A stretch of DNA of 62,524 bases from an uncultured Pelagibacteraceae bacterium (lineage in GTDB: Bacteria > Pseudomonadota > Alphaproteobacteria > Pelagibacterales > Pelagibacteraceae), in assembly GCA_902590365.1 (NCBI GenBank), contig CACIWJ010000002.1, positions 1-62,524 on the forward strand, in the 5' to 3' direction. Positions 1 to 62,524 of the stretch are shown here, one piece after another. Both the position numbers and the translations under genes were made by a program. The notes beneath the pieces were generated by a model. That model worked only from the letters and a program-made list of their open reading frames with translations. It was not told the DNA's origin and did not search any database. The first letter of the stretch is position 1. Every line of letters begins with the position of its first letter.

Positions 1-2
1 TT

Positions 3-512
3 GAATATTTTATTAAGTCATTTAAAAAAAATATAGAAGTTTTTGATACACCATCTTATTTTAAAGATATTAATAAATATCATCAAATAATTCATGAAAC
101 TGATTTAGCTAATAATTTTAGTGAATATTATAAAAAAAATAAAAAAAAACTTTCAAATTATATGCAAAAAGCTATCGCTAATGGAAATAAATATTCCTCA
201 AAAGAATATGCTGAAGCAATCGATTTTATGAAAAGAAGTTATGAGTCTTACAAAGAGGTTTTTGAGGATTACCATGGAGTATTATCACCATCTAGCCCAG
301 GTGTTGCACCCAAAGGTTTAAAAAGTACAGGTACAGCTGAATTTAATAAATGTTGGTCTTTTATGGGAACACCTTGTATTTCTCTTCCTTTACTTCAAGG
401 TGAAAATAATTTACCTTTAGGTGTTCAGTTAATTGGTGATAAATATGACGATCTTAGATTTTTAGGGATTGCTAGGTGGCTGGAAAAAGAAAGCAAGGAA
501 TTCAATGAATAA
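3..512 (+). CDS. amidase signature family protein, C-terminal part (truncated by window edge)
   Basis: The frame is open from base 3, so the gene begins upstream of the window. The ORF-track start at an internal Met is an artefact. About 170 residues are visible. The segment with SFMGTPCISLPLL followed by PLGVQLIGDKYDD is the characteristic C-terminal part of amidase signature enzymes (GatA and allophanate-hydrolase-like amidases). There a conserved strand and the GVQLIG turn complete the core. The Ser-Ser-Lys catalytic triad would lie in the missing part, so neither activity nor substrate can be judged. The stop codon overlaps the start of the next small gene (ATGAATAA), suggesting cotranslation. 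It could be a GatA paralogue, but without gatC/gatB in view I would not call it that. Confidence 0.8.
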   Translation, partial: EYFIKSFKKNIEVFDTPSYFKDINKYHQIIHETDLANNFSEYYKKNKKKLSNYMQKAIANGNKYSSKEYAEAIDFMKRSYESYKEVFEDYHGVLSPSSPGVAPKGLKSTGTAEFNKCWSFMGTPCISLPLLQGENNLPLGVQLIGDKYDDLRFLGIARWLEKESKEFNE

Positions 513-681
513 AATAACGACAATTATAGGTTTATCTTTTGCAATATTTTTTTTAGTTGGTCTTGCAACAACACTTACAAGATCAATGATGATTACGTTT
601 TGGGATGTTCTACCTGTTTATATATTGATGGGTATTGCAATCGTTATGATGGTGTACGAAGCTTTTTTTGATAAAAAATAG
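505..681 (+). CDS. small two-helix membrane protein of unknown function
   Basis: This 58-residue protein is mostly hydrophobic, with two probable membrane helices (roughly residues 5-25 and 30-50) and a charged FFDKK end. The ORF-track start at base 469 lies inside the amidase. The ATG at 505 is preferred because it sits on the amidase stop codon (ATGAATAA) and removes an implausible basic leader. I do not recognise a family. Its position between an amidase and a membrane-anchored hydrolase suggests a shared transcript but does not define a function. Confidence 0.6.
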   Translation: MNKITTIIGLSFAIFFLVGLATTLTRSMMITFWDVLPVYILMGIAIVMMVYEAFFDKK

Positions 682-695
682 TCATTTTTTAATTA

Positions 696-1505
696 ATGAA
701 ATCTAGTAGTTTTTTTAATATTTTTTTAGTCTTACTAGTAGTATATTTTTTTATATTAATTTTTTTATTTTTTTACCAAAGAAAATTACTTTATCACCCT
801 GGTGAAAATAATTATTTAGATGATGCATCACTAAATCATAAGATCGAAAAAATATATATACCTTCTGATCAAAAATTAGTTGCGTGGCATTTTAAAAAAA
901 ATCCAAAATATAAAACATTGCTCTTTTTTCATGGAAATGCTGGTAAAATTGATAATAGAATTTATAAATTAAATGAACTTTCTAAGCTTGATTTAAATTA
1001 TTTAATTTTTGCATACAGAGGTTTTAGTGGAAATGATGGAAAACCAAGTGAAAAAGGATTGTACAAAGATGCAAGGGCAGTAAAATACTGGCTTAATTTA
1101 AACAATATAAAAGACAGCGAAATAATTTTATATGGAGAGTCACTCGGTACTGCAATTGCAGTTGATTTAGCTAAAGAATTTAATTTTTCTGGAATAATTT
1201 TAGAGTCACCATTTACATCGATGGTTAAGCTTGCTAAAAAATATTATCCTTATTTACCTGTTAAACTTATTTTAAAAGATAAATATGAAACAATAGGAAA
1301 ATTAGATCAAATTAATTCACCAATTTTAATTATGCATGGAGCGAAAGATACTATTGTTCCTTTTGAAATGGGTTTAAAAATTTATGAAATTGTAAATAGT
1401 CCTAAATATAAATACTTTAATGATAATGATGACCACATGATGGATTATAATGAAGATCTAGTTCAATCTATCAGAAATTTTATAAAAACTATTGATATTA
1501 ATTAA
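696..1505 (+). CDS. membrane-anchored alpha/beta hydrolase (BEM46/YfhR-like)
   Basis: The 269-residue protein starts with one strongly hydrophobic helix (about residues 7-27), which should anchor it in the inner membrane. An alpha/beta hydrolase fold follows. The oxyanion-loop motif FFHGNAG, the nucleophile elbow GESLG and the late Asp-containing HGAKDTIVP are all visible. The catalytic His is probably in DNDDHMMDY near the C-terminus. This is the arrangement of the BEM46/YfhR group of serine hydrolases, whose physiological substrates are mostly unknown. The last 8 bases overlap the end of ftsY on the opposite strand. Confidence 0.8.
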   Translation: MKSSSFFNIFLVLLVVYFFILIFLFFYQRKLLYHPGENNYLDDASLNHKIEKIYIPSDQKLVAWHFKKNPKYKTLLFFHGNAGKIDNRIYKLNELSKLDLNYLIFAYRGFSGNDGKPSEKGLYKDARAVKYWLNLNNIKDSEIILYGESLGTAIAVDLAKEFNFSGIILESPFTSMVKLAKKYYPYLPVKLILKDKYETIGKLDQINSPILIMHGAKDTIVPFEMGLKIYEIVNSPKYKYFNDNDDHMMDYNEDLVQSIRNFIKTIDIN

Positions 1506-2415
1506 ATTGAGTAAAAGCTTTTGCAAATTGTTCTGCTTTAAAAATTTCTAAGTCATCTTCTTTTTCGCCCAAACCCAAAGCAATAATTGGTAATTTATAT
1601 TTTTTTGCAATAGCAATTAAAATTCCACCTTTTGCAGTTCCATCTAGTTTAGTCATAATTAATCCTGTAATTGAAATTATCTTATTAAACTCTTCAACTT
1701 GATTAATTACATTTTGTCCAGAAGTTGCATCCAAAACTAATAATACTTCGTGAGGAGCATTAGGATCGATTTTTTTTGTTACATTTGCAATTTTTTTATA
1801 TTCTTCCATTAAATTTTTTTTATTTTGTAATCTTCCAGCAGTATCTATTAAGACATGTGTAAATTGTTTTTTTATAGCTTCATCAACAGCTTTATATGCA
1901 ACAGATGCAGGATCAGAACCTTGTGTTGATTTGATAATTTCTACATCTATTTTTTTAGCCCAATTTTCTAATTGCTCAATGGCTGCAGCTCTAAAAGTAT
2001 CTGATGCTGAAAAAATAACTTTGTTACCATTTGATTTTAATATTTTTCCTATTTTTCCTATTGTTGTAGTTTTTCCTACTCCATTCACTCCTGAAACAAG
2101 AATAGCATTCAAATCACTTTTATTTTTAAAGAAATTCTCATTTTCCAATGGTGACATTAAATTAATTATATAAGTTTTAAGAATTGAATTAATTTCATCA
2201 ACTTTATTTTTATTAGGATCAATTTTTTTTTCTGCAATTATATTTCTAATTTCTGCAGATGCTACGACACCTACATCAGACTGAATTAAAAAATCTTCAA
2301 TTTCATTAAGTGTCTTATCATCTATTTCTTTTTTTATAATTATTTCTTTAAGACCAGATGTAAAAGTAGAAGCACTTTTTTTAAAACCTAATTTAAATTT
2401 TTCAAAAATACCCAT
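1498..2415 (-). CDS. ftsY: signal recognition particle receptor FtsY
   Basis: This is the 305-residue SRP receptor GTPase, which docks Ffh-ribosome complexes to the membrane for co-translational insertion. The N-terminal four-helix N domain (residues 1-90) is followed by the G domain. G1 is GVNGVGKTTT, the substrate-binding insert contains DTFRAAAIEQL, G3 is DTAGRL and G4 is TKLDGTAKGG. It lacks the long acidic A domain of E. coli FtsY, as is usual in alphaproteobacteria. Its start overlaps the dapF stop (TAATG), so the two are probably cotranslated. Its partner ffh is transcribed divergently just beyond dapF. Its 3' end overlaps the upstream hydrolase gene convergently. Confidence 0.96.
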   Translation of the reverse strand: MGIFEKFKLGFKKSASTFTSGLKEIIIKKEIDDKTLNEIEDFLIQSDVGVVASAEIRNIIAEKKIDPNKNKVDEINSILKTYIINLMSPLENENFFKNKSDLNAILVSGVNGVGKTTTIGKIGKILKSNGNKVIFSASDTFRAAAIEQLENWAKKIDVEIIKSTQGSDPASVAYKAVDEAIKKQFTHVLIDTAGRLQNKKNLMEEYKKIANVTKKIDPNAPHEVLLVLDATSGQNVINQVEEFNKIISITGLIMTKLDGTAKGGILIAIAKKYKLPIIALGLGEKEDDLEIFKAEQFAKAFTQFN

Positions 2416-3239
2416 TAAATTTTAATTTTGATTTGATTTATACTAGAAACAGGCCCACTCATTGAAATATTTTCACTTTCATCTATGTATATTGATAGCT
2501 TTCCTAGTTCAAATTCTATTTGAGTTTTATTATTTACTTTACCATTAATTTTTGCAGCATAGGCAGTTGCACATGCTGCTGTCCCACAGGCTTTTGTTAG
2601 GCCAGCACCTCTCTCCCATACTTTAACTTTAATGTGATTCTCATCAATTATTTTTGCTAAAGTGACATTACATTTTTTAGGAAACAATTTATCATTTTCA
2701 ATTTCTGGTCCAATTTTTTCTAAATTAAAATCTTCTATATTATTAATAAAAAAAACAATATGTGGATTTCCAACATTTACTGCAGTGCCTCCAAAATGTT
2801 CTTTATTATTTTTATCAATAATTTTGTAATTTAAATTATTAGTATTAAGCTCTTTTATTAAAGGAATTTCATTCCATTTAGTTTTTGCTGAGCCAATTTT
2901 TGTTTCTACCAATTTTTCTCCTAAAATTTTTGACTCTAAATTTCCAGACTCAGTTTCTAGCATAATCTTATCTTTATTCATTTCTTTTGATAATAAATAA
3001 GCTACACATCTAGTTCCATTTCCACAGGCACCAGATGTACCTCCATCTGAATTATAAAATTCTATACCAGCATCTGTTTTTTCATTTTTTTTTATAAATA
3101 TAAGTTGATCACAGCCAATAAAGTTTCTATTACATATTTTTTTTATTTGATCATTTGTTAATTCAATATGATTATGTCTTTGATCAATGATTACAAAGTC
3201 ATTTCCTAGGCCGTCCATTTTAAAAGCTTTGAATTCCAT
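2415..3239 (-). CDS. dapF: diaminopimelate epimerase
   Basis: DapF (274 residues) interconverts LL- and meso-diaminopimelate for peptidoglycan and lysine synthesis in the cytoplasm. The N-terminal MDGLGNDFVIID signature is present. The two catalytic cysteines lie in SGACGNGTRC (about residue 73) and KACGTAACA (about residue 217), one per pseudo-symmetric half. Length matches the family. It is the first gene of a minus-strand pair with ftsY. Its promoter must lie in the divergent space shared with the ffh leader, where a TATAAT box reads on the minus strand at about 3280-3285. Confidence 0.96.
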   Translation of the reverse strand: MEFKAFKMDGLGNDFVIIDQRHNHIELTNDQIKKICNRNFIGCDQLIFIKKNEKTDAGIEFYNSDGGTSGACGNGTRCVAYLLSKEMNKDKIMLETESGNLESKILGEKLVETKIGSAKTKWNEIPLIKELNTNNLNYKIIDKNNKEHFGGTAVNVGNPHIVFFINNIEDFNLEKIGPEIENDKLFPKKCNVTLAKIIDENHIKVKVWERGAGLTKACGTAACATAYAAKINGKVNNKTQIEFELGKLSIYIDESENISMSGPVSSINQIKIKI

Positions 3240-3261
3240 ATAATAATACTTAACTTATTTA

Positions 3262-3288
3262 TTGACTTTTTGAAGCTCTATTATAGTT
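3262..3288 (+). promoter_or_regulatory. candidate ffh promoter
   Basis: A TTGACT hexamer (3262-3267) and a TATAGT or TATTAT box (3279-3288) stand just before the GC-rich ffh leader. The spacing is not ideal (15 bases to TATAGT). The overlapping TATTATA element also reads as TATAAT on the minus strand, where it could serve dapF. Position is the main support. Confidence 0.35.
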
Positions 3289-3392
3289 TATCGCAGTTTC
3301 CGCAAAATAAGCAATTTGCGGTGTCTTTGGCAACAAAGAGATCGACACCAGTCAGCGAGGGTTCGCCCACTGGTGCGATGGCTGCTGGGTAA
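3289..3392 (+). ncRNA. structured ffh leader RNA (ffh motif), probable cis-regulator
   Basis: Between the promoter region and the ffh ATG lie about 100 bases with 54 G+C per 100, in a genome otherwise near 30%. They fold into a closed multi-branch structure. An outer stem ATCGCA/TGCGAT (3290-3295 with 3374-3379) encloses three hairpins. The first is CCGCAAA/TTTGCGG (3300-3321). The second is CTTTG-GCAA-CAAAG with a GNRA loop, extended by GTGT/ACAC (3321-3348). The third is CCAGT/ACTGG enclosing GGG-TTCG-CCC (3348-3373). A GCTGCTGGG tail sits just before the start codon. A candidate structured element ahead of the SRP protein gene has been reported from Candidatus Pelagibacter and marine metagenomes; this appears to be that motif. 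Its ligand or protein partner is unknown to me. The ORF-track extension of ffh through this RNA is spurious. Confidence 0.8.
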
Positions 3393-3396
3393 AAAT

Positions 3397-4755
3397 ATGT
3401 TTGAAAATTTGGCAAATAAATTTGAAGAAGTTTTTTCTTCTCTAAAAAAAGCACCGTCACTTGACGAAAAGCAAGTTGATGAAGGACTAAGAGGTATTAG
3501 GCAAGCTCTTTTAGAAGGAGATGTTTCATTGGATGTTGCAAAACAATTCATTGAAAATGTTAAACCAAAAGTTTTAGGCCAAGAAATAATTAGGTCCACT
3601 TCACCAGGGCAAATGGTGGTTAAAATAGTTTATGATGAACTAGTAAAATTGCTTGGTGAAAAAAATGAAGATATAAATTTAAACGCAGTTCCACCAGTTC
3701 CTATGATGTTGGTTGGACTTCAAGGTTCTGGAAAAACAACTACAACTGCAAAATTAGCAAAGTTTTTAGAAAAAAACAAAAAAAAGAAAATTATGATGGT
3801 CAGTCTTGACGTCTATAGACCTGCTGCTCAGGAGCAGCTTAAATCACTTGGCGATCAAAATAATATTTTAACATTACCAATAATTGAAGGGCAATTGCCA
3901 GTGGATATTTGTAGAAGAGCAATTAGTGCAGCAAACCTTAATGGTGCAGAAATAATATTATTTGATACAGCAGGAAGAACTCAAATTGACCTTCAAATGA
4001 TGAGTGAAATTAAACAAATAGAAAATATAATTAAACCAGCTGAAACCTTTTTAGTAGCAGACTCTCTTACAGGTCAAGTTGCTGCAGAAGTAGCAAAAGA
4101 ATTTAAAAATACGGTTAATCTTTCAGGAATTATTTTGACTAGAGCTGATGGTGATGCAAGAGGTGGTGCCGCAGTAAGTATGAAGTATGTTTCAAATGTT
4201 CCTATAAAATTTTTAGGTATTGGAGAAAAAATTGATAATTTAGAAGTTTTTCACCCAGATAGAATAGCGAACAGAATTTTAGGAATGGGAGATATTGTAT
4301 CTCTCGTTGAAAAAGCATCTCAAGATTTAAGTGAAGAAAATTTAAAAAAAACTGAAGAAAATTTAAAAAAAGGTCAGTTTTCTTTAGAGGATTATTTATC
4401 GCAATTACGTCAAATGAAAAAAATGGGAGGAATTGAAGGTGTTATGTCTTTTTTACCAGGCGTATCGAAAATTAAATCACAAATGGAAAATTCAGGAATA
4501 GATGAAAAAATTATTACAGAAAATGAAGCTGTCATTCTATCTATGACAAAAAAAGAAAGAGAAAATCCAAAAATTATTGACGGCTCAAGAAAAAAAAGAA
4601 TTGCTAATGGCTCAGGTACAAATATTGCCACTATCAATAAATTGTTAAAACAATTTAAAATGATGTCTGAAATGATGAAAAAGATGTCGAAAGGAAATAT
4701 GAAAGGAATGGCAGACAAAGGAATTCCGCCAGAACTTTTTAATCAATTAAAATAA
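3397..4755 (+). CDS. ffh: signal recognition particle protein Ffh
   Basis: Ffh (452 residues from the ATG at 3397) is the SRP54 GTPase. It binds signal peptides and 4.5S RNA and pairs with FtsY. The N domain is followed by the G domain, with GLQGSGKTTTTAKLA, DVYRPAAQEQL, DTAGRTQID and TRADGDARGG. The C-terminal M domain is rich in methionine (MMSEMMKKMSKGNMKGM), which forms the signal-peptide groove. I chose the internal ATG because residues 1-27 of the track ORF are translated from the structured leader RNA and resemble nothing in the family. It heads the ffh-rpsP-trmD-rplS group. The 4.5S RNA gene is not in this window. Confidence 0.96.
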   Translation: MFENLANKFEEVFSSLKKAPSLDEKQVDEGLRGIRQALLEGDVSLDVAKQFIENVKPKVLGQEIIRSTSPGQMVVKIVYDELVKLLGEKNEDINLNAVPPVPMMLVGLQGSGKTTTTAKLAKFLEKNKKKKIMMVSLDVYRPAAQEQLKSLGDQNNILTLPIIEGQLPVDICRRAISAANLNGAEIILFDTAGRTQIDLQMMSEIKQIENIIKPAETFLVADSLTGQVAAEVAKEFKNTVNLSGIILTRADGDARGGAAVSMKYVSNVPIKFLGIGEKIDNLEVFHPDRIANRILGMGDIVSLVEKASQDLSEENLKKTEENLKKGQFSLEDYLSQLRQMKKMGGIEGVMSFLPGVSKIKSQMENSGIDEKIITENEAVILSMTKKERENPKIIDGSRKKRIANGSGTNIATINKLLKQFKMMSEMMKKMSKGNMKGMADKGIPPELFNQLK

Positions 4756-4758
4756 AAA

Positions 4759-4764
4759 AAGGAG
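4759..4764 (+). promoter_or_regulatory. strong Shine-Dalgarno sequence of rpsP
   Basis: AAGGAG stands four bases before the ATG of rpsP. Most genes in this window have weak or no visible ribosome-binding sites, so this strong one fits the high expression expected of a ribosomal protein. Confidence 0.65.
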
Positions 4765-4768
4765 AAAA

Positions 4769-5284
4769 ATGTTAAAACTGAGACTATCAATGGGAGGAAC
4801 AAAGAAAAGGCCAGTGTACAAAATAGTAGTGGCTGACAGTAGATTTGCAAGGGATGGAAGATTTATTGAAAAATTAGGTTTTTTTAATCCTCTATTACCA
4901 AAAGAAAAAAAAGAAAGAATTGGTTTGCAGCCAGAAAGAATTAAATATTGGCTAGGTCAAGGAGCACAACCAACGCTTCGTGTGGCAAGAATTCTTGGAG
5001 AAAATCAATTAATGCCGATGCCAGAAAAAGGAAATAATCCTTTAAAAGCTATTCCAAAAAAAGATAGGAAGAAAGAAGCTAAAGAGGAAGCTCCTAAGGC
5101 AGAAGAGAAAAAAGCAGATGCACCAAAAGAAGCTCCTAAGGCAGAAGAGAAAAAAGCAGATGCACCAAAAGAAGCTCCTAAGGCAGAAGAGAAAAAAGCA
5201 GATGCACCAAAAGAAGCTCCTAAGGCAGAAGAGAAAAAAGCAGATGCACCAAAAGAAGCTCCTAAGGCAGAAGAGAAAAAATAA
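4769..5284 (+). CDS. rpsP: 30S ribosomal protein S16 with a long repetitive C-terminal tail
   Basis: The first 80 or so residues are ordinary S16 (MLKLRLSMGGTKKRPVYKIVV, then GFFNPL and the LGQGAQPT segment), a small-subunit assembly protein. The protein is then extended to 171 residues. An Ala/Lys/Glu/Pro-rich, probably disordered tail is built from the unit [14 protein letters not shown], repeated four times plus a partial fifth copy. Typical S16 is about 80-100 residues, and alphaproteobacterial S16 often has a shorter charged tail. The repeats are identical at the DNA level. The downstream neighbour is trmD, with only 2 bases between; the rimM gene usually found here is missing. Confidence 0.95.
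   Translation: MLKLRLSMGGTKKRPVYKIVVADSRFARDGRFIEKLGFFNPLLPKEKKERIGLQPERIKYWLGQGAQPTLRVARILGENQLMPMPEKGNNPLKAIPKKDRKKEAKEEAPKAEEKKADAPKEAPKAEEKKADAPKEAPKAEEKKADAPKEAPKAEEKKADAPKEAPKAEEKK
5087..5281 (+). repeat. 42-bp in-frame tandem repeat in rpsP
   Basis: Four identical copies of a 42-base unit (starting gaagctcctaaggcagaa) begin at 5087, 5129, 5171 and 5213. A truncated fifth copy at 5255 runs into the stop codon. The unit is 14 codons, so copy-number change keeps the frame. Perfect identity, including third positions, implies very recent expansion or homogenisation by slippage or recombination. Confidence 0.95.
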
Positions 5285-5286
5285 AT

Positions 5287-5976
5287 ATGTTTGTTGCTAC
5301 TGTTTTCACTCTCTATCCAGATTTATTTCCAGGGCCTTTTAGTGAAGGCTTATATGGAAAGGCATTAGAAAAAAAAATATGGAATTTACAAAAAGTAAAC
5401 TTAAGAGATTATGCAGAAGACAAACATAAAACTGTTGATGATACGCCGTATGGTGGTGGATCAGGTATGTTAATTAAGCCAGATGTGATTGGCAATGCAT
5501 TGGATAAAAATACAAAAAAAGGTGAAAAAATAATATTTTTAACACCAAGAGGAAAAGTATTTAATCATGAATGTGCTAAAAAATTTTCGCAAGAAAAAAT
5601 CATAAATATAATTTGTGGACACTTTGAGGGAATTGATCAAAGAGTTATAGACTCAAGAAATATTGAGGAAATTAGTATTGGTGATTTTGTTTTATCTGGT
5701 GGTGAAACAGCATCTTACGTTTTCTTAGACGCGATTTTAAGATTAATTCCAGGAGTTATTGGTAATGAAAATTCAGTTGCAGAAGAAAGCTTTGAAAATG
5801 GACTTTTAGAGTATCCTCAATACACAAAACCTCAAATTTGGGAGAAAAAAAGTGTGCCCAATGTCCTTTTGTCAGGAGATCATGCTAAAATTAAAGACTG
5901 GCGTTTACTCCAATCTGAGGCTATAACACGCGACCGTAGGCCAGATTTATGGCAAAAATATAATAAAAAAAATTAA
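5287..5976 (+). CDS. trmD: tRNA (guanine-N1)-methyltransferase TrmD
   Basis: TrmD (229 residues) methylates N1 of G37 in tRNAs that read CNN codons, preventing +1 frameshifts. The SPOUT fold signatures are clear: [14 protein letters not shown] at the N-terminus, [12 protein letters not shown], the knot segment [12 protein letters not shown], and [10 protein letters not shown]. The C-terminal RRPDLW is also typical. It follows rpsP after 2 bases and precedes rplS, the conserved S16-TrmD-L19 order. Confidence 0.96.
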
Positions 5977-5992
5977 TTTGACTAACTTAAAA

Positions 5993-6547
5993 ATGAAAAC
6001 AATTGAAGAAATTAATCAGGCTAATGTTAAAAAAATAGCTGCAGAAAAAAAACTGCCAAATTTTTCTACAGGAGATATTGTTAAAGTTGGCGTCAGAATC
6101 ACAGAAGGAAAAAGGGACAGAATTCAGTATTTTGAAGGAGTTTGTATTGCAAAAAAAAATAGAGATATCAATTCATCTTTTACGGTTAGAAAAATATCTT
6201 TTGGAGAGGGAGTTGAAAGAACATTTGCACTTTATAGTTCAATAGTTGACTCAATAAAGGTTATAAGATCAGGTAAAGTAAGAAAAGCTAAACTTTATTA
6301 TTTAAGAGATAGAACTGGTAAATCAGCAAGAATTGCTGAAAAAATAAAAAAGAAAATTGGTATTGAGATAGATACTAAACCAGAACAAGTTACTGAAGAA
6401 AATGTTGCTCCTCCTGTAGTAGAGAAAGCAACTACTGAAGCTCCAAAAGCTGAGGTTCCAAAAACTGAAGCTCCAAAAGCTGAGGTTCCAAAAACTGAAG
6501 CTCCAAAAGCTGAAGAAAAAAAAGAAAGTTCAAAAAAGAAAAAATAA
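5993..6547 (+). CDS. rplS: 50S ribosomal protein L19 with repetitive C-terminal tail
   Basis: The core ([56 protein letters not shown]) is standard L19, which sits at the 30S-50S interface. Family members are normally about 115-130 residues; here a tail of about 60 residues extends it to 184. The tail is rich in [10 protein letters not shown] units followed by [12 protein letters not shown] prefer the ATG at 5993; the track's TTG at 5978, one base after the trmD stop, is an alternative that adds five residues. The tail resembles that of S16 in the same operon in composition and motif, although its DNA repeat is different. Confidence 0.93.
6434..6511 (+). repeat. 30-bp in-frame tandem repeat in rplS
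   Basis: The unit actgaagctccaaaagctga(g)gttccaaaa occurs in two identical copies (6434-6463, 6464-6493) and a partial third. It encodes [10 protein letters not shown] and keeps the reading frame. Confidence 0.9.
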
Positions 6548-6558
6548 TTTTTTTCTAA

Positions 6559-7962
6559 ATGCCTAAAACAATATACGATAAAATATGGAATGAACATCTT
6601 GTTCACCAACAAAACGATGGTACATCATTACTTTTTGTTGATAGACACTTAATTCACGAAGTTACAAGCCCACAAGCTTTTGAGGGTTTAAGAAATTCAA
6701 ACAGAAAAGTTAGACAACCAAAACTAACATTAGCTGTAGCAGATCACAATGTACCTACAACTGATAGATCTAAAGGAATTTCTGACAAGGAATCAAAACT
6801 ACAAGTAGATACATTAGAAAAAAATTGTAAAGAATTTGGAGTACAATTATTTGGTATGAATGATAAACGTCAAGGTATTGTTCATATAATTGGACCTGAA
6901 CAAGGATTTACTCAACCTGGAACAATTATAGTTTGTGGAGATAGTCATACAGCAACTCATGGAGCTTTTGGATCATTAGCCTTTGGTATTGGAACGTCAG
7001 AGGTTGAGCATGTATTAGCAACCCAAACATTAGTACAAAAAAAATCTAAAAATTTTAGAATTAATGTTAATGGAAAACTTTCTGTTGGAGTAACATCTAA
7101 AGATGTAATATTACAAATAATTGGGAAAATAGGAACAGCCGGCGGAACAGGATATGTAATTGAGTATGCTGGAAATGTAATATCTTCATTAAGTGTTGAG
7201 CAAAGAATGACAATTTGTAATATGACAATTGAAGGTGGTGCAAGAGCAGGTTTAATTCAGCCAGATGAAAAAATTTTTAAATATTTAAAAGATAAACCAA
7301 TGTCTCCTAAAAAAGATAATTGGGATAAAGCTATGGATTATTGGAGTAGTTTAAAATCTGATAGTGATGCAAATTTTGACAAGGAAATAACTTTAGATGG
7401 AAAAGATATATTGCCTATGGTTACATGGGGAACTTCACCGCAAGATGTTGTTTCTATTGATGGCAAAGTTCCAAATCCAAAATATGAGACAAATGAAGAT
7501 AAAAAAAATTCAATTGAAAGATCATTAAAGTATATGGGCTTAAAACCTGATACTGCTATTAAAGAAATAAAGATAGATAAAGTATTTATAGGAAGCTGTA
7601 CCAATGGAAGAATTGAGGATTTAAGAGATGCAGCTAAAATTCTAAAAAATAGAAAAGTAGCAAACCATGTTTATGCAATGGTTGTGCCTGGTTCTGGATT
7701 AGTTAAAGAACAAGCTGAACAAGAAGGATTAGATAAAATATTTAAAGATTCAGGTTTTGATTGGAGAGAACCAGGCTGTTCCATGTGTTTAGCGATGAAT
7801 GCAGATAAATTAAAACCTGAAGAAAGATGTGCATCGACCTCAAACAGAAATTTTGAAGGTCGTCAAGGAAGAGGCGGTAGAACACATTTAGTGAGCCCAG
7901 CAATGGCCGCAGCTGCGGCTATATCAGGAACATTAGACGATGTTAGAAAATACAGAAATTAA
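6559..7962 (+). CDS. leuC: 3-isopropylmalate dehydratase, large subunit
   Basis: LeuC (467 residues) is the aconitase-family subunit that isomerises 2- to 3-isopropylmalate in leucine synthesis, together with LeuD. Substrate- and cluster-binding motifs are present: [24 protein letters not shown], and cysteines for the 4Fe-4S cluster in [11 protein letters not shown] and GCSMCLAMN. The C-terminal [10 protein letters not shown] is also diagnostic. leuD follows directly after the stop codon. leuA is not in this window. Confidence 0.97.
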
Positions 7963-8568
7963 ATGAAAAAATTTACAACATTAAAGGGTATTCCAGCTTA
8001 TCTTCCAATTGTTAACGTTGATACAGATATGATAATTCCAAAACAATTTTTAAAAACAATAAAAAGAACTGGACTAGGAAAAAATCTTTTTTTTGAAATG
8101 AGATATGACGATAATGGAAAAAAAATTGAAGATTTTATATTAAATAAAGAACCATTTAATAAATCAAATATTTTAATAACAGGAAAAAATTTTGGTTGCG
8201 GATCTTCAAGAGAACATGCACCTTGGGCTCTTTTAGATTTTGGAATTACTTGTGTAATCAGCTCAAGTTATGCAGATATTTTTTATAATAATTGTTTTAA
8301 GAATGGAATTTTACCAATAACTATTTCTGAAGAAGAAATAAAAGAATTATCTAATTATTCTGTAAGAAAAGAGGAAATAAGTATAGTTTTAGAAGACCAA
8401 AAGATTCTTTTTGGAAATAAAGAAATAAAATTTGAAATTGATCAATTTAAAAAAAAATGTTTAATAGAAGGTTTAGATGATATTGCTTTATCTCTTGAGC
8501 AAAAAACAAAAATTGAGATTTTTGAAAAAGATTTAAAATCAAGTAAACCATGGATATTTAATGATTAA
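7963..8568 (+). CDS. leuD: 3-isopropylmalate dehydratase, small subunit
   Basis: LeuD (201 residues) is the swivelling domain partner of LeuC. Visible features are [14 protein letters not shown] near the N-terminus and the active-site segment [15 protein letters not shown] (about residue 75), followed by [18 protein letters not shown]. Length fits the bacterial small subunit. Its last codons overlap leuB by 8 bases, consistent with translational coupling in leuCDB. Confidence 0.97.
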
Positions 8569-9667
8569 GGTAAAAAAAAGAAAAGTATTACTTTTACCTG
8601 GCGATGGAATTGGACCAGAAGTTATCCATGAGGTAAAAAAAGTTATTAAATGGTTTAATTCAAAACGATCCTTAGATTTTGAAATGGATGAAGATTTAGC
8701 AGGAGGTGCATCTTATGATAAACATGGAACTCCAATAACCGATGAAGTTTTTTATAAAGCTCTAGAAAGTGAAGTAGTAATGTTAGGTGCGGTTGGGGGG
8801 CCAAAATGGGATGGTCTTGAATTTTCAAAAAAACCAGAAAGAGCATTATTAAAACTTAGAAAAGAATTAAAGTTATTTGCAAACTTAAGACCAGCAATAT
8901 GTTTTAAACAATTAGTTGATGCATCAACTCTTAAACCAGAAATAGTTTCTGGTTTAGATATAATGATTGTTAGAGAACTTACAGGAGGAATATATTTTGG
9001 TGAACCTAGAGGGATTAAACCTATAGACAACGGAGAAAGAAAAGGAATTAACACTCATTCCTATACCAGTAGTGAGATAATAAGGGTAGCTAGAGTTGCT
9101 TTTGATTTAGCAAAAAAAAGATCAAATAAAGTTACATCATGTGAAAAATCAAATGTAATGGAAGCTGGCCAACTTTGGAAAGAAGAAGTTCAGGCATTAC
9201 ATGAGAAGGAATATAAGGAAGTAGAATTAAATCATATGCTTGCTGATAATTGTGCTATGCAGTTATTAAGAAATCCTAAGCAATTTGATGTAATTGTTAC
9301 TGATAATTTATTTGGTGATATTTTGTCGGATCAAGCATCCATGTTAACAGGTTCATTAGGTCTTTTACCCTCTGCATCACTTGGTGCAAAAAATAAAGAT
9401 GGTGAAATGAGAGCAATGTATGAACCTATACATGGCTCAGCTCCTGATATTGCTGGAAAAGGATTGGCGAACCCAATTGCAACAATTTTAAGTTTTGCTA
9501 TGGCGTTAAGATACTCTTTAGACCTGGATAAAGAAGCAGACGATTTGGAAAAGGCAGTACAAGATGTACTTAATGAAGGTCTAAGAACAAAGGATATAGC
9601 TGAAAAAGGGAAAAAAGAAGTATCTACCAAAGAAATGGGAGATGCGATTATTTCAAAATTGAAATAA
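8561..9667 (+). CDS. leuB: 3-isopropylmalate dehydrogenase
   Basis: LeuB (368 residues) oxidatively decarboxylates 3-isopropylmalate with NAD to give the leucine keto acid. Motifs include [11 protein letters not shown] at the N-terminus, [14 protein letters not shown], and the metal-binding [16 protein letters not shown]. The NAD-binding region is [18 protein letters not shown]. It overlaps leuD, so leuCDB is one unit. The leuB stop is followed 26 bases later by the DMSP operon. Confidence 0.97.
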
Positions 9668-9676
9668 TTATATAAT
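9648..9676 (+). promoter_or_regulatory. candidate promoter of the dmd operon
   Basis: A perfect TATAAT (9671-9676) lies 17 bases after TTATTT (9648-9653), at the end of leuB and 17 bases before the dmdC ATG. AT-rich sequence makes chance matches common, so this is a candidate only. It would allow the DMSP genes to be expressed apart from leuCDB. Confidence 0.4.
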
Positions 9677-9693
9677 TCAAATAAAATAAAATT

Positions 9694-11460
9694 ATGCCAA
9701 CTTACAATGCCCCAGTAGAGGATATGCTTTTTCTTTATGATAAGCTTAGAGATAATAAAAACTATCAAGAAATTGATAAGTATAAAGATGTAACTACTGA
9801 TCTTGTAAAAAATATATTGGAAGAAGCAGCTAAAATTAATCAAAATTTAATACTTCCACTTGCAAAAACTGGTGACGAAAATCCTACAGTTTTAGAGAAT
9901 GGAATAGTCAGAACTCCCCCAGGATATAAAGAAGCTTATAAAAAATTTATCGATGATGGATGGACATCATTATCTTGTGATCCAAAGTATGGTGGACAAG
10001 GCATGCCAAGAACTGTAAGTGCATTTTTTGATGAAATGATATCATCTTCAAGTTTAGCTTTTAAATTATATAGTGAATTAACTTTAGGTGCTTACAACTG
10101 CATTCATCATCACGCAACTGATGAAATAAAAGATAAATATCTTCCAAAAATGGTTGAGGGTAAATGGAGTGGGACTATGTGTTTAACTGAACCAGTTTGT
10201 GGAACAGACTTAGGACTACTTAAAACAAAAGCTATAGAACAACCTGATGGTACCTATAAACTAACTGGACAAAAAATGTTTATAACATCAGGTGATCATG
10301 ATTTAACAGAGAATATTATTCATCTAGTAATCGCTAGGGCATCTGACTCACCTGCAGGAACAAAAGGAATAAGTTTATTTTTAGTTCCAAAATTTATTGT
10401 AAAAGAAGATGGAACAATTGGACCTAGGAATGGAATATCAACAGGTTCTATAGAAACGAAAATGGGAATAAAAGGTTCAGCCACTTGTGTACTTAATTTT
10501 GATGAAGCGACGGGCTATATGATTGGACCAAAAAATAAAGGATTAAGTCAAATGTTTACAATGATGAATTTAGAGAGAATTGTTGTAGGTATTCAAGGTT
10601 TAGGAATATCAGAAATTGCTTACCAAAATTCATTAAGCTACGCAAAGGAAAGGAAGCAGGGAAAAAGTAATAAAAATAATTCTCAAAATGGAACAGCAGA
10701 TTTTATTATTGAGCATGCAGATATTAGAAAATCTTTATTAACTATGAAGTCAATTATTGAGGGTGAGAGAGCTTTATGCTTCTGGTTATCCCAGCAAACT
10801 GAAGTAAGTTTATATCATAAAGATCCAAAAATTAAGCAAGATGCAGTAGATTTGGTTTCGTTGATGACTCCAGTTGTTAAATCTTTATTTTCAGACATGG
10901 GGATGGAAATAACAAGCGATGCTATGCAAATTTATGGTGGGTACGGATATACCAAGGATCAAGGAATTGAACAACTGTATAGAGATAATAGAATTACACC
11001 TATTTATGAAGGCACTAATTCTATCCAAGCAATTGACCTAGTTTTTAGAAAACTAGTAAATAAGAATGGAGATATAATAGAAAAATATATCAATATGATG
11101 ATAAGCGATTTAGATCAAAGTGATAAAAATTTAAAACCATTCGTAGAAAAGTTTAAAATATATATAGAAAAATTAAATATTTTTTCAAAATGGATTAAAG
11201 AAAAGATAAAAAGTTCAAAGGATGATGCAAATGCTGCATCAAACGACTATTTAAAAGTTCTAGGATATGTAGCAGTTGGATATTCTTGGCTTAAAGTATT
11301 AGAGGTTAGTTATAAAGACTATTCCAATAATAAAGTTTTTTATGAGGATAAAATACAAACTGCTAATTTTTATTTCAATAGAGTTTTGCCAAGAGTAGAA
11401 AGTCATTATTTATCTGCAACTACTGGAAGTAAGTATATAATGGATTTTAAATTTAACTAA
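9694..11460 (+). CDS. dmdC: 3-methylmercaptopropionyl-CoA dehydrogenase (acyl-CoA dehydrogenase family)
   Basis: This 588-residue acyl-CoA dehydrogenase has the long form with an extra C-terminal helical domain, as in DmdC and AidB-like enzymes. FAD- and substrate-binding segments are MCLTEPVCGTDLG and MFITSGDHDLTENI. The active-site region is YGGYGYTKDQGIEQLYRD followed by IYEGTNSIQAIDL, which holds the likely catalytic Glu. DmdC converts MMPA-CoA to methylthioacryloyl-CoA, the third step of DMSP demethylation. The assignment rests on length and on the adjacent dmdB and dmdA; out of context it could only be called a long-chain-type acyl-CoA dehydrogenase. Confidence 0.85.
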   Translation: MPTYNAPVEDMLFLYDKLRDNKNYQEIDKYKDVTTDLVKNILEEAAKINQNLILPLAKTGDENPTVLENGIVRTPPGYKEAYKKFIDDGWTSLSCDPKYGGQGMPRTVSAFFDEMISSSSLAFKLYSELTLGAYNCIHHHATDEIKDKYLPKMVEGKWSGTMCLTEPVCGTDLGLLKTKAIEQPDGTYKLTGQKMFITSGDHDLTENIIHLVIARASDSPAGTKGISLFLVPKFIVKEDGTIGPRNGISTGSIETKMGIKGSATCVLNFDEATGYMIGPKNKGLSQMFTMMNLERIVVGIQGLGISEIAYQNSLSYAKERKQGKSNKNNSQNGTADFIIEHADIRKSLLTMKSIIEGERALCFWLSQQTEVSLYHKDPKIKQDAVDLVSLMTPVVKSLFSDMGMEITSDAMQIYGGYGYTKDQGIEQLYRDNRITPIYEGTNSIQAIDLVFRKLVNKNGDIIEKYINMMISDLDQSDKNLKPFVEKFKIYIEKLNIFSKWIKEKIKSSKDDANAASNDYLKVLGYVAVGYSWLKVLEVSYKDYSNNKVFYEDKIQTANFYFNRVLPRVESHYLSATTGSKYIMDFKFN

Positions 11461-11462
11461 TT

Positions 11463-13091
11463 ATGAGTCATTACGATACAAATTTAGATAAGAATAATGC
11501 AAACTTTGTTCCATTAACTCCACTTTCTTTTTTACAACGAGCAAAAGATATTTATCCAAATTATGAAGCTATAATTTATGAGGACAGGAAATATACATGG
11601 AGTGAGGTTTATAAAAGATGTGTTAAGTTTGCTAGTGCTTTAAAAAAAATTGGCATTGGCAAAGGAGATACAGTGTCGTTCCTAGCTTTTAATACTCCAG
11701 AAATTTTTGAAGCGCATTACTCAGTTCCTATGACTGGAGGAGTTCTAAATACAATTAATATTAGATTGGATGCAAAGACTATTGCCTACATTTTAGATCA
11801 TAGTGATGCCAAGGTGTTAGTTGTAGATAGACAACTTCATATAGAAGTTAAAAAAGCACTGAGTACATTAAAAAAAAAAATTACTATAATTGATATTAAC
11901 GATAAATTTGCTGATCAATCAAAATTAGAAAAAATTGGTGATTTAGAGTATGAAGAGTTTTTAAATACAGGTGATGAAAATTATATTTGGAAAATGCCAG
12001 AAGATGAATGGCAAGCTATTTCATTAAGTTATACTTCTGGAACGACAGGAAATCCAAAGGGAGTTGTTTATCACCATAGAGGATCATATTTAATGTCCAC
12101 AGGAAGTGCCACTGCTTGGAATATGCCTAATAGATTAAATTTTTTAACAATTGTACCAATGTTTCATTGTAATGGTTGGTGTTATCCTTGGACTATTCCG
12201 ATGCTCAATGGACGAACGATTTGTCTTCGAAACATTGATATTAAAAAAATATTTGAATTAATTGATAAATACAATGTAACTCATTTTGGAGGAGCACCTA
12301 TTGTATTAAATATGATCACTGGGGCACCTGAAAGTGATCGAAAAAAACTAAAACATAAAGTTTATGTATTAACTGCTGGAGCTCCACCACCTAGTATTAT
12401 TTTTAAAAAAATGAAGAGTCTTGGTTTTGAAGTAATGCATGTTTATGGTTTAACCGAAACGTATGGACATGTAACACAATGCGCATGGAACGATTCATGG
12501 GACGAATTAGAAGAAGAAAAACAAAACGAGATTAAAGCTAGACAAGGTGTGAGATATCCTAATACAGAAGGAGTAACAATTATGAACCCCGAGTCGATGA
12601 AAGAAGTTCCTAAAGATGGAAAAACAATAGGTGAAATAATGATAAGAGGAAATGTAGTAATGAAAGGGTACTTTAAAGATAAAGATGCTACTGATAAAGC
12701 AATGAAGGGCGGCTGGTTTCATACAGGAGATTTAGCAGTAATGCATCCCGATGGTTATGTAAAAATACAGGATAGATCTAAAGATATAATTATTTCTGGT
12801 GGTGAAAATATATCATCAATTGAAATAGAAAACACATTAGCAAAACATCCCTCTGTATCTATTGCAGCAGTAGTAGCAAAACCTGATGAAAAATGGGGTG
12901 AGGTGCCTTGCGCATTTATTGAAATGGTTAAAGATAAGCCAGTTACAGAAAAGGAACTTATTTCTTTTTGTAAAGAAACTCTTGCAAACTTTAAAGTTCC
13001 CAAAAAAGTTGAGTTTTGTGAACTTCCAAAAACATCAACAGGAAAAATACAAAAATTTGAATTAAGAAAAAAGGCTAAGGAGCTAACCTGA
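11463..13091 (+). CDS. dmdB: 3-methylmercaptopropionate-CoA ligase
   Basis: This is a 542-residue member of the ANL adenylate-forming family. The P-loop motif is YTSGTTGNPKGV, the substrate-pocket region is VYGLTETYGHVT, the A8 hinge is GWFHTGDLAVMHPDGYV, and the catalytic lysine is in KTSTGKIQKFELRKK. DmdB activates 3-methylmercaptopropionate, the DmdA product, to its CoA thioester with ATP. Medium-chain acyl-CoA ligases look alike, so the specific call comes from the dmdC-dmdB-dmdA context. Its TGA stop lies in CTGA, where translation of the next gene may begin. Confidence 0.85.
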   Translation: MSHYDTNLDKNNANFVPLTPLSFLQRAKDIYPNYEAIIYEDRKYTWSEVYKRCVKFASALKKIGIGKGDTVSFLAFNTPEIFEAHYSVPMTGGVLNTINIRLDAKTIAYILDHSDAKVLVVDRQLHIEVKKALSTLKKKITIIDINDKFADQSKLEKIGDLEYEEFLNTGDENYIWKMPEDEWQAISLSYTSGTTGNPKGVVYHHRGSYLMSTGSATAWNMPNRLNFLTIVPMFHCNGWCYPWTIPMLNGRTICLRNIDIKKIFELIDKYNVTHFGGAPIVLNMITGAPESDRKKLKHKVYVLTAGAPPPSIIFKKMKSLGFEVMHVYGLTETYGHVTQCAWNDSWDELEEEKQNEIKARQGVRYPNTEGVTIMNPESMKEVPKDGKTIGEIMIRGNVVMKGYFKDKDATDKAMKGGWFHTGDLAVMHPDGYVKIQDRSKDIIISGGENISSIEIENTLAKHPSVSIAAVVAKPDEKWGEVPCAFIEMVKDKPVTEKELISFCKETLANFKVPKKVEFCELPKTSTGKIQKFELRKKAKELT

Positions 13092-13114
13092 ATTTAGACG
13101 TTAACGAAAAAAAA

Positions 13115-13873
13115 GTGTTCGTCTCAACGGGCGGCCTAGATTTTGAAAAAGAAAAGCCATCAATTTTGTTAATGCATGGTAGCGGATTAACACATATTGT
13201 TTGGTCTCTTCACGAGCAATTTTATGCCTCTCAAGGTTTTAATGTTTTATCTGTTGATCTCCCTGGACATGGAAATTCTGAAGGGCCAGCATTAAAATCT
13301 ATTGAAGAGATATCGAACTGGATAAAATCCTTAATGGAAAAAATAAATATTTCAAAAATTAGCATTGTAGGACATTCCCAAGGATGCCTCGTAGGTATAG
13401 ATTTTGCATCAAGATATTCAAACTTAATATCAAGTTTAGTTTTAGTTGCCGGTTCATACAAAATGCCAGTTAATCAAGATCTAATTGATTTAGCAGAAGC
13501 AGGAGATGAAAAGGCTGTTTTACTTATGATGAAATGGGGTTACGAAGGCTCTAAGGCATTTATTGGTGGAAATCCTGTAAAAAAAATTATTAATTCTTCT
13601 AGAGAAATAAGAGAAATTTTATCAGTAGACTTAAACGCTTGTAACAATTACAAAACTGGAAAAGATTCTTTAAAAAAAATTAGTTGCCCAACATTATGTA
13701 TATTTGGAGATTTGGACAAAATGGTACCACTAAAAGTAGGAAACAATATGTCAGAATTAATTAAAAATTCCAAAACTAAGGTAATACAAAATTGTGGGCA
13801 TATGATTATTTTTGAAAAAGCTTTTGAAATGAGAAAACTAGTTAAAGAGTTTTTAATTGAAAATAAAAAATGA
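13115..13873 (+). CDS. alpha/beta hydrolase encoded within the DMSP demethylation operon
   Basis: This soluble alpha/beta hydrolase has the oxyanion segment [13 protein letters not shown], the nucleophile elbow GHSQG, an Asp in FGDLDKMVP and a His in NCGHMI, so a full Ser-Asp-His triad is present. It lies between dmdB and dmdA on one transcript, its stop overlapping dmdA (ATGA). A role on an intermediate or product of the pathway (thioester hydrolysis or side-product release) is inference. The listed start is the GTG at 13115. The in-frame CTG at 13088, inside the dmdB stop (CTGA), would add NLDVNEKK, a plausible first strand, and may be the true start; there is no in-frame ATG before it. Confidence 0.85.
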
Positions 13874-14979
13874 AAAAATATTTTATTGCAAAATCAAGAA
13901 GATTAAGAAGCACACCGTATTCTTCAAGAATTGAAAAGCAAGGAGTAACTGCTTACACAATTTACAATCATATGCTTTTACCAGCAGGGTTTAGTTCTTT
14001 AGAAGACTCATACTTTCATTTAAAAGAAAATGTGCAAGTTTGGGATGTTGCTGCTGAAAGACAGGTTGAAATTTCAGGAAAAGACTCAGCAGAATTAGTT
14101 CAACTTATGACTTGCAGAGATCTTTCAAAATCAAAAGTAGGAAGATGTTATTATTGTCCAATAATAGACGATAAGGCAGGTTTAATAAACGACCCTGTAA
14201 TATTAAAACTAGATGAAGATCGATGGTGGATTTCTATAGCTGACTCAGATGTAATTTTGTTTGCAAAAGGATTAGCAATTGGAAAAAATTTTAAAGTTAA
14301 AATTTTTGAACCAAATGTTGATATTTTAGCAGTACAAGGACCAAAATCTTTTGAACTTATGGAAAAAATATTTGGAAAAAAGATTACCGAAATGAAGTTT
14401 TTTGGTTTTGATTATTTTGAGTTTGCTGGCGCAAAACATTTGATAGCAAGATCAGGATGGTCGAAACAAGGTGGTTATGAAATTTATGTTGAAAATACTA
14501 AATCTGGACTTGCTTTATATGATAAATTGTTTGAGGCTGGGAAAGAGCTTAATGTAAAGGCTGGATGCCCAAATTTAATTGAGAGAATTGAAAGTGCTTT
14601 ACTATCATATGGTAATGATATGGATAATGATGACAATCCGCTAGAATGTGGACTAGATAAATATGTTAATTTAGAAGCTAATATAAATTTTCTTGGAAAA
14701 GAAAAATTAAAAGAAGTTAAAAAAAAAGGTATTACAAAGAAATTGATGGGAGTAATGATTGAAGCAAAAGAAATTAATATGTCAAAATCCATTGAGCTAT
14801 TTAACGATAAAAATTTAAAAATAGGTGAACTAAGATCAGGAACTTACTCACCACACTTTGAAAAAGTAATAGGAATTGCAATGCTGGAAAAACCTTATTG
14901 GGAAGTTTCACAAACATTTAAAATATCAATAAATGATAGTACTTTTGAGGGAAAAGTTTGCGATTTGCCTTTCATTTAG
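13870..14979 (+). CDS. dmdA: dimethylsulfoniopropionate demethylase
   Basis: This 369-residue protein of the GcvT (T-protein/aminomethyltransferase) fold transfers a methyl group from DMSP to tetrahydrofolate, yielding methylmercaptopropionate. Recognisable stretches include [46 protein letters not shown] and the [13 protein letters not shown] region. The C-terminal half carries the [17 protein letters not shown] segment typical of folate-dependent family members. The length equals that of the characterised Pelagibacter DmdA as I recall it. It is distinguished from GcvT by the lack of gcvH/gcvP nearby and by dmdB and dmdC upstream. Start and hydrolase stop share ATGA. Confidence 0.92.
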
Positions 14980-14994
14980 TATAACTAAATCATC

Positions 14995-15990
14995 ATGGAT
15001 GTAGCAATAGTAGGAGCAACAGGAAATGTTGGAAGAAAAATTATAGAAGTTTTAGAAAAAAAAAACTTTCCTATAGATAATTTATATTTTGTTGCATCTT
15101 CTAAAAGTGCAGGATCAAAATTAAAATTTAAAGATAAAGAAATAGAAGTTGAAAATTTAGAAACTTTTGATTTTTCAAAAGCAAAAATAACTTTTTTTTC
15201 TGCGGGTGGAAAAATTTCTGAAAAATATGTTCCTCTTGCAGCAAAACATTCTGTTGTTATAGATAATTCAAGTCATTTTAGAATGGATCAAGATGTACCT
15301 TTAATTGTACCTCAAGTTAATTCACATGATCTGAAAGATATAAAAAAAAATATAATTGCAAATCCAAATTGCTCGACAGCTCAACTTGTTATAGTTTTAA
15401 AACCTTTACATGATTTATTTAAAATTAAAAGAGTAGTTATTTCTACTTATCAATCTACATCTGGTGCAGGCAAAGCCCCAATGGATGAATTGGTAGAACA
15501 AACTAAACTTTCGTTAGAAAATAAAAAAATTACTTCGAGAAATTTTACTAAACAGATTGCATTTAATGCAATTCCACATATTGATATGTTTGTAAACGAT
15601 GGATATACCAAAGAAGAAATAAAAATGGTAGATGAGACAAAAAAAATTTTAGATAAAAGTATTGAATTAACAGCTACGTGTGTAAGAATTCCCGTAATGG
15701 TTTCTCATGCAGAGTCATTGAATATAGAATTTGAAAAACCATTTACTTTAGAAAAAATTCATGAGGTCTTAAATAATGCTGAAGGGTGTAAAGTTTTAGA
15801 TGAAAGAAAAAATGGAGGATATATTACCCCAGTTGAAGCTGAGGGAAAAAATGAAACTTTTATTTCTAGAATTAGAAAAGATAATAGCAATAAAAATACA
15901 ATTAATCTTTGGTGTGTATCTGACAATTTGCTAAGAGGTGCAGCATTAAATTCTGTAGAAATAGCTGAAGCATATTTAAAAAATAAATAA
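14995..15990 (+). CDS. asd: aspartate-semialdehyde dehydrogenase
   Basis: Asd (331 residues) reduces aspartyl phosphate to aspartate semialdehyde, the branch point to lysine/DAP, threonine and methionine. The Rossmann motif VGATGNVGRKI is at the N-terminus. The active-site cysteine is in ANPNCSTAQLV (about residue 125), followed by STYQSTSGAGK. The catalytic His region is VRIPVMVSHAESL. It overlaps sdhC by one base (TAATG), an unusual neighbour, so asd and sdhCDAB may share a transcript. Confidence 0.96.
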   Translation: MDVAIVGATGNVGRKIIEVLEKKNFPIDNLYFVASSKSAGSKLKFKDKEIEVENLETFDFSKAKITFFSAGGKISEKYVPLAAKHSVVIDNSSHFRMDQDVPLIVPQVNSHDLKDIKKNIIANPNCSTAQLVIVLKPLHDLFKIKRVVISTYQSTSGAGKAPMDELVEQTKLSLENKKITSRNFTKQIAFNAIPHIDMFVNDGYTKEEIKMVDETKKILDKSIELTATCVRIPVMVSHAESLNIEFEKPFTLEKIHEVLNNAEGCKVLDERKNGGYITPVEAEGKNETFISRIRKDNSNKNTINLWCVSDNLLRGAALNSVEIAEAYLKNK

Positions 15991-16376
15991 TGAAAGAAAA
16001 CAATCCTTTATCACCTCATATTCAAATTTATAATTGGCATATTTCTTCTCTAATTTCTATTTCTCATAGAATAACTGGTATTATAAATATAATTTTAATA
16101 ACCTTAATTTGCCTTTGGACAGCACTTTTACTCTTAGGAGATATTAATTATGAATTAATTCAAAAATTTTTTGAGACATTTTTTGGAAAATTTTTAATTA
16201 TGGGTACAGTTTGGTCTTTTTCTTTTCAAATTTTAAGTGAAATCAGACATTTATTTTGGGATTTAGGATTAGGATTTGAATTAAAAACTTCTAAAATAAC
16301 AGGTCTTTTAGTTATTTTTGGATCATTTATTCTAACAATTTTTGTTTTTATTTTAGGAAGAAATTTAATTTTATGA
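15990..16376 (+). CDS. sdhC: succinate dehydrogenase cytochrome b556 subunit
   Basis: SdhC (128 residues) is one of the two membrane anchors that bind heme b and ubiquinone in complex II. The N-terminal PLSPHIQIYNWHISSLISISHRITG signature is clear, with the Ser and Arg of the quinone site in SLISISHRITG. Three membrane helices follow, and the heme-ligand His is in SEIRHLFWDLG. It overlaps sdhD by 4 bases. Confidence 0.95.
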   Translation: MKENNPLSPHIQIYNWHISSLISISHRITGIINIILITLICLWTALLLLGDINYELIQKFFETFFGKFLIMGTVWSFSFQILSEIRHLFWDLGLGFELKTSKITGLLVIFGSFILTIFVFILGRNLIL

Positions 16377-16702
16377 TTAATGCTACCAAGAAGTGGATAT
16401 TTTTAAAAATAAGTTCAGTTATACTTATGCCTTTAATGCTATGGTTTTTATTTAACCTGGTATCTTACTACGATAAATCTTACGATGAAGTATTATTATT
16501 TTTTACAAGTCAACCAACAAAATTTTTATTTTCATTATTCATTATTTTTGCTTATTTTTACTCTTCATTAAGTATTAGTGAGGTTTTTGAAGACTATATA
16601 GAGAGCGAAAAATTAAAATATGTCGCAAACAGATTACTCTATTTATTTGCTATAATAATACCTATATCAACATTATTATTATTATTTAAATTAAGTTTAT
16701 GA
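16373..16702 (+). CDS. sdhD: succinate dehydrogenase membrane anchor subunit
   Basis: This 109-residue protein has three hydrophobic helices and lies between sdhC and sdhA, overlapping both by 4 bases. SdhD sequences diverge strongly. The [18 protein letters not shown] start and the [17 protein letters not shown] stretch, where a heme or quinone ligand is usually found, support the call, but gene position is the main evidence. Confidence 0.88.
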
Positions 16703-18474
16703 ATTCGTATAAAATTATAGAACATGAATATGATGTGGTTGTCTTAGGTGCCGGAGGTGCCGGATTAAGAGCCGCGGTTGGTCTAAGTGAGGCAGGATTA
16801 AAAACTGCATGTATATCAAAGGTTTTTCCAACTCGAAGCCATACTTCAGCAGCGCAGGGAGGTATTTCCGCAGCTTTAGGAAATATGGGTGAAGATGATT
16901 GGAGGTGGCACATGTATGATACAGTTAAAGGATCAGACTGGTTAGGTGACCAAGATTGTATTGAGTACTTATGCAAAGAGGCACCAAGAGCTGTTCTTGA
17001 ATTAGAAAGATATGGAGTTCCTTTTAGTAGAACAAAGGATGGAAAAATTTATCAAAGACCATTTGGGGGAATGACAAAAAATTATGGAAATGAAACTGTG
17101 CAAAGAACTTGTGCAGCAGCCGATAGAACAGGTCATGCAATATTACACACAATGTATGGTCAAGCATTAAAACATAATACAGAGTTTTTTATAGAGTATT
17201 TTGCATTAGATTTATTGATGAAAAATGGGGAGTGCAAAGGTTTGATAGCCTGGAATTTGAATGATGGAACTATTCACAGATTTAGAGCTCATATAACAAT
17301 AATAGCAACAGGTGGATATGGTAAAACATATTATTCATCAACATCTGCTCATACATGTACTGGTGACGGTAATGCTATGGTTTTAAGAGCTGGACTACCA
17401 TTGCAAGACATGGAATTTGTTCAATTTCATCCAACTGGTATTTATGGTCATGGGACCTTAATATCTGAAGGTGTTAGGGGTGAAGGAGGTTATCTATTAA
17501 ATTCTAAAGGAGAAAGATTTATGGAGCGCTACGCTCCAAAAGCAAAAGACCTTGCATCGAGAGATGTGGTAAGTAGATCAATAGCTTTAGAAATAAATGA
17601 AGGAAGAGGAGTTGGAAAAGAAAAGGATCATGTTCATCTTCATTTAAATCATTTAGATCCAAAAGTAATTGAAGAAAGACTTCCAGGAATCTCAGAGTCT
17701 TCCAGGTTGTTTGCAGATGTTGATGTTACTAAAGAGCCAATACCAGTTGTACCTACAGTACATTATAATATGGGTGGTATACCAACTAACTATAAAGCTG
17801 AAGTTATGACAGTAAATGGATCTGAAAAAATTGTACCTGGTATTATGGCAATAGGAGAGGCAGCGTGTGTTTCCGTGCACGGTGCTAATAGATTAGGATC
17901 AAATTCATTGATTGATCTTGTAGTTTTTGGAAGAGCTGCAGCAAAAAGAGCTGCAGAATTGGTAAAACCTGGCACTCCGCATGAAAAAATCTCAAATTCT
18001 GAAACAGATAAATGTTTGGAAAGATTCGAAAAATTAAGAAATAGTAATGGCGATAATAGAACTGCAGATCTAAGATTAGAAATGCAAAAAACTATGCAAT
18101 CAAAATGTGCAGTGTTTAGGACAGAAAAAACTTTAAAAGAGGGTGTTGAAGAAATTAGAAAACCATATGAGGGAATGGAGTCAATATCTGTAAAAGATAA
18201 ATCTTTAATTTTTAATACTGATTTAGTTGAAACTTTAGAATTTGATAACTTAATTAGGCAAGCAATAGTTACATTAGACTCTGCTTATGAAAGAAAAGAA
18301 AGCAGAGGAGCACATGCAAGAGAAGATCATCCTAAAAGAGATGATAATAATTTTATGAAACATACATTATCTTGGTGCGAAGGAAGTAAAACAAAAATTT
18401 CTTATAGAGATGTACATAGATCAACGCTGTCGAATGATGTGCAATACTTTCCTCCACAAGAAAGGGTTTATTAA
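16699..18474 (+). CDS. sdhA: succinate dehydrogenase flavoprotein subunit
   Basis: SdhA (591 residues) oxidises succinate to fumarate with covalently bound FAD. The dinucleotide motif [13 protein letters not shown] is at residues 14-26. The FAD-linking His is in [10 protein letters not shown]. Active-site segments [18 protein letters not shown] and [16 protein letters not shown] are intact. The C-terminal helical domain ends with RTLSND-like [17 protein letters not shown]. It belongs to the sdhCDAB operon, each gene overlapping the next. Confidence 0.98.
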
Positions 18475-19247
18475 TGGTTCAAATAAATCTACCTCCAAAC
18501 TCAAAAGTTCAAAAAGGTAAATATTATAAAGATAAGACTGGTTCAAAAAATATTAGAAAGGTTAATATTTATAGATGGGACCCTTCAAATGATGAAAATC
18601 CCCGTATAGATACATATGAGGTAGATATGGATAACTGTCCATCAAAAGTATTAGATCTGCTAAATAAAATTAAAAATGAAATAGATTCATCAATCGCCTA
18701 CAGAAGGTCTTGTGCCCACGGTGTTTGTGGTTCATGTGCAATGAATATGGATGGAAAGAATGGGTTAGCATGTACTAAGCCTCATAAAGAGATTAAAGGA
18801 GATATTAATATTTATCCTTTGCCTCATTTAAAAGTTCAAAAAGATTTAATAGGAGATTTAAGTACATTGTATAAACAATACGAGTCCGTAGAACCTTGGC
18901 TAAAAAATTCAAAAAAAAATGATGATAAAGAAAATTTGCAATCTATAGAAGACAGGTCAAAACTTGATGGTCTTTATGAGTGTATAATGTGTGCTTGTTG
19001 CTCAACTTCTTGTCCTAGCTATTGGTGGAACGGCGATAAATATCTTGGACCTGCTGTGCTACTTCAAGCTTACAGATGGATAATAGATAGCAGAGATGAA
19101 GAAAGAAAAGAAAGGTTAAAGAAAGTTGCAGATGAATTAAAACTTTATAGGTGCCATACTATTATGAATTGTACAAATGCATGTCCAAAAGGACTTAATC
19201 CAGCAAAAGCAATTGCATCTATAAAAAAAATGCTTGCAACAAGCTAA
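18474..19247 (+). CDS. sdhB: succinate dehydrogenase iron-sulfur subunit
   Basis: SdhB (257 residues) passes electrons from FAD to quinone through three clusters. The 2Fe-2S ligands are in [18 protein letters not shown] with a later Cys. The 4Fe-4S and 3Fe-4S ligands are in [16 protein letters not shown] and [17 protein letters not shown]. The length and cysteine pattern match functional complex II. It starts on the last base of the sdhA stop. Confidence 0.98.
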
Positions 19248-19271
19248 TTACTTATTTAAACAATTTTAGCC

Positions 19272-20765
19272 ATGAATTTAATACAGCATTTTGTTGGTGG
19301 TGAGCTATTTTCAGGCTCATCTGATAAAAAAGGAAAAGTTTTTAATCCTGCCACAGGAGAACAAAAATCAGAAGTAATTTTAGCAAATAAATCAGATCTT
19401 AATAAAGCAGTTAGTATCGCCAAAGAGGCATTTGAATCTTGGTCAGTGAAACCAGCACTTCAAAGAGCTAGAGTTATGTTTAAATTTAAGGAACTAATTG
19501 AAAAAAACTCTGAAGAACTTACTGAACTAATTGTTTCTGAACATGGAAAGGTTTATGAGGATGCAAAAGGATCTTTAACTAGAGGATTAGAAGTTGTTGA
19601 ATTTGCATGTGGAATTCCACAAGTTCTTAAAGGAGAATTTTCAGAAAATGTTGGAACAAATGTTGATAGCTGGTCTATGCGACAACCATTAGGAGTTGTT
19701 GCTGGGATAACACCATTTAATTTTCCAGCTATGGTCCCTATGTGGATGTTTCCAATTGCAATTGCATGTGGAAATACATTTATTTTAAAACCTTCTGAAA
19801 AAGATCCATCGTGTTCAATAAAATTAGCACAACTTTTAAAAGAAGCGGGATTGCCAGATGGAGTATTCAATGTGATTAATGGTGACAAAGAGTCTGTTGA
19901 TGCAATTTTAGAAAATAAAGATATTAAAGCAGTGAGTTTCGTGGGCTCAACACCTATTGCAAAATATATTTATGAAAATGCAGCTAAGAATGAAAAAAGA
20001 GTACAGGCATTAGGAGGTGCAAAAAATCATTTAGTTGTTATGCCTGATTGTGACATTGATGGTGCAGTTAATGGTTTGATGGGTGCAGCTTATGGATCTG
20101 CAGGCGAAAGATGCATGGCACAATCTGTAGCTGTAGCTGTAGGAAGCATAGGTGATGAGCTTGTTTCGCGTTTATCAAAAAAAGTAGAAGCATTAAAAGT
20201 AGGTCCTGGTATGGATAAAAATTCTGAAATGGGCCCGCTAGTAACAAAAGAACATCTAAAAAAAGTAAAAGGATATGTTGATTTAGGTGTTAAAGAAGGA
20301 GCTAATTTAGTTGTTGATGGAAGAAACTTAAAGCTTCAAGGTTATGAAAATGGTTTTTTTATAGGGGGATGTTTGTTTGATAATGTTAAAAAAGATATGA
20401 GAATTTATAAAGAAGAAATATTTGGACCAGTTTTGTCAGTTGTGAGAGCTAAGACTTTTGAAGAGGCAACAAAGTTAATTAATGAACACGAGTATGGGAA
20501 TGGCGTTAGTATTTATACAAGAGATGGAGATGCTGGAAGAACATTTGCTAGCAAAATTCAGGTAGGTATGGTTGGAATTAACGTTCCAATACCTGTTCCA
20601 ATGGCCTTTCATAGTTTTGGTGGATGGAAAAGATCTTTATTTGGAGACAGTGCGATGCATGGAGTAGAGGGAGTGAGATTTTATACAAAATTAAAAACAA
20701 TAACATCAAGATGGCCTTCTGGAATAAGATCTGATGCAGAATTTGTAATGCCAACAATGAAATAA
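19272..20765 (+). CDS. mmsA: methylmalonate-semialdehyde dehydrogenase (CoA-acylating)
   Basis: This 497-residue aldehyde dehydrogenase is of the MmsA type: CoA-dependent oxidation of malonate or methylmalonate semialdehyde to acetyl- or propionyl-CoA. The N-terminal HFVGGELFSGSS and FNPATGEQ, the FVGSTPIAKYIYENAA turn, the catalytic Cys in GSAGERCMAQSV and the C-terminal FHSFGGWKRSLFGD are diagnostic. It lies between sdhB and mdh inside the TCA cluster. This suggests that valine, beta-alanine or acrylate/3-hydroxypropionate carbon (DMSP-derived) is fed into the cycle; that link is inference. Confidence 0.93.
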   Translation: MNLIQHFVGGELFSGSSDKKGKVFNPATGEQKSEVILANKSDLNKAVSIAKEAFESWSVKPALQRARVMFKFKELIEKNSEELTELIVSEHGKVYEDAKGSLTRGLEVVEFACGIPQVLKGEFSENVGTNVDSWSMRQPLGVVAGITPFNFPAMVPMWMFPIAIACGNTFILKPSEKDPSCSIKLAQLLKEAGLPDGVFNVINGDKESVDAILENKDIKAVSFVGSTPIAKYIYENAAKNEKRVQALGGAKNHLVVMPDCDIDGAVNGLMGAAYGSAGERCMAQSVAVAVGSIGDELVSRLSKKVEALKVGPGMDKNSEMGPLVTKEHLKKVKGYVDLGVKEGANLVVDGRNLKLQGYENGFFIGGCLFDNVKKDMRIYKEEIFGPVLSVVRAKTFEEATKLINEHEYGNGVSIYTRDGDAGRTFASKIQVGMVGINVPIPVPMAFHSFGGWKRSLFGDSAMHGVEGVRFYTKLKTITSRWPSGIRSDAEFVMPTMK

Positions 20766-20774
20766 GAAAAAAAT

Positions 20775-21737
20775 ATGAAAAAAATATCTTTAATTGGAGC
20801 AGGTCAAATAGGTGGAACATTAGCTCATTTAATTGGTTTAAAAGAGCTAGTTGATGAAGTTGTTTTATTTGATGTTGCAAGTGGTGTTGCCAAAGGAAAA
20901 GCTTTAGACATAGCCCAATCATCATCTGTTGATGGATTTAATGTCAAATTATCTGGAACAGATAATTATGAAGACATAAAAAATTCAGATGTAATTATTA
21001 TAACTGCAGGCGTGCCAAGAAAACCAGGAATGAGTAGAGATGATTTACTAGGAATAAATTTAGAAATCATTAAACAGGTAGCTGAAGGTATAAAAAAAAA
21101 TGCACCGAATGCTTTTGTAATATGTATTACCAATCCATTGGATGTTATGGTTATGGCATTTCATAAATATTCTGGGCTTCCAAAAAATAAAGTTGTCGGA
21201 ATGGCGGGAATATTAGATAGCTCGAGATTTAAATTATTTTTATCACTTGAACTTAAAGTTCCAGTAAAAGAAATAGAAGCAATGGTTATGGGTGGCCATG
21301 GAGATACCATGGTTCCATTGCCAAGATTTACAAAAGTTTCAGGAAAACCATTATTAGATTTAGTTAAAGAAGGAAAACTATCATCAGAAAGGTTAGAAGA
21401 AATTAATCAAAGAACTAGAGATGGAGGTGCTGAAATTGTCAAATACTTAGAAAAAGGTTCTGCTTTTTACGCACCAGCAGCATCAGGTGTTCAAATGGCT
21501 GAAGCATATTTAAAAGATCAGAAAAAATTACTTCCTTGCGCTGTTCATCTGGATGGAGAATATGGTGTAAAAAATATTTTTGCCGGAGTTCCAGTTATAA
21601 TTGGAAAAGAGGGTGTAGAAAAAATAGAAGAAATAAATCTAGACGAAAAGGAAAAAAATCAATTTATGCATTCAATAGAGGCAGTTAAAAAATTATGGGA
21701 TGCAGCCTCAAAAATCGATAAGGATCTTTCTAAATAA
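20775..21737 (+). CDS. mdh: malate dehydrogenase
   Basis: Mdh (320 residues) is of the LDH-like type found in alphaproteobacteria. The Rossmann motif [13 protein letters not shown], the substrate loop [16 protein letters not shown] (Arg residues bind malate) and ITNPLDVMV are all present. The catalytic His lies in [12 protein letters not shown]. It oxidises malate to oxaloacetate with NAD. It precedes sucC by 2 bases. Confidence 0.97.
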
Positions 21738-21739
21738 TA

Positions 21740-22900
21740 ATGAATATTCACGAGCACCAAGCTAAGCAAATTTTAAAAAAATATGGTGCAGTTGTTCCTG
21801 AAGGAGTATTTGCATTTACAGTCGAAGAATTAGTAGAAAAAGCAAAATCATTAAAGACAGAAAAATTCGTTTTAAAAGCACAGATTCATGCTGGAGGTAG
21901 AGGAAAAGCGGGAGGAGTAAAAATTTTAAATACGATTGCAGAGCTAAGTACTGCAGCTAAAGAATTGCTAGGTAAAAATTTAATAACTCATCAAACAGGG
22001 CCTAAGGGCAGAGAAGTTAAAAGATTATACGTTGAAGTTTCTTCCAATATATCTAAAGAATTCTATCTTTCTTGTTTAGTAGATAGAGCAAGTTCAAAAA
22101 TAGCATTTATTTCAAGTGATCAAGGAGGAATGGATATAGAGGAAGTTGCAAAAAAAATACCTAATAAAATAATTACAACTAAAGTAGATTTTGAAAATGA
22201 AATTTCAGATGCTAATTGCGAAAAAATTATAAAAATATTTAATCTAAATAATAAAAATAAAAATGATGCTATTAAATTAATTAAATCTATTTATAAAATG
22301 TTTGTTAGTACCGATGCTAGCATGGTCGAAATAAATCCATTAATTTTGACTAAAGAAAATAGAATAGTTTGTTTAGATGCAAAAATTAATTTTGATGATA
22401 ATGCATTGTTTAAACATAAAGAAATTAGTGATCTTAGAGATTTAAACGAAGAAGATTCAACAGAAATAGAAGCTAGTAAACATGATTTAGCTTATATTAA
22501 ATTAGATGGAAGTATTGGTTGTATGGTAAATGGTGCAGGGCTAGCTATGGCAACAATGGATATAATTAAATTATATGGTGAAGAACCAGCTAACTTTTTG
22601 GATGTAGGTGGTGGAGCATCAAAAGAAAAAGTTTCTGCAGCTTTTAAAATAATTTTGTCAGACAAAAATGTAAAAGGAATTTTAATAAATATTTTTGGGG
22701 GTATTATGAAATGTGATGTTCTTGCTCAAGGAGTAGTGGATGCAGCTAAAGAAACTAAAATTCATGTACCATTAGTAGTTAGATTGGCTGGCACTAACTT
22801 TGAACAGGGTCAAAAAATTTTAGATAGTTCAGGTTTAAAAATAATTTCGGCGTCTGATTTATCTGATGCTGCAAAAAAAATTGTTGAAGAAATAAGATAA
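21740..22900 (+). CDS. sucC: succinyl-CoA synthetase beta subunit
   Basis: SucC (386 residues) begins with [17 protein letters not shown], the hallmark of the ATP-grasp domain. [15 protein letters not shown] and the nucleotide- and Mg-binding VEINPLILT are present. The C-terminal domain carries [15 protein letters not shown] and [15 protein letters not shown]. With SucD it makes ATP (or GTP) from succinyl-CoA. It ends 1 base before sucD. Confidence 0.97.
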
Positions 22901-22901
22901 A

Positions 22902-23777
22902 ATGTCTGTATTAGTTAACAAAAATACAAGGGTTATTTGTCAAGGATTTACAGGTTCACATGGCACATTTCACTCAGAACAATCAATCAAATACGGAACA
23001 AATTTAGTTGGTGGAGTAACACCAAAAAAAGGAGGTCAAACTCATCTTGATAGACCTGTTTTTAATACAGTTCTCGAAGCTAAAAATGCTACGGATGCAA
23101 ATGCTACTATGATTTATGTTCCAGCTAAATTTGCAGCAAGTGCTATATTAGAAGCTATAGATGCCAACATAGATCTTATTGTTTGTATAACTGAAGGAAT
23201 TCCAGTTCTTGATATGCTAAAAGTTAAAAAATATTTATCAAAATCTAAATCAAGATTAATTGGTCCAAACTGCCCAGGTATAATTACACCTGATGAATGT
23301 AAAATTGGAATTATGCCAGGTAATATTCATAAAAAAGGATCTGTCGGTATAGTTTCTAGATCTGGAACTTTAACTTACGAAGCCGTTGCACAAACAACGG
23401 AAAATGGTCTGGGACAATCAACATGCATAGGTATTGGAGGCGATCCTATTAACGGAACTAATTTTATAGATTGTCTTGATTTATTTCTAAAAGATCCTGA
23501 CACAGAATCTATATTAATGATTGGTGAAATAGGTGGTTCCGCTGAAGAAGAAGCATCTGAATTTGTTAAAAATCATAAAATTAAAAAACCTATGGTTGGA
23601 TTTATTGCTGGGGTTACAGCACCTCCAGGAAGGAGAATGGGGCATGCTGGAGCCATAATATCTGGAGGTAAAGGCGGTGCAGATGATAAGATTAAAATTA
23701 TGGAGAACGCAGGTATTACTATAGCAAAATCCCCAGCAGATATTGGCAAAACTTTATATAATAAATTGTCGCTTTAA
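22902..23777 (+). CDS. sucD: succinyl-CoA synthetase alpha subunit
   Basis: SucD (291 residues) contains the CoA-binding region [33 protein letters not shown], and the phosphorylated active-site His in [16 protein letters not shown]. Family length and termini are normal. sucA starts 40 bases downstream; the ORF-track extension of sucA back into sucD is not needed. Confidence 0.97.
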
Positions 23778-23817
23778 AATATCAGATACAAATACTATAA
23801 TTAAGAGTAATAAATTA

Positions 23818-26679
23818 ATGAGTTCATCAAAAAATTTGGAACAGGAAAAAACCTCTTTTTTAAATAAGTCAAATAGTGCCTTTATAGAGGATATGTATAT
23901 TCGATTTATTGAAAATGACCCAAATTTACCTGAGAGTTGGAAAAAATATTTTGAAACATTAGATGATGATATTCAATCTGTAATAAAAGAGATTGAAGGT
24001 CCAACATGGCAACCTAAAAAAAAAAAAATAAATATTAAAACTTCAGCAAAAAAAAATAATCAGGATTCTGAGGCTAGTAAAAATGAATCAATAAAAACAA
24101 TTTCATTAATTAGAGCATACAGAATCAGAGGACATTTGATTGCAAATTTAGATCCTCTCGGAATGATGAATAGAGAATATATTCATGATTTACACCCAAA
24201 AGATCACGGTTTTAAAAAAGAAGATTATGATAAAAAAATATTTTTAGGTTCTTATATGGATGTTGACGGTTATGCATCGATTAATGAAATACTTCCCAAG
24301 TTAAGAAAAATTTACTGCTCTACAATTGGCGTAGAGTATATGCATATTTCAGATCCAACTGAAAAAGTTTGGTTTAGAAATAGAATGGAAAAAAAAGAAA
24401 ATGAACTTCAATTTACTGATGATGGAAAAAAAGCAATATTAAATAAAATTATTCAAGCTGAAGGATTTGAAAAATTTCTTGCAAAAAAATTTGTTGGAAC
24501 AAAAAGATTTGGTTTAGATGGGGCTGAATCTTTAATTCCTGCACTTGAACAAATAATAAAACGTGGGGGTCAAATAGAAGTAAAAGAAATTAAAATTGGA
24601 ATGCCACATCGTGGAAGATTAAATGTTTTAGCTAATGTATTGCAAAAATCTTATAAAAGAATTTTTAATGAATTTGCTGGAGAGTTTTCTAATACTCCAG
24701 AAGAATCAGCAGGAGATGTTAAATATCATTTAGGCGCATCATCAAATAGAGAGTTTGATGGTAATTCTGTTCATGTTAGTTTAACTGATAATCCATCACA
24801 TCTAGAAGCAGTAGATCCCGTTGTTCTTGGGCAAACAAGAGCAAAACAATTTTTTCATAAGGATTTAAAAAGAAATAAAGTAATACCAATACTAATTCAT
24901 GGTGATGCTGCGTTTGCAGGGCAAGGGGTAGTAGCAGAATGTTTTGCTATGTCAGGTTTACCAGGACATAATACCGGTGGAACGATTCATATTATAGTTA
25001 ATAATCAAATTGGATTCACAACAAGCCCAAGATTTGCAAGATCGAGTCCTTATCCATCTGATTTAGGGAAAGTGGTTGATGCTCCAATTTTACACTGCAA
25101 TGGAGATGATCCAGAATCTGTCGTGCATTGTGCAAAAATTGCAATAGAGTTTAGACAAAAATTTAATAAAGATGTTGTTATCGATATGATTTGTTATCGT
25201 AGATTTGGTCATAATGAAGGTGATGAACCATCATTTACTCAACCATTAATGTACAAAAAAATTAGACAGCACTCATCAACACTAAATGTATATGGAGCCA
25301 AACTAATTAAAGATCAAATTATTAATCAAGAAGAATTTGATAAAATGAAAAAAGATTTTTCAAATCTACTAGATGAACAATATAAAACTGCAAAAGACTA
25401 TAAACCTAAAATTGAATGGTATGAAGGAACATGGTCAAGATATAAACCAGAAAAAGGAAAAGATAAAAGAGGAAAAAGTGGAGTAGATCTAAATAAAGTT
25501 ATTAGAATTTCTGAAAAAATAAATAATATACCTCCTGAAATTAATATTCATAAAACAATCTCTAAAATTTTAGAATCTAGGAGACAATCTGTTATAAAAA
25601 AAAAAGGAATAGATTGGTCTACAGCAGAAGCATTAGCATTTGGCTCTCTTCTCGAAGAAGGATTTCCAGTAAGATTAGTTGGCCAGGATTCTGGAAGAGG
25701 GACTTTTAGTCAGAGACATTCTGTTTTAAGAAATCAAATAGATAATTCTCGTTATATTCCTTTAAATAATATTTCAAATAATCAAAAAAAATTTGAAGTT
25801 GTTGATAGTTTTTTGTCTGAACTCGCAGTTTTAGGATTTGAGTATGGTTACAGTTTAGTTGAACCAAGCACATTAACTATTTGGGAAGCACAATTTGGAG
25901 ATTTTGCTAATGGTGCTCAAATAATTATAGATCAGTTTATTGCATCAGGTGAAAGAAAATGGTCTAGGGCTAGTGGACTTGTAATGCTTTTACCTCATGG
26001 TTACGAGGGACAAGGTCCAGAACATTCGTCTGGAAGATTAGAAAGATTTCTTCAATTATGTGCACAAGACAATCTACAGGTCATGAATTGTACTACCCCA
26101 GCAAATTATTTTCATGCTTTAAGACGTCAGATACACAGAGATTTTAGAAAACCACTAGTTATTATGACACCTAAATCATTATTAAGAAACAAACTTTGTG
26201 TATCGAATTTAGAGGATTTTGGTAAAAAGAATTCTTTTCATAGAGTTCTTTGGGACCATGCTATTGATCCAAAAGAAAGTAGTTTTATAAAGCTTAAGAA
26301 AGCTAAAGAAATTAGAAAAGTAATCTTATGTTCTGGCAAAATATATTTTGATCTTTTAGCAGCTAGAGAAAAATTAAAAAAAGATGATGTGGTGATGTTT
26401 AGAATAGAACAACTTTACCCTTTTCCAGCCAAACCTTTAGTTAAGGAGATAAAAAAATATGCTCAAAATGCAAAATTTTATTGGTGTCAAGAAGAACCAA
26501 AGAATATGGGCGCTTGGCTTTTAGTGCGTGATTATATTCAATGGACATTAAATTATATTGGAGCTAAAAATAAAGAAATCATGTATATAGGAAGAAATCC
26601 AGCAGCATCACCAGCTACAGGATATTCAAAAAGACATTTAGCGCAGCAAAATGATATAATAGATAAAGTATTTAAATAA
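23818..26679 (+). CDS. sucA: 2-oxoglutarate dehydrogenase E1 component
   Basis: SucA (953 residues from the ATG at 23818) is the thiamine-diphosphate decarboxylase of the 2-oxoglutarate dehydrogenase complex. The N-terminal segment [23 protein letters not shown] binds E2. Core motifs are [16 protein letters not shown], the ThDP/Mg segment [12 protein letters not shown]...NNQIGFTT, and the pyrimidine-domain [13 protein letters not shown]. The C-terminal region has [16 protein letters not shown] (read [17 protein letters not shown]). The track start at 23743 lies in sucD and was rejected because residues 1-25 match nothing in the family. Confidence 0.97.
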
Positions 26680-26681
26680 AT

Positions 26682-27980
26682 ATGAATGAAAAAATTTTAG
26701 TTCCAGTTCTAGGAGAAAGTATAACAGAAGCAACAGTTGCCAAATGGTTAAAAAATGTAGGCGATACAGTTGAAGCTGATGAGGCTGTTGTGGAATTAGA
26801 AACTGATAAAGTTAACCTAGAAGTTCCATCACCAATAAGTGGAACAGTAGGCGATATTAAGTTTAAAGATGGAGATGTAGTTAAAGTTGGAACAGTTTTA
26901 GGATCAATTCAAGGTAATGGAAAAAATACTGAAACAGAAATTAAAAAAATAGAACCAGATATAAAAATTAACGACTCTGTAAATTTAGAAAAAGAGAAAA
27001 AAGATGAGGAGCCATTAGTTCCAGCTGCAGATGAGGAGCCATTAGTTTTATCTACAGATGATGAGCCTTTAGTTTTAACCGAGGAAATTGAAGATAAAAA
27101 AGATACAAAAAAACCAATAAAATCTTCAACTCTTTCACCATCTGTAAGAAAAATAGTTGCTGAAAAGAATATCGATGTGAAGTCAGTTGAAGGCACGGGT
27201 AAGGATGGAAGAATATCAAAAGGAGATTTATTAAATTTGATGTCTGCTACTCCAAAACCAAATGAGAGAAAAATTAAATTTGGCGAAGAGGAAAGAATTA
27301 AAATGAGCAGACTAAGGCAAACAATAGCAAAGAGATTAAAACAAGCTCAGCAAAATGCTGCAATACTAACAACTTTTAATGAAGTTGATATGACTAGTAT
27401 TAATGAAATGAGAAAAGAAAATCAGGAAGATTTTAAAAAAAGATATGGAACGAAATTAGGTTTTATGTCCTTCTTTGTAAAAGCTTGTATTGTAGCTTTG
27501 AGATCTTTTCCAGCAGTAAATGCAGAAATAAGTGGTGATGAAATAGTATATAAAAATTATTATAATATTAGCTTTGCAGTTGGAACAGATAAAGGTTTAG
27601 TAGTTCCTGTATTGAAAAATGCAGATGAACTTTCGTTTGCTGATATTGAAAAAAATATAAAAACTATTTCTGAAAAAGCTAGAGATGGAAAATTAAATAT
27701 TGAAGATCTACAAGGTGGAACTTTTACAATTAGTAATGGTGGGGTTTATGGATCAATGTTATCAACTCCAATATTAAATTTACCTCAATCTGGTGTGTTA
27801 GGGATGCACAATATTGTTGAAAGGCCTACTGTAGTAGATGGAGAAATTAAAATAAGACCTATAATGTATTTAGCATTATCTTATGATCATAGAATAATTG
27901 ATGGTAAGGAATCAGTTTCTTTTTTAAAGACTGTTAAGGAAAACTTAGAAAATCCAGGAAAGTTATTTTTAGAAATTTAA
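26682..27980 (+). CDS. sucB: dihydrolipoyl succinyltransferase (E2 of 2-oxoglutarate dehydrogenase)
   Basis: SucB (432 residues) has one N-terminal lipoyl domain with the lipoylated Lys in [15 protein letters not shown]. An acidic linker follows (residues 100-145), then the peripheral-subunit-binding domain ([14 protein letters not shown]...[14 protein letters not shown]). The last part is the catalytic domain ending in [16 protein letters not shown], with the acyltransferase His and Asp. The linker is a 9-residue tandem repeat (DEEPLV...). It sits between sucA and lpd, 2 and 0 bases away, giving a compact E1-E2-E3 operon. Confidence 0.97.
27003..27083 (+). repeat. 27-bp in-frame tandem repeat in the sucB linker
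   Basis: Three consecutive 27-base units (27003, 27030, 27057) encode [18 protein letters not shown] and DDEPLVLTE. The first 18 bases (gatgaggagccattagtt) are identical in copies 1 and 2; copy 3 has diverged. The units lie in the flexible linker after the lipoyl domain, where length variation is tolerated. Confidence 0.85.
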
Positions 27981-29381
27981 ATGTCTGAAAAATTTAATGT
28001 AGTTGTAATAGGAGGAGGTCCTGGAGGATATGTTTGCGCTATTAGACTTGCCCAATTAGGTTTTAAGACTGCATGTGTAGAGTCCAGAGGATCCTTGGGA
28101 GGAACTTGCTTGAATGTTGGCTGTATACCATCAAAAAATTTATTAAATCTTTCTGAAAATTTTCATAAAGCAAAAAATTTCTCAAATCTTGGAATAGAAA
28201 CAGGACAACTAAAACTTAATATAGAAAAGATGATGAAAAATAAAGACAAGGCAGTTACTGTTTTGACTAAAGGTGTAGAATTTTTATTTAAAAAAAATAA
28301 AGTTACCTATTTTAAAGGTACAGGAAGTTTTAAGTCACCTAATCAAATATCAATAATTGATGATAAAAAAAAAGAAACTATTTTAGAGGCTCAAAAAATT
28401 ATTATTAGCACAGGATCTGAGCCTGTTTCTTTACCAAATGTAAAATTTGATGAGAAAATTGTTTTATCTTCAACGGGAGCTTTGTCACTTAATTCTGTTC
28501 CAAAAAAAATGATTGTTGTAGGTGGTGGTTATATCGGCTTAGAAATGGGCTCGGTATGGTCTAGACTAGGGTCTGAAGTCCATGTTATTGAATTTTTGGA
28601 TCATATTACTCCAGGGATGGATAAAGAGATATCTAAAGAATTTATGAAGATTTTAACAAAACAAGGAATTAGTTTTCATATGCAAACAAAAGTAGAATCA
28701 ATTAAAAATAACAAAACATCAGCAAAGGTTTTTCTGATGGATAAAGATGGAAAGAAAAAAGATTTAGAATGTGATGTTGTATTAATTTCAGTAGGGAGAA
28801 AGCCAAATACCAAGAATTTAAAGCTAGATTCTGTTGGAGTTTTATTAGATGAAAAAAAAAGAATTAAAGTAAATAAAAATTTTGAAACTAATATTAAAAA
28901 TATTTATGCAATAGGTGATGTAATTGAGGGTCCAATGTTGGCACATAAGGCAGAGGAAGAAGGAATTGCAGTAGCCGAATTAATATCCGGTCAATCCGGT
29001 CATGTTAATTATGATGTTATTCCAGGAGTTATTTACACATCTCCAGAAGTTGCTACAGTTGGAAAAACAGAAGAACAACTAAAATCATTAGGTATTAAGT
29101 ATAAAGTAGGAAAATTCCCATTTATTGCAAATTCTAGAGCTAAGGCAATTAATGAACCTGAAGGATTTGTAAAAATTCTTGCTGATGAAAAAACAGACAA
29201 AATCTTAGGTGTACACATGATAGGCCCACATGTTGGTGAAATTATAGGAGAAGTAGCTGTAGCTATGGAATTTGGTGCAAGTTCAGAAGATGTAGCAAGG
29301 ACATGTCATGCACATCCTACTTTTTCTGAGGCAGTAAAAGAAGCCGCATTATCGATAGATAAAAGAGCAATACACTCTTAA
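27981..29381 (+). CDS. lpd: dihydrolipoyl dehydrogenase
   Basis: Lpd (466 residues) is the E3 flavoprotein that reoxidises lipoyl groups with NAD. The FAD motif VVIGGGPGGYVCAIRLAQLG, redox-active cysteines GGTCLNVGCIPSK, NAD motif VVGGGYIGLEMGSVWSRLG and the interface catalytic His-Glu in CHAHPTFSEAVKEAAL are all intact. It starts immediately after sucB. Besides 2-oxoglutarate dehydrogenase it could serve pyruvate dehydrogenase and glycine cleavage. Confidence 0.97.
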   Translation: MSEKFNVVVIGGGPGGYVCAIRLAQLGFKTACVESRGSLGGTCLNVGCIPSKNLLNLSENFHKAKNFSNLGIETGQLKLNIEKMMKNKDKAVTVLTKGVEFLFKKNKVTYFKGTGSFKSPNQISIIDDKKKETILEAQKIIISTGSEPVSLPNVKFDEKIVLSSTGALSLNSVPKKMIVVGGGYIGLEMGSVWSRLGSEVHVIEFLDHITPGMDKEISKEFMKILTKQGISFHMQTKVESIKNNKTSAKVFLMDKDGKKKDLECDVVLISVGRKPNTKNLKLDSVGVLLDEKKRIKVNKNFETNIKNIYAIGDVIEGPMLAHKAEEEGIAVAELISGQSGHVNYDVIPGVIYTSPEVATVGKTEEQLKSLGIKYKVGKFPFIANSRAKAINEPEGFVKILADEKTDKILGVHMIGPHVGEIIGEVAVAMEFGASSEDVARTCHAHPTFSEAVKEAALSIDKRAIHS

Positions 29382-29403
29382 ATTATTTTCATAATATACA
29401 AAT

Positions 29404-31359
29404 ATGAGAGTACCGATTCTTTTGCCAAATATTTTCAACCATCCATTTACTTATGACACCAATATAAAATTAAAGCTGGGAGATTATGTAGAAGTACCTT
29501 TTGGAAAATCAAAAGCTACAGGTGTTGTTTGGGATGAATTTGAAAAGAATATAAATAAGAACTTCGTAACCAAACAAGTAATTAAAAAATTTAACATTCC
29601 AAGTCTAAATAAAAATTTAATAAAGTTTTTAAACTGGTTTTCAGAATACAACATGATTCCAAAAGGAATGGCATTAAAATTACTATTATTAAGTAGTAAA
29701 GTAATAGAGGAACTACCAAAAAAAAATTATGAGAACTTTAATAATAAAGTTAAAAATCAAGAATTTAAATTAACTTTGCAACAAAAAGAAAATTTAAAAA
29801 ATATGAATTTTTCTAATCAAAAGTTTAAAGTTCACGTACTTCAAGGAGTTACTGGATCAGGAAAAACTATAGTTTATTTCGAAGCCCTTAGAAAAATATT
29901 AAAAAATGGATTTCAAGGATTAATATTATTACCTGAAATTGGTTTAACGAGTCAGTTTGAAAAAAAATTTATTGATTTTTTTGGTTTTAAACCTGCTATT
30001 TGGCATTCTGGAATAACTAAAAAAAATAAACAGATTATTTGGAGTGGAGTTGTAAATAATAAAATTAATGTAGTGATTGGAGCAAGATCATCATTATTTT
30101 TGCCTTTTAAAAATTTGGGTTTAATAATTGTGGATGAAGAACATGATCAATCATATAAACAAGACGAAGGAATAATTTATAATGCTAGAGATATGGCAGT
30201 ATCAAGAGCATCATTTGAAAATATACCAATTAATTTAGTTACAGCAGTTCCATCGATAGAAACTTTTCATAATATTAAAAAAGGTAAATATGCAACTTCT
30301 AAACTACATAAAAGATATAAAAATGCTTCATTGCCAAATTATGAAATAATAAATTTAAATAAAATTAAATTGCCATCTCAATCATGGATTTCAAAAGAAA
30401 TTATAGAGAAAGTAAATATTCATCTTAAAAAGAATGATCAAGTTCTCTTTTTTTTAAATAGAAGAGGATTTTCACCTCATGCATTATGTAAAAAATGTTT
30501 AAAAAGTTTTTCCTGTCCAAATTGTTCAATTAATTTGGTTTATCATAAAAACAAAAATATTTTGTTATGTCATTATTGTGGATATAAATCTCAACTCTCT
30601 AAGCAATGTTCAATAGGCGAAATGTGTGAATTTATTTTTTGTGGACCTGGAGTTGAAAGAATTTATGATGAGGTAAAAAAAAATTTTCCTTTAAAAAAAA
30701 TATCAATTTTTTCTAGTGATACAATGAACAAAAAAAATTCTAAAGATATATTAAAAAAAATTGTTGATAACCAAATTCAAATTTTAGTTGGAACACAGCT
30801 TATATCTAAAGGTTTTCACTTTCCTAATTTAAACTGCATCATTGTTGTTGATATAGATTTAACTTCTCAAGGTCATGATTTGAGAGGCACAGAGAAAAAT
30901 TTACAATTATACCATCAACTTGCAGGTAGGGCTGGAAGAACTGGAAAGCCAGCAACAGTTTATTTTCAAACCTATAACTTAAATAGAAATATGATAAATG
31001 ATATTACAAATAGCAATCCAGATATATTTTTAGAAAAAGAACTTGAATTAAGAAGATCTAATAATCTTCCACCCTTTCAAAGATTTATATCACTTATAGT
31101 TACAGGAACTGATGAAAAAAAAGTTGAAAAGGATTCAGTTAAATTGAAAAATTTTATAGAAAAATTTATTGATGGTAAAGTTTTGGGCCCAGTTAATGCT
31201 CCGATATTTAGATTAAAGAGAAAATTTAGGGTAAGACTTTTAGTAAGAGGAAAAAAATCGCTTAATGTCCAAAATTCTCTGGCAAAAATTATCTCAAAAT
31301 TCAAATTTTCGAGTGGAATAAAACTGACGGTTGATGTTGATCCAATAAACTTTAATTAA
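29404..31359 (+). CDS. priA: primosomal protein N' (replication restart helicase)
   Basis: PriA (651 residues, slightly short for the family) reloads the replisome at stalled forks. The N-terminal DNA-binding domain (VPILLPNIFNHPFTYD) is followed by helicase motifs: Walker A GVTGSGKT, motif II VDEEHDQSYKQDEG, and GTQLISKGFHFPN. The zinc module contains CKKCLKSFSCPNC and LLCHYCG. The final pair reads CSIGEMC rather than the expected CPxC, so one Zn ligand may be displaced. It lies between lpd and the atp operon, as in other streamlined alphaproteobacteria. Confidence 0.95.
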   Translation: MRVPILLPNIFNHPFTYDTNIKLKLGDYVEVPFGKSKATGVVWDEFEKNINKNFVTKQVIKKFNIPSLNKNLIKFLNWFSEYNMIPKGMALKLLLLSSKVIEELPKKNYENFNNKVKNQEFKLTLQQKENLKNMNFSNQKFKVHVLQGVTGSGKTIVYFEALRKILKNGFQGLILLPEIGLTSQFEKKFIDFFGFKPAIWHSGITKKNKQIIWSGVVNNKINVVIGARSSLFLPFKNLGLIIVDEEHDQSYKQDEGIIYNARDMAVSRASFENIPINLVTAVPSIETFHNIKKGKYATSKLHKRYKNASLPNYEIINLNKIKLPSQSWISKEIIEKVNIHLKKNDQVLFFLNRRGFSPHALCKKCLKSFSCPNCSINLVYHKNKNILLCHYCGYKSQLSKQCSIGEMCEFIFCGPGVERIYDEVKKNFPLKKISIFSSDTMNKKNSKDILKKIVDNQIQILVGTQLISKGFHFPNLNCIIVVDIDLTSQGHDLRGTEKNLQLYHQLAGRAGRTGKPATVYFQTYNLNRNMINDITNSNPDIFLEKELELRRSNNLPPFQRFISLIVTGTDEKKVEKDSVKLKNFIEKFIDGKVLGPVNAPIFRLKRKFRVRLLVRGKKSLNVQNSLAKIISKFKFSSGIKLTVDVDPINFN

Positions 31360-31394
31360 TCAGCAAAAATTAAACTTTTATGACAATGTGGAGC

Positions 31395-31423
31395 TTGAAG
31401 AGGTTTGAGTCATATGCTAATTA
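31395..31423 (+). promoter_or_regulatory. candidate promoter of atpHAGDC
   Basis: In the 110-base space after priA, TTGAAG (31395-31400) and TAATTA (31418-31423) are separated by 17 bases. An AAGGG ribosome-binding-like sequence stands just before the TTG start of atpH. I see no other feature in this space. Confidence 0.45.
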
Positions 31424-31469
31424 AATTTAAAATTTTACAAGTTCTTCAAATACAAATAAGGGAAATAAG

Positions 31470-32027
31470 TTGAGTAAAAATAAAGATTTTTCTGGGACAT
31501 CTGTTAGTAGGTATTCACTTGCTTTATTTGAACTTGCGGAAGAAAGCAATTCAACTAAAGAAATTGAGGATCAATCTTTTGCATTAATTAATTTGATTTC
31601 AAAAAGTAAAGATTTAAATTATTTTATAAAAAATCCAACTAACACCAAAGAAGACCAACAAAGAACAATAGTCAAAATTTCAGAACAATTTAAACTTAAT
31701 CAATTACTAACAAAATTTTTATGTTTTTTAATATCAAAAAGAAGATTTTTTTATGTGGAAAAAATACTTAAAGATTTTACTGAAACTTGTTCAAAAAAAA
31801 GAGGTGAAATAAAAGCTGAATTAGTTGTGGCAAAAGAAATGAGCGAGAATGAAATTAATAGAATTAAAGAGGATTTAACAAAATCTTTTGATTCTAAAAT
31901 AAAATTAAATTTTAAAAATGATCCAAGTTTAATCGGAGGACTTATAATTCAAGTAGGTAGTACAATGATAGATACTTCAATAAGAAATAAATTGCAAAAA
32001 ATTGAAAATAAAATGATCGAGGCATAA
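31470..32027 (+). CDS. atpH: ATP synthase F1 delta subunit
   Basis: AtpH (185 residues) is the delta/OSCP stalk subunit joining F1 to the b subunits. RYSLALFELAEES near the N-terminus and the C-terminal DPSLIGGLIIQVGSTMIDTSIRNKL are the family hallmarks. Translation probably starts at TTG (31470), since no ATG is near and AAGGG lies upstream at suitable distance. First gene of atpHAGDC; the F0 genes are not in the window, which is the normal split in alphaproteobacteria. Confidence 0.95.
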   Translation: MSKNKDFSGTSVSRYSLALFELAEESNSTKEIEDQSFALINLISKSKDLNYFIKNPTNTKEDQQRTIVKISEQFKLNQLLTKFLCFLISKRRFFYVEKILKDFTETCSKKRGEIKAELVVAKEMSENEINRIKEDLTKSFDSKIKLNFKNDPSLIGGLIIQVGSTMIDTSIRNKLQKIENKMIEA

Positions 32028-33560
32028 ATGGAAATTAACCCTTCAGAAGTAACAAAAATATTAAAAGAACAAATTAAAAAATTTGGTGACAAAGCAGAGG
32101 TAACAGAAGTTGGTCAGGTTTTGTCTGTAGGAGATGGTATTGCTAGAGTATATGGTTTAGATAACGTTCAAGCTGGAGAAATGGTTGAATTTTCAGATGG
32201 TTCAAAAGGTATGGCTCTAAACCTTGAAAGTGAAAATGTTGGTGTTGTAATTTTTGGTGATGATAGAGCTATTAAAGAAGGTGATACAGTAAAAAGAACT
32301 GGAGCCATTGTTGATACACCAGTAGGAAAAGAATTATTAGGAAGAGTAGTTGATGGTTTAGGAAATCCTATAGATGGAAAAGGTGTTTTAGAAAAAGGAG
32401 TAAAAAAAAGCAGGGTAGAAGTTAAAGCTCCTGGAATAATTCCAAGAAAATCAGTCAGCGAACCAATGCAGTCTGGACTTAAAGCAATTGATAGTTTGGT
32501 TCCAATTGGAAGAGGACAACGGGAATTAATTATTGGGGATAGACAAACTGGTAAAACTGCGGTTGCAGTTGATACAATTATAAATCAAAAAAAAATAAAT
32601 GAGTCAGGAGATGAAAAACAAAAATTATATTGTATTTATGTTGCGATAGGTCAGAAAAGATCAACAGTAAGGCAAATTCAAAAAACATTAGAGGAAGCAG
32701 GGGCAATGGATTATACAACTATTGTGGCTGCTACAGCATCTGATGCTGCACCACTTCAATTTTTAGCGCCTTATACCGGATGTACAATGGGTGAATACTT
32801 TAGAGATAATGGAATGCACGCTTTAATTATATATGATGATTTATCAAAACAAGCAGTAGCTTATCGGCAAATGTCTTTATTGTTAAGGAGACCTCCTGGA
32901 AGAGAAGCATATCCTGGTGATGTATTTTATTTACATAGTAGACTATTAGAAAGAGCTGCAAAGTTAAGTGATGAACATGGTGGCGGATCTCTAACGGCAT
33001 TACCGATTATTGAAACACAAGCGGGAGATGTTTCTGCTTATATACCAACAAATGTTATTTCAATTACAGATGGGCAAATATTTCTTGAGACCAATTTATT
33101 TAATCAAGGTATTAGACCTGCAATTAACGTTGGTTTATCTGTATCAAGGGTTGGTTCAGCAGCACAAACAAAAGCAATGAAAAAAGTTTCAGGATCTATG
33201 AAATTAGAACTTGCTCAATATAGAGAAATGGCTGCATTTGCACAGTTTGGATCAGATTTAGATGCATCTACACAAAAACTTTTAAATCGAGGATCAAAAC
33301 TAACTGAACTTTTAAAACAAAAACAATTTTCACCAATGACGGTAGCAGAACAGGTTATTTCCGTATTTTGTGGAGTAAGAGGTTATTTAGATGATATTGA
33401 GCTTAAAGATATTGCTCAGTTTGAGTCAAAAATCATTGAAAAATGTAAATCTGAAAAACCAGAAATTGTTGAATCTATTTCAGCCTCTGGAAAACTTGAA
33501 GAAGATACTGAGAAATTGTTGGTTGAAATAATAAATGAACTTAAAAAAAATCTTAATTAA
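32028..33560 (+). CDS. atpA: ATP synthase F1 alpha subunit
   Basis: AtpA (510 residues) is the non-catalytic nucleotide-binding subunit. The Walker A motif is [11 protein letters not shown] and the visible adenine-region stretches are [30 protein letters not shown] (split here) and [17 protein letters not shown]. Length and termini are standard. It starts directly after the atpH stop. Confidence 0.98.
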
Positions 33561-33566
33561 AAGAAT

Positions 33567-35859
<2,293 letters not shown>

Positions 35860-35860
<1 letters not shown>

Positions 35861-36258
35861 TGAGCGAAGAGTTTAAAGTTGAAATAGTAAATCCTGAAAA
35901 ATCTTTTCTATCAAAAGAAGATGTAACCGAGGTAGTAATACCAGCTTTTGAAGGTGAAATGGGAATTCTAAAAGATCATATTTCTATAATATCTTTTTTA
36001 AAACCAGGAATTATAAAAATTTTTTCAAAAAATAAAGAAGAAAAATTTTATGTTGAAGACGGTATCGTAGAATTTAAAGATAATTCTTTATCAGTATTAA
36101 CAAGCTCTATATTTAGTCTAGATAAAATAGATAAAAATTACGTAAATGAATCTATTCAAAATGCTGAAAAAGAATTGTCAGATGAAAACATTGAAGATCA
36201 AAGAAGATTTTTAATATCGCAAAAAATTGATGTATTAAAATCAATAAATTCTAATTAG
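35860..36258 (+). CDS. atpC: ATP synthase F1 epsilon subunit
   Basis: AtpC (132 residues) has the beta-sandwich signature (VEIVNPEKSF, VVIPAFEGEMGILKDH) and a C-terminal helical pair that modulates ATPase activity. It ends the atp operon. Its last 8 bases overlap rppH convergently, leaving no space for a terminator. Confidence 0.95.
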
Positions 36259-36730
36259 GTATAATTTTTTTTACTTCAATTATTAATTGTTCATAAACTT
36301 TTAGTTTAAAATCAACAACAGTATCAGCGATTGTTTCTAAGTCGGCCCATCGCCAGTCAAGAAATTCTGGTTTTTTTGTATTAATATTTATTTCACTATC
36401 TTTTCCTGTGAATTTCATTATAAACCATTTTTGTTTTTGGCCTTTATACTTACCTTTCCAAATTATACCCAATAAATTATTTGGTAGATTATAAGAAGTA
36501 AAACCTTCTATTTCTTTAATTAAAGATATACTTTTAATGTTTGTTTCTTCTTCTAATTCTCTTAATGCAGCTTTATAATAATCTTCACCATTTTCCACAC
36601 CACCTTGTGGCATTTGCCAGTAATTTTTTGGGTTATCAATTCTTCGAGCAACAAAAACTTTATTTTGAGAATTTAAAATAATAACACCAACCCCATTTCT
36701 TAAAGGTAGCTTCTCAAAATTTTCTTTCAT
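36251..36730 (-). CDS. rppH: RNA pyrophosphohydrolase (Nudix)
   Basis: RppH (159 residues) removes pyrophosphate from mRNA 5' ends, opening them to RNase E decay. LPLRNGVGVIILN, FVARRIDNPKNYWQMPQGG and the Nudix helix GGVENGEDYYKAALRELEEE are typical. The usual Gly near the end of the Nudix box is Asn here (EETNI); the metal-binding glutamates are kept. The gene ends the minus-strand rplU-to-rppH run, after ctpA. Confidence 0.93.
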   Translation of the reverse strand: MKENFEKLPLRNGVGVIILNSQNKVFVARRIDNPKNYWQMPQGGVENGEDYYKAALRELEEETNIKSISLIKEIEGFTSYNLPNNLLGIIWKGKYKGQKQKWFIMKFTGKDSEININTKKPEFLDWRWADLETIADTVVDFKLKVYEQLIIEVKKIIPN

Positions 36731-36732
36731 TG

Positions 36733-37875
36733 TTACCCATTTAGTAGTTTAATTGCAAAATTAAGCTGGTTATCTTTTTCAGTATTTATTCGAAATTCAT
36801 CATCACTTTCTGCAACTTCTATATCTGGTGTAATTCCAACTTCTGAAATTGATTTTCCAGAAGGTAGATAGTATTTTGAAATTGTTAGTCTTATAGCGCC
36901 ATTATTTTTTAAATGTATTATTGATTGTACAGATCCTTTACCATAGGTATTTTCTCCTAACAGAATAGCTCTTTTGTTATCTTTGAGCGCTCCAGCCACT
37001 ATTTCAGAAGCGGATGCTGATCCATAATTAATTAATACTATTAGGACTTTGCCATTAATTATATCTCCTTTATTTGCAAACCATCTTCTATTTTCTGATT
37101 CTTTTCTTGATTTTGTAGATACTATTTCTCCATTTGTTAAAAAGAAATCTGAAATTTTAATTGCTTGTGATAATAGTCCTCCAGGATTATTTCTCAGATC
37201 CAAAATATATCCTTTAATTTTTTTATCTTTAGTAAACTCATTTACTTTTTTCTTAATTTGGGTACTGCTGTTTTCATTAAAAGCTGTTAATCTTATGTAT
37301 CCAATATTATCATTAATTTTTTTTGATTTAACAGATTGTATTTTTATAATTTCTCTAGTTATTTTAAAAACTATTGCTTTTTTAACTCCTTTTCTTCTAA
37401 CAGTTATTTCAATATCTGAACCAACTGGACCTCTCATAAGATCAACAGCCTCTGTTAAAGTTTTTCCTTGAACTTGATGTTCATTAATTTTTACAATGTA
37501 ATCTCCAGCCTTAACACCAACTTCATCAGCAGGCGATCCATCTATAGGTGAAATTACTTTTACCACACCAGCTTCCATACTAACTTCAATACCCAATCCT
37601 CCAAACTCTCCACTTGTTTCAGTCTGCATATTTTGAAAAGATTCTGGAGACATATAAGCAGAATATGGGTCTAATGATTGTAATACTCCATTAATTGCAG
37701 CATCCATAACTTCGCTTTGATTAATATCCTCAACATACTCCTTATTAATTTTGTCTAATACTTCACTAAACAAATCAATTTTTTTATAAATATCATCATC
37801 GTTTGCAGCGGATACATGTTTAGAAATATTTAATGATAAAATAATTACCAAAAAAGTTGAGAATATATTTTTCAT
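36733..37875 (-). CDS. ctpA: carboxyl-terminal processing protease (S41 family)
   Basis: CtpA (380 residues) is exported by an N-terminal signal sequence (FLVIILSLNISKHVSAAN). It has a PDZ domain (VISPIDGSPADEVGVKAGDYI) and the S41 protease core. The nucleophile Ser is in GSASASEIVAGAL and the general-base Lys in ENTYGKGSVQS. It trims C-termini of periplasmic proteins. ctpA next to rppH and behind rsfS is common in alphaproteobacteria; the start overlaps rsfS by 4 bases. Confidence 0.95.
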   Translation of the reverse strand: MKNIFSTFLVIILSLNISKHVSAANDDDIYKKIDLFSEVLDKINKEYVEDINQSEVMDAAINGVLQSLDPYSAYMSPESFQNMQTETSGEFGGLGIEVSMEAGVVKVISPIDGSPADEVGVKAGDYIVKINEHQVQGKTLTEAVDLMRGPVGSDIEITVRRKGVKKAIVFKITREIIKIQSVKSKKINDNIGYIRLTAFNENSSTQIKKKVNEFTKDKKIKGYILDLRNNPGGLLSQAIKISDFFLTNGEIVSTKSRKESENRRWFANKGDIINGKVLIVLINYGSASASEIVAGALKDNKRAILLGENTYGKGSVQSIIHLKNNGAIRLTISKYYLPSGKSISEVGITPDIEVAESDDEFRINTEKDNQLNFAIKLLNG

Positions 37876-38222
37876 ATCAAAATTTTTTCCTTAGGAATCA
37901 GTTCTGACCACATTTTTTCTAGTTCGTAAAACTTTCTTTTTTCAGGATTAAAAATATGAACAATAATATCTATACCATCTATCAATTTCCAATCAATGCT
38001 ATTGGTACCCTCAATTTTACAATTTTTCACACCATTTAATTTTATTTTTTCTAGAACCTGCTCAGATAATGCTTGAATATGTCTAGATGAAGTTCCACTA
38101 GCAACTATCATATAATCAGCAATTGAACTTTTACCTGTCAAATCAATACTCACAATATCAAGTGCTTTGTTCGAATCTAGGGTATTTAGGATTATTGTTT
38201 TTAGGTTAGAAATTTTATCCAT
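37872..38222 (-). CDS. rsfS: ribosome silencing factor RsfS
   Basis: RsfS (116 residues) binds L14 on the 50S subunit and blocks subunit joining when nutrients are scarce. The signature DLTGKSSIADYMIVASGTSSRHIQAL and the IEGTNSIDWKLIDGIDIIVHIF stretch are present. In many alphaproteobacteria rlmH lies next; here ctpA follows instead. Confidence 0.95.
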   Translation of the reverse strand: MDKISNLKTIILNTLDSNKALDIVSIDLTGKSSIADYMIVASGTSSRHIQALSEQVLEKIKLNGVKNCKIEGTNSIDWKLIDGIDIIVHIFNPEKRKFYELEKMWSELIPKEKILI

Positions 38223-38239
38223 TAATTAATTTTAGATTA

Positions 38240-38767
38240 TCAAATTTTCCTTAATTGAGAAGATGAAATATTAACTTTTTTAAAGTTAATAAATTGCAAC
38301 CTTTTTTTATTTAATTTTTTAAAAGAAATAGATTTTAAAGATTTAGACTTATAATTTAATCTATCAAATACTAAGATTTTAGAAATTTCAGCAATTTTAT
38401 TCCAATTTTTCCATTTATGGAAATTAATTAAATTGTCAGCTCCCATTATAAAAAAAAATTCAGTTTTTTTATAACGATTTTTTAAAAATTTCATTAAATC
38501 AATAGTTTTGTTCGATTTGATTTTATCTTCAAAAAAATAAATTTTTATAAATTTATTATTAATATTTATTTTTTTTGCATGATTAATTCTTTTTTTTAAA
38601 CTAAAAAAACTTTTTTTTTTAAAAGGATTTTTTTTTGTGATTATCCAAAAAATTTCGTTTAAGTTAAATTTTTTTTTGGCTTCTTTAGAAATTTTTATAT
38701 GACCCATATGAGCAGGATCAAAAGTTCCTCCTAATATTCCAATTTTATTTTTTTCAATTTTTTTCAA
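38240..38767 (-). CDS. nadD: nicotinate-nucleotide adenylyltransferase
   Basis: NadD (175 residues) makes deamido-NAD from nicotinate mononucleotide and ATP. The nucleotidyltransferase motif GGTFDPAHMGHIKI at the N-terminus and the SSSQLRKI end (the ISSTxIR motif, shortened) are present. The chain is Lys/Phe rich and a little short for the family. Gene order proB-proA-nadD-rsfS supports the call. Confidence 0.92.
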   Translation of the reverse strand: MKKIEKNKIGILGGTFDPAHMGHIKISKEAKKKFNLNEIFWIITKKNPFKKKSFFSLKKRINHAKKININNKFIKIYFFEDKIKSNKTIDLMKFLKNRYKKTEFFFIMGADNLINFHKWKNWNKIAEISKILVFDRLNYKSKSLKSISFKKLNKKRLQFINFKKVNISSSQLRKI

Positions 38768-38768
38768 T

Positions 38769-40019
38769 TTATTTTCTTATTTGGCCCGTTCCTACTATTT
38801 TATATTTATACGATACAAGTTGATTTAATCCTACGGGGCCTCTTGGTGGCAATTTATTAGTAGAAATTCCTACTTCACCACCAAATCCAAGCTCTCCCCC
38901 ATCTGCAAACTGTGTTGATGCATTATGAACTGCTATAGAACTTTTTACATCATTTAGAAATATTTTTGCATTATTCTTATTTTTAGTAATTATTGCATCC
39001 GTATGCATGGTTCCATATTCATTAATATGATTTATAGCTTCTTGAATATTGTTAACTGTTTTTATAGATACTTTTGAAGAAAGATATTCTGTCGACCAAT
39101 CTTTTTTAGAAGCTAATTTTGATTTTCCCTTATATATTTTTCTTATATTTCTATCTGCAAAAACTTGACAGTTATTAATTTCTAAAGATTTTATTATTGG
39201 TTTAGCAAATTTTTTAATAATTTTTTTATGCAACAAAATTGTTTCGGTTGCTCCACATATAGCCGTATTGCGTAATTTTGCATTTATTAAAACTTTTACA
39301 GCCATGTTCAAATTTGCATCTTTATCTACATAAGTATGACAAATTCCTTCCAAATGTCCGATAACAGGCACATTTGAAAGCTTTTGTACTTTTTTGACTA
39401 AATTTTTTCCACCTCTAGGTATAATTATATCGATATAGTTTTTCATTTTAGAAAGCATAAAATCAACAGCTTTTCTGTTTTTTGTATCAATAAATTGTAC
39501 ATAATTTTCATCTACTTTATTTTTTTTAAGAGATTTTCTGAACAAATTTACTAATATTTTATTTGTAAAATAAGATTCTGACCCGCCTCTTAAAATAACA
39601 CAATTACCAGATTTAAAACAAAGGCTGGACACATCAGAGGTAACATTGGGTCTACTTTCATAAATAACTCCAATTATACCAATTGGTATTGTAACTTTTT
39701 TTATTTTTAAACCATTAGGTCTGACCCATTTGCTTAAAGAAATATTTGTAGGATCTTTAAATTTTGAAATGGTTTTAATTGAATTTATCATTTGATCAAT
39801 TTTTTTTGAATCTAGCATTAATCTACTAATTAAATTTTCTTTTATTTTTTTTTTAGAAGCATTTTTAATGTCCTTTTTATTTTGAAGAATAATTAATTTT
39901 CTTTTTTTATTAATTAGAGAAGCAAAATTATCTAATACTTTGTTTTTAGTTTTTGTATTGATTTTATCTAAAAAGGCTTTTTTAGATTTTTTTCCTAATA
40001 AATTTAAATATTGTTTCAT
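38769..40019 (-). CDS. proA: gamma-glutamyl phosphate reductase
   Basis: ProA (416 residues) reduces gamma-glutamyl phosphate to the semialdehyde in proline synthesis. GVIYESRPNVTSDVSSLC, CVILRGGSESYFTN and the catalytic Cys in KLRNTAICGATETIL are visible. The C-terminal GGELGFGGEVGISTNKLPPRGPVGL is diagnostic (quoted in part). Its ATG overlaps the proB stop. Confidence 0.96.
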   Translation of the reverse strand: MKQYLNLLGKKSKKAFLDKINTKTKNKVLDNFASLINKKRKLIILQNKKDIKNASKKKIKENLISRLMLDSKKIDQMINSIKTISKFKDPTNISLSKWVRPNGLKIKKVTIPIGIIGVIYESRPNVTSDVSSLCFKSGNCVILRGGSESYFTNKILVNLFRKSLKKNKVDENYVQFIDTKNRKAVDFMLSKMKNYIDIIIPRGGKNLVKKVQKLSNVPVIGHLEGICHTYVDKDANLNMAVKVLINAKLRNTAICGATETILLHKKIIKKFAKPIIKSLEINNCQVFADRNIRKIYKGKSKLASKKDWSTEYLSSKVSIKTVNNIQEAINHINEYGTMHTDAIITKNKNNAKIFLNDVKSSIAVHNASTQFADGGELGFGGEVGISTNKLPPRGPVGLNQLVSYKYKIVGTGQIRK

Positions 40020-41125
40020 TAAACCTCAACCATATCATCTTTATGAACAACTTCCGATTTTGTTATATATCCAAGTAATTCTCCAATTTTATTTGAATGT
40101 TGCCCTTTAATCTTTGAAATTTCATCGGCCGTAAAGGAACTCAACCCTCTTGCATATTCTTTCATATTTTTATCTAATATTTTTATATGGTCACCTTTAT
40201 TAAATTTTCCATTAACTTTTTTTATTCCTGCTGCTAATAAACTTTTACCTTGTCTAAGTGCTCCTATAGCACCATCATCAATAATTAACTCACCTTTTGG
40301 AGAAATAGAACTAATAATCCATTTTTTTCTGGCATCTAGTTTTGAAACTTTTGTTAAAAACCAAGTACAATTATTTTTTTTTAATATTTGTTTTATAGGC
40401 CTTAAAGATAAACCGTTAGCAATAGCCATTTTACAACCTGACAGCTGGCAAACTTTTGCAGCATCTATTTTAGTTTTCATACCACCTGTGCCATAAGCAC
40501 TAATACTTTTACTCGCAACTTTTTCAATTTCGGTATTTATATTTTTAATTTCTTTTATTAATAATGCATCTTTATAGATTTTAGGATTTTTTGTATAAAG
40601 TCCATCAACATCAGAGAGTAATATAAGACAATCTGCACCAGAAATTTGAGCAACTCTTGATGCCAGTCGATCATTATCACCATATTTTATTTCAGAAGTC
40701 GCAATGCTATCATTTTCATTTACTATTGGAACAAAACCTAAATCAAATAAGTTATTGATTGTTCTTTTTGCATTAATTGCTCTTCTTCTTTGTTCCGTAT
40801 CTTCTAAAGTAAGTAATATTTGTGAAAGATTTATTTTTTTACTATTAAAAGTTTTTTTAAATAAATTCATCAATTCTATTTGACCTATAGATGCTACAGC
40901 TTGACTTTTATCGAGTTTCAGATTTTTTTTGTTTAGATTTAACTTTTTACATCCAAGTGCAATAGCGCCAGAGCTTACAATAATTATTTTTTTATTTTGA
41001 TTAATAAGATCTTTAATATCTTTAGCGAATTCAAATAGCCATTTTTGTCTTACTTTCATTTTGTTATCAATTAAAAGTGAAGATCCAATTTTTATAACTA
41101 TAATTTTGGAGTTTTTAAGATACAT
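40019..41125 (-). CDS. proB: glutamate 5-kinase
   Basis: ProB (368 residues) phosphorylates glutamate, the first and normally proline-inhibited step. The amino-acid kinase domain has VIKIGSSLLID, IVSSGAIALGC, NENDSIATSEIKYGDNDRL and GTGGMKTKIDAA. A C-terminal PUA domain (from about residue 275, IDDGAIGALRQGKSLLAAGI) completes the long form. It overlaps obgE by 11 bases. Confidence 0.96.
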   Translation of the reverse strand: MYLKNSKIIVIKIGSSLLIDNKMKVRQKWLFEFAKDIKDLINQNKKIIIVSSGAIALGCKKLNLNKKNLKLDKSQAVASIGQIELMNLFKKTFNSKKINLSQILLTLEDTEQRRRAINAKRTINNLFDLGFVPIVNENDSIATSEIKYGDNDRLASRVAQISGADCLILLSDVDGLYTKNPKIYKDALLIKEIKNINTEIEKVASKSISAYGTGGMKTKIDAAKVCQLSGCKMAIANGLSLRPIKQILKKNNCTWFLTKVSKLDARKKWIISSISPKGELIIDDGAIGALRQGKSLLAAGIKKVNGKFNKGDHIKILDKNMKEYARGLSSFTADEISKIKGQHSNKIGELLGYITKSEVVHKDDMVEV

Positions 41126-42098
41126 AATTAATTAATTTTGATTTTATTTTTGAAACAGAAGATTTGTTTAAAGTGGATAGAGTTAAAACCTTTTTTTTTA
41201 TTTTGTTTTCAAATTTTTTAATTTTTTCATTTAATATTTTTTTATCAATTAAGTCGATTTTATTAAACACTATAAGTTCATTTTTTTTAACTAATTCTTT
41301 ACTATATTTTTTTAGTTCGTTTCTTATTTGTTTGTATATATTTATTAAATTATCTTCATTTACATCTATTAAATGCAATAAAGTTTTACACCTTTCTATA
41401 TGTTTTAAAAATTTAATTCCAAGGCCGCTTCCAGAATGAGCTCCTTCAATTAATCCTGGTATGTCTGCTAAAGTAATTTCTTTATCGTCATACAAAGCCA
41501 CTCCTAAATTGGGATTTATAGTTGTAAACTTATAATTTGCAATTTTTGGTGTTGCGCTTGTTATTGATGCTAACAAACTTGATTTTCCAGCATTTGGCTG
41601 ACCTATAATTCCAATGTCTGCGATTGTTTTTAATTGTAGCCAAATCCAAAACTCTTCTCCCTTTATTCCTTTTGTGAACTTTTTGGGTGCTCTATTCGTT
41701 GAAGATTTAAATCTTGTATTTCCTAAACCGCCTTTTCCTCCAGTTGCAGCGACAAATTCTTCATTTTCTTCTTTAAAATCAAAAATTAATGTTTTGTTAT
41801 CTTCTTCAAAAACTTGTGTACCTATTGGAACTTTTAAATATAAACTGCCTCCACCTCTTCCAGTTTTATTTTTACCTTTACCGTCATCGCCTTTTTTTGC
41901 TTTAAAATGTTGTTGATATCTATAATCTATTAAAGTATTTAAATTTCTTTCTGATCTAAGAATTATTGAACCACCTCTTCCACCATCTCCTCCATCAGGA
42001 CCTCCAAATTCAATAAACTTTTCTCTTCTAAAACTTGGAGAGCCAGAACCACCATCACCAGCTTTAATAAATATTTTTACTTGATCTAAAAATTTCAT
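41115..42098 (-). CDS. obgE: GTPase ObgE/CgtA
   Basis: ObgE (327 residues) is a ribosome-associated GTPase involved in 50S assembly and stress signalling. The glycine-rich Obg domain (residues 1-157: GGDGGRGGSIILR, GRGGGSLYLKVPIGT) is followed by the G domain: GQPNAGKSSLLASI, DIPGLIEGAHSGSGLG, and NKIDLIDK. The variable C-terminal domain is absent. It sits downstream of rpmA and rplU, the conserved arrangement. Confidence 0.96.
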   Translation of the reverse strand: MKFLDQVKIFIKAGDGGSGSPSFRREKFIEFGGPDGGDGGRGGSIILRSERNLNTLIDYRYQQHFKAKKGDDGKGKNKTGRGGGSLYLKVPIGTQVFEEDNKTLIFDFKEENEEFVAATGGKGGLGNTRFKSSTNRAPKKFTKGIKGEEFWIWLQLKTIADIGIIGQPNAGKSSLLASITSATPKIANYKFTTINPNLGVALYDDKEITLADIPGLIEGAHSGSGLGIKFLKHIERCKTLLHLIDVNEDNLINIYKQIRNELKKYSKELVKKNELIVFNKIDLIDKKILNEKIKKFENKIKKKVLTLSTLNKSSVSKIKSKLINYVS

Positions 42099-42128
42099 AA
42101 TACAACAATTTTTTTTATGTTGTATATA

Positions 42129-42383
42129 TTAATTGGGTTTTACAGAAACAAATGTTCTATCAGACTTTGTTTTTTTAAACTCAACAGTCCCTTCAATTTT
42201 TGAAAAAATTGAATGATCTTTACCCATACCAACATGTTCGCCAGGAAAGATTTTTGTTCCTCTTTGTCTTACTATTATATTTCCAGGGATTACTTTTTGG
42301 CCGCCGTATTTTTTTACACCAAGTCTTCGACCGGCACTGTCTCTTCCATTTCTCGATGATCCACCTGCTTTTTTTGTTGCCAT
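42129..42383 (-). CDS. rpmA: 50S ribosomal protein L27
   Basis: L27 (84 residues) lies near the peptidyl-transferase centre. [28 protein letters not shown] at the start (quoted across its length) and [15 protein letters not shown] are nearly invariant. No cleavable N-terminal extension is present. It follows rplU by 12 bases. Confidence 0.98.
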
Positions 42384-42395
42384 AACTTACCTAGT

Positions 42396-42797
42396 TTATT
42401 TAGATTTTAATTCCTCTTTTTTTTCAACTGATTTTGTTACTTTAGGAGCCTTTGACGCTTCTGATAATATTTTTCCATCTTTAGAGAATATTTTATTAAT
42501 TTTTATTAATGAAAAATCCTGTCTATGACCATTTTTTCTTCTAGAATTTTTTCTTCTTCTTTTTTTAAAAATTAAAATTGTTCTATTTTTTCCATTTTTA
42601 ACTAAGTTTGCTTCAACTTTTGCACCATCAATTTTTGGAGCGCCTATTTCAGCTGTTTTATCATCTCCGTAAGCTAAAACTTCTTTAAATTCAATTTTTG
42701 AATTAACTTTTAAATTATCTAATTTTTCAATTTTCAGTATTTCTCCAGCTTTAACTTTGTACTGTTTTCCACCTGTTTGTATTACTGCAAATGACAT
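42396..42797 (-). CDS. rplU: 50S ribosomal protein L21 with charged C-terminal tail
   Basis: L21 (133 residues) starts with FAVIQTGGKQYKVKAGEIL and contains the RNA-binding KKRRRKNSRRKNGHRQDF stretch. The family core is about 103 residues; the remaining tail (SEASKAPKVTKSVEKKEEL) is Lys/Glu/Ala rich, recalling the tails of S16 and L19 here. The gene has a good sigma-70-like promoter and an AAGGA ribosome-binding site. Confidence 0.97.
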   Translation of the reverse strand: MSFAVIQTGGKQYKVKAGEILKIEKLDNLKVNSKIEFKEVLAYGDDKTAEIGAPKIDGAKVEANLVKNGKNRTILIFKKRRRKNSRRKNGHRQDFSLIKINKIFSKDGKILSEASKAPKVTKSVEKKEELKSK

Positions 42798-42803
42798 TGT
42801 AAA

Positions 42804-42852
42804 TCCTTATTTTTTATAAGCTGAAATATAGTTCCAGTCTTACTATAGTCAA
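42804..42852 (-). promoter_or_regulatory. rplU promoter and ribosome-binding site
   Basis: On the minus strand TTGACT (42852-42847) and TATATT (42830-42825) are 16 bases apart. AAGGA (42808-42804) precedes the ATG at 42797. The predicted leader is only about 20 bases, so there is no room for an L21-type structured leader. Confidence 0.65.
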
Positions 42853-42862
42853 GTTGAATAAG

Positions 42863-43582
42863 TTAGAAATTATCCTTTAAATCTCTTAATTTTGAAAAGT
42901 CTTTTAAATTTTTGGCTCTTAAAAAAATGTTGTACGTTAATTCTTCTTTTAGAGTAGATGGTATTGTAGGTAAATTTTTTTCTACTTTACGTTTTATTTC
43001 AATAATTTTTTTTTTTAAATTTTTATTATTTTTATCATATTTGGAACAAAATAATGAATTTTGAAGAGTATACTCATGTCCACAATAAATTTTAGTATCA
43101 GGTGGTAGTTTTTTTAATTTATTTAAAGAGTTATACATCTGTTCATAAGTTCCCTCAAAAATTCTTCCACAACCTAATGAAAAAAGAGTATCTCCAGTAA
43201 ATGCAATTTTTTCTTTAATAAAATAAAAACAAATATGGCCAGAGGTGTGACCAGGTATATGAATTATTTTTGCTTCAAAATTTTCACTTTTCCAAATTTC
43301 GTTGTTTTCTAATAATATATCTATGTTAGGGATTCTTTGTTTGTCATTTTTAAAACCAACAATTTTAATTTTATATTTTTTTTTTAAATCATTATTTCCT
43401 CCAACATGATCATAATGATGGTGTGTATTTAATACGAATTTTAGTTTAATATTTTTGCTTTCTACAAAATTAATTATCGGTTCTGCTTCGCTTGGATCTA
43501 CAACACATGCATGATTATATTTTTCATCTATAATTACATATGAGTAATTATCTTTAAGACATTTAATTATTTCTACTTTCAT
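42863..43582 (-). CDS. gloB: hydroxyacylglutathione hydrolase (glyoxalase II)
   Basis: GloB (239 residues) hydrolyses S-lactoylglutathione, completing methylglyoxal detoxification. The metallo-beta-lactamase motif NTHHHYDHVGG, HIPGHTSGHICFY, AFTGDTLFSLGCGR and YCGHEYTLQN supply the metal ligands. The C-terminal substrate domain with LPTIPSTLKEELTYNIFLR is typical. It lies 1 base after metW, so it may be cotranscribed with metX-metW. Confidence 0.94.
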   Translation of the reverse strand: MKVEIIKCLKDNYSYVIIDEKYNHACVVDPSEAEPIINFVESKNIKLKFVLNTHHHYDHVGGNNDLKKKYKIKIVGFKNDKQRIPNIDILLENNEIWKSENFEAKIIHIPGHTSGHICFYFIKEKIAFTGDTLFSLGCGRIFEGTYEQMYNSLNKLKKLPPDTKIYCGHEYTLQNSLFCSKYDKNNKNLKKKIIEIKRKVEKNLPTIPSTLKEELTYNIFLRAKNLKDFSKLRDLKDNF

Positions 43583-43583
43583 A

Positions 43584-44138
43584 TTATTTTTCTATTAGAA
43601 AAATTCCAAGTTCAGAAAAAATATTTTGAAAATTTAGGTTTGAACTATTTATTTTTATCTTTTTTTTATTACAATAATTTTTAAAATCTTTAATTGTGCA
43701 CATATGAAGATTAGGAGTGTTATACCATTCATTAGGCAAATTGCTTGTAACTGGCATAGTACCTTTGAGTAATAGATGCATTCTAACTTTCCAGTATCCA
43801 AAATTTGGAATTGTAACAATTGCTTTTTTGCCGATTCTTAGCAATTCGTTTATTACATTTTCTGGATCTAAAAATGCCTGTAGTGTTTGACTCAAAATTA
43901 CGTAGTCAAACGACGATATAGGAAATTGTTTTAAGTCCTTTTCAGCATCTCCTTCAATTACTGTTAGTCCTTTTTCAATACATTTTTGAACATTATTTTT
44001 TGATATTTCTAAACCTCTAATATCTTTAGTAATATTTTCATAAATATATTTCATTAGTTGACCATCTCCACAACCTACGTCTAAAACTTTTGAATTTTTT
44101 TTAATTAGCTTGGCTATTATATTAAATTCTTTTTTCAT
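43584..44138 (-). CDS. metW: methionine biosynthesis protein MetW (methyltransferase fold)
   Basis: MetW (184 residues) has a class I SAM-binding motif (VLDVGCGDGQLMKYI) and the family stretch YVILSQTLQAFLDPENVINELLRIG. PNEWYNTPNLHMCTIKDF is also characteristic. It acts with MetX in homoserine acylation in many proteobacteria, though its exact reaction is unsettled. It overlaps metX by 4 bases, so it should share the SAM-II control. Confidence 0.93.
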   Translation of the reverse strand: MKKEFNIIAKLIKKNSKVLDVGCGDGQLMKYIYENITKDIRGLEISKNNVQKCIEKGLTVIEGDAEKDLKQFPISSFDYVILSQTLQAFLDPENVINELLRIGKKAIVTIPNFGYWKVRMHLLLKGTMPVTSNLPNEWYNTPNLHMCTIKDFKNYCNKKKIKINSSNLNFQNIFSELGIFLIEK

Positions 44139-45256
44139 ATTTTTTTATTATAAGAAGTATTTAAAAAATTTTTTATAGCATTTAAAAAATCAGGAACATC
44201 TAGTAAAAATGAATCATGACCTTTATCTGATGTTATTTCTGCAAAACCTACATCTTTTCCAATAGCATTTAATGCAATTACTATGTCACGATTTTCAGAT
44301 GTTGGGTATAGCCAATCAGAAGTAAAAGAAATTATAAAAAATTTTGTTTCACTTTTTTCAAATGCTTTTGAAAGGTTACCATTGAACTGTTTTGTTAGAT
44401 CGAAATAATCCATCGCCCTTGTTATATATAAATAGCTATTTGCGTCAAATCGATCTACAAATACTGATCCTTGATATCTAAGATAACTCTCAATTTGGAA
44501 ATCAGCGTCAAAACTAAATTTTAGATCATCTCTTTCTTGAAGTTTTCTTCCAAATTTTTCTTGTAAACCTTTTTTAGATAAATATGTAATATGAGCAGCC
44601 ATTCTTGCAACTGCTAAACCTTTATCAGGTAATTTTTTATTTTCTTCATAAAACCCATTTGACCAATTGTGATCTGCCATTATTGATTGTCTTCCAAGTT
44701 CATTTAAAGCAATATTTTGCGCCGAGTGACTAGCTGTACAAGCTATTGGAATGGCAGTTCTTGATTTATTTGGAAAATTAGAAACGAATTGTAGTACTTG
44801 CATACCTCCCATTGAACCACCAACTACTGAAAATAATTTGTCAATTTTAAAGAATTCTAATAGATGATACTGGGCATTAACCATATCGTTAATAGTGATA
44901 ACCGGAAAATTAGTTCCAAATGGTTTACTGTTTTCCGGATTGATATTGCTAGGACCATAAGATCCCATACATCCACCAATTACATTTGCACAAATTACAA
45001 AATATTTGTTTGTATCGATAGCTTTTCCGGGACCCAAAGCGTTGCTCCACCAGCCTTCTTTTTTAGTTATGGGATTTATCTCAGCCGCAAATTGATCCCC
45101 AGTTAGTGCATGAAATGCTAAAATAGCATTGTCCCTTTTTTCGTTGAGTTGACCATATGTTTCATAAGCCAATGGAAAATTAACAATAGTTTTTCCACAA
45201 TCTAACTTTAATGGTTTATCAATAATTAAATTTTTTACCTTTTCAGTTTTGTTCAT
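44135..45256 (-). CDS. metX: homoserine O-acyltransferase MetX
   Basis: MetX (373 residues) is an alpha/beta hydrolase-fold enzyme that acylates homoserine, the first committed step to methionine. The nucleophile elbow GGSMGGMQVLQF, Asp in FTSDWLYPT and His in SDKGHDSFLLD form the triad. FPLAYETYGQLNEKRDNAILAFHALTG near the start (quoted across its length) is typical. Acetyl versus succinyl specificity cannot be read here. A SAM-II riboswitch and a strong promoter stand directly upstream. Confidence 0.96.
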   Translation of the reverse strand: MNKTEKVKNLIIDKPLKLDCGKTIVNFPLAYETYGQLNEKRDNAILAFHALTGDQFAAEINPITKKEGWWSNALGPGKAIDTNKYFVICANVIGGCMGSYGPSNINPENSKPFGTNFPVITINDMVNAQYHLLEFFKIDKLFSVVGGSMGGMQVLQFVSNFPNKSRTAIPIACTASHSAQNIALNELGRQSIMADHNWSNGFYEENKKLPDKGLAVARMAAHITYLSKKGLQEKFGRKLQERDDLKFSFDADFQIESYLRYQGSVFVDRFDANSYLYITRAMDYFDLTKQFNGNLSKAFEKSETKFFIISFTSDWLYPTSENRDIVIALNAIGKDVGFAEITSDKGHDSFLLDVPDFLNAIKNFLNTSYNKKI

Positions 45257-45284
45257 TTTTCTTTCATTTTGAATTGTGAGGTAA

Positions 45285-45341
45285 AAAAACTTATTTAGCG
45301 GTTTTTTTAAAGCGCTCGCAATTCAGTTAAATCAGCGCTCT
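45285..45341 (-). ncRNA. SAM-II riboswitch upstream of metX
   Basis: Read on the minus strand, the leader contains AGCGCTGATTTAACTGAATT, then GCGAGCGCTTTAAA and ACCGCTAAATAAG. This matches the compact SAM-II (metA-motif) aptamer. P1 is formed by AGCGCT (45339-45334) with AGCGCT (45316-45311), extended by G-U and A-U pairs. The GCTAAAT tail can pair with GATTTAA in the loop to form the pseudoknot. It ends about 30 bases before the metX ATG, so SAM binding would block ribosome access. Confidence 0.9.
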
Positions 45342-45344
45342 TTT

Positions 45345-45373
45345 TATGTACTAAATCATTTTTAAAATGTCAA
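45345..45373 (-). promoter_or_regulatory. metX promoter
   Basis: On the minus strand a consensus TTGACA (45373-45368) is followed after 17 bases by TACATA (45350-45345). Transcription would start within a few bases of the SAM-II aptamer, as expected for this compact riboswitch. Confidence 0.7.
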
Positions 45374-45445
45374 ATTTAAAAAAATCACGTTAATTTTGCT
45401 ATTAAAGTTTATTAATTTATTTATAAAGATTAAATAAATACCAAA

Positions 45446-46522
45446 ATGACACAATTAAAATTCAGGAAAATTAACATAGAAAGCTATAGGCCGGGTAAGT
45501 CTACATTAGGCAAAATTAAAAACTTAATTAAATTATCAGCCAATGAGTCTGCTTTAGGAGTGAGTTCACGAGTAAAAAAATTAAACTTAAAAAATATAAA
45601 TATTGAAAAATATCCAGACAGTAAATGTAAAGAATTAAGAAGTCAAATCGCAAAAAATTTTAGATGTGATTTTAACAAAATTATTTGCGGATCAGGATCT
45701 GACGAAATTATACAAATGATCTGTCAATTATTTCTTAATAAAAATGATGAAGTTATATTGCCTAAATATAGTTTTTTAATGTATAGAATATATGCAAAAA
45801 TAGTTGGCGCTAAAATAATTTTTTCTAAAGAAAAAAATTTTAAAATTTGTGTTGATGATATTATTTCAAAAATATCTAATAAAACAAAAATTGTTTTTTT
45901 AGCAAATCCAAATAATCCAACGGGAACTTATTTAAATTTTAAAGAATTGAAAAATCTTAGAAAAAAATTAAATAAAAAAATTCTTTTAGTTATAGATGAT
46001 GCTTACTTTGAATATATGACACAAAAAGATTATGTATCTGGTTTAAAACTGTTTAAAAATAATAATAATGTTTTTATTTTAAGAACTTTTTCCAAAGTAT
46101 ACGGACTAGCATCTTTAAGAGTAGGATGGGGGTATGGATCAAAAAAAATAATAGATGAATTATACAAAATTAAACCACCATTTAATGTTAATAAAATTGC
46201 CCAGTTGTCTGCGATTGAGTCTTTAAAAGATTATAAATTTTTAAAAAAATCTGTTAAACACAATCTAAATTGGTCAGTAAAGATTAAAAAATTTTTAGAA
46301 AATAAAAATATTAAAACTAATAAAATTGCAGCGAATTTCTTTTTGTTAGATTTTGATAGTTGCAAAAAATCTGCTAATTATGTGGCAAAAAAATTAGAAA
46401 ATAAAGGTATAATTTTGAGATCTATGGAGAACTATAAAATGAAAAATAAACTAAGAATGACTATTGGTTCTGTTGCTCAGAATAAAAAATTTATTAAAGA
46501 AATAAAAAATATTTTAAGATAA
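45446..46522 (+). CDS. hisC: histidinol-phosphate / aromatic aminotransferase
   Basis: This 358-residue fold-type I PLP enzyme has the HisC features: YPDSKCKELRSQIA, CGSGSDEIIQMICQLF, FLANPNNPTGTYL and the Schiff-base Lys in RTFSKVYGLASLRVGWGYG (part). HisC enzymes transaminate histidinol phosphate and often also phenylpyruvate or hydroxyphenylpyruvate. Overlap with a tyrA-like gene suggests the aromatic role matters; a second hisC elsewhere cannot be excluded. I could not pick a clear promoter in the AT-rich space upstream. Confidence 0.9.
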   Translation: MTQLKFRKINIESYRPGKSTLGKIKNLIKLSANESALGVSSRVKKLNLKNINIEKYPDSKCKELRSQIAKNFRCDFNKIICGSGSDEIIQMICQLFLNKNDEVILPKYSFLMYRIYAKIVGAKIIFSKEKNFKICVDDIISKISNKTKIVFLANPNNPTGTYLNFKELKNLRKKLNKKILLVIDDAYFEYMTQKDYVSGLKLFKNNNNVFILRTFSKVYGLASLRVGWGYGSKKIIDELYKIKPPFNVNKIAQLSAIESLKDYKFLKKSVKHNLNWSVKIKKFLENKNIKTNKIAANFFLLDFDSCKKSANYVAKKLENKGIILRSMENYKMKNKLRMTIGSVAQNKKFIKEIKNILR

Positions 46523-47418
46523 TGAATAGAATTTTAATTATAGGCTGTGGATTAATTGGCTCTTCAGTTTTAAGAGCTGTACATAAAAAAAAAGTAGCTA
46601 AAAAAATTTTCATTTTAGAAAAATCAAAAAATAATATTTCTAAAATTAAAAGATTGAATCTTAAATGTCAGATAATTAAAGATTTTAAAAATGAAATTCC
46701 AAAGATGGATATGATAATTTTTTGTACACATTTAAGCAATTACGAAGAGGCTTTAAAAAAAATTAACAAATTCTTAAACAAAAAAACTATAATTACAGAT
46801 GTTGGTTCGACAAAAAATTTAATATTACAAAAAATAAGAAAGAAACTTAAAAAAGGAGTTTTTTGGACACCGAGTCATCCAATTGCTGGATCTGAAGTAA
46901 GTGGCCCAGAATTTGGTCATTCTAATTTATTTAAAAACAAATGGTGTGTGCTCATTAAGGAAAAAAATTCAAATAAAGAACATTTAAAAAAACTAAATAA
47001 ATTTTGGAAAAAAATTGGATGTAAAATTGTTATGATGAATTCCGAAACACATGATCATATATTTGCAATAACTAGTCATCTGCCTCACTTAATTGCTTAT
47101 AATATAGTAAAAACAGCACTAGATTTTGAAAAAAAAAGAAAATCAAATTTTATAAAATTTAGTGCTGGTGGATTGCGAGATTTTTCACGTATTGCAGCAA
47201 GTAATGAGATTATGTGGAGAGATGTTTTTTTAAGTAATCAAAAAAATATTATATCGGCAATTAATTTATTTATTAAAAATCTTAATGCTTTTAAAAAAGA
47301 TATTAGTATTAAAAATAGCAATAAAATAATTAAAAAATTAACTCTTACCAAAAAAGTTAGAAAAAAAATTATTCAGTTGAAACAAGATGTGGATTTACCT
47401 GATTTTGGAAGAAATTAG
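46522..47418 (+). CDS. tyrA: prephenate/arogenate dehydrogenase
   Basis: This 298-residue TyrA-type enzyme has the Rossmann motif IIGCGLIGSSVLRAV, DVGSTKNLIL, the active-site HPIAGSEVSGPEFG and the His in ITSHLPHLIAYNI. It makes hydroxyphenylpyruvate or tyrosine. There is no fused chorismate mutase or ACT domain. It starts on the hisC stop (TAATG), forming a two-gene tyrosine module. It ends with a 4-base convergent overlap with the next gene. Confidence 0.92.
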   Translation: MNRILIIGCGLIGSSVLRAVHKKKVAKKIFILEKSKNNISKIKRLNLKCQIIKDFKNEIPKMDMIIFCTHLSNYEEALKKINKFLNKKTIITDVGSTKNLILQKIRKKLKKGVFWTPSHPIAGSEVSGPEFGHSNLFKNKWCVLIKEKNSNKEHLKKLNKFWKKIGCKIVMMNSETHDHIFAITSHLPHLIAYNIVKTALDFEKKRKSNFIKFSAGGLRDFSRIAASNEIMWRDVFLSNQKNIISAINLFIKNLNAFKKDISIKNSNKIIKKLTLTKKVRKKIIQLKQDVDLPDFGRN

Positions 47419-48938
47419 TTTTTTAATTCTGAATCAAGGTTTTTAAGGTATTTTTTAAAGTTTGATGCTCCTTTTATAGAGTCTTTATAGATAGGCTTTC
47501 TAGCTTGGTTAAAGCTTACAGTTTTAATTATTTTTTTGTTTTTATAAAATTCTAAACAGTTTTGCTGCCAATTAAGATCACAAAATTTTATTAATTCATT
47601 TATTTTTTGTTCTGGATTATTAATTAGATCTTCATATTTAAGATCAAAAATTTGATTCTTTAAATTTTTCTTCCAAAAATCCATTAAATCTTGGTAAATC
47701 TTATAATAATCTACAATATCCTTAATGTCGTTTGAAAAAAACATACCCCCTTCAAATTCATTTTTATAAATTGACCAACTGTTTTCAAATGAGTCTCTTG
47801 AACAATGAATAATTATTGAATTTGGAAAAATAGATTTGATAAAACCTATCCATCTAAAGTTAAGTGGTGCCTTATCGGTAATGATGTTGGCATTGCACAT
47901 TTTGTTTAAAAAATTTAAATAATCACTTTTAAATTTATTAAATAAATTTTCTAAATCATTTTTATTTTCGACTTGGCTAAAAAATTTTTGAAAATAATTT
48001 GATAATAATAAAATTTCACCTCCTCCATAAACTTCTGAATGACTTGAAATTATCTGTTCAACCAGTGAAGTGCCAGTTCTAGGCATACCTAAAATAAATA
48101 TAATTTTTTTTTCATTTTGAGTTAAAGGAAGTTTTTGTAATGTATTGTTCTGATAGAAATTTTTTATTTTTTGGAAAAGTTTTTTATCATTTTCAATATC
48201 ATAATTTAAAAGACTTTTTTTTAATTTATTTGCTTTTTCAATATAAAAAAAAGATTTTTCGTAATCCTTTATGTCTTCATAAACTTTTCCTAGCGCAAAA
48301 CTTAAATCAATAATATTACTTTTGTGTAATTTTTCGTCTTTTATTTTTTTTTCCATTGTTTTTATATGATCATTGCTAGAATTATACTTTTCTAGCATTG
48401 CAATACCTCGGTCAGCTTTGGTGAAATTTTCATCAAGTTTTAATATTTTTTTATAATAAATTTTTGCTTCATCAAATTTACCTATGGATTGTAGTAATGA
48501 AGCAAGATTATAATTTGTTTCAATTACTTCAGAATTTATTTTTATTGATTTTTTTAGTAAATCCTCAGATTTTTCAACATGATTAATTTCTTCATATAAA
48601 GCAGCTAGATTATTAAGTGTATTTATATAATTTGGTTTTATTTCTAAAACTTTCTGAAAGTATTTTTCTGCAGGATCGTACTCTTTTTTTTTATAATAAC
48701 TTAAGCCTAAATTATTTAAAAAGTTAATATTATTTTTGCTTTTTTTTAACGCATTTTCTAAAAGATCAATTGATTTTTCATACTCACCTTTTCCTTGGTA
48801 TCCTAAAGATAATAAATTATAAAATACTTCTAGCTTAGGATGTTTTTTATTTAAATAAGTTGCTTCAAATATTACTTCATCAAAATTACCAGCACTTAAT
48901 TTATTAACTAAAATTTTTAACTTTTGTTCAAGATCCAT
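47415..48938 (-). CDS. TPR-repeat protein with C-terminal sulfotransferase domain
   Basis: The 507-residue protein begins with several TPR repeats (roughly residues 20-250; for example GLSYYKKKEYDPAEKYFQKV). A sulfotransferase-like domain follows. Its PAPS 5'-phosphosulfate loop is FILGMPRTGTSLVEQIIS (about residue 285), and the 3'-phosphate segment probably SIIIHCSRDSFENSWSIY. This fusion is widespread in marine alphaproteobacteria, but its acceptor is not known to me. The TPR part may present a protein or glycan acceptor. There is no signal peptide. It is the last gene of a minus-strand run after the NlpC/P60 gene, 1 base apart. Confidence 0.85.
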   Translation of the reverse strand: MDLEQKLKILVNKLSAGNFDEVIFEATYLNKKHPKLEVFYNLLSLGYQGKGEYEKSIDLLENALKKSKNNINFLNNLGLSYYKKKEYDPAEKYFQKVLEIKPNYINTLNNLAALYEEINHVEKSEDLLKKSIKINSEVIETNYNLASLLQSIGKFDEAKIYYKKILKLDENFTKADRGIAMLEKYNSSNDHIKTMEKKIKDEKLHKSNIIDLSFALGKVYEDIKDYEKSFFYIEKANKLKKSLLNYDIENDKKLFQKIKNFYQNNTLQKLPLTQNEKKIIFILGMPRTGTSLVEQIISSHSEVYGGGEILLLSNYFQKFFSQVENKNDLENLFNKFKSDYLNFLNKMCNANIITDKAPLNFRWIGFIKSIFPNSIIIHCSRDSFENSWSIYKNEFEGGMFFSNDIKDIVDYYKIYQDLMDFWKKNLKNQIFDLKYEDLINNPEQKINELIKFCDLNWQQNCLEFYKNKKIIKTVSFNQARKPIYKDSIKGASNFKKYLKNLDSELKN

Positions 48939-48939
48939 T

Positions 48940-49692
48940 TTAAATTTTGGTAATTTTTCTTACTTTAAGGTTTGCTGTTTTTTCAATAATTTCAATTGTA
49001 TTTTTAATATTCATTGTTAAAACTTTTTTCCTGGGGCCATAAGCATGGATTAATTTTTTTGAATTAATACACACAGCCACATGTCCTTTCCAGTAAATTA
49101 TATTCCCTTTTTTTAAATTATTTAAATTTTTTTGTCCTTTTCTAATTTTAATTTGGTCTTTCGTATCTCTTGGAAAATACTTATTATTATAAAGATAATA
49201 CATCTGCACTAATGCAGAGCAATCTATTCCATCAAATGTTTTTCCACCCCACTTATATTTACAATTAATAAATAGATTTAAAATTTTTATAAAGTTTTTT
49301 TCTTTAAAGTTATTTTTTTTTATATCTTTTAAATAAATCCATTTATTTTTTTCAAACATAATAAAATTTTTATATTTTTTTAAAATTTCAATTCTACTAG
49401 CAAATGGTAATTTTTTTCTTTGTATATATTTATTAGAATTTTTTGGAAAACTAAAAATATTTGTTTTTTGAACATTTATTTTATGTGTTGGCGTAAATTT
49501 ATTCGAATATTTTATATTTTTAGTGTAGCCAACATATTTGTCAAAAGCTGTTTTAATTTTTAACCACCCTTTTTTTTTAGATAAAATTTTAAATTTTTCA
49601 CCATAAATAATTTGAGAGCTTATTTTTGATTTATAAGATGGCTTCTCATATAAATTTATATATGTATTTTTATTGTAAAAATTATTTTTCAC
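48940..49692 (-). CDS. NlpC/P60 family peptidase with SH3 domains, no signal peptide
   Basis: The 250-residue protein has an N-terminal bacterial SH3 region (NLYEKPSYKSKISSQIIYGEKF; KKGWLKIKTAFDKYVGYT) and a second, weaker SH3-like part. The C-terminal NlpC/P60 domain has the Cys nucleophile in KWGGKTFDGIDCSALVQMYY and the His in WKGHVAVCI. Such enzymes cut gamma-D-Glu-diaminopimelate bonds in murein peptides. It lacks a signal peptide, pointing to a cytoplasmic substrate. Start is GTG (49692), overlapping the AmpG-like gene by 11 bases. Confidence 0.88.
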   Translation of the reverse strand: MKNNFYNKNTYINLYEKPSYKSKISSQIIYGEKFKILSKKKGWLKIKTAFDKYVGYTKNIKYSNKFTPTHKINVQKTNIFSFPKNSNKYIQRKKLPFASRIEILKKYKNFIMFEKNKWIYLKDIKKNNFKEKNFIKILNLFINCKYKWGGKTFDGIDCSALVQMYYLYNNKYFPRDTKDQIKIRKGQKNLNNLKKGNIIYWKGHVAVCINSKKLIHAYGPRKKVLTMNIKNTIEIIEKTANLKVRKITKI

Positions 49693-51058
49693 GAAGATTT
49701 AATTTGTCTTTTATTATCCATAATAAAATTAAAGAAGGAATAACCATTATAGCTGTTAAAATAAAAAATATTCCCCAATCACCATTTAACCAATCAACTA
49801 AAGCACCGGATGATGATGCAAGAGTTGTTCTTCCCGCTGTTCCTATTGAAGCAAGTAATGCATATTGGGTTGCAGTATAAGTTCTATCAATTAAAAGCGA
49901 AATAAACGCCACAAATGCAACTGTTGCAAATGCAGCAGCTATATCATCAAATATAACGGCAACTGCAAATAATAATTCAGACTTTCCTGTCCATGCTAAG
50001 GCAGTAAATAGTAAGTTTGTTCCAGCCATTAATATTCCAGCAAGAAACATTGCTTTCAAAACTCCAGATCTAATTACAAATAACCCACCTAATAATGTAA
50101 AAATAACTGTTGTGATCCATCCCAAAGTTTTAGAATAAATTGCTATATCACCTTTAGAAAATCCTATTTCCTTGTAAAAAACTATCGACATTCGTCCTAG
50201 AAAAGCTTCTCCAATTTTAAATAAAAAAACAAAACCTAAAATTCCTATTGCAATTGAAAAACCATTTTTTTTAAAGAAGCTAATTATTGGACCACCCAAA
50301 GTGCTTGTAATCCAAGCAGTTAAGCTAGTTATGATATTTTTTGATCCAAGTTTGTTTTCTATTAAATTATCTGTCTCTTTTTGTTTTAGCTGTCTATCTA
50401 TTGAGATAGGTTCGTGAACAAACATTAAACCAATGTTCATTAAAATAACTATTATCCCTAAAATTAAAAAAGTTGATTGCCAATAATTTATTACACCAAT
50501 ATTCTCCAAATATTCTGCTGTAAATAAAGCTACTACACCACCTAATTTATAACCACTCCACCAACCAACTACTGCCATTGCAGCACCAGCTGCCATTGAT
50601 TTACTTTCATTTTCTCCAATTTGTTCAATTCTTAATGCATCTACGGTTATATCTTGCGTAGCAGATGCTACTGCAATAATTAAGCCAACTGTAATTAACA
50701 ATGCTAAATTTTCAGTTGGATTAATAAAACTCCATATGGCTAAGCTAATTAAAATTGCAATTTGCATTAAAATTATCCAGCTTCTTCTATGACCTATTTT
50801 TTTTGTTAAAAATGGTATTTGAAGCCTGTCTATTAACGGGGCCCATAAGTAGTTAAAAGCATAAACACTAAATATTAGCCCAGCCCAACCGATAGTTGAT
50901 CTGCTTAAGCCTTCTTCTTTAAGCCATAAGCTTAAACTGCTACCTATTAAAACCCATGGAAAACCTGAAATAGCTCCAAGTAATAAAATTCTAAGCATTC
51001 TTATATCAAAATATACAGCGAAAGTTTCTGACAAAGATTGTTTTTTAAATTCTATCAT
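49682..51058 (-). CDS. AmpG-like muropeptide permease (major facilitator superfamily)
   Basis: This 458-residue, 12-14-helix transporter has the AmpG hallmark near the N-terminus (LLGAISGFPWVLIGSSLSLWLKEEGLSR, quoted across its length) and APLIDRLQIPFLTKKIGHRR in loop 2-3. ATQDITVDALRIEQI is also typical. AmpG imports anhydro-muropeptides for murein recycling. I chose the ATG at 51058 over the track start (51148), which lies inside trkH and would add 30 unrelated residues. The next gene is a cytoplasmic-looking NlpC/P60 peptidase. Confidence 0.88.
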   Translation of the reverse strand: MIEFKKQSLSETFAVYFDIRMLRILLLGAISGFPWVLIGSSLSLWLKEEGLSRSTIGWAGLIFSVYAFNYLWAPLIDRLQIPFLTKKIGHRRSWIILMQIAILISLAIWSFINPTENLALLITVGLIIAVASATQDITVDALRIEQIGENESKSMAAGAAMAVVGWWSGYKLGGVVALFTAEYLENIGVINYWQSTFLILGIIVILMNIGLMFVHEPISIDRQLKQKETDNLIENKLGSKNIITSLTAWITSTLGGPIISFFKKNGFSIAIGILGFVFLFKIGEAFLGRMSIVFYKEIGFSKGDIAIYSKTLGWITTVIFTLLGGLFVIRSGVLKAMFLAGILMAGTNLLFTALAWTGKSELLFAVAVIFDDIAAAFATVAFVAFISLLIDRTYTATQYALLASIGTAGRTTLASSSGALVDWLNGDWGIFFILTAIMVIPSLILLWIIKDKLNLREK

Positions 51059-51060
51059 AA

Positions 51061-52506
51061 TTAGCTTCTCCAAAAAGATGGTAAGAATAATACCAGTATA
51101 GCAAATAATTCCAATCTTCCTAAAATCATCCCTGTACTTAAAATCCATTTTGAAACATCAGGAAGTTGATAAAAATTACCATTTGGACCTATAGCAGATC
51201 CTAAACCAGGTCCTACATTTGAAATAGAAGTTGCAGCACCAGATATCGATGTAACAAAATCAAGTCCAGTAAGTGATAACAACGCTGTTAATATGAAAAA
51301 AATAATTATATAGAGATAAATAAAGGAAATAATTGAGGCTAAGAATTTGTCATTTACAGTATTATTTTCATATTTGATAATGAAAATTCCTCTTGGGTAA
51401 ATTACTTTTTTTAATTGATTTATTATAAATTTATATAGTATCTGAATTCTAAAAATTTTTACACCGCAAGTAGTTGATCCAGCACATCCACCTATAAACA
51501 TTAATATCAAAAAGTAAAATAATGGAAAACTACCCCACTTATCAAATCCTTGTGTTACATAACCTGTTCCTGTTAAAATAGATATAACATTAAAGCTAAC
51601 GGATCTAATATCGGATAATGAAAAATTATTATCTTTTATTAATAAATAACAAAAAAGAATTACTATTGATAATATTATTAACTTTATAAAAGTTTTAATT
51701 TGAGAATCTGATAAAAATATTTTTTTATTTCCACTCATAAATTTTATATAAGCTATGAAAGGTATACTTCCTAATATTATGAAAAAAATTGCCGTCAACT
51801 CTATTTTAACATTATTAAAATATCCTATTGATTCATTATAATTTGAAAAACCACCAGTAGCGATAGTTGTCATAGAATGAGTTAGACTATCAAAAATATT
51901 CATACCAAAAAATTTATATGAAAAACCACAAAGTAAAGTTAAAATTACATATATAATAATCAATTTTATAGAAATCTCTTTTGATGAAGGCAATATTTCA
52001 TTTGTAGAGTCCGTGTTTAAAACTTTGAATAATAACATACCACCTACATTCATAATTGGCATTAAAGTTATGGCCATTACAATAATTCCAATTCCTCCTA
52101 ACCACTGAAGTAATGCTCTCCAAAGTAAAATGCTTTTAGGTGCATTTTCTAAATTTATAATAATAGTTGATCCAGTTGTAGTTATACCCGACATACTTTC
52201 AAAAAATGCATCTGTAAAAGATAAGTTTAGTTTAGAGAAAAAAAGTGGAAGAGCTCCAAAAATCGCAATAGTAATCCAAGATAAAGATGTAAGTAAAAAT
52301 GCTTGATGAAGATTTATTTTTTTATCATAATCTAAATTTGATATTACAAATAAAATTCCAAAAATTAGTGTAATGATTGAAGCAATAACAAAAGAAGAAT
52401 CAAATTCACCATAAACATATTGAATAATAATTGGAATTATCATGAATATTCCAAGTATTATTTGCAACATTCCTAGAGTGAAAAAAACTGTTTTATAATT
52501 GGGCAT
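51061..52506 (-). CDS. trkH: Trk/Ktr-type potassium uptake protein TrkH
   Basis: TrkH (481 residues) is an integral membrane K+ channel-like transporter with four M1-P-M2 repeats. Selectivity-filter segments are visible as SGITTTGSTI, TIATGGFSNY, ILTGTGYVTQG and TSISNVGPGLG. The GGCAGSTTCGVKIFR stretch is also typical. The regulatory NAD-binding partner TrkA is not in the window. It is the first gene of a minus-strand run through ampG-like, nlpC/P60 and TPR-sulfotransferase genes. Confidence 0.94.
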   Translation of the reverse strand: MPNYKTVFFTLGMLQIILGIFMIIPIIIQYVYGEFDSSFVIASIITLIFGILFVISNLDYDKKINLHQAFLLTSLSWITIAIFGALPLFFSKLNLSFTDAFFESMSGITTTGSTIIINLENAPKSILLWRALLQWLGGIGIIVMAITLMPIMNVGGMLLFKVLNTDSTNEILPSSKEISIKLIIIYVILTLLCGFSYKFFGMNIFDSLTHSMTTIATGGFSNYNESIGYFNNVKIELTAIFFIILGSIPFIAYIKFMSGNKKIFLSDSQIKTFIKLIILSIVILFCYLLIKDNNFSLSDIRSVSFNVISILTGTGYVTQGFDKWGSFPLFYFLILMFIGGCAGSTTCGVKIFRIQILYKFIINQLKKVIYPRGIFIIKYENNTVNDKFLASIISFIYLYIIIFFILTALLSLTGLDFVTSISGAATSISNVGPGLGSAIGPNGNFYQLPDVSKWILSTGMILGRLELFAILVLFLPSFWRS

Positions 52507-52594
52507 TTTGTTTAAACATTATTTTATGGTAAATAAATTTCAACACTATAAGAATTGATAAAACAACCAAATATATGAATTTTTTAAAAAGTTT

Positions 52595-54157
52595 GTGATT
52601 GATAAAGTAATTTTAGATAAAACTAATGCTTGGCCTTTTGTAGAAGCAAAAAAGCTTCTTAGAGAGAGAAAATCTTTTATAGAAAAGAAAGGAAAAATTG
52701 TTCTGCAAACGGGATATGGTCCAAGTGGGTTACCTCATATTGGAACTTTTGGTGAAGTAGCGAGGACTTCAATGATTGTTAATGCCCTAAATAAAATAAC
52801 AGATATTCCAAAAGAAATAGTTACTTTTTCTGATGATATGGATGGACTAAGGAAAATTCCTGAAAATATTCCAAATTCTCAAAAACTAGAAGAAAATCTT
52901 CATAAACCTCTAACATCAGTACCAGATCCATTTGATAAATATAGTAGTTTTGGTGAACATAATAATGAGATGCTAAAAAAATTTTTAGATGAATTTAATT
53001 TTATATATTCATTTAAAAGTTCTACTCAACTTTATAAATCTGGTTATTTTAATGAGACTTTAAAATTAATTTTAAAAAATTATAAAAATATAATGAATAT
53101 AATTATTCCAACTATAGGAAAAGAAAGACAAAAAACATATTCACCTTTTTTACCGATTTGTCCAGATAGTGGTAAAGTATTAGAAATACCAGTACTTGAA
53201 ATTGATGAGAAAAATTCAAAAATAATTTTTGATAATAATGGAAAAAAACTTGAAAAAAGTATTTTAGATGGAAATTGCAAACTTCAATGGAAGGTTGATT
53301 GGGCTATGAGGTGGTATGCTATTGATGTTGATTTTGAGATGTATGGTAAAGATTTAATTGAAAGTGCAATTTTATCAACAAAAATTATAAAGTTACTTGG
53401 TAAAACTAATCCATCAGGATTTTCTTATGAACTTTTTTTAGATGAAAAAGGAGAAAAAATATCCAAATCGAAAGGTAATGGTATTACTATTGATCAGTGG
53501 TTAAAATATGCTTCACCAGAAAGTTTATCTTTATTTATGTATCAAAATCCAAAGAGAGCTAAAAAACTTTATAAACAAATTGTACCAAAAGCAGTTGATG
53601 AGTATTTAGATTTTATAGAAAAAGCTAAAACACAAGATGAATTACAAATGCTAATGAATCCTGTTTGGCATGTGCATAATGGAAAGATTCCAAAAGAAAA
53701 TAATATAATGAGTTTTTCGATGTTACTTAATTTAGTAGAAGCTAGCAATTCAGATAGTAAAGATCTTTTATGGAAATTTGTAAAAAAATATAAAGCAGAT
53801 ATTTCTGAGAAAGATCATCCTATATTTGATAGTTTAATAAGTTATGCAATAAAGTATTATATTGATGTTATTAAAAAAAACAAAAAATATAGAAAACCAA
53901 ATAAAGAGGAAAAATTAGCGCTTGAAGCATTAGTTAAAACTCTTGATGAGTGTACTGATCAAATGAATCCTGAAGACATTCAAACAAAAATATATGCAGT
54001 TGGCAAAGATAATGGTTATAAAGAAAATTTAAGAGACTGGTTTAAACTAATTTATGAAGTAGTTTTTGGAGATGAAAATGGCCCAAGGATGGGTTTTTTT
54101 ATAAGTTTCTTTGGAACAAGTGAAACAAAAGAATTGATTAAAAATAAAATCAAGTAA
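52595..54157 (+). CDS. lysS: class I lysyl-tRNA synthetase
   Basis: This 520-residue enzyme is the class I (archaeal-type) LysRS found in many alphaproteobacteria. The HIGH motif is LPHIGTFGEVARTSM and the KMSKS motif is KISKSKGNGITIDQWL. TFSDDMDGLRKIPENIP is a further family hallmark. It charges tRNA-Lys, replacing the common class II enzyme. Translation starts at GTG (52595). The stop overlaps the pyrD ATG by one base. The 88 bases upstream, shared with trkH, show no convincing promoter. Confidence 0.96.
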   Translation: MIDKVILDKTNAWPFVEAKKLLRERKSFIEKKGKIVLQTGYGPSGLPHIGTFGEVARTSMIVNALNKITDIPKEIVTFSDDMDGLRKIPENIPNSQKLEENLHKPLTSVPDPFDKYSSFGEHNNEMLKKFLDEFNFIYSFKSSTQLYKSGYFNETLKLILKNYKNIMNIIIPTIGKERQKTYSPFLPICPDSGKVLEIPVLEIDEKNSKIIFDNNGKKLEKSILDGNCKLQWKVDWAMRWYAIDVDFEMYGKDLIESAILSTKIIKLLGKTNPSGFSYELFLDEKGEKISKSKGNGITIDQWLKYASPESLSLFMYQNPKRAKKLYKQIVPKAVDEYLDFIEKAKTQDELQMLMNPVWHVHNGKIPKENNIMSFSMLLNLVEASNSDSKDLLWKFVKKYKADISEKDHPIFDSLISYAIKYYIDVIKKNKKYRKPNKEEKLALEALVKTLDECTDQMNPEDIQTKIYAVGKDNGYKENLRDWFKLIYEVVFGDENGPRMGFFISFFGTSETKELIKNKIK

Positions 54158-55197
54158 TGTTTAATAAATTAAGATCAATAATATTTAAGCTCGACCCTGA
54201 ATTTGCTCATAACTTGGCTATTAAAGCTTTAAAATATAATTATATTCCAAATAATAAAATTCCAGCAAATAGCCTGTTAGAAACAGAAATATTTGGAAAA
54301 AAAATTTCTAATCCAATAGGTCTTGCTGCGGGTTTTGATAAAGATGCGGAAGTTTACAATTCCTTCTATAAACTTGGTTTTGGTTTTGTTGAGGTAGGGA
54401 CTATTACTCCTTTAAAGCAGTATGGAAATCCGAAACCAAGAGTTTTTCGTTTAGAAGAGGATGAAGCCTTAATAAATAGATTGGGTTTTAACAATTCAGG
54501 GGTGAATAAAGTTAGTTCTAGAATAAAATCTAATCCACCCAATGGATTATTTGGAATTAATATTGGACCCAATAAAGACACAAAAAATAGAGTTGAAGAT
54601 TATTTAATTGGTTTGCGAAAATTTTATAATTTAGCTGATTATTTAACGGTAAATATTTCATCTCCAAATACAGAAAATTTAAGGAGTTTTCATAATTCAA
54701 ATGAACTTAGTGAACTTTTAAGTGAAATTGAAAAAGAGAAAAAAATTTTAAAATCAAATATACCTATCATTGTTAAAATTTCACCAGATATTCATGATAA
54801 TGACGTAGAAAAAATTTCTGAATTACTTTTAAAATATAATATTTCATCTGTAATAATTTCAAATTCTACAGATAGTAGTAGAGAAAATTTAAAAAATATA
54901 AATAAACTAGAGAAAGGTGGTTTATCAGGCAAGCCTCTAGAAGTTAAATCTAATTTGTTAATTAATAAATTTTTTAAAATTTTGAGAAGTAAAATAAAAA
55001 TAATTGGAGTTGGTGGAGTTGACTCAGGAAAAAGTGCATATGAGAAAATAATTAATGGCGCAAACCTAGTTCAACTATATACTGGGATGGTTTATCAAGG
55101 TCCAAATATTGCTTATAAAATTACTAAAGAACTAATTGAAATTACAAAAAATCATAGTGTTAAGAACATTTCAGAACTTGTAGGTATTAAAAAATGA
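54157..55197 (+). CDS. pyrD: dihydroorotate dehydrogenase (quinone), class 2
   Basis: PyrD (346 residues) oxidises dihydroorotate to orotate with FMN and passes electrons to ubiquinone. The N-terminal membrane-associating segment (DPEFAHNLAIKALKYN) marks class 2. NPIGLAAGFDKDAEVYNSFYKLGFGFVEVGT and NRLGFNNSG are diagnostic. The catalytic base Ser is in NISSPNTENLR, and the FMN phosphate loops are IIGVGGVDSGKSAYEKI and LYTGMVYQG. Confidence 0.97.
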   Translation: MFNKLRSIIFKLDPEFAHNLAIKALKYNYIPNNKIPANSLLETEIFGKKISNPIGLAAGFDKDAEVYNSFYKLGFGFVEVGTITPLKQYGNPKPRVFRLEEDEALINRLGFNNSGVNKVSSRIKSNPPNGLFGINIGPNKDTKNRVEDYLIGLRKFYNLADYLTVNISSPNTENLRSFHNSNELSELLSEIEKEKKILKSNIPIIVKISPDIHDNDVEKISELLLKYNISSVIISNSTDSSRENLKNINKLEKGGLSGKPLEVKSNLLINKFFKILRSKIKIIGVGGVDSGKSAYEKIINGANLVQLYTGMVYQGPNIAYKITKELIEITKNHSVKNISELVGIKK

Positions 55198-55199
55198 TC

Positions 55200-55228
55200 T
55201 TGACTGGTAACTTTAGAGCGCTTATACA
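55200..55228 (+). promoter_or_regulatory. rpmB promoter with very short leader
   Basis: TTGACT (55200-55205), a 17-base spacer and TATACA (55223-55228) lie in the 43-base space between pyrD and rpmB. Transcription would start at about 55235, only about 6 bases before the ATG. No ribosome-binding site is visible. Confidence 0.65.
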
Positions 55229-55240
55229 ATCGTATTTTTT

Positions 55241-55522
55241 ATGTCAAAAAAATGTGAATTAACTGGAAAAATACCTCTTAAAGGTCATAAAGTTAGTCAT
55301 GCTAACAATAAAACCAAAAGAAGATTTTTACCAAATCTTAAAAAAGTAAAATTTAAGAGCGATATTTTAAAAAAAAATTTAAGATTAACTGTATCAAACG
55401 CAGGAGTAAGATCTGTTGATAAAAAGGGAAGTTTTGATCAGTTTATTAAATCATCAAAAGCAAAAAACTTATCTATAAGACTAAAAAAAATTAAAAAGGT
55501 ATTGCTTAGTAAATCTGCATAA
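55241..55522 (+). CDS. rpmB: 50S ribosomal protein L28
   Basis: L28 (93 residues) has the expected MSKKCELTGKIPLKGHKVSHANNKTKRRFLPNL start (quoted across its length) and the VSNAGVRSVDKKGSFDQFI region of the alphaproteobacterial form. It has its own promoter after pyrD. The stop shares a base with the next ATG (TAATG). Confidence 0.97.
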   Translation: MSKKCELTGKIPLKGHKVSHANNKTKRRFLPNLKKVKFKSDILKKNLRLTVSNAGVRSVDKKGSFDQFIKSSKAKNLSIRLKKIKKVLLSKSA

Positions 55523-56070
55523 TGAATCGTTTATTTCTTTTACTCTCATTTTTAATGGGAGTAATTGTTTTAGTTTCAAATTATCTAGTTCAATTTCCAA
55601 TTAAATATTATGGTTTTGAAAAAATATTGACTTATGGAGCTTTCAGTTATCCCATAGCATTTTTAATAACTGATTTAGCAAATAGATCTTATGGTAAAGC
55701 AGCAGCTAAAAAAATAGTATATTTTGGTTTTGGAATAGGAGTTTTATTTACATTTTTTTTTTCAACAAATTTTTCAGATTTAATTTCAATAAGAATCGCT
55801 ATTGGATCAGGCACAGCATTTATTGTTGCTCAACTATTAGATGTGCAAATATTTGATAAATTAAGACAAAAAAAATGGTTTGTCGCTCCATTAGCATCAT
55901 CTTTTGTTGGTTCAACTTTTGATACATTTATATTTTTTTCTATTTCTTTTTATGGAACAGAGGTGCCTTGGATTTCATTATCCTTAGGGGATTTAAGTGT
56001 TAAAATTTTAGTAGCCTTAATTATGTTAATACCTTTCCGATTATTATTAGGAACTTTTAAAGCTGCTTAA
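55522..56070 (+). CDS. queuosine precursor transporter (YhhQ/VUT family)
   Basis: This 182-residue protein has about six membrane helices. The family hallmark GAFSYPIAFLITDLANRSYG is near residue 40, and AQLLDVQIFDKLR plus SSFVGSTFDTFIFFSISF follow. The family imports queuine or preQ0/preQ1 for tRNA wobble modification. No queuosine synthesis gene is in the window, in line with salvage. It ends in a 14-base convergent overlap with the ureohydrolase gene. Confidence 0.88.
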   Translation: MNRLFLLLSFLMGVIVLVSNYLVQFPIKYYGFEKILTYGAFSYPIAFLITDLANRSYGKAAAKKIVYFGFGIGVLFTFFFSTNFSDLISIRIAIGSGTAFIVAQLLDVQIFDKLRQKKWFVAPLASSFVGSTFDTFIFFSISFYGTEVPWISLSLGDLSVKILVALIMLIPFRLLLGTFKAA

Positions 56071-56941
56071 ACAGAAATTTATAAGATAATATTTTGTAAG
56101 CTAATTTAGCTACTAAAAAATTGTAAGAATTAAAACCTTTGATAGGAGCAAGTTCATTAATATCAGCCCCAACTATATTTGAGTTTTTAGATGCTATTTT
56201 AATTATATCTAAAGTTTCATCCCATAGTAAACCACCTGGTTCTGGAGTACCAGTTGCTGGCATTATACTCGAATCGAAACCATCAACATCAAAAGTTAAA
56301 TATACAGTTTTATTCTTAATTAATTTTTTGAATTTTGTTAAATTCCATTTAGCCTTATCTTTAGCCCAAAAAATATTTATTCTTTTAGAATTTTTTTTTA
56401 AAAATGGAATTTCGCTACTAGAAATATTTCTGATACCAAAGGATATTACAGACACATTTTTATGATCCAGGCATCTTTTAATTGCAGATGCATGTGAGAA
56501 TTTTTCACCATTATAGCTTTCTCTCAAATCTGCATGCGCGTCAAAGTGCAATAAACAAATTTTTTTAAATTTCTTAGCAAATGGAGCAATGCATCCTGGG
56601 GTTATTGAGTGTTCTCCTCCAAAAGTTATAGGAAATAATTTTTTATCTAATATTTTTGAATTAATGTCTGAAATTTTTTTAAGTGCTATTTTTATATTTT
56701 TGTTAATTTTGAATGGTTTTAAAGTTTTGATCCCAATTTTTTTATATGGTTCACAATTTAATTCTTCATCATATAATTCTACTTGGTGAGATGCTTTAAT
56801 GATTTCTTTCGGTCCATTTTTAGTGCCACTACCATAACTAACTGTTTTTTCAAGACCAAATGGGATTACAACAGCCTTTTCTTTAAAGCTAAACTTATTA
56901 TCAATTCCTAAAAATCCTAATTTATTTGATAAGTAATTCAA
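56057..56941 (-). CDS. speB: agmatinase / ureohydrolase family enzyme
   Basis: This 294-residue ureohydrolase keeps the binuclear Mn ligands: His in FGGEHSITPG, LLHFDAHADLRESY, and the Asp pair in LTFDVDGFDSSIMPATGTPEPGG (part). The usual GGDHS is GGEHS here. Ureohydrolases remove urea from guanidino substrates such as agmatine, guanidinobutyrate or arginine. The specific substrate is uncertain; its place after a DHS-like gene and a basic amino-acid decarboxylase suggests a polyamine pathway. The DHS-like gene ends 3 bases before it begins. Confidence 0.85.
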   Translation of the reverse strand: MNYLSNKLGFLGIDNKFSFKEKAVVIPFGLEKTVSYGSGTKNGPKEIIKASHQVELYDEELNCEPYKKIGIKTLKPFKINKNIKIALKKISDINSKILDKKLFPITFGGEHSITPGCIAPFAKKFKKICLLHFDAHADLRESYNGEKFSHASAIKRCLDHKNVSVISFGIRNISSSEIPFLKKNSKRINIFWAKDKAKWNLTKFKKLIKNKTVYLTFDVDGFDSSIMPATGTPEPGGLLWDETLDIIKIASKNSNIVGADINELAPIKGFNSYNFLVAKLAYKILSYKFLFKQL

Positions 56942-56944
56942 TTT

Positions 56945-57988
56945 TTATCCAAATATTTTTGAAAAATTTTTTCTACTTCTGCTTTTCCACTCACCTCTAT
57001 GATATGCGTCGCTTGCTATTAAAGGTAATACACTTGTTGCTTCTGCAAAAACCATTTGTTCTTTAGTCACATCAACTTTACCCCACGAGCTTGCTTCTTT
57101 TAAAGTTGAACTACTACAGGCACCATCTCTTGAGTCTGCAACTGTTATCTGAATAGCATATTTGTGCATTTCCACATCCTTTCCTAAAAGTTCAGCACAA
57201 ATTACAGTATCTTGAATAAAGTTTTTAGGAACACCTCCTCCAATCATTATTAGACCAGAACCTTTTGATTTAATTTTAATTTCAGTTAGTTCACGAAATT
57301 CTCTAATCGAATCTATTGTAATATGTTTTTTTGGATTTTTTTCTTGATGTATAACTAGTCCAAATCCAGCACTTGAGTCAGTAAAAGCAGGGCAAAAAAT
57401 TGGTACATTATTTTCATAGGCAGTTTCAATTAATGAACCTTTTTTTTTAGAATTTGTTTTTAAATATTTTCCAATTTCTTTAATAAATTCTCTTGATGTA
57501 TAACTTTTGGGCTCTAACTTGTCCGCAATATCACATATGGTTTTATCACACATTTGTAATTCATCTTCATCAATATAAGTGTCATAAATTCTATCAATAT
57601 AATTTTTTCTTAATTCAGTATCATTTTGAAATTGAGAACCTTGATAGTGTTTAAATCCGAGTGCTTCAAAGAAATCCATATCAATAATTGATGCTCCAGT
57701 AGCAACTATTGCATCGACCATGTTGTATTTAACCATATCTCTATATACATCCATGCACCCTGCCGCAGATGTTGAACCTGCTAATGTTAAAAAAACTGTA
57801 CAATCTTTGTCTTTTATCATTTCATTAAATATATTTGCTGCATTTGCTGTTTCTCTAGCAACAAATGACATTTTTTCCATTGATGAAATAATATTTCTTG
57901 AATCAAAAGAAGTAATATCAATATGTTCGACAGGCTTATTTAGAAAATCTTTTTTACGATTATGTCCTAGATTTTTTTTATCTGACAT
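56945..57988 (-). CDS. deoxyhypusine synthase-like protein
   Basis: This 347-residue protein belongs to the deoxyhypusine synthase (DHS) family. NAD-site stretches TLAGSTSAAGCMDVYRDMV and VATGASIIDMDFFEALG are present. The region of the catalytic Lys that forms the aminobutyl imine is kept (KEASSWGKVDV). Bacteria lack eIF5A, so modification of that protein is not expected. A role as a homospermidine synthase or other aminobutyl transferase on a small amine is the likely alternative (inference). It lies exactly between a decarboxylase and a ureohydrolase gene, with 0 and 3 bases between. Confidence 0.88.
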   Translation of the reverse strand: MSDKKNLGHNRKKDFLNKPVEHIDITSFDSRNIISSMEKMSFVARETANAANIFNEMIKDKDCTVFLTLAGSTSAAGCMDVYRDMVKYNMVDAIVATGASIIDMDFFEALGFKHYQGSQFQNDTELRKNYIDRIYDTYIDEDELQMCDKTICDIADKLEPKSYTSREFIKEIGKYLKTNSKKKGSLIETAYENNVPIFCPAFTDSSAGFGLVIHQEKNPKKHITIDSIREFRELTEIKIKSKGSGLIMIGGGVPKNFIQDTVICAELLGKDVEMHKYAIQITVADSRDGACSSSTLKEASSWGKVDVTKEQMVFAEATSVLPLIASDAYHRGEWKSRSRKNFSKIFG

Positions 57989-59167
57989 TTAGGCAACAAG
58001 AAACTCACTACTTATGTCATTATCATACATAGACATTATAGGTTTATCTTCGACCTCATAAATATCATTAGAATAAAATCCATTAAATTGAGTTCTAAAT
58101 GTTAAACCATAACCACCCAATTGTCCTAATTCAATATAATCACCTTCTTTAATATTATTTGGAAGAACAAAAGGACCTTTCATATAATCCATACTATCAC
58201 AAGTTGGACCATAAAAATCAAAAGCTGTCATTTTTTTTGAAATTATTCTTCCATTTGTAATAACTTTTGAAGGGTAAACTAAATTTGGAACACCACCATC
58301 AAATAAAGATCCATAAGTTCCATCATTTATATAAAGTTTTTGTTTTTTTCTTAAAATTACTTTTACAACTGTAGAACCACTTTCTGCCACTAAAGCTCTG
58401 CCAGGTTCACAAACAATTTCGGTTTTTTTCTCAAGTTTTAAACTTGCAATATTTTTCTTAATTTCTTCAAAATATTTTTTCAAAGATTGTGGAATTAAAT
58501 CTGGGTAAATTGATGGAAAACCACCCCCAACATTTATGTAATCAGGAGAAATTTTAGTTTTTTTAATTATAGTACCAATTTCGGTAATTCCTTTTTCATA
58601 AGAAATTGGATGCATACATTGAGAGCCGACATGAAAACTTAATCCAATTTTTTTTGCATATTGTTTAGTAAGCCTCAATAGACCAACCGCTTCATTTGGT
58701 TGTGCACCAAATTTTTTAGATAAGTCAATTTCTGCATGTTCGTTAGATACTGAAATTCTTACAAATAAATTTAAATCTTTTGCATTTTTAGTTGCATTAA
58801 TAATTTTTATTAATTCATCTTTTGTGTCTAGTGAAAAAGATTTTATTCCATATTTAAAATAAGCTTCGCTTATATTTTCTTTGCTTTTAACTGTATTCAT
58901 GTAATGACAACTAGCTTTTGGTGCAATTTTTTTAATGGTTTCTATTTCTTTTATTGAAGCTATATCGAAATTATTAATACCTGAATTAAAGAGAGTTTTT
59001 AAAACAAATTCATTTGGATTAGTTTTTACAGCGTAAAGAATTTTTCCTTTAAAGTTCTTTTGAAAGAACTTTGACGCTTTTTCCAGAGTGTGCTTTCTAA
59101 CACAGTAAACTGGATTAGAAGGCTTGAGTTGATTTACAAGTTCATCAACACTTTTAAATTTTTTCAT
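57989..59167 (-). CDS. ornithine (or lysine/ornithine) decarboxylase, fold III
   Basis: This 392-residue PLP enzyme belongs to the alanine-racemase-fold decarboxylases. The Schiff-base Lys is in ILYAVKTNPNEFVLKTL. The PLP phosphate region is NVGGGFPSIYPD, and the catalytic Cys across the dimer is in FYGPTCDSMDY. The length fits bacterial ornithine decarboxylase rather than DapA-type DAP decarboxylase. Lysine activity cannot be excluded. It has a GAGGGG ribosome-binding site (59180-59175) and heads the polyamine cluster. Its 65-base leader contains an inverted repeat. Confidence 0.88.
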   Translation of the reverse strand: MKKFKSVDELVNQLKPSNPVYCVRKHTLEKASKFFQKNFKGKILYAVKTNPNEFVLKTLFNSGINNFDIASIKEIETIKKIAPKASCHYMNTVKSKENISEAYFKYGIKSFSLDTKDELIKIINATKNAKDLNLFVRISVSNEHAEIDLSKKFGAQPNEAVGLLRLTKQYAKKIGLSFHVGSQCMHPISYEKGITEIGTIIKKTKISPDYINVGGGFPSIYPDLIPQSLKKYFEEIKKNIASLKLEKKTEIVCEPGRALVAESGSTVVKVILRKKQKLYINDGTYGSLFDGGVPNLVYPSKVITNGRIISKKMTAFDFYGPTCDSMDYMKGPFVLPNNIKEGDYIELGQLGGYGLTFRTQFNGFYSNDIYEVEDKPIMSMYDNDISSEFLVA

Positions 59168-59199
59168 TTTTTAGCCCCTCAAAAAAAATTTAACAAAAA

Positions 59200-59226
59200 A
59201 AATTTACATATCTAATATGCAAATTT
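59200..59226 (-). promoter_or_regulatory. inverted repeat in the decarboxylase leader (operator or hairpin)
   Basis: AAATTTACATAT-CTA-ATATGCAAATTT has 12-base arms with one mismatch (A/G, a G-U pair in minus-strand RNA) and a 3-base centre. It lies 33 bases before the decarboxylase ATG, between the candidate promoter and the ribosome-binding site. It could be a repressor operator or an RNA hairpin; I cannot name the regulator. Confidence 0.5.
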
Positions 59227-59239
59227 GTTAATTAATCAC

Positions 59240-59268
59240 TGATTATGAGAAATGGCCAGTAATGTAAA
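59240..59268 (-). promoter_or_regulatory. candidate promoter of the polyamine cluster
   Basis: On the minus strand TTTACA (59268-59263) and TAATCA (59245-59240) are 17 bases apart. The start site would be near 59233, giving a leader of about 65 bases that includes the inverted repeat. Confidence 0.45.
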
Positions 59269-59298
59269 GTATTTATTATAAGTATTTTTTATGGCCTG

Positions 59299-59327
59299 TT
59301 GAAATATCAGCATAGCAACCCTATATT
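59299..59327 (+). promoter_or_regulatory. regA promoter placed for a leaderless transcript
   Basis: TTGAAA (59299-59304), a 17-base spacer and TATATT (59322-59327) end six bases before the ATG at 59334. The expected transcription start is on or next to the A of the start codon. Confidence 0.65.
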
Positions 59328-59333
59328 GTATTT

Positions 59334-59891
59334 ATGCATAATAACTTGCAAAAAATAAGTAATTTAGAGGATAAATCACTTTTAATTGTAGATGATGATA
59401 ATCCTTTTAGAGATAGGCTCGCGAGAGCAATGGAAAAAAAAGGATTTTCAGTTTCACAAGCAGAGGGTGTAAAAAAAGGAATTGATTTAATTAAGTCAAA
59501 GAAACCGGCTTTTGCAGTAGTAGATTTAAGACTGGCTGATGGAAATGGTCTTGAAGTTGTTAAAGAGCTTCAAGTTTCTAATTCAAATTGTAAAATAATA
59601 ATGTTAACTGGATATGGAAACATTCCAACTGCAGTTGCAGCAATCAAACAAGGAGCAATAGATTATCTTGCAAAGCCAGCTGATGCTGATGATGTTGAGA
59701 AAGCTTTACTTGCTGATCCTAATAAAAAAGCTCAACCACCTGAAAATCCAATGTCGGCAGATAGAATTAAGTGGGAACATATACATAGAGTTTTTGAACT
59801 TTGTAATAGAAATGTTTCTGAAACTGCAAGAAGATTAAAAATGCACAGAAGAACTTTACAACGAATTTTGTCTAAAAGATCACCTAGATAA
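59334..59891 (+). CDS. regA: redox response regulator RegA/PrrA/ActR
   Basis: This 185-residue regulator has a receiver domain with acidic pocket VDDDNPF, the phosphorylated Asp in AVVDLRLADGNGLEVV, Thr in MLTGYGN and Lys in LAKPADADD. A proline-rich hinge and a Fis-type helix-turn-helix (NVSETARRLKMHRRTLQRILSKR, part) follow. This is the near-invariant RegA output domain, which controls respiration and redox genes in alphaproteobacteria. The sensor kinase RegB is not adjacent. The gene ends in an 8-base convergent overlap with bioY. Confidence 0.93.
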   Translation: MHNNLQKISNLEDKSLLIVDDDNPFRDRLARAMEKKGFSVSQAEGVKKGIDLIKSKKPAFAVVDLRLADGNGLEVVKELQVSNSNCKIIMLTGYGNIPTAVAAIKQGAIDYLAKPADADDVEKALLADPNKKAQPPENPMSADRIKWEHIHRVFELCNRNVSETARRLKMHRRTLQRILSKRSPR

Positions 59892-60435
59892 ATTTTCTAA
59901 AACCTAAAATTTTTTTTGCTAAAAAAGTTAATAGTAGAATTTTTAATAATTCTGCTAATAAGAAAGGTGTAGCACCTAATTGAATCACAGGTTTATCCCA
60001 ACCTATTAAAGTTCCTAGCCAAATTATTCCAAAAATATAAATAAATGAAACTGAAAAAATAAGTTTTAAAAAGATTAAAAAAATATTTGTTCTAAAGTTT
60101 AAATAGCCTGCAAAAAAAGATGCAAATAAAAAACCTATTAAATAACCCATTGTTGGACCTGTAAAATAAACTATTCCAATTCCTTTTTCGGGAGAATTGG
60201 AAAATACTGGAAGTCCTAAAATTCCTTCTAAAAGATATAATCCAACTGTAGTTACTGCAATTTTATAACCAAAACTGACTCCTAATAATAATACCACAAA
60301 AGTTTGCATTGTCATTGGTACTGGGTAAAAGGGTATTTTTATTTTTGCAGAAATTGTAAGAATTATAGAGCCTAAAATTACTGTTATTAAAGATTTAACT
60401 AACTTTTGATTTTGTATAACTTTAACATTTTCCAT
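59884..60435 (-). CDS. bioY: biotin transporter BioY (S component)
   Basis: BioY (183 residues) is a six-helix biotin-binding protein. PFYPVPMTMQTFVVLLLGVSFG near residue 32, GLPVFSNSPEKGIG and FTGPTMGYLIGFLFASFFAGYL (part) are hallmarks. No bioM/bioN ECF module genes lie nearby, so it either works alone or uses a module encoded elsewhere. The adjacent ABC ATPase is of another type. Biotin uptake fits an auxotrophic, streamlined cell. Confidence 0.92.
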   Translation of the reverse strand: MENVKVIQNQKLVKSLITVILGSIILTISAKIKIPFYPVPMTMQTFVVLLLGVSFGYKIAVTTVGLYLLEGILGLPVFSNSPEKGIGIVYFTGPTMGYLIGFLFASFFAGYLNFRTNIFLIFLKLIFSVSFIYIFGIIWLGTLIGWDKPVIQLGATPFLLAELLKILLLTFLAKKILGFRKFI

Positions 60436-60467
60436 TAATATATTTTACTATTTTAAATTCAATTAAT

Positions 60468-61397
60468 CTAGTTTTTTATTAATTCTATATAAACATCTTC
60501 AATATCAGCATCTTCTGTAGAAATATCCAAAATTTTTGTATCTTGTTTTAATAAGTAAGAAATTATTTCATCTATTTTTAATTTACTTTTTTCATAAGAA
60601 ATAGTTAGTTTATTTTTGTCTTTTGAAATAATTTTTAAAGAATTCATCTTTATTTTTTCAATATTTATTTCTTTATTAAGTGAAAATATAACTTTTTTAG
60701 TTTGAATTTTTTCTATTAAATTTTTAGTACTATCTAAGGCAACTAAATTACCTTTGCTAATGATACCAATTCTGTTACACATTTCTTCAGCTTCCATTAG
60801 ATAATGTGTTGTTAAAATAATTGTAACTCCTTGCTTATTTAAATGTTTAACGTTTTCCCATAGATTTTGTCTTAGTTCTATATCTACGCCAGCTGTAGGT
60901 TCATCTAGTATAAGAATAGGTGGTTGATGAACTAATGCTTTAGCAATAAGAAGTCTTCTTTTCATCCCACCAGATAAACTCCTCGCGTAACTGTCAGAAT
61001 TTTTTTCAAGTGATACTAATTTAAGAATATCATTAGTAATTCTATCTTCTTTTTTGATACCATACATTCCCGCATGTAATTCAAGAAGTTTTCTAGGGTT
61101 AAAAAAAGGATCTAAATTAACCTCTTGTGGAACTATTCCTATCGAAGCTCTTACTTGTCTTGGATTTTTGTCTAAATCGAATCCCCAAACATTAACTTCA
61201 CCCGATGTTTTCACAACAGTGCCAGCTAATATATTAATGAATGTAGATTTTCCGGCTCCGTTAGGACCTAAAAGACCAAATATTTCACCCTCTTTCACCT
61301 CTAAGTTTAAATTATTAAGTGCATTAATAGGTTGTGATTTATTTTTAGAATAAATTTTATTTAGGTTTTTTACCGATAAAACGTTTTTTTTTTCCAT
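60468..61397 (-). CDS. ABC transporter ATP-binding protein (ABC-2 / DrrA-like)
   Basis: This 309-residue ATPase has Walker A GLLGPNGAGKSTFINILAG, signature SLSGGMKRRLLIAKALVHQP, Walker B ILILDEPTAGVD and the switch His in TTHYLMEAEEMC. An extra C-terminal domain of about 90 residues is as in DrrA/NodI-type exporters. The partner ABC-2 permease is not adjacent: bioY follows 32 bases downstream and polA is divergent. The substrate is unknown. Its promoter may be TTAACT-16-TATAAA on the minus strand (61438-61411). Confidence 0.88.
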   Translation of the reverse strand: MEKKNVLSVKNLNKIYSKNKSQPINALNNLNLEVKEGEIFGLLGPNGAGKSTFINILAGTVVKTSGEVNVWGFDLDKNPRQVRASIGIVPQEVNLDPFFNPRKLLELHAGMYGIKKEDRITNDILKLVSLEKNSDSYARSLSGGMKRRLLIAKALVHQPPILILDEPTAGVDIELRQNLWENVKHLNKQGVTIILTTHYLMEAEEMCNRIGIISKGNLVALDSTKNLIEKIQTKKVIFSLNKEINIEKIKMNSLKIISKDKNKLTISYEKSKLKIDEIISYLLKQDTKILDISTEDADIEDVYIELIKN

Positions 61398-61445
61398 AAT
61401 GATTTATACATTTATAACATTCGTATAAATTAAGTTAACATTTTA

Positions 61446-62524
61446 ATGAACAAAATAAAAAAAACTGATCATTTTTACTTAATAGATGGCTCTGGATATA
61501 TATTCAGAGCATATTATGCACTTCCTCCATTAACTAGAAAAAGCGATGGCATGCCAACTGGTGCCGTAAGCGGTTTTTGTAATATGTTGTTTAAATTATT
61601 GGAGGACTCTAAATCAAGTGAAAATTTGCAAAAGCCAACACATTTTGCAGTTATATTTGACTCAGCGAGAAAAAATTTTCGAAATGAAATTTATAGTGAT
61701 TATAAAGCAAATCGTTCAGACGCGCCTGAAGATCTTATACCTCAATTTGATTTTATAAGAAAATCCGTTTTAGCATTTAATTTACCATCAATAGAATTAT
61801 TAAATTATGAAGCTGACGATCTTATAGCTACTTATGTTGAACAAATACTATTAGCTGGAGCAAAAGTAACAATTGTTTCTTCTGATAAAGACTTAATGCA
61901 ACTATATAAAAAAGATGTTCGAATTTATGATCCTATGAAAAATAAATTTATTTCAGAAGATGATGTAAAGAATAAATTTGGAGTTAAGCCAAATAAAGTC
62001 ATTGATGTTCAATCGCTTGCTGGTGATAGTAGTGATAATGTTCCTGGTGTACCAGGTATAGGAGTTAAAACAGCAGCAGAGTTGATAAACAAATATGGCA
62101 CATTAGAAAAACTATTAGAAAAAGCAGGGGAAATAAAACAAAACAAAAGGAGGGAAACTATTATAGAAAATAAAGATAAAGCTATAGTTAGTAAAAAGTT
62201 AGTTACTTTGAAGAAAGACGTTCCAGTCAAGGATAGTTTGGAAGACTTCATTTTGAAGAACATTGATAAAGATAAGTTGTTTAATTTTTTAAGAGAAATG
62301 GAATTTAATAGATTATTAAGCAGTGTAATTTCAATATATGGTGAACCAAATTATTCTAAAGAAAAAAATAATTTAGAAGATAAAGACAAAATAAAAATAG
62401 ATACAAAAAAATATAAATTAATAAATAGTATTAAAGAACTTGATTTATGGATTAAAGAAGCTGAAGAAAAAGGAGAATTTGCGGTTGATACTGAAACAAC
62501 TTCTTTAGATCCTCACCAAGCAGA
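61446..62524 (+). CDS. polA: DNA polymerase I, N-terminal part (truncated by window edge)
   Basis: The reading frame from the ATG at 61446 is open to the end of the window (about 359 residues); the ORF track omits it because it has no stop. The 5'-3' exonuclease domain is complete: FYLIDGSGYIFRAYYALPPL, ARKNFRNEIYSDYKANR, YEADDLIATY, SSDKDLMQL and AGDSSDNVPGVPGIGVKTA. A 3'-5' exonuclease domain begins with FAVDTETTSLDP, its metal-binding Asp and Glu intact, so proofreading is probably kept. The polymerase domain lies beyond the window. Confidence 0.96.
   Translation, partial: MNKIKKTDHFYLIDGSGYIFRAYYALPPLTRKSDGMPTGAVSGFCNMLFKLLEDSKSSENLQKPTHFAVIFDSARKNFRNEIYSDYKANRSDAPEDLIPQFDFIRKSVLAFNLPSIELLNYEADDLIATYVEQILLAGAKVTIVSSDKDLMQLYKKDVRIYDPMKNKFISEDDVKNKFGVKPNKVIDVQSLAGDSSDNVPGVPGIGVKTAAELINKYGTLEKLLEKAGEIKQNKRRETIIENKDKAIVSKKLVTLKKDVPVKDSLEDFILKNIDKDKLFNFLREMEFNRLLSSVISIYGEPNYSKEKNNLEDKDKIKIDTKKYKLINSIKELDLWIKEAEEKGEFAVDTETTSLDPHQA

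Follow-up and report, generated by a model that had tools for sequence, protein, structure and literature searches.

The stretch of DNA analysed here, referred to as the window, comprises 62,524 nucleotides from an uncultured member of the Pelagibacteraceae. Near its beginning, a leader RNA is placed between dapF, on the minus strand, and ffh, whose start codon is at 3397, which bears out the original prediction of a leader ahead of ffh. The G+C richness predicted for it also holds, with 51% in 3300–3399 as compared with 19–40% in the neighbouring 100-base intervals. The features of the locus are as follows.

1498–2415, minus strand: ftsY
2415–3239, minus strand: dapF, the upstream neighbour of the leader
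3262–3289, plus strand: predicted promoter, assigned by conservation (−35 TTGACT at 3262–3267, 16-base spacer, −10 TAGTTT at 3284–3289)
3300–3321, plus strand: hairpin P1 (CCGCAAA...UUUGCGG), from the minimum free energy (MFE) fold and inspection of SAR11 sequences
3320–3343, plus strand: hairpin P2 (GGUGUCUUUG-GCAA-CAAAGAGAUC), from arm-swap covariation
3346–3375, plus strand: hairpin P3, the RF01793 hairpin, from the Rfam match and covariation
3384–3388, plus strand: tail element GCUGG, from conservation, 9–13 nt past P3, with 8 nt left between it and the start codon of ffh
3397–4755, plus strand: ffh (SRP protein), the first operon gene, with a PF00448 match at 3703–4284 and a PF02978 match in the same genome
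4769–5284, plus strand: rpsP, an open reading frame with homologues after the motif at other checkable loci
5287–5976, plus strand: trmD, likewise
5978–6547, plus strand: rplS, likewise

The ffh start codon lies 21 nt past the end of P3. The products of rpsP (window 5020–5284) and rplS (window 6360–6547) both carry a long C-terminal tail of repeated Ala/Pro/Lys/Glu-rich units. The bacterial SRP (4.5S) RNA (RF00169), partner of the protein encoded downstream of the leader, has its own gene elsewhere in the genome, on contig C14, where it scores 38.4 bits, slightly under the family cut-off.

A covariance-model search of the window against Rfam, the check suggested with the original prediction, gave RF01793 ('ffh') as the sole match, at 3331–3383, with 55.6 bits against a gathering cut-off of 35 and covering model positions 1–52 of 52; RF00169 gave no match in the window. 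The ffh motif was first reported in 2009 between dapF and ffh of Candidatus Pelagibacter ubique and described as one bulged hairpin with two conserved C residues, for which a role in ffh regulation was suggested (Meyer et al. 2009, PMC2704228). The Rfam match and this earlier description confirm that the leader is the Pelagibacter cis-regulatory candidate to which the original prediction referred, and it is a member of the published RF01793 family. Motif and window have the P3 hairpin, the place before ffh and the organism group in common, and the two conserved C residues of the bulged hairpin are C3353 and C3368. RF01793 lies above the cut-off in 114 of 150 relatives. Among 289 Alphaproteobacteria genomes, 80 have it at E ≤ 0.001, and most of those sampled have no match. 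Whereas the Rfam model is a single bulged hairpin, P2, the promoter and the tail come in addition here; and whereas the family is known before ffh, it additionally stands before rpsP in the bacteria of the PS1 clade, an exception to its usual place that is described below.

The MFE fold of the leader contains three hairpins, as originally predicted, and is better than expected by chance whether the RNA begins at 3295 (−36.2 kcal/mol, z −3.2) or at 3287 (−43.9 kcal/mol, z −4.2), neither fold being equalled by any of 200 shuffles. For two of the three hairpins, P2 and P3, covariation across Alphaproteobacteria can be added. Our alignment A1 holds 88 diverse leaders, 16 from SAR11 family f1, 10 from its sister family f2, 8 from PS1 and 54 from other Alphaproteobacteria; the permutation tests (arm swaps and shuffles) all ignore kinship among the sequences. 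P1 is present throughout the SAR11 sequences inspected, and the evidence for it is confined to SAR11 relatives, one of which (L084) carries a compensatory change (CCACAAA/UUUGUGG) and another (L050) a different stem. The last two G residues of P1 double as the first two bases of P2.

P2 has a CUUUG/CAAAG core with a GNNA loop in the window and the general form GGUC...GAUC in most clades. Its arms fit their own partners far better than swapped ones, with z −13.6 pooled over 105 sequences and, clade by clade, z −4.6 in f2, −3.6 in PS1 and −7.3 in other Alphaproteobacteria (kinship ignored throughout). The hairpin lies outside the Rfam structure, since only its 3′ half is covered by RF01793, where it is modelled as unpaired. 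P2 adjoins P3 on the 5′ side, with two bases between them.

P3 is built from an outer helix CACCAGU/ACUGGUG, the C3353–C3368 mismatch, A3354–C3367, an inner helix GCGA/UCGC and a GGGU loop. This hairpin is beyond doubt: in the 88 leaders, 11 of its 12 pairs show two-sided change (156 cells), 93.8% of cells are paired, none of 500 shuffles does as well, and every slid alternative to the pairing register fails. Both positions of the mismatch are C in 86 of the 88 leaders. The position beside it, A–C in the window, is C–G in 13 leaders, G–U in 4, U–A in 4 and G–C in 2; because it pairs in these 23 leaders, the core of P3 is a single C–C mismatch next to a variable position and not the two-base bulge of the Rfam model. 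With regard to the loops originally predicted, the GNRA loop stands as the GCAA of P2, but the proposed UUCG tetraloop is contradicted by the covarying pairs of the inner helix, its letters being the loop edge and the 3′ arm of GCGA/UCGC.

The tail takes the general forms GYUGG and GYUUGG/GUUUGG. In all four clades, position 4 past P3 is U in 80–100% of leaders and position 11 in 88–100%, followed by GG in most, and in the GC-rich clades the tail is U-rich relative to the sequence downstream (p 5e-6). The distance from the end of P3 to the start of the Ffh match ranges from 6 to 292 nt (median 52) in other Alphaproteobacteria, and the short spacing in the window, where the tail was originally suggested as a possible control of ribosome access, is therefore not general. 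Judged by comparison of sequences, the conserved module consists of P2 and P3, which abut, and a GYUGG tail behind them.

A TTGAC-16/18-TA pattern occupies the corresponding position upstream of the motif in 81 of the 88 leaders, as compared with 2.4% of shuffles, and the −10 element ends 43–69 nt before P3 in all but three of them. Transcription in the window is predicted to start at about 3295–3297. The ffh promoter has an almost unchanging spacer (TTTTGAACCTCTATTA) across SAR11 family f1, and the bases right after the −10 element vary freely. SAR11 starts have been mapped in a marine differential RNA-seq study.

The closing stem that had been predicted to enclose the hairpins finds little support in this analysis. 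It folds only when the RNA starts upstream of about 3290, and a start at the predicted 3295–3297 would cut off most of its 5′ arm. When its covariation was checked across SAR11 leaders, as had been proposed, the arms in the ATCGC/GCGAT and TTA..GCAG/CTGC..TAA registers matched their own partners scarcely better than exchanged arms did (z −1.4 to −1.7, p 0.05–0.08, kinship ignored). An extension of P3 (AUCG/CGAU), considered as a switch against P2, shows no covariation in any clade (p 0.15–0.88). MFE folding alone draws both the closing stem and the extension; covariation backs neither.

In almost every genome, ffh follows the motif. Downstream on the same stretch, rpsP is present at each motif locus whose length allows a check, all PS1 loci included, and the invariant companion of the motif is therefore rpsP, not ffh. 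At non-SAR11 loci, trmD and rplS follow in nearly all cases where the stretch reaches, and extra genes are sometimes inserted between ffh and rpsP; one locus whose contig ends at once (L233) was left out of this set. Plasmid-borne copies of the motif, considered as an ffh-free context, were set aside. There are five such records, all from Paracoccus, and the one examined, from Paracoccus denitrificans (NZ_CP141053.1, 494850–494911; L272), carries the motif with Ffh, S16, TrmD and L19 on a 1.7-Mb replicon that is filed as a plasmid and is in effect a second chromosome.

In three genomes of the class sample, the motif is followed by rpsP and not by ffh. Their family, which in the collection is the whole order, comprises 18 genomes (G183, G289, G370 and G433–G447; loci L142–L154, L058 and L175–L189 except L180), and its named copies lead to the PS1 clade or 'OCS116 cluster'. 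L180, a 'Gammaproteobacteria' match to the PS1 pattern, has neither the leader nor any operon gene and was rejected. The motif is kept in 14 of the 18 genomes. The order is dapF, motif, rpsP, trmD and rplS, contiguous and without ffh, with dapF flanking wherever the contig reaches; at one locus (L178), the gene beyond dapF is of the radical-SAM kind, with UPF0004 and Radical_SAM domains, and ftsY was not found. The PS1 copies retain the promoter and show compensatory changes, and the P3 arms within PS1 still fit their own partners (z −3.2, p 0.0016, kinship ignored). Since P2 and P3 pairing is kept in PS1, the element is under structural selection there without SRP.

In the 18 PS1 genomes, which are drafts with a completeness of 55–97%, a protein search found no Ffh. 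The SRP54 GTPase domain (PF00448) is over the cut-off in 0 of 18, with one sub-threshold fragment of 20.5 bits, and hence there is neither Ffh nor FtsY; the SRP M domain (PF02978) and 4.5S RNA were also found in 0 of 18. Control searches were positive; SecY was found in 14 of the 18 genomes and in 6 of the 6 most complete, and PF02978 is present in 365 of 387 Alphaproteobacteria sampled. A single assembly gap could remove both Ffh and FtsY elsewhere in a genome, because they are neighbours in many relatives; the PS1 locus itself is contiguous. The PS1 clade thus appears to lack the entire SRP pathway (Ffh, FtsY and 4.5S RNA). A leader that responds to SRP should be accompanied by SRP wherever it is kept, and PS1, with the element in 14 of 18 genomes and these three components in none, departs from this pattern.

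Searching the open-access literature, we found no paper that brings together 'PS1 clade' and 'signal recognition particle', and complete loss of SRP in PS1 appears to be unreported there. The loss is testable, since the taxonomy includes PS1 strains (IMCC14465, Ca. Micropelagius) and such strains have been cultured. Five other Alphaproteobacteria that are 93–99% complete (G204, G385 and G481, from one genus and 2.5–3.6 Mb in size, as well as G463 and G255) also have no PF00448 or PF02978 match. Either additional SRP losses or assembly gaps could account for this, ffh and ftsY often being neighbours.

Structure, promoter position, operon linkage and, in PS1, independence from SRP are all shown at the level of sequence comparison, and the leader probably acts in cis on the operon, with no requirement for SRP. 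Conserved and structured, it leads an operon with a ribosomal-protein gene, rpsP, at every checkable locus. We tentatively regard it as most likely an autogenous ribosomal-protein leader (bS16, with bL19 as second choice) of the ffh-rpsP-trmD-rplS operon; what binds it, in which direction expression changes and at which step (translation, termination or stability) we infer. Transcribed from its own promoter, the leader would make up about 100 nt at the 5′ end of the ffh-rpsP-trmD-rplS mRNA. Free bS16, or else bL19, would bind P2/P3 and thereby lower expression of the operon, and ffh would be co-regulated because it is the first gene.

We favour bS16 because rpsP adjoins the leader in PS1 and because a bS16 leader has been proposed in Flavobacteria. 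The flavobacterial candidate stands before rpsP, with proposed binding of bS16, as we propose here (PMC7247131); it differs in belonging to another phylum and in lying directly upstream of rpsP, usually with rimM, and the two are likened by description alone. bL19 is a possible ligand. The Firmicutes L19 leader (mentioned in PMC7247131) serves a ribosomal protein, encoded by rplS, that is also encoded in this operon, but it has no Rfam match in the window, and rplS is a distal operon gene in Alphaproteobacteria. RimM is an unlikely ligand because rimM is absent between rpsP and trmD both in the window (5284–5287) and at the PS1 locus L178 (4935–5045); it is present in another PS1 genus (L235).

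Our assignment is tentative because the identity of the first gene is an unreliable pointer to what a ribosomal-protein leader binds (PMC7247131), because no rRNA mimicry was found and because the distance to the start codon is variable. Such mimicry of the protein's rRNA site is frequent, though not universal, among leaders of this type. The search for it used one short, crude pattern, the simplest P3-like internal loop, which has no match in E. coli 16S and 23S rRNA. Owing to the variable distance (6–292 nt), a single fixed translational block is unlikely, and control of termination or stability is equally possible.

It is rather unlikely that the leader acts without a ligand, with P1–P3 stabilising the 5′ end of the mRNA or forming an RNase processing or pausing site and the tail aiding translation initiation. 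Such a purely structural role would agree with the variable start-codon distance and with the fact that no single alternative fold is backed (p at least 0.15 for the P3 extension and 0.05–0.08 for the closing stem), but the near-invariant C–C mismatch and the conserved tail resemble a recognised sequence and not bare stability.

Autoregulation by Ffh or SRP RNA, put forward in the original prediction, would have free Ffh (or SRP RNA) bind the leader and repress ffh. The position of the motif before ffh in nearly all genomes and the role proposed by Meyer et al. are in its favour, and SAR11 P3 shares, by eye, ACCAG-UCAG with domain IV of E. coli 4.5S RNA (ACCAGGUCAG). However, other clades do not retain these shared letters, one form of P3 there being CGUCCGUCCGCGA, and Meyer et al. 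saw no resemblance between the motif and the Ffh site of 4.5S RNA (PMC2704228). With the likeness limited to SAR11 letters and no RF00169 match in the window, we do not favour mimicry of SRP RNA. Above all, the motif is kept before rpsP and still covaries in PS1 after loss of Ffh, FtsY and 4.5S RNA; this makes it improbable that the conserved function is to sense Ffh or SRP RNA, and this part of the original prediction is unsupported. Outside PS1 the leader might still have an Ffh-specific role, ffh being the first gene in most lineages.

We also consider it doubtful that the leader is a separate small RNA (the Rfam type is 'sRNA'), cut or terminated after P3 and acting in trans. Its transcripts occur in metatranscriptomes, as Meyer et al. 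cite (PMC2704228), Mesorhizobium RNA-seq also shows them (PMC5596092), and the GC-rich clades have a U-rich tail after P3, with runs of at least four T in 18 of 54. Against this, there is no terminator after P3 in the window, the SAR11 tail is not a U run, and the element is always tied to the same operon in the same orientation. P3 was likewise rejected as an intrinsic terminator, as no U run follows it in the window or in SAR11 and only some of the other clades show a U-rich tail. A metabolite riboswitch, in which P2 would compete with the extended P3 or the closing stem, is highly implausible: AUCG (3341–3344) can pair with CGAU (3377–3380), breaking the base of P2, and the MFE fold uses this pairing, but the extension is without covariation in any clade, the element has only a short conserved core, and it lacks an associated biosynthetic gene.

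The P3 hairpin before ffh was already known; added here are P2, the promoter, the tail, the resolution of the C–C mismatch and the motif before rpsP in PS1. Returning to the autogenous ribosomal-protein leader, we raise the speculative possibility that the 'ffh motif' is misnamed and is an autogenous regulator of the alphaproteobacterial rpsP-trmD-rplS operon, which, where it stands before rpsP, marks the deletion of ffh in the free-living marine PS1 clade without SRP. An RNA family that has been described but not explained would then shift from possible SRP feedback to a ribosomal-protein operon leader. Such a leader is of interest because a recent review states that no regulation is known for the E. 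coli counterpart, the trmD operon (PMC10931766). A free-living clade apparently without SRP bears, in addition, on SRP-independent insertion of membrane proteins.
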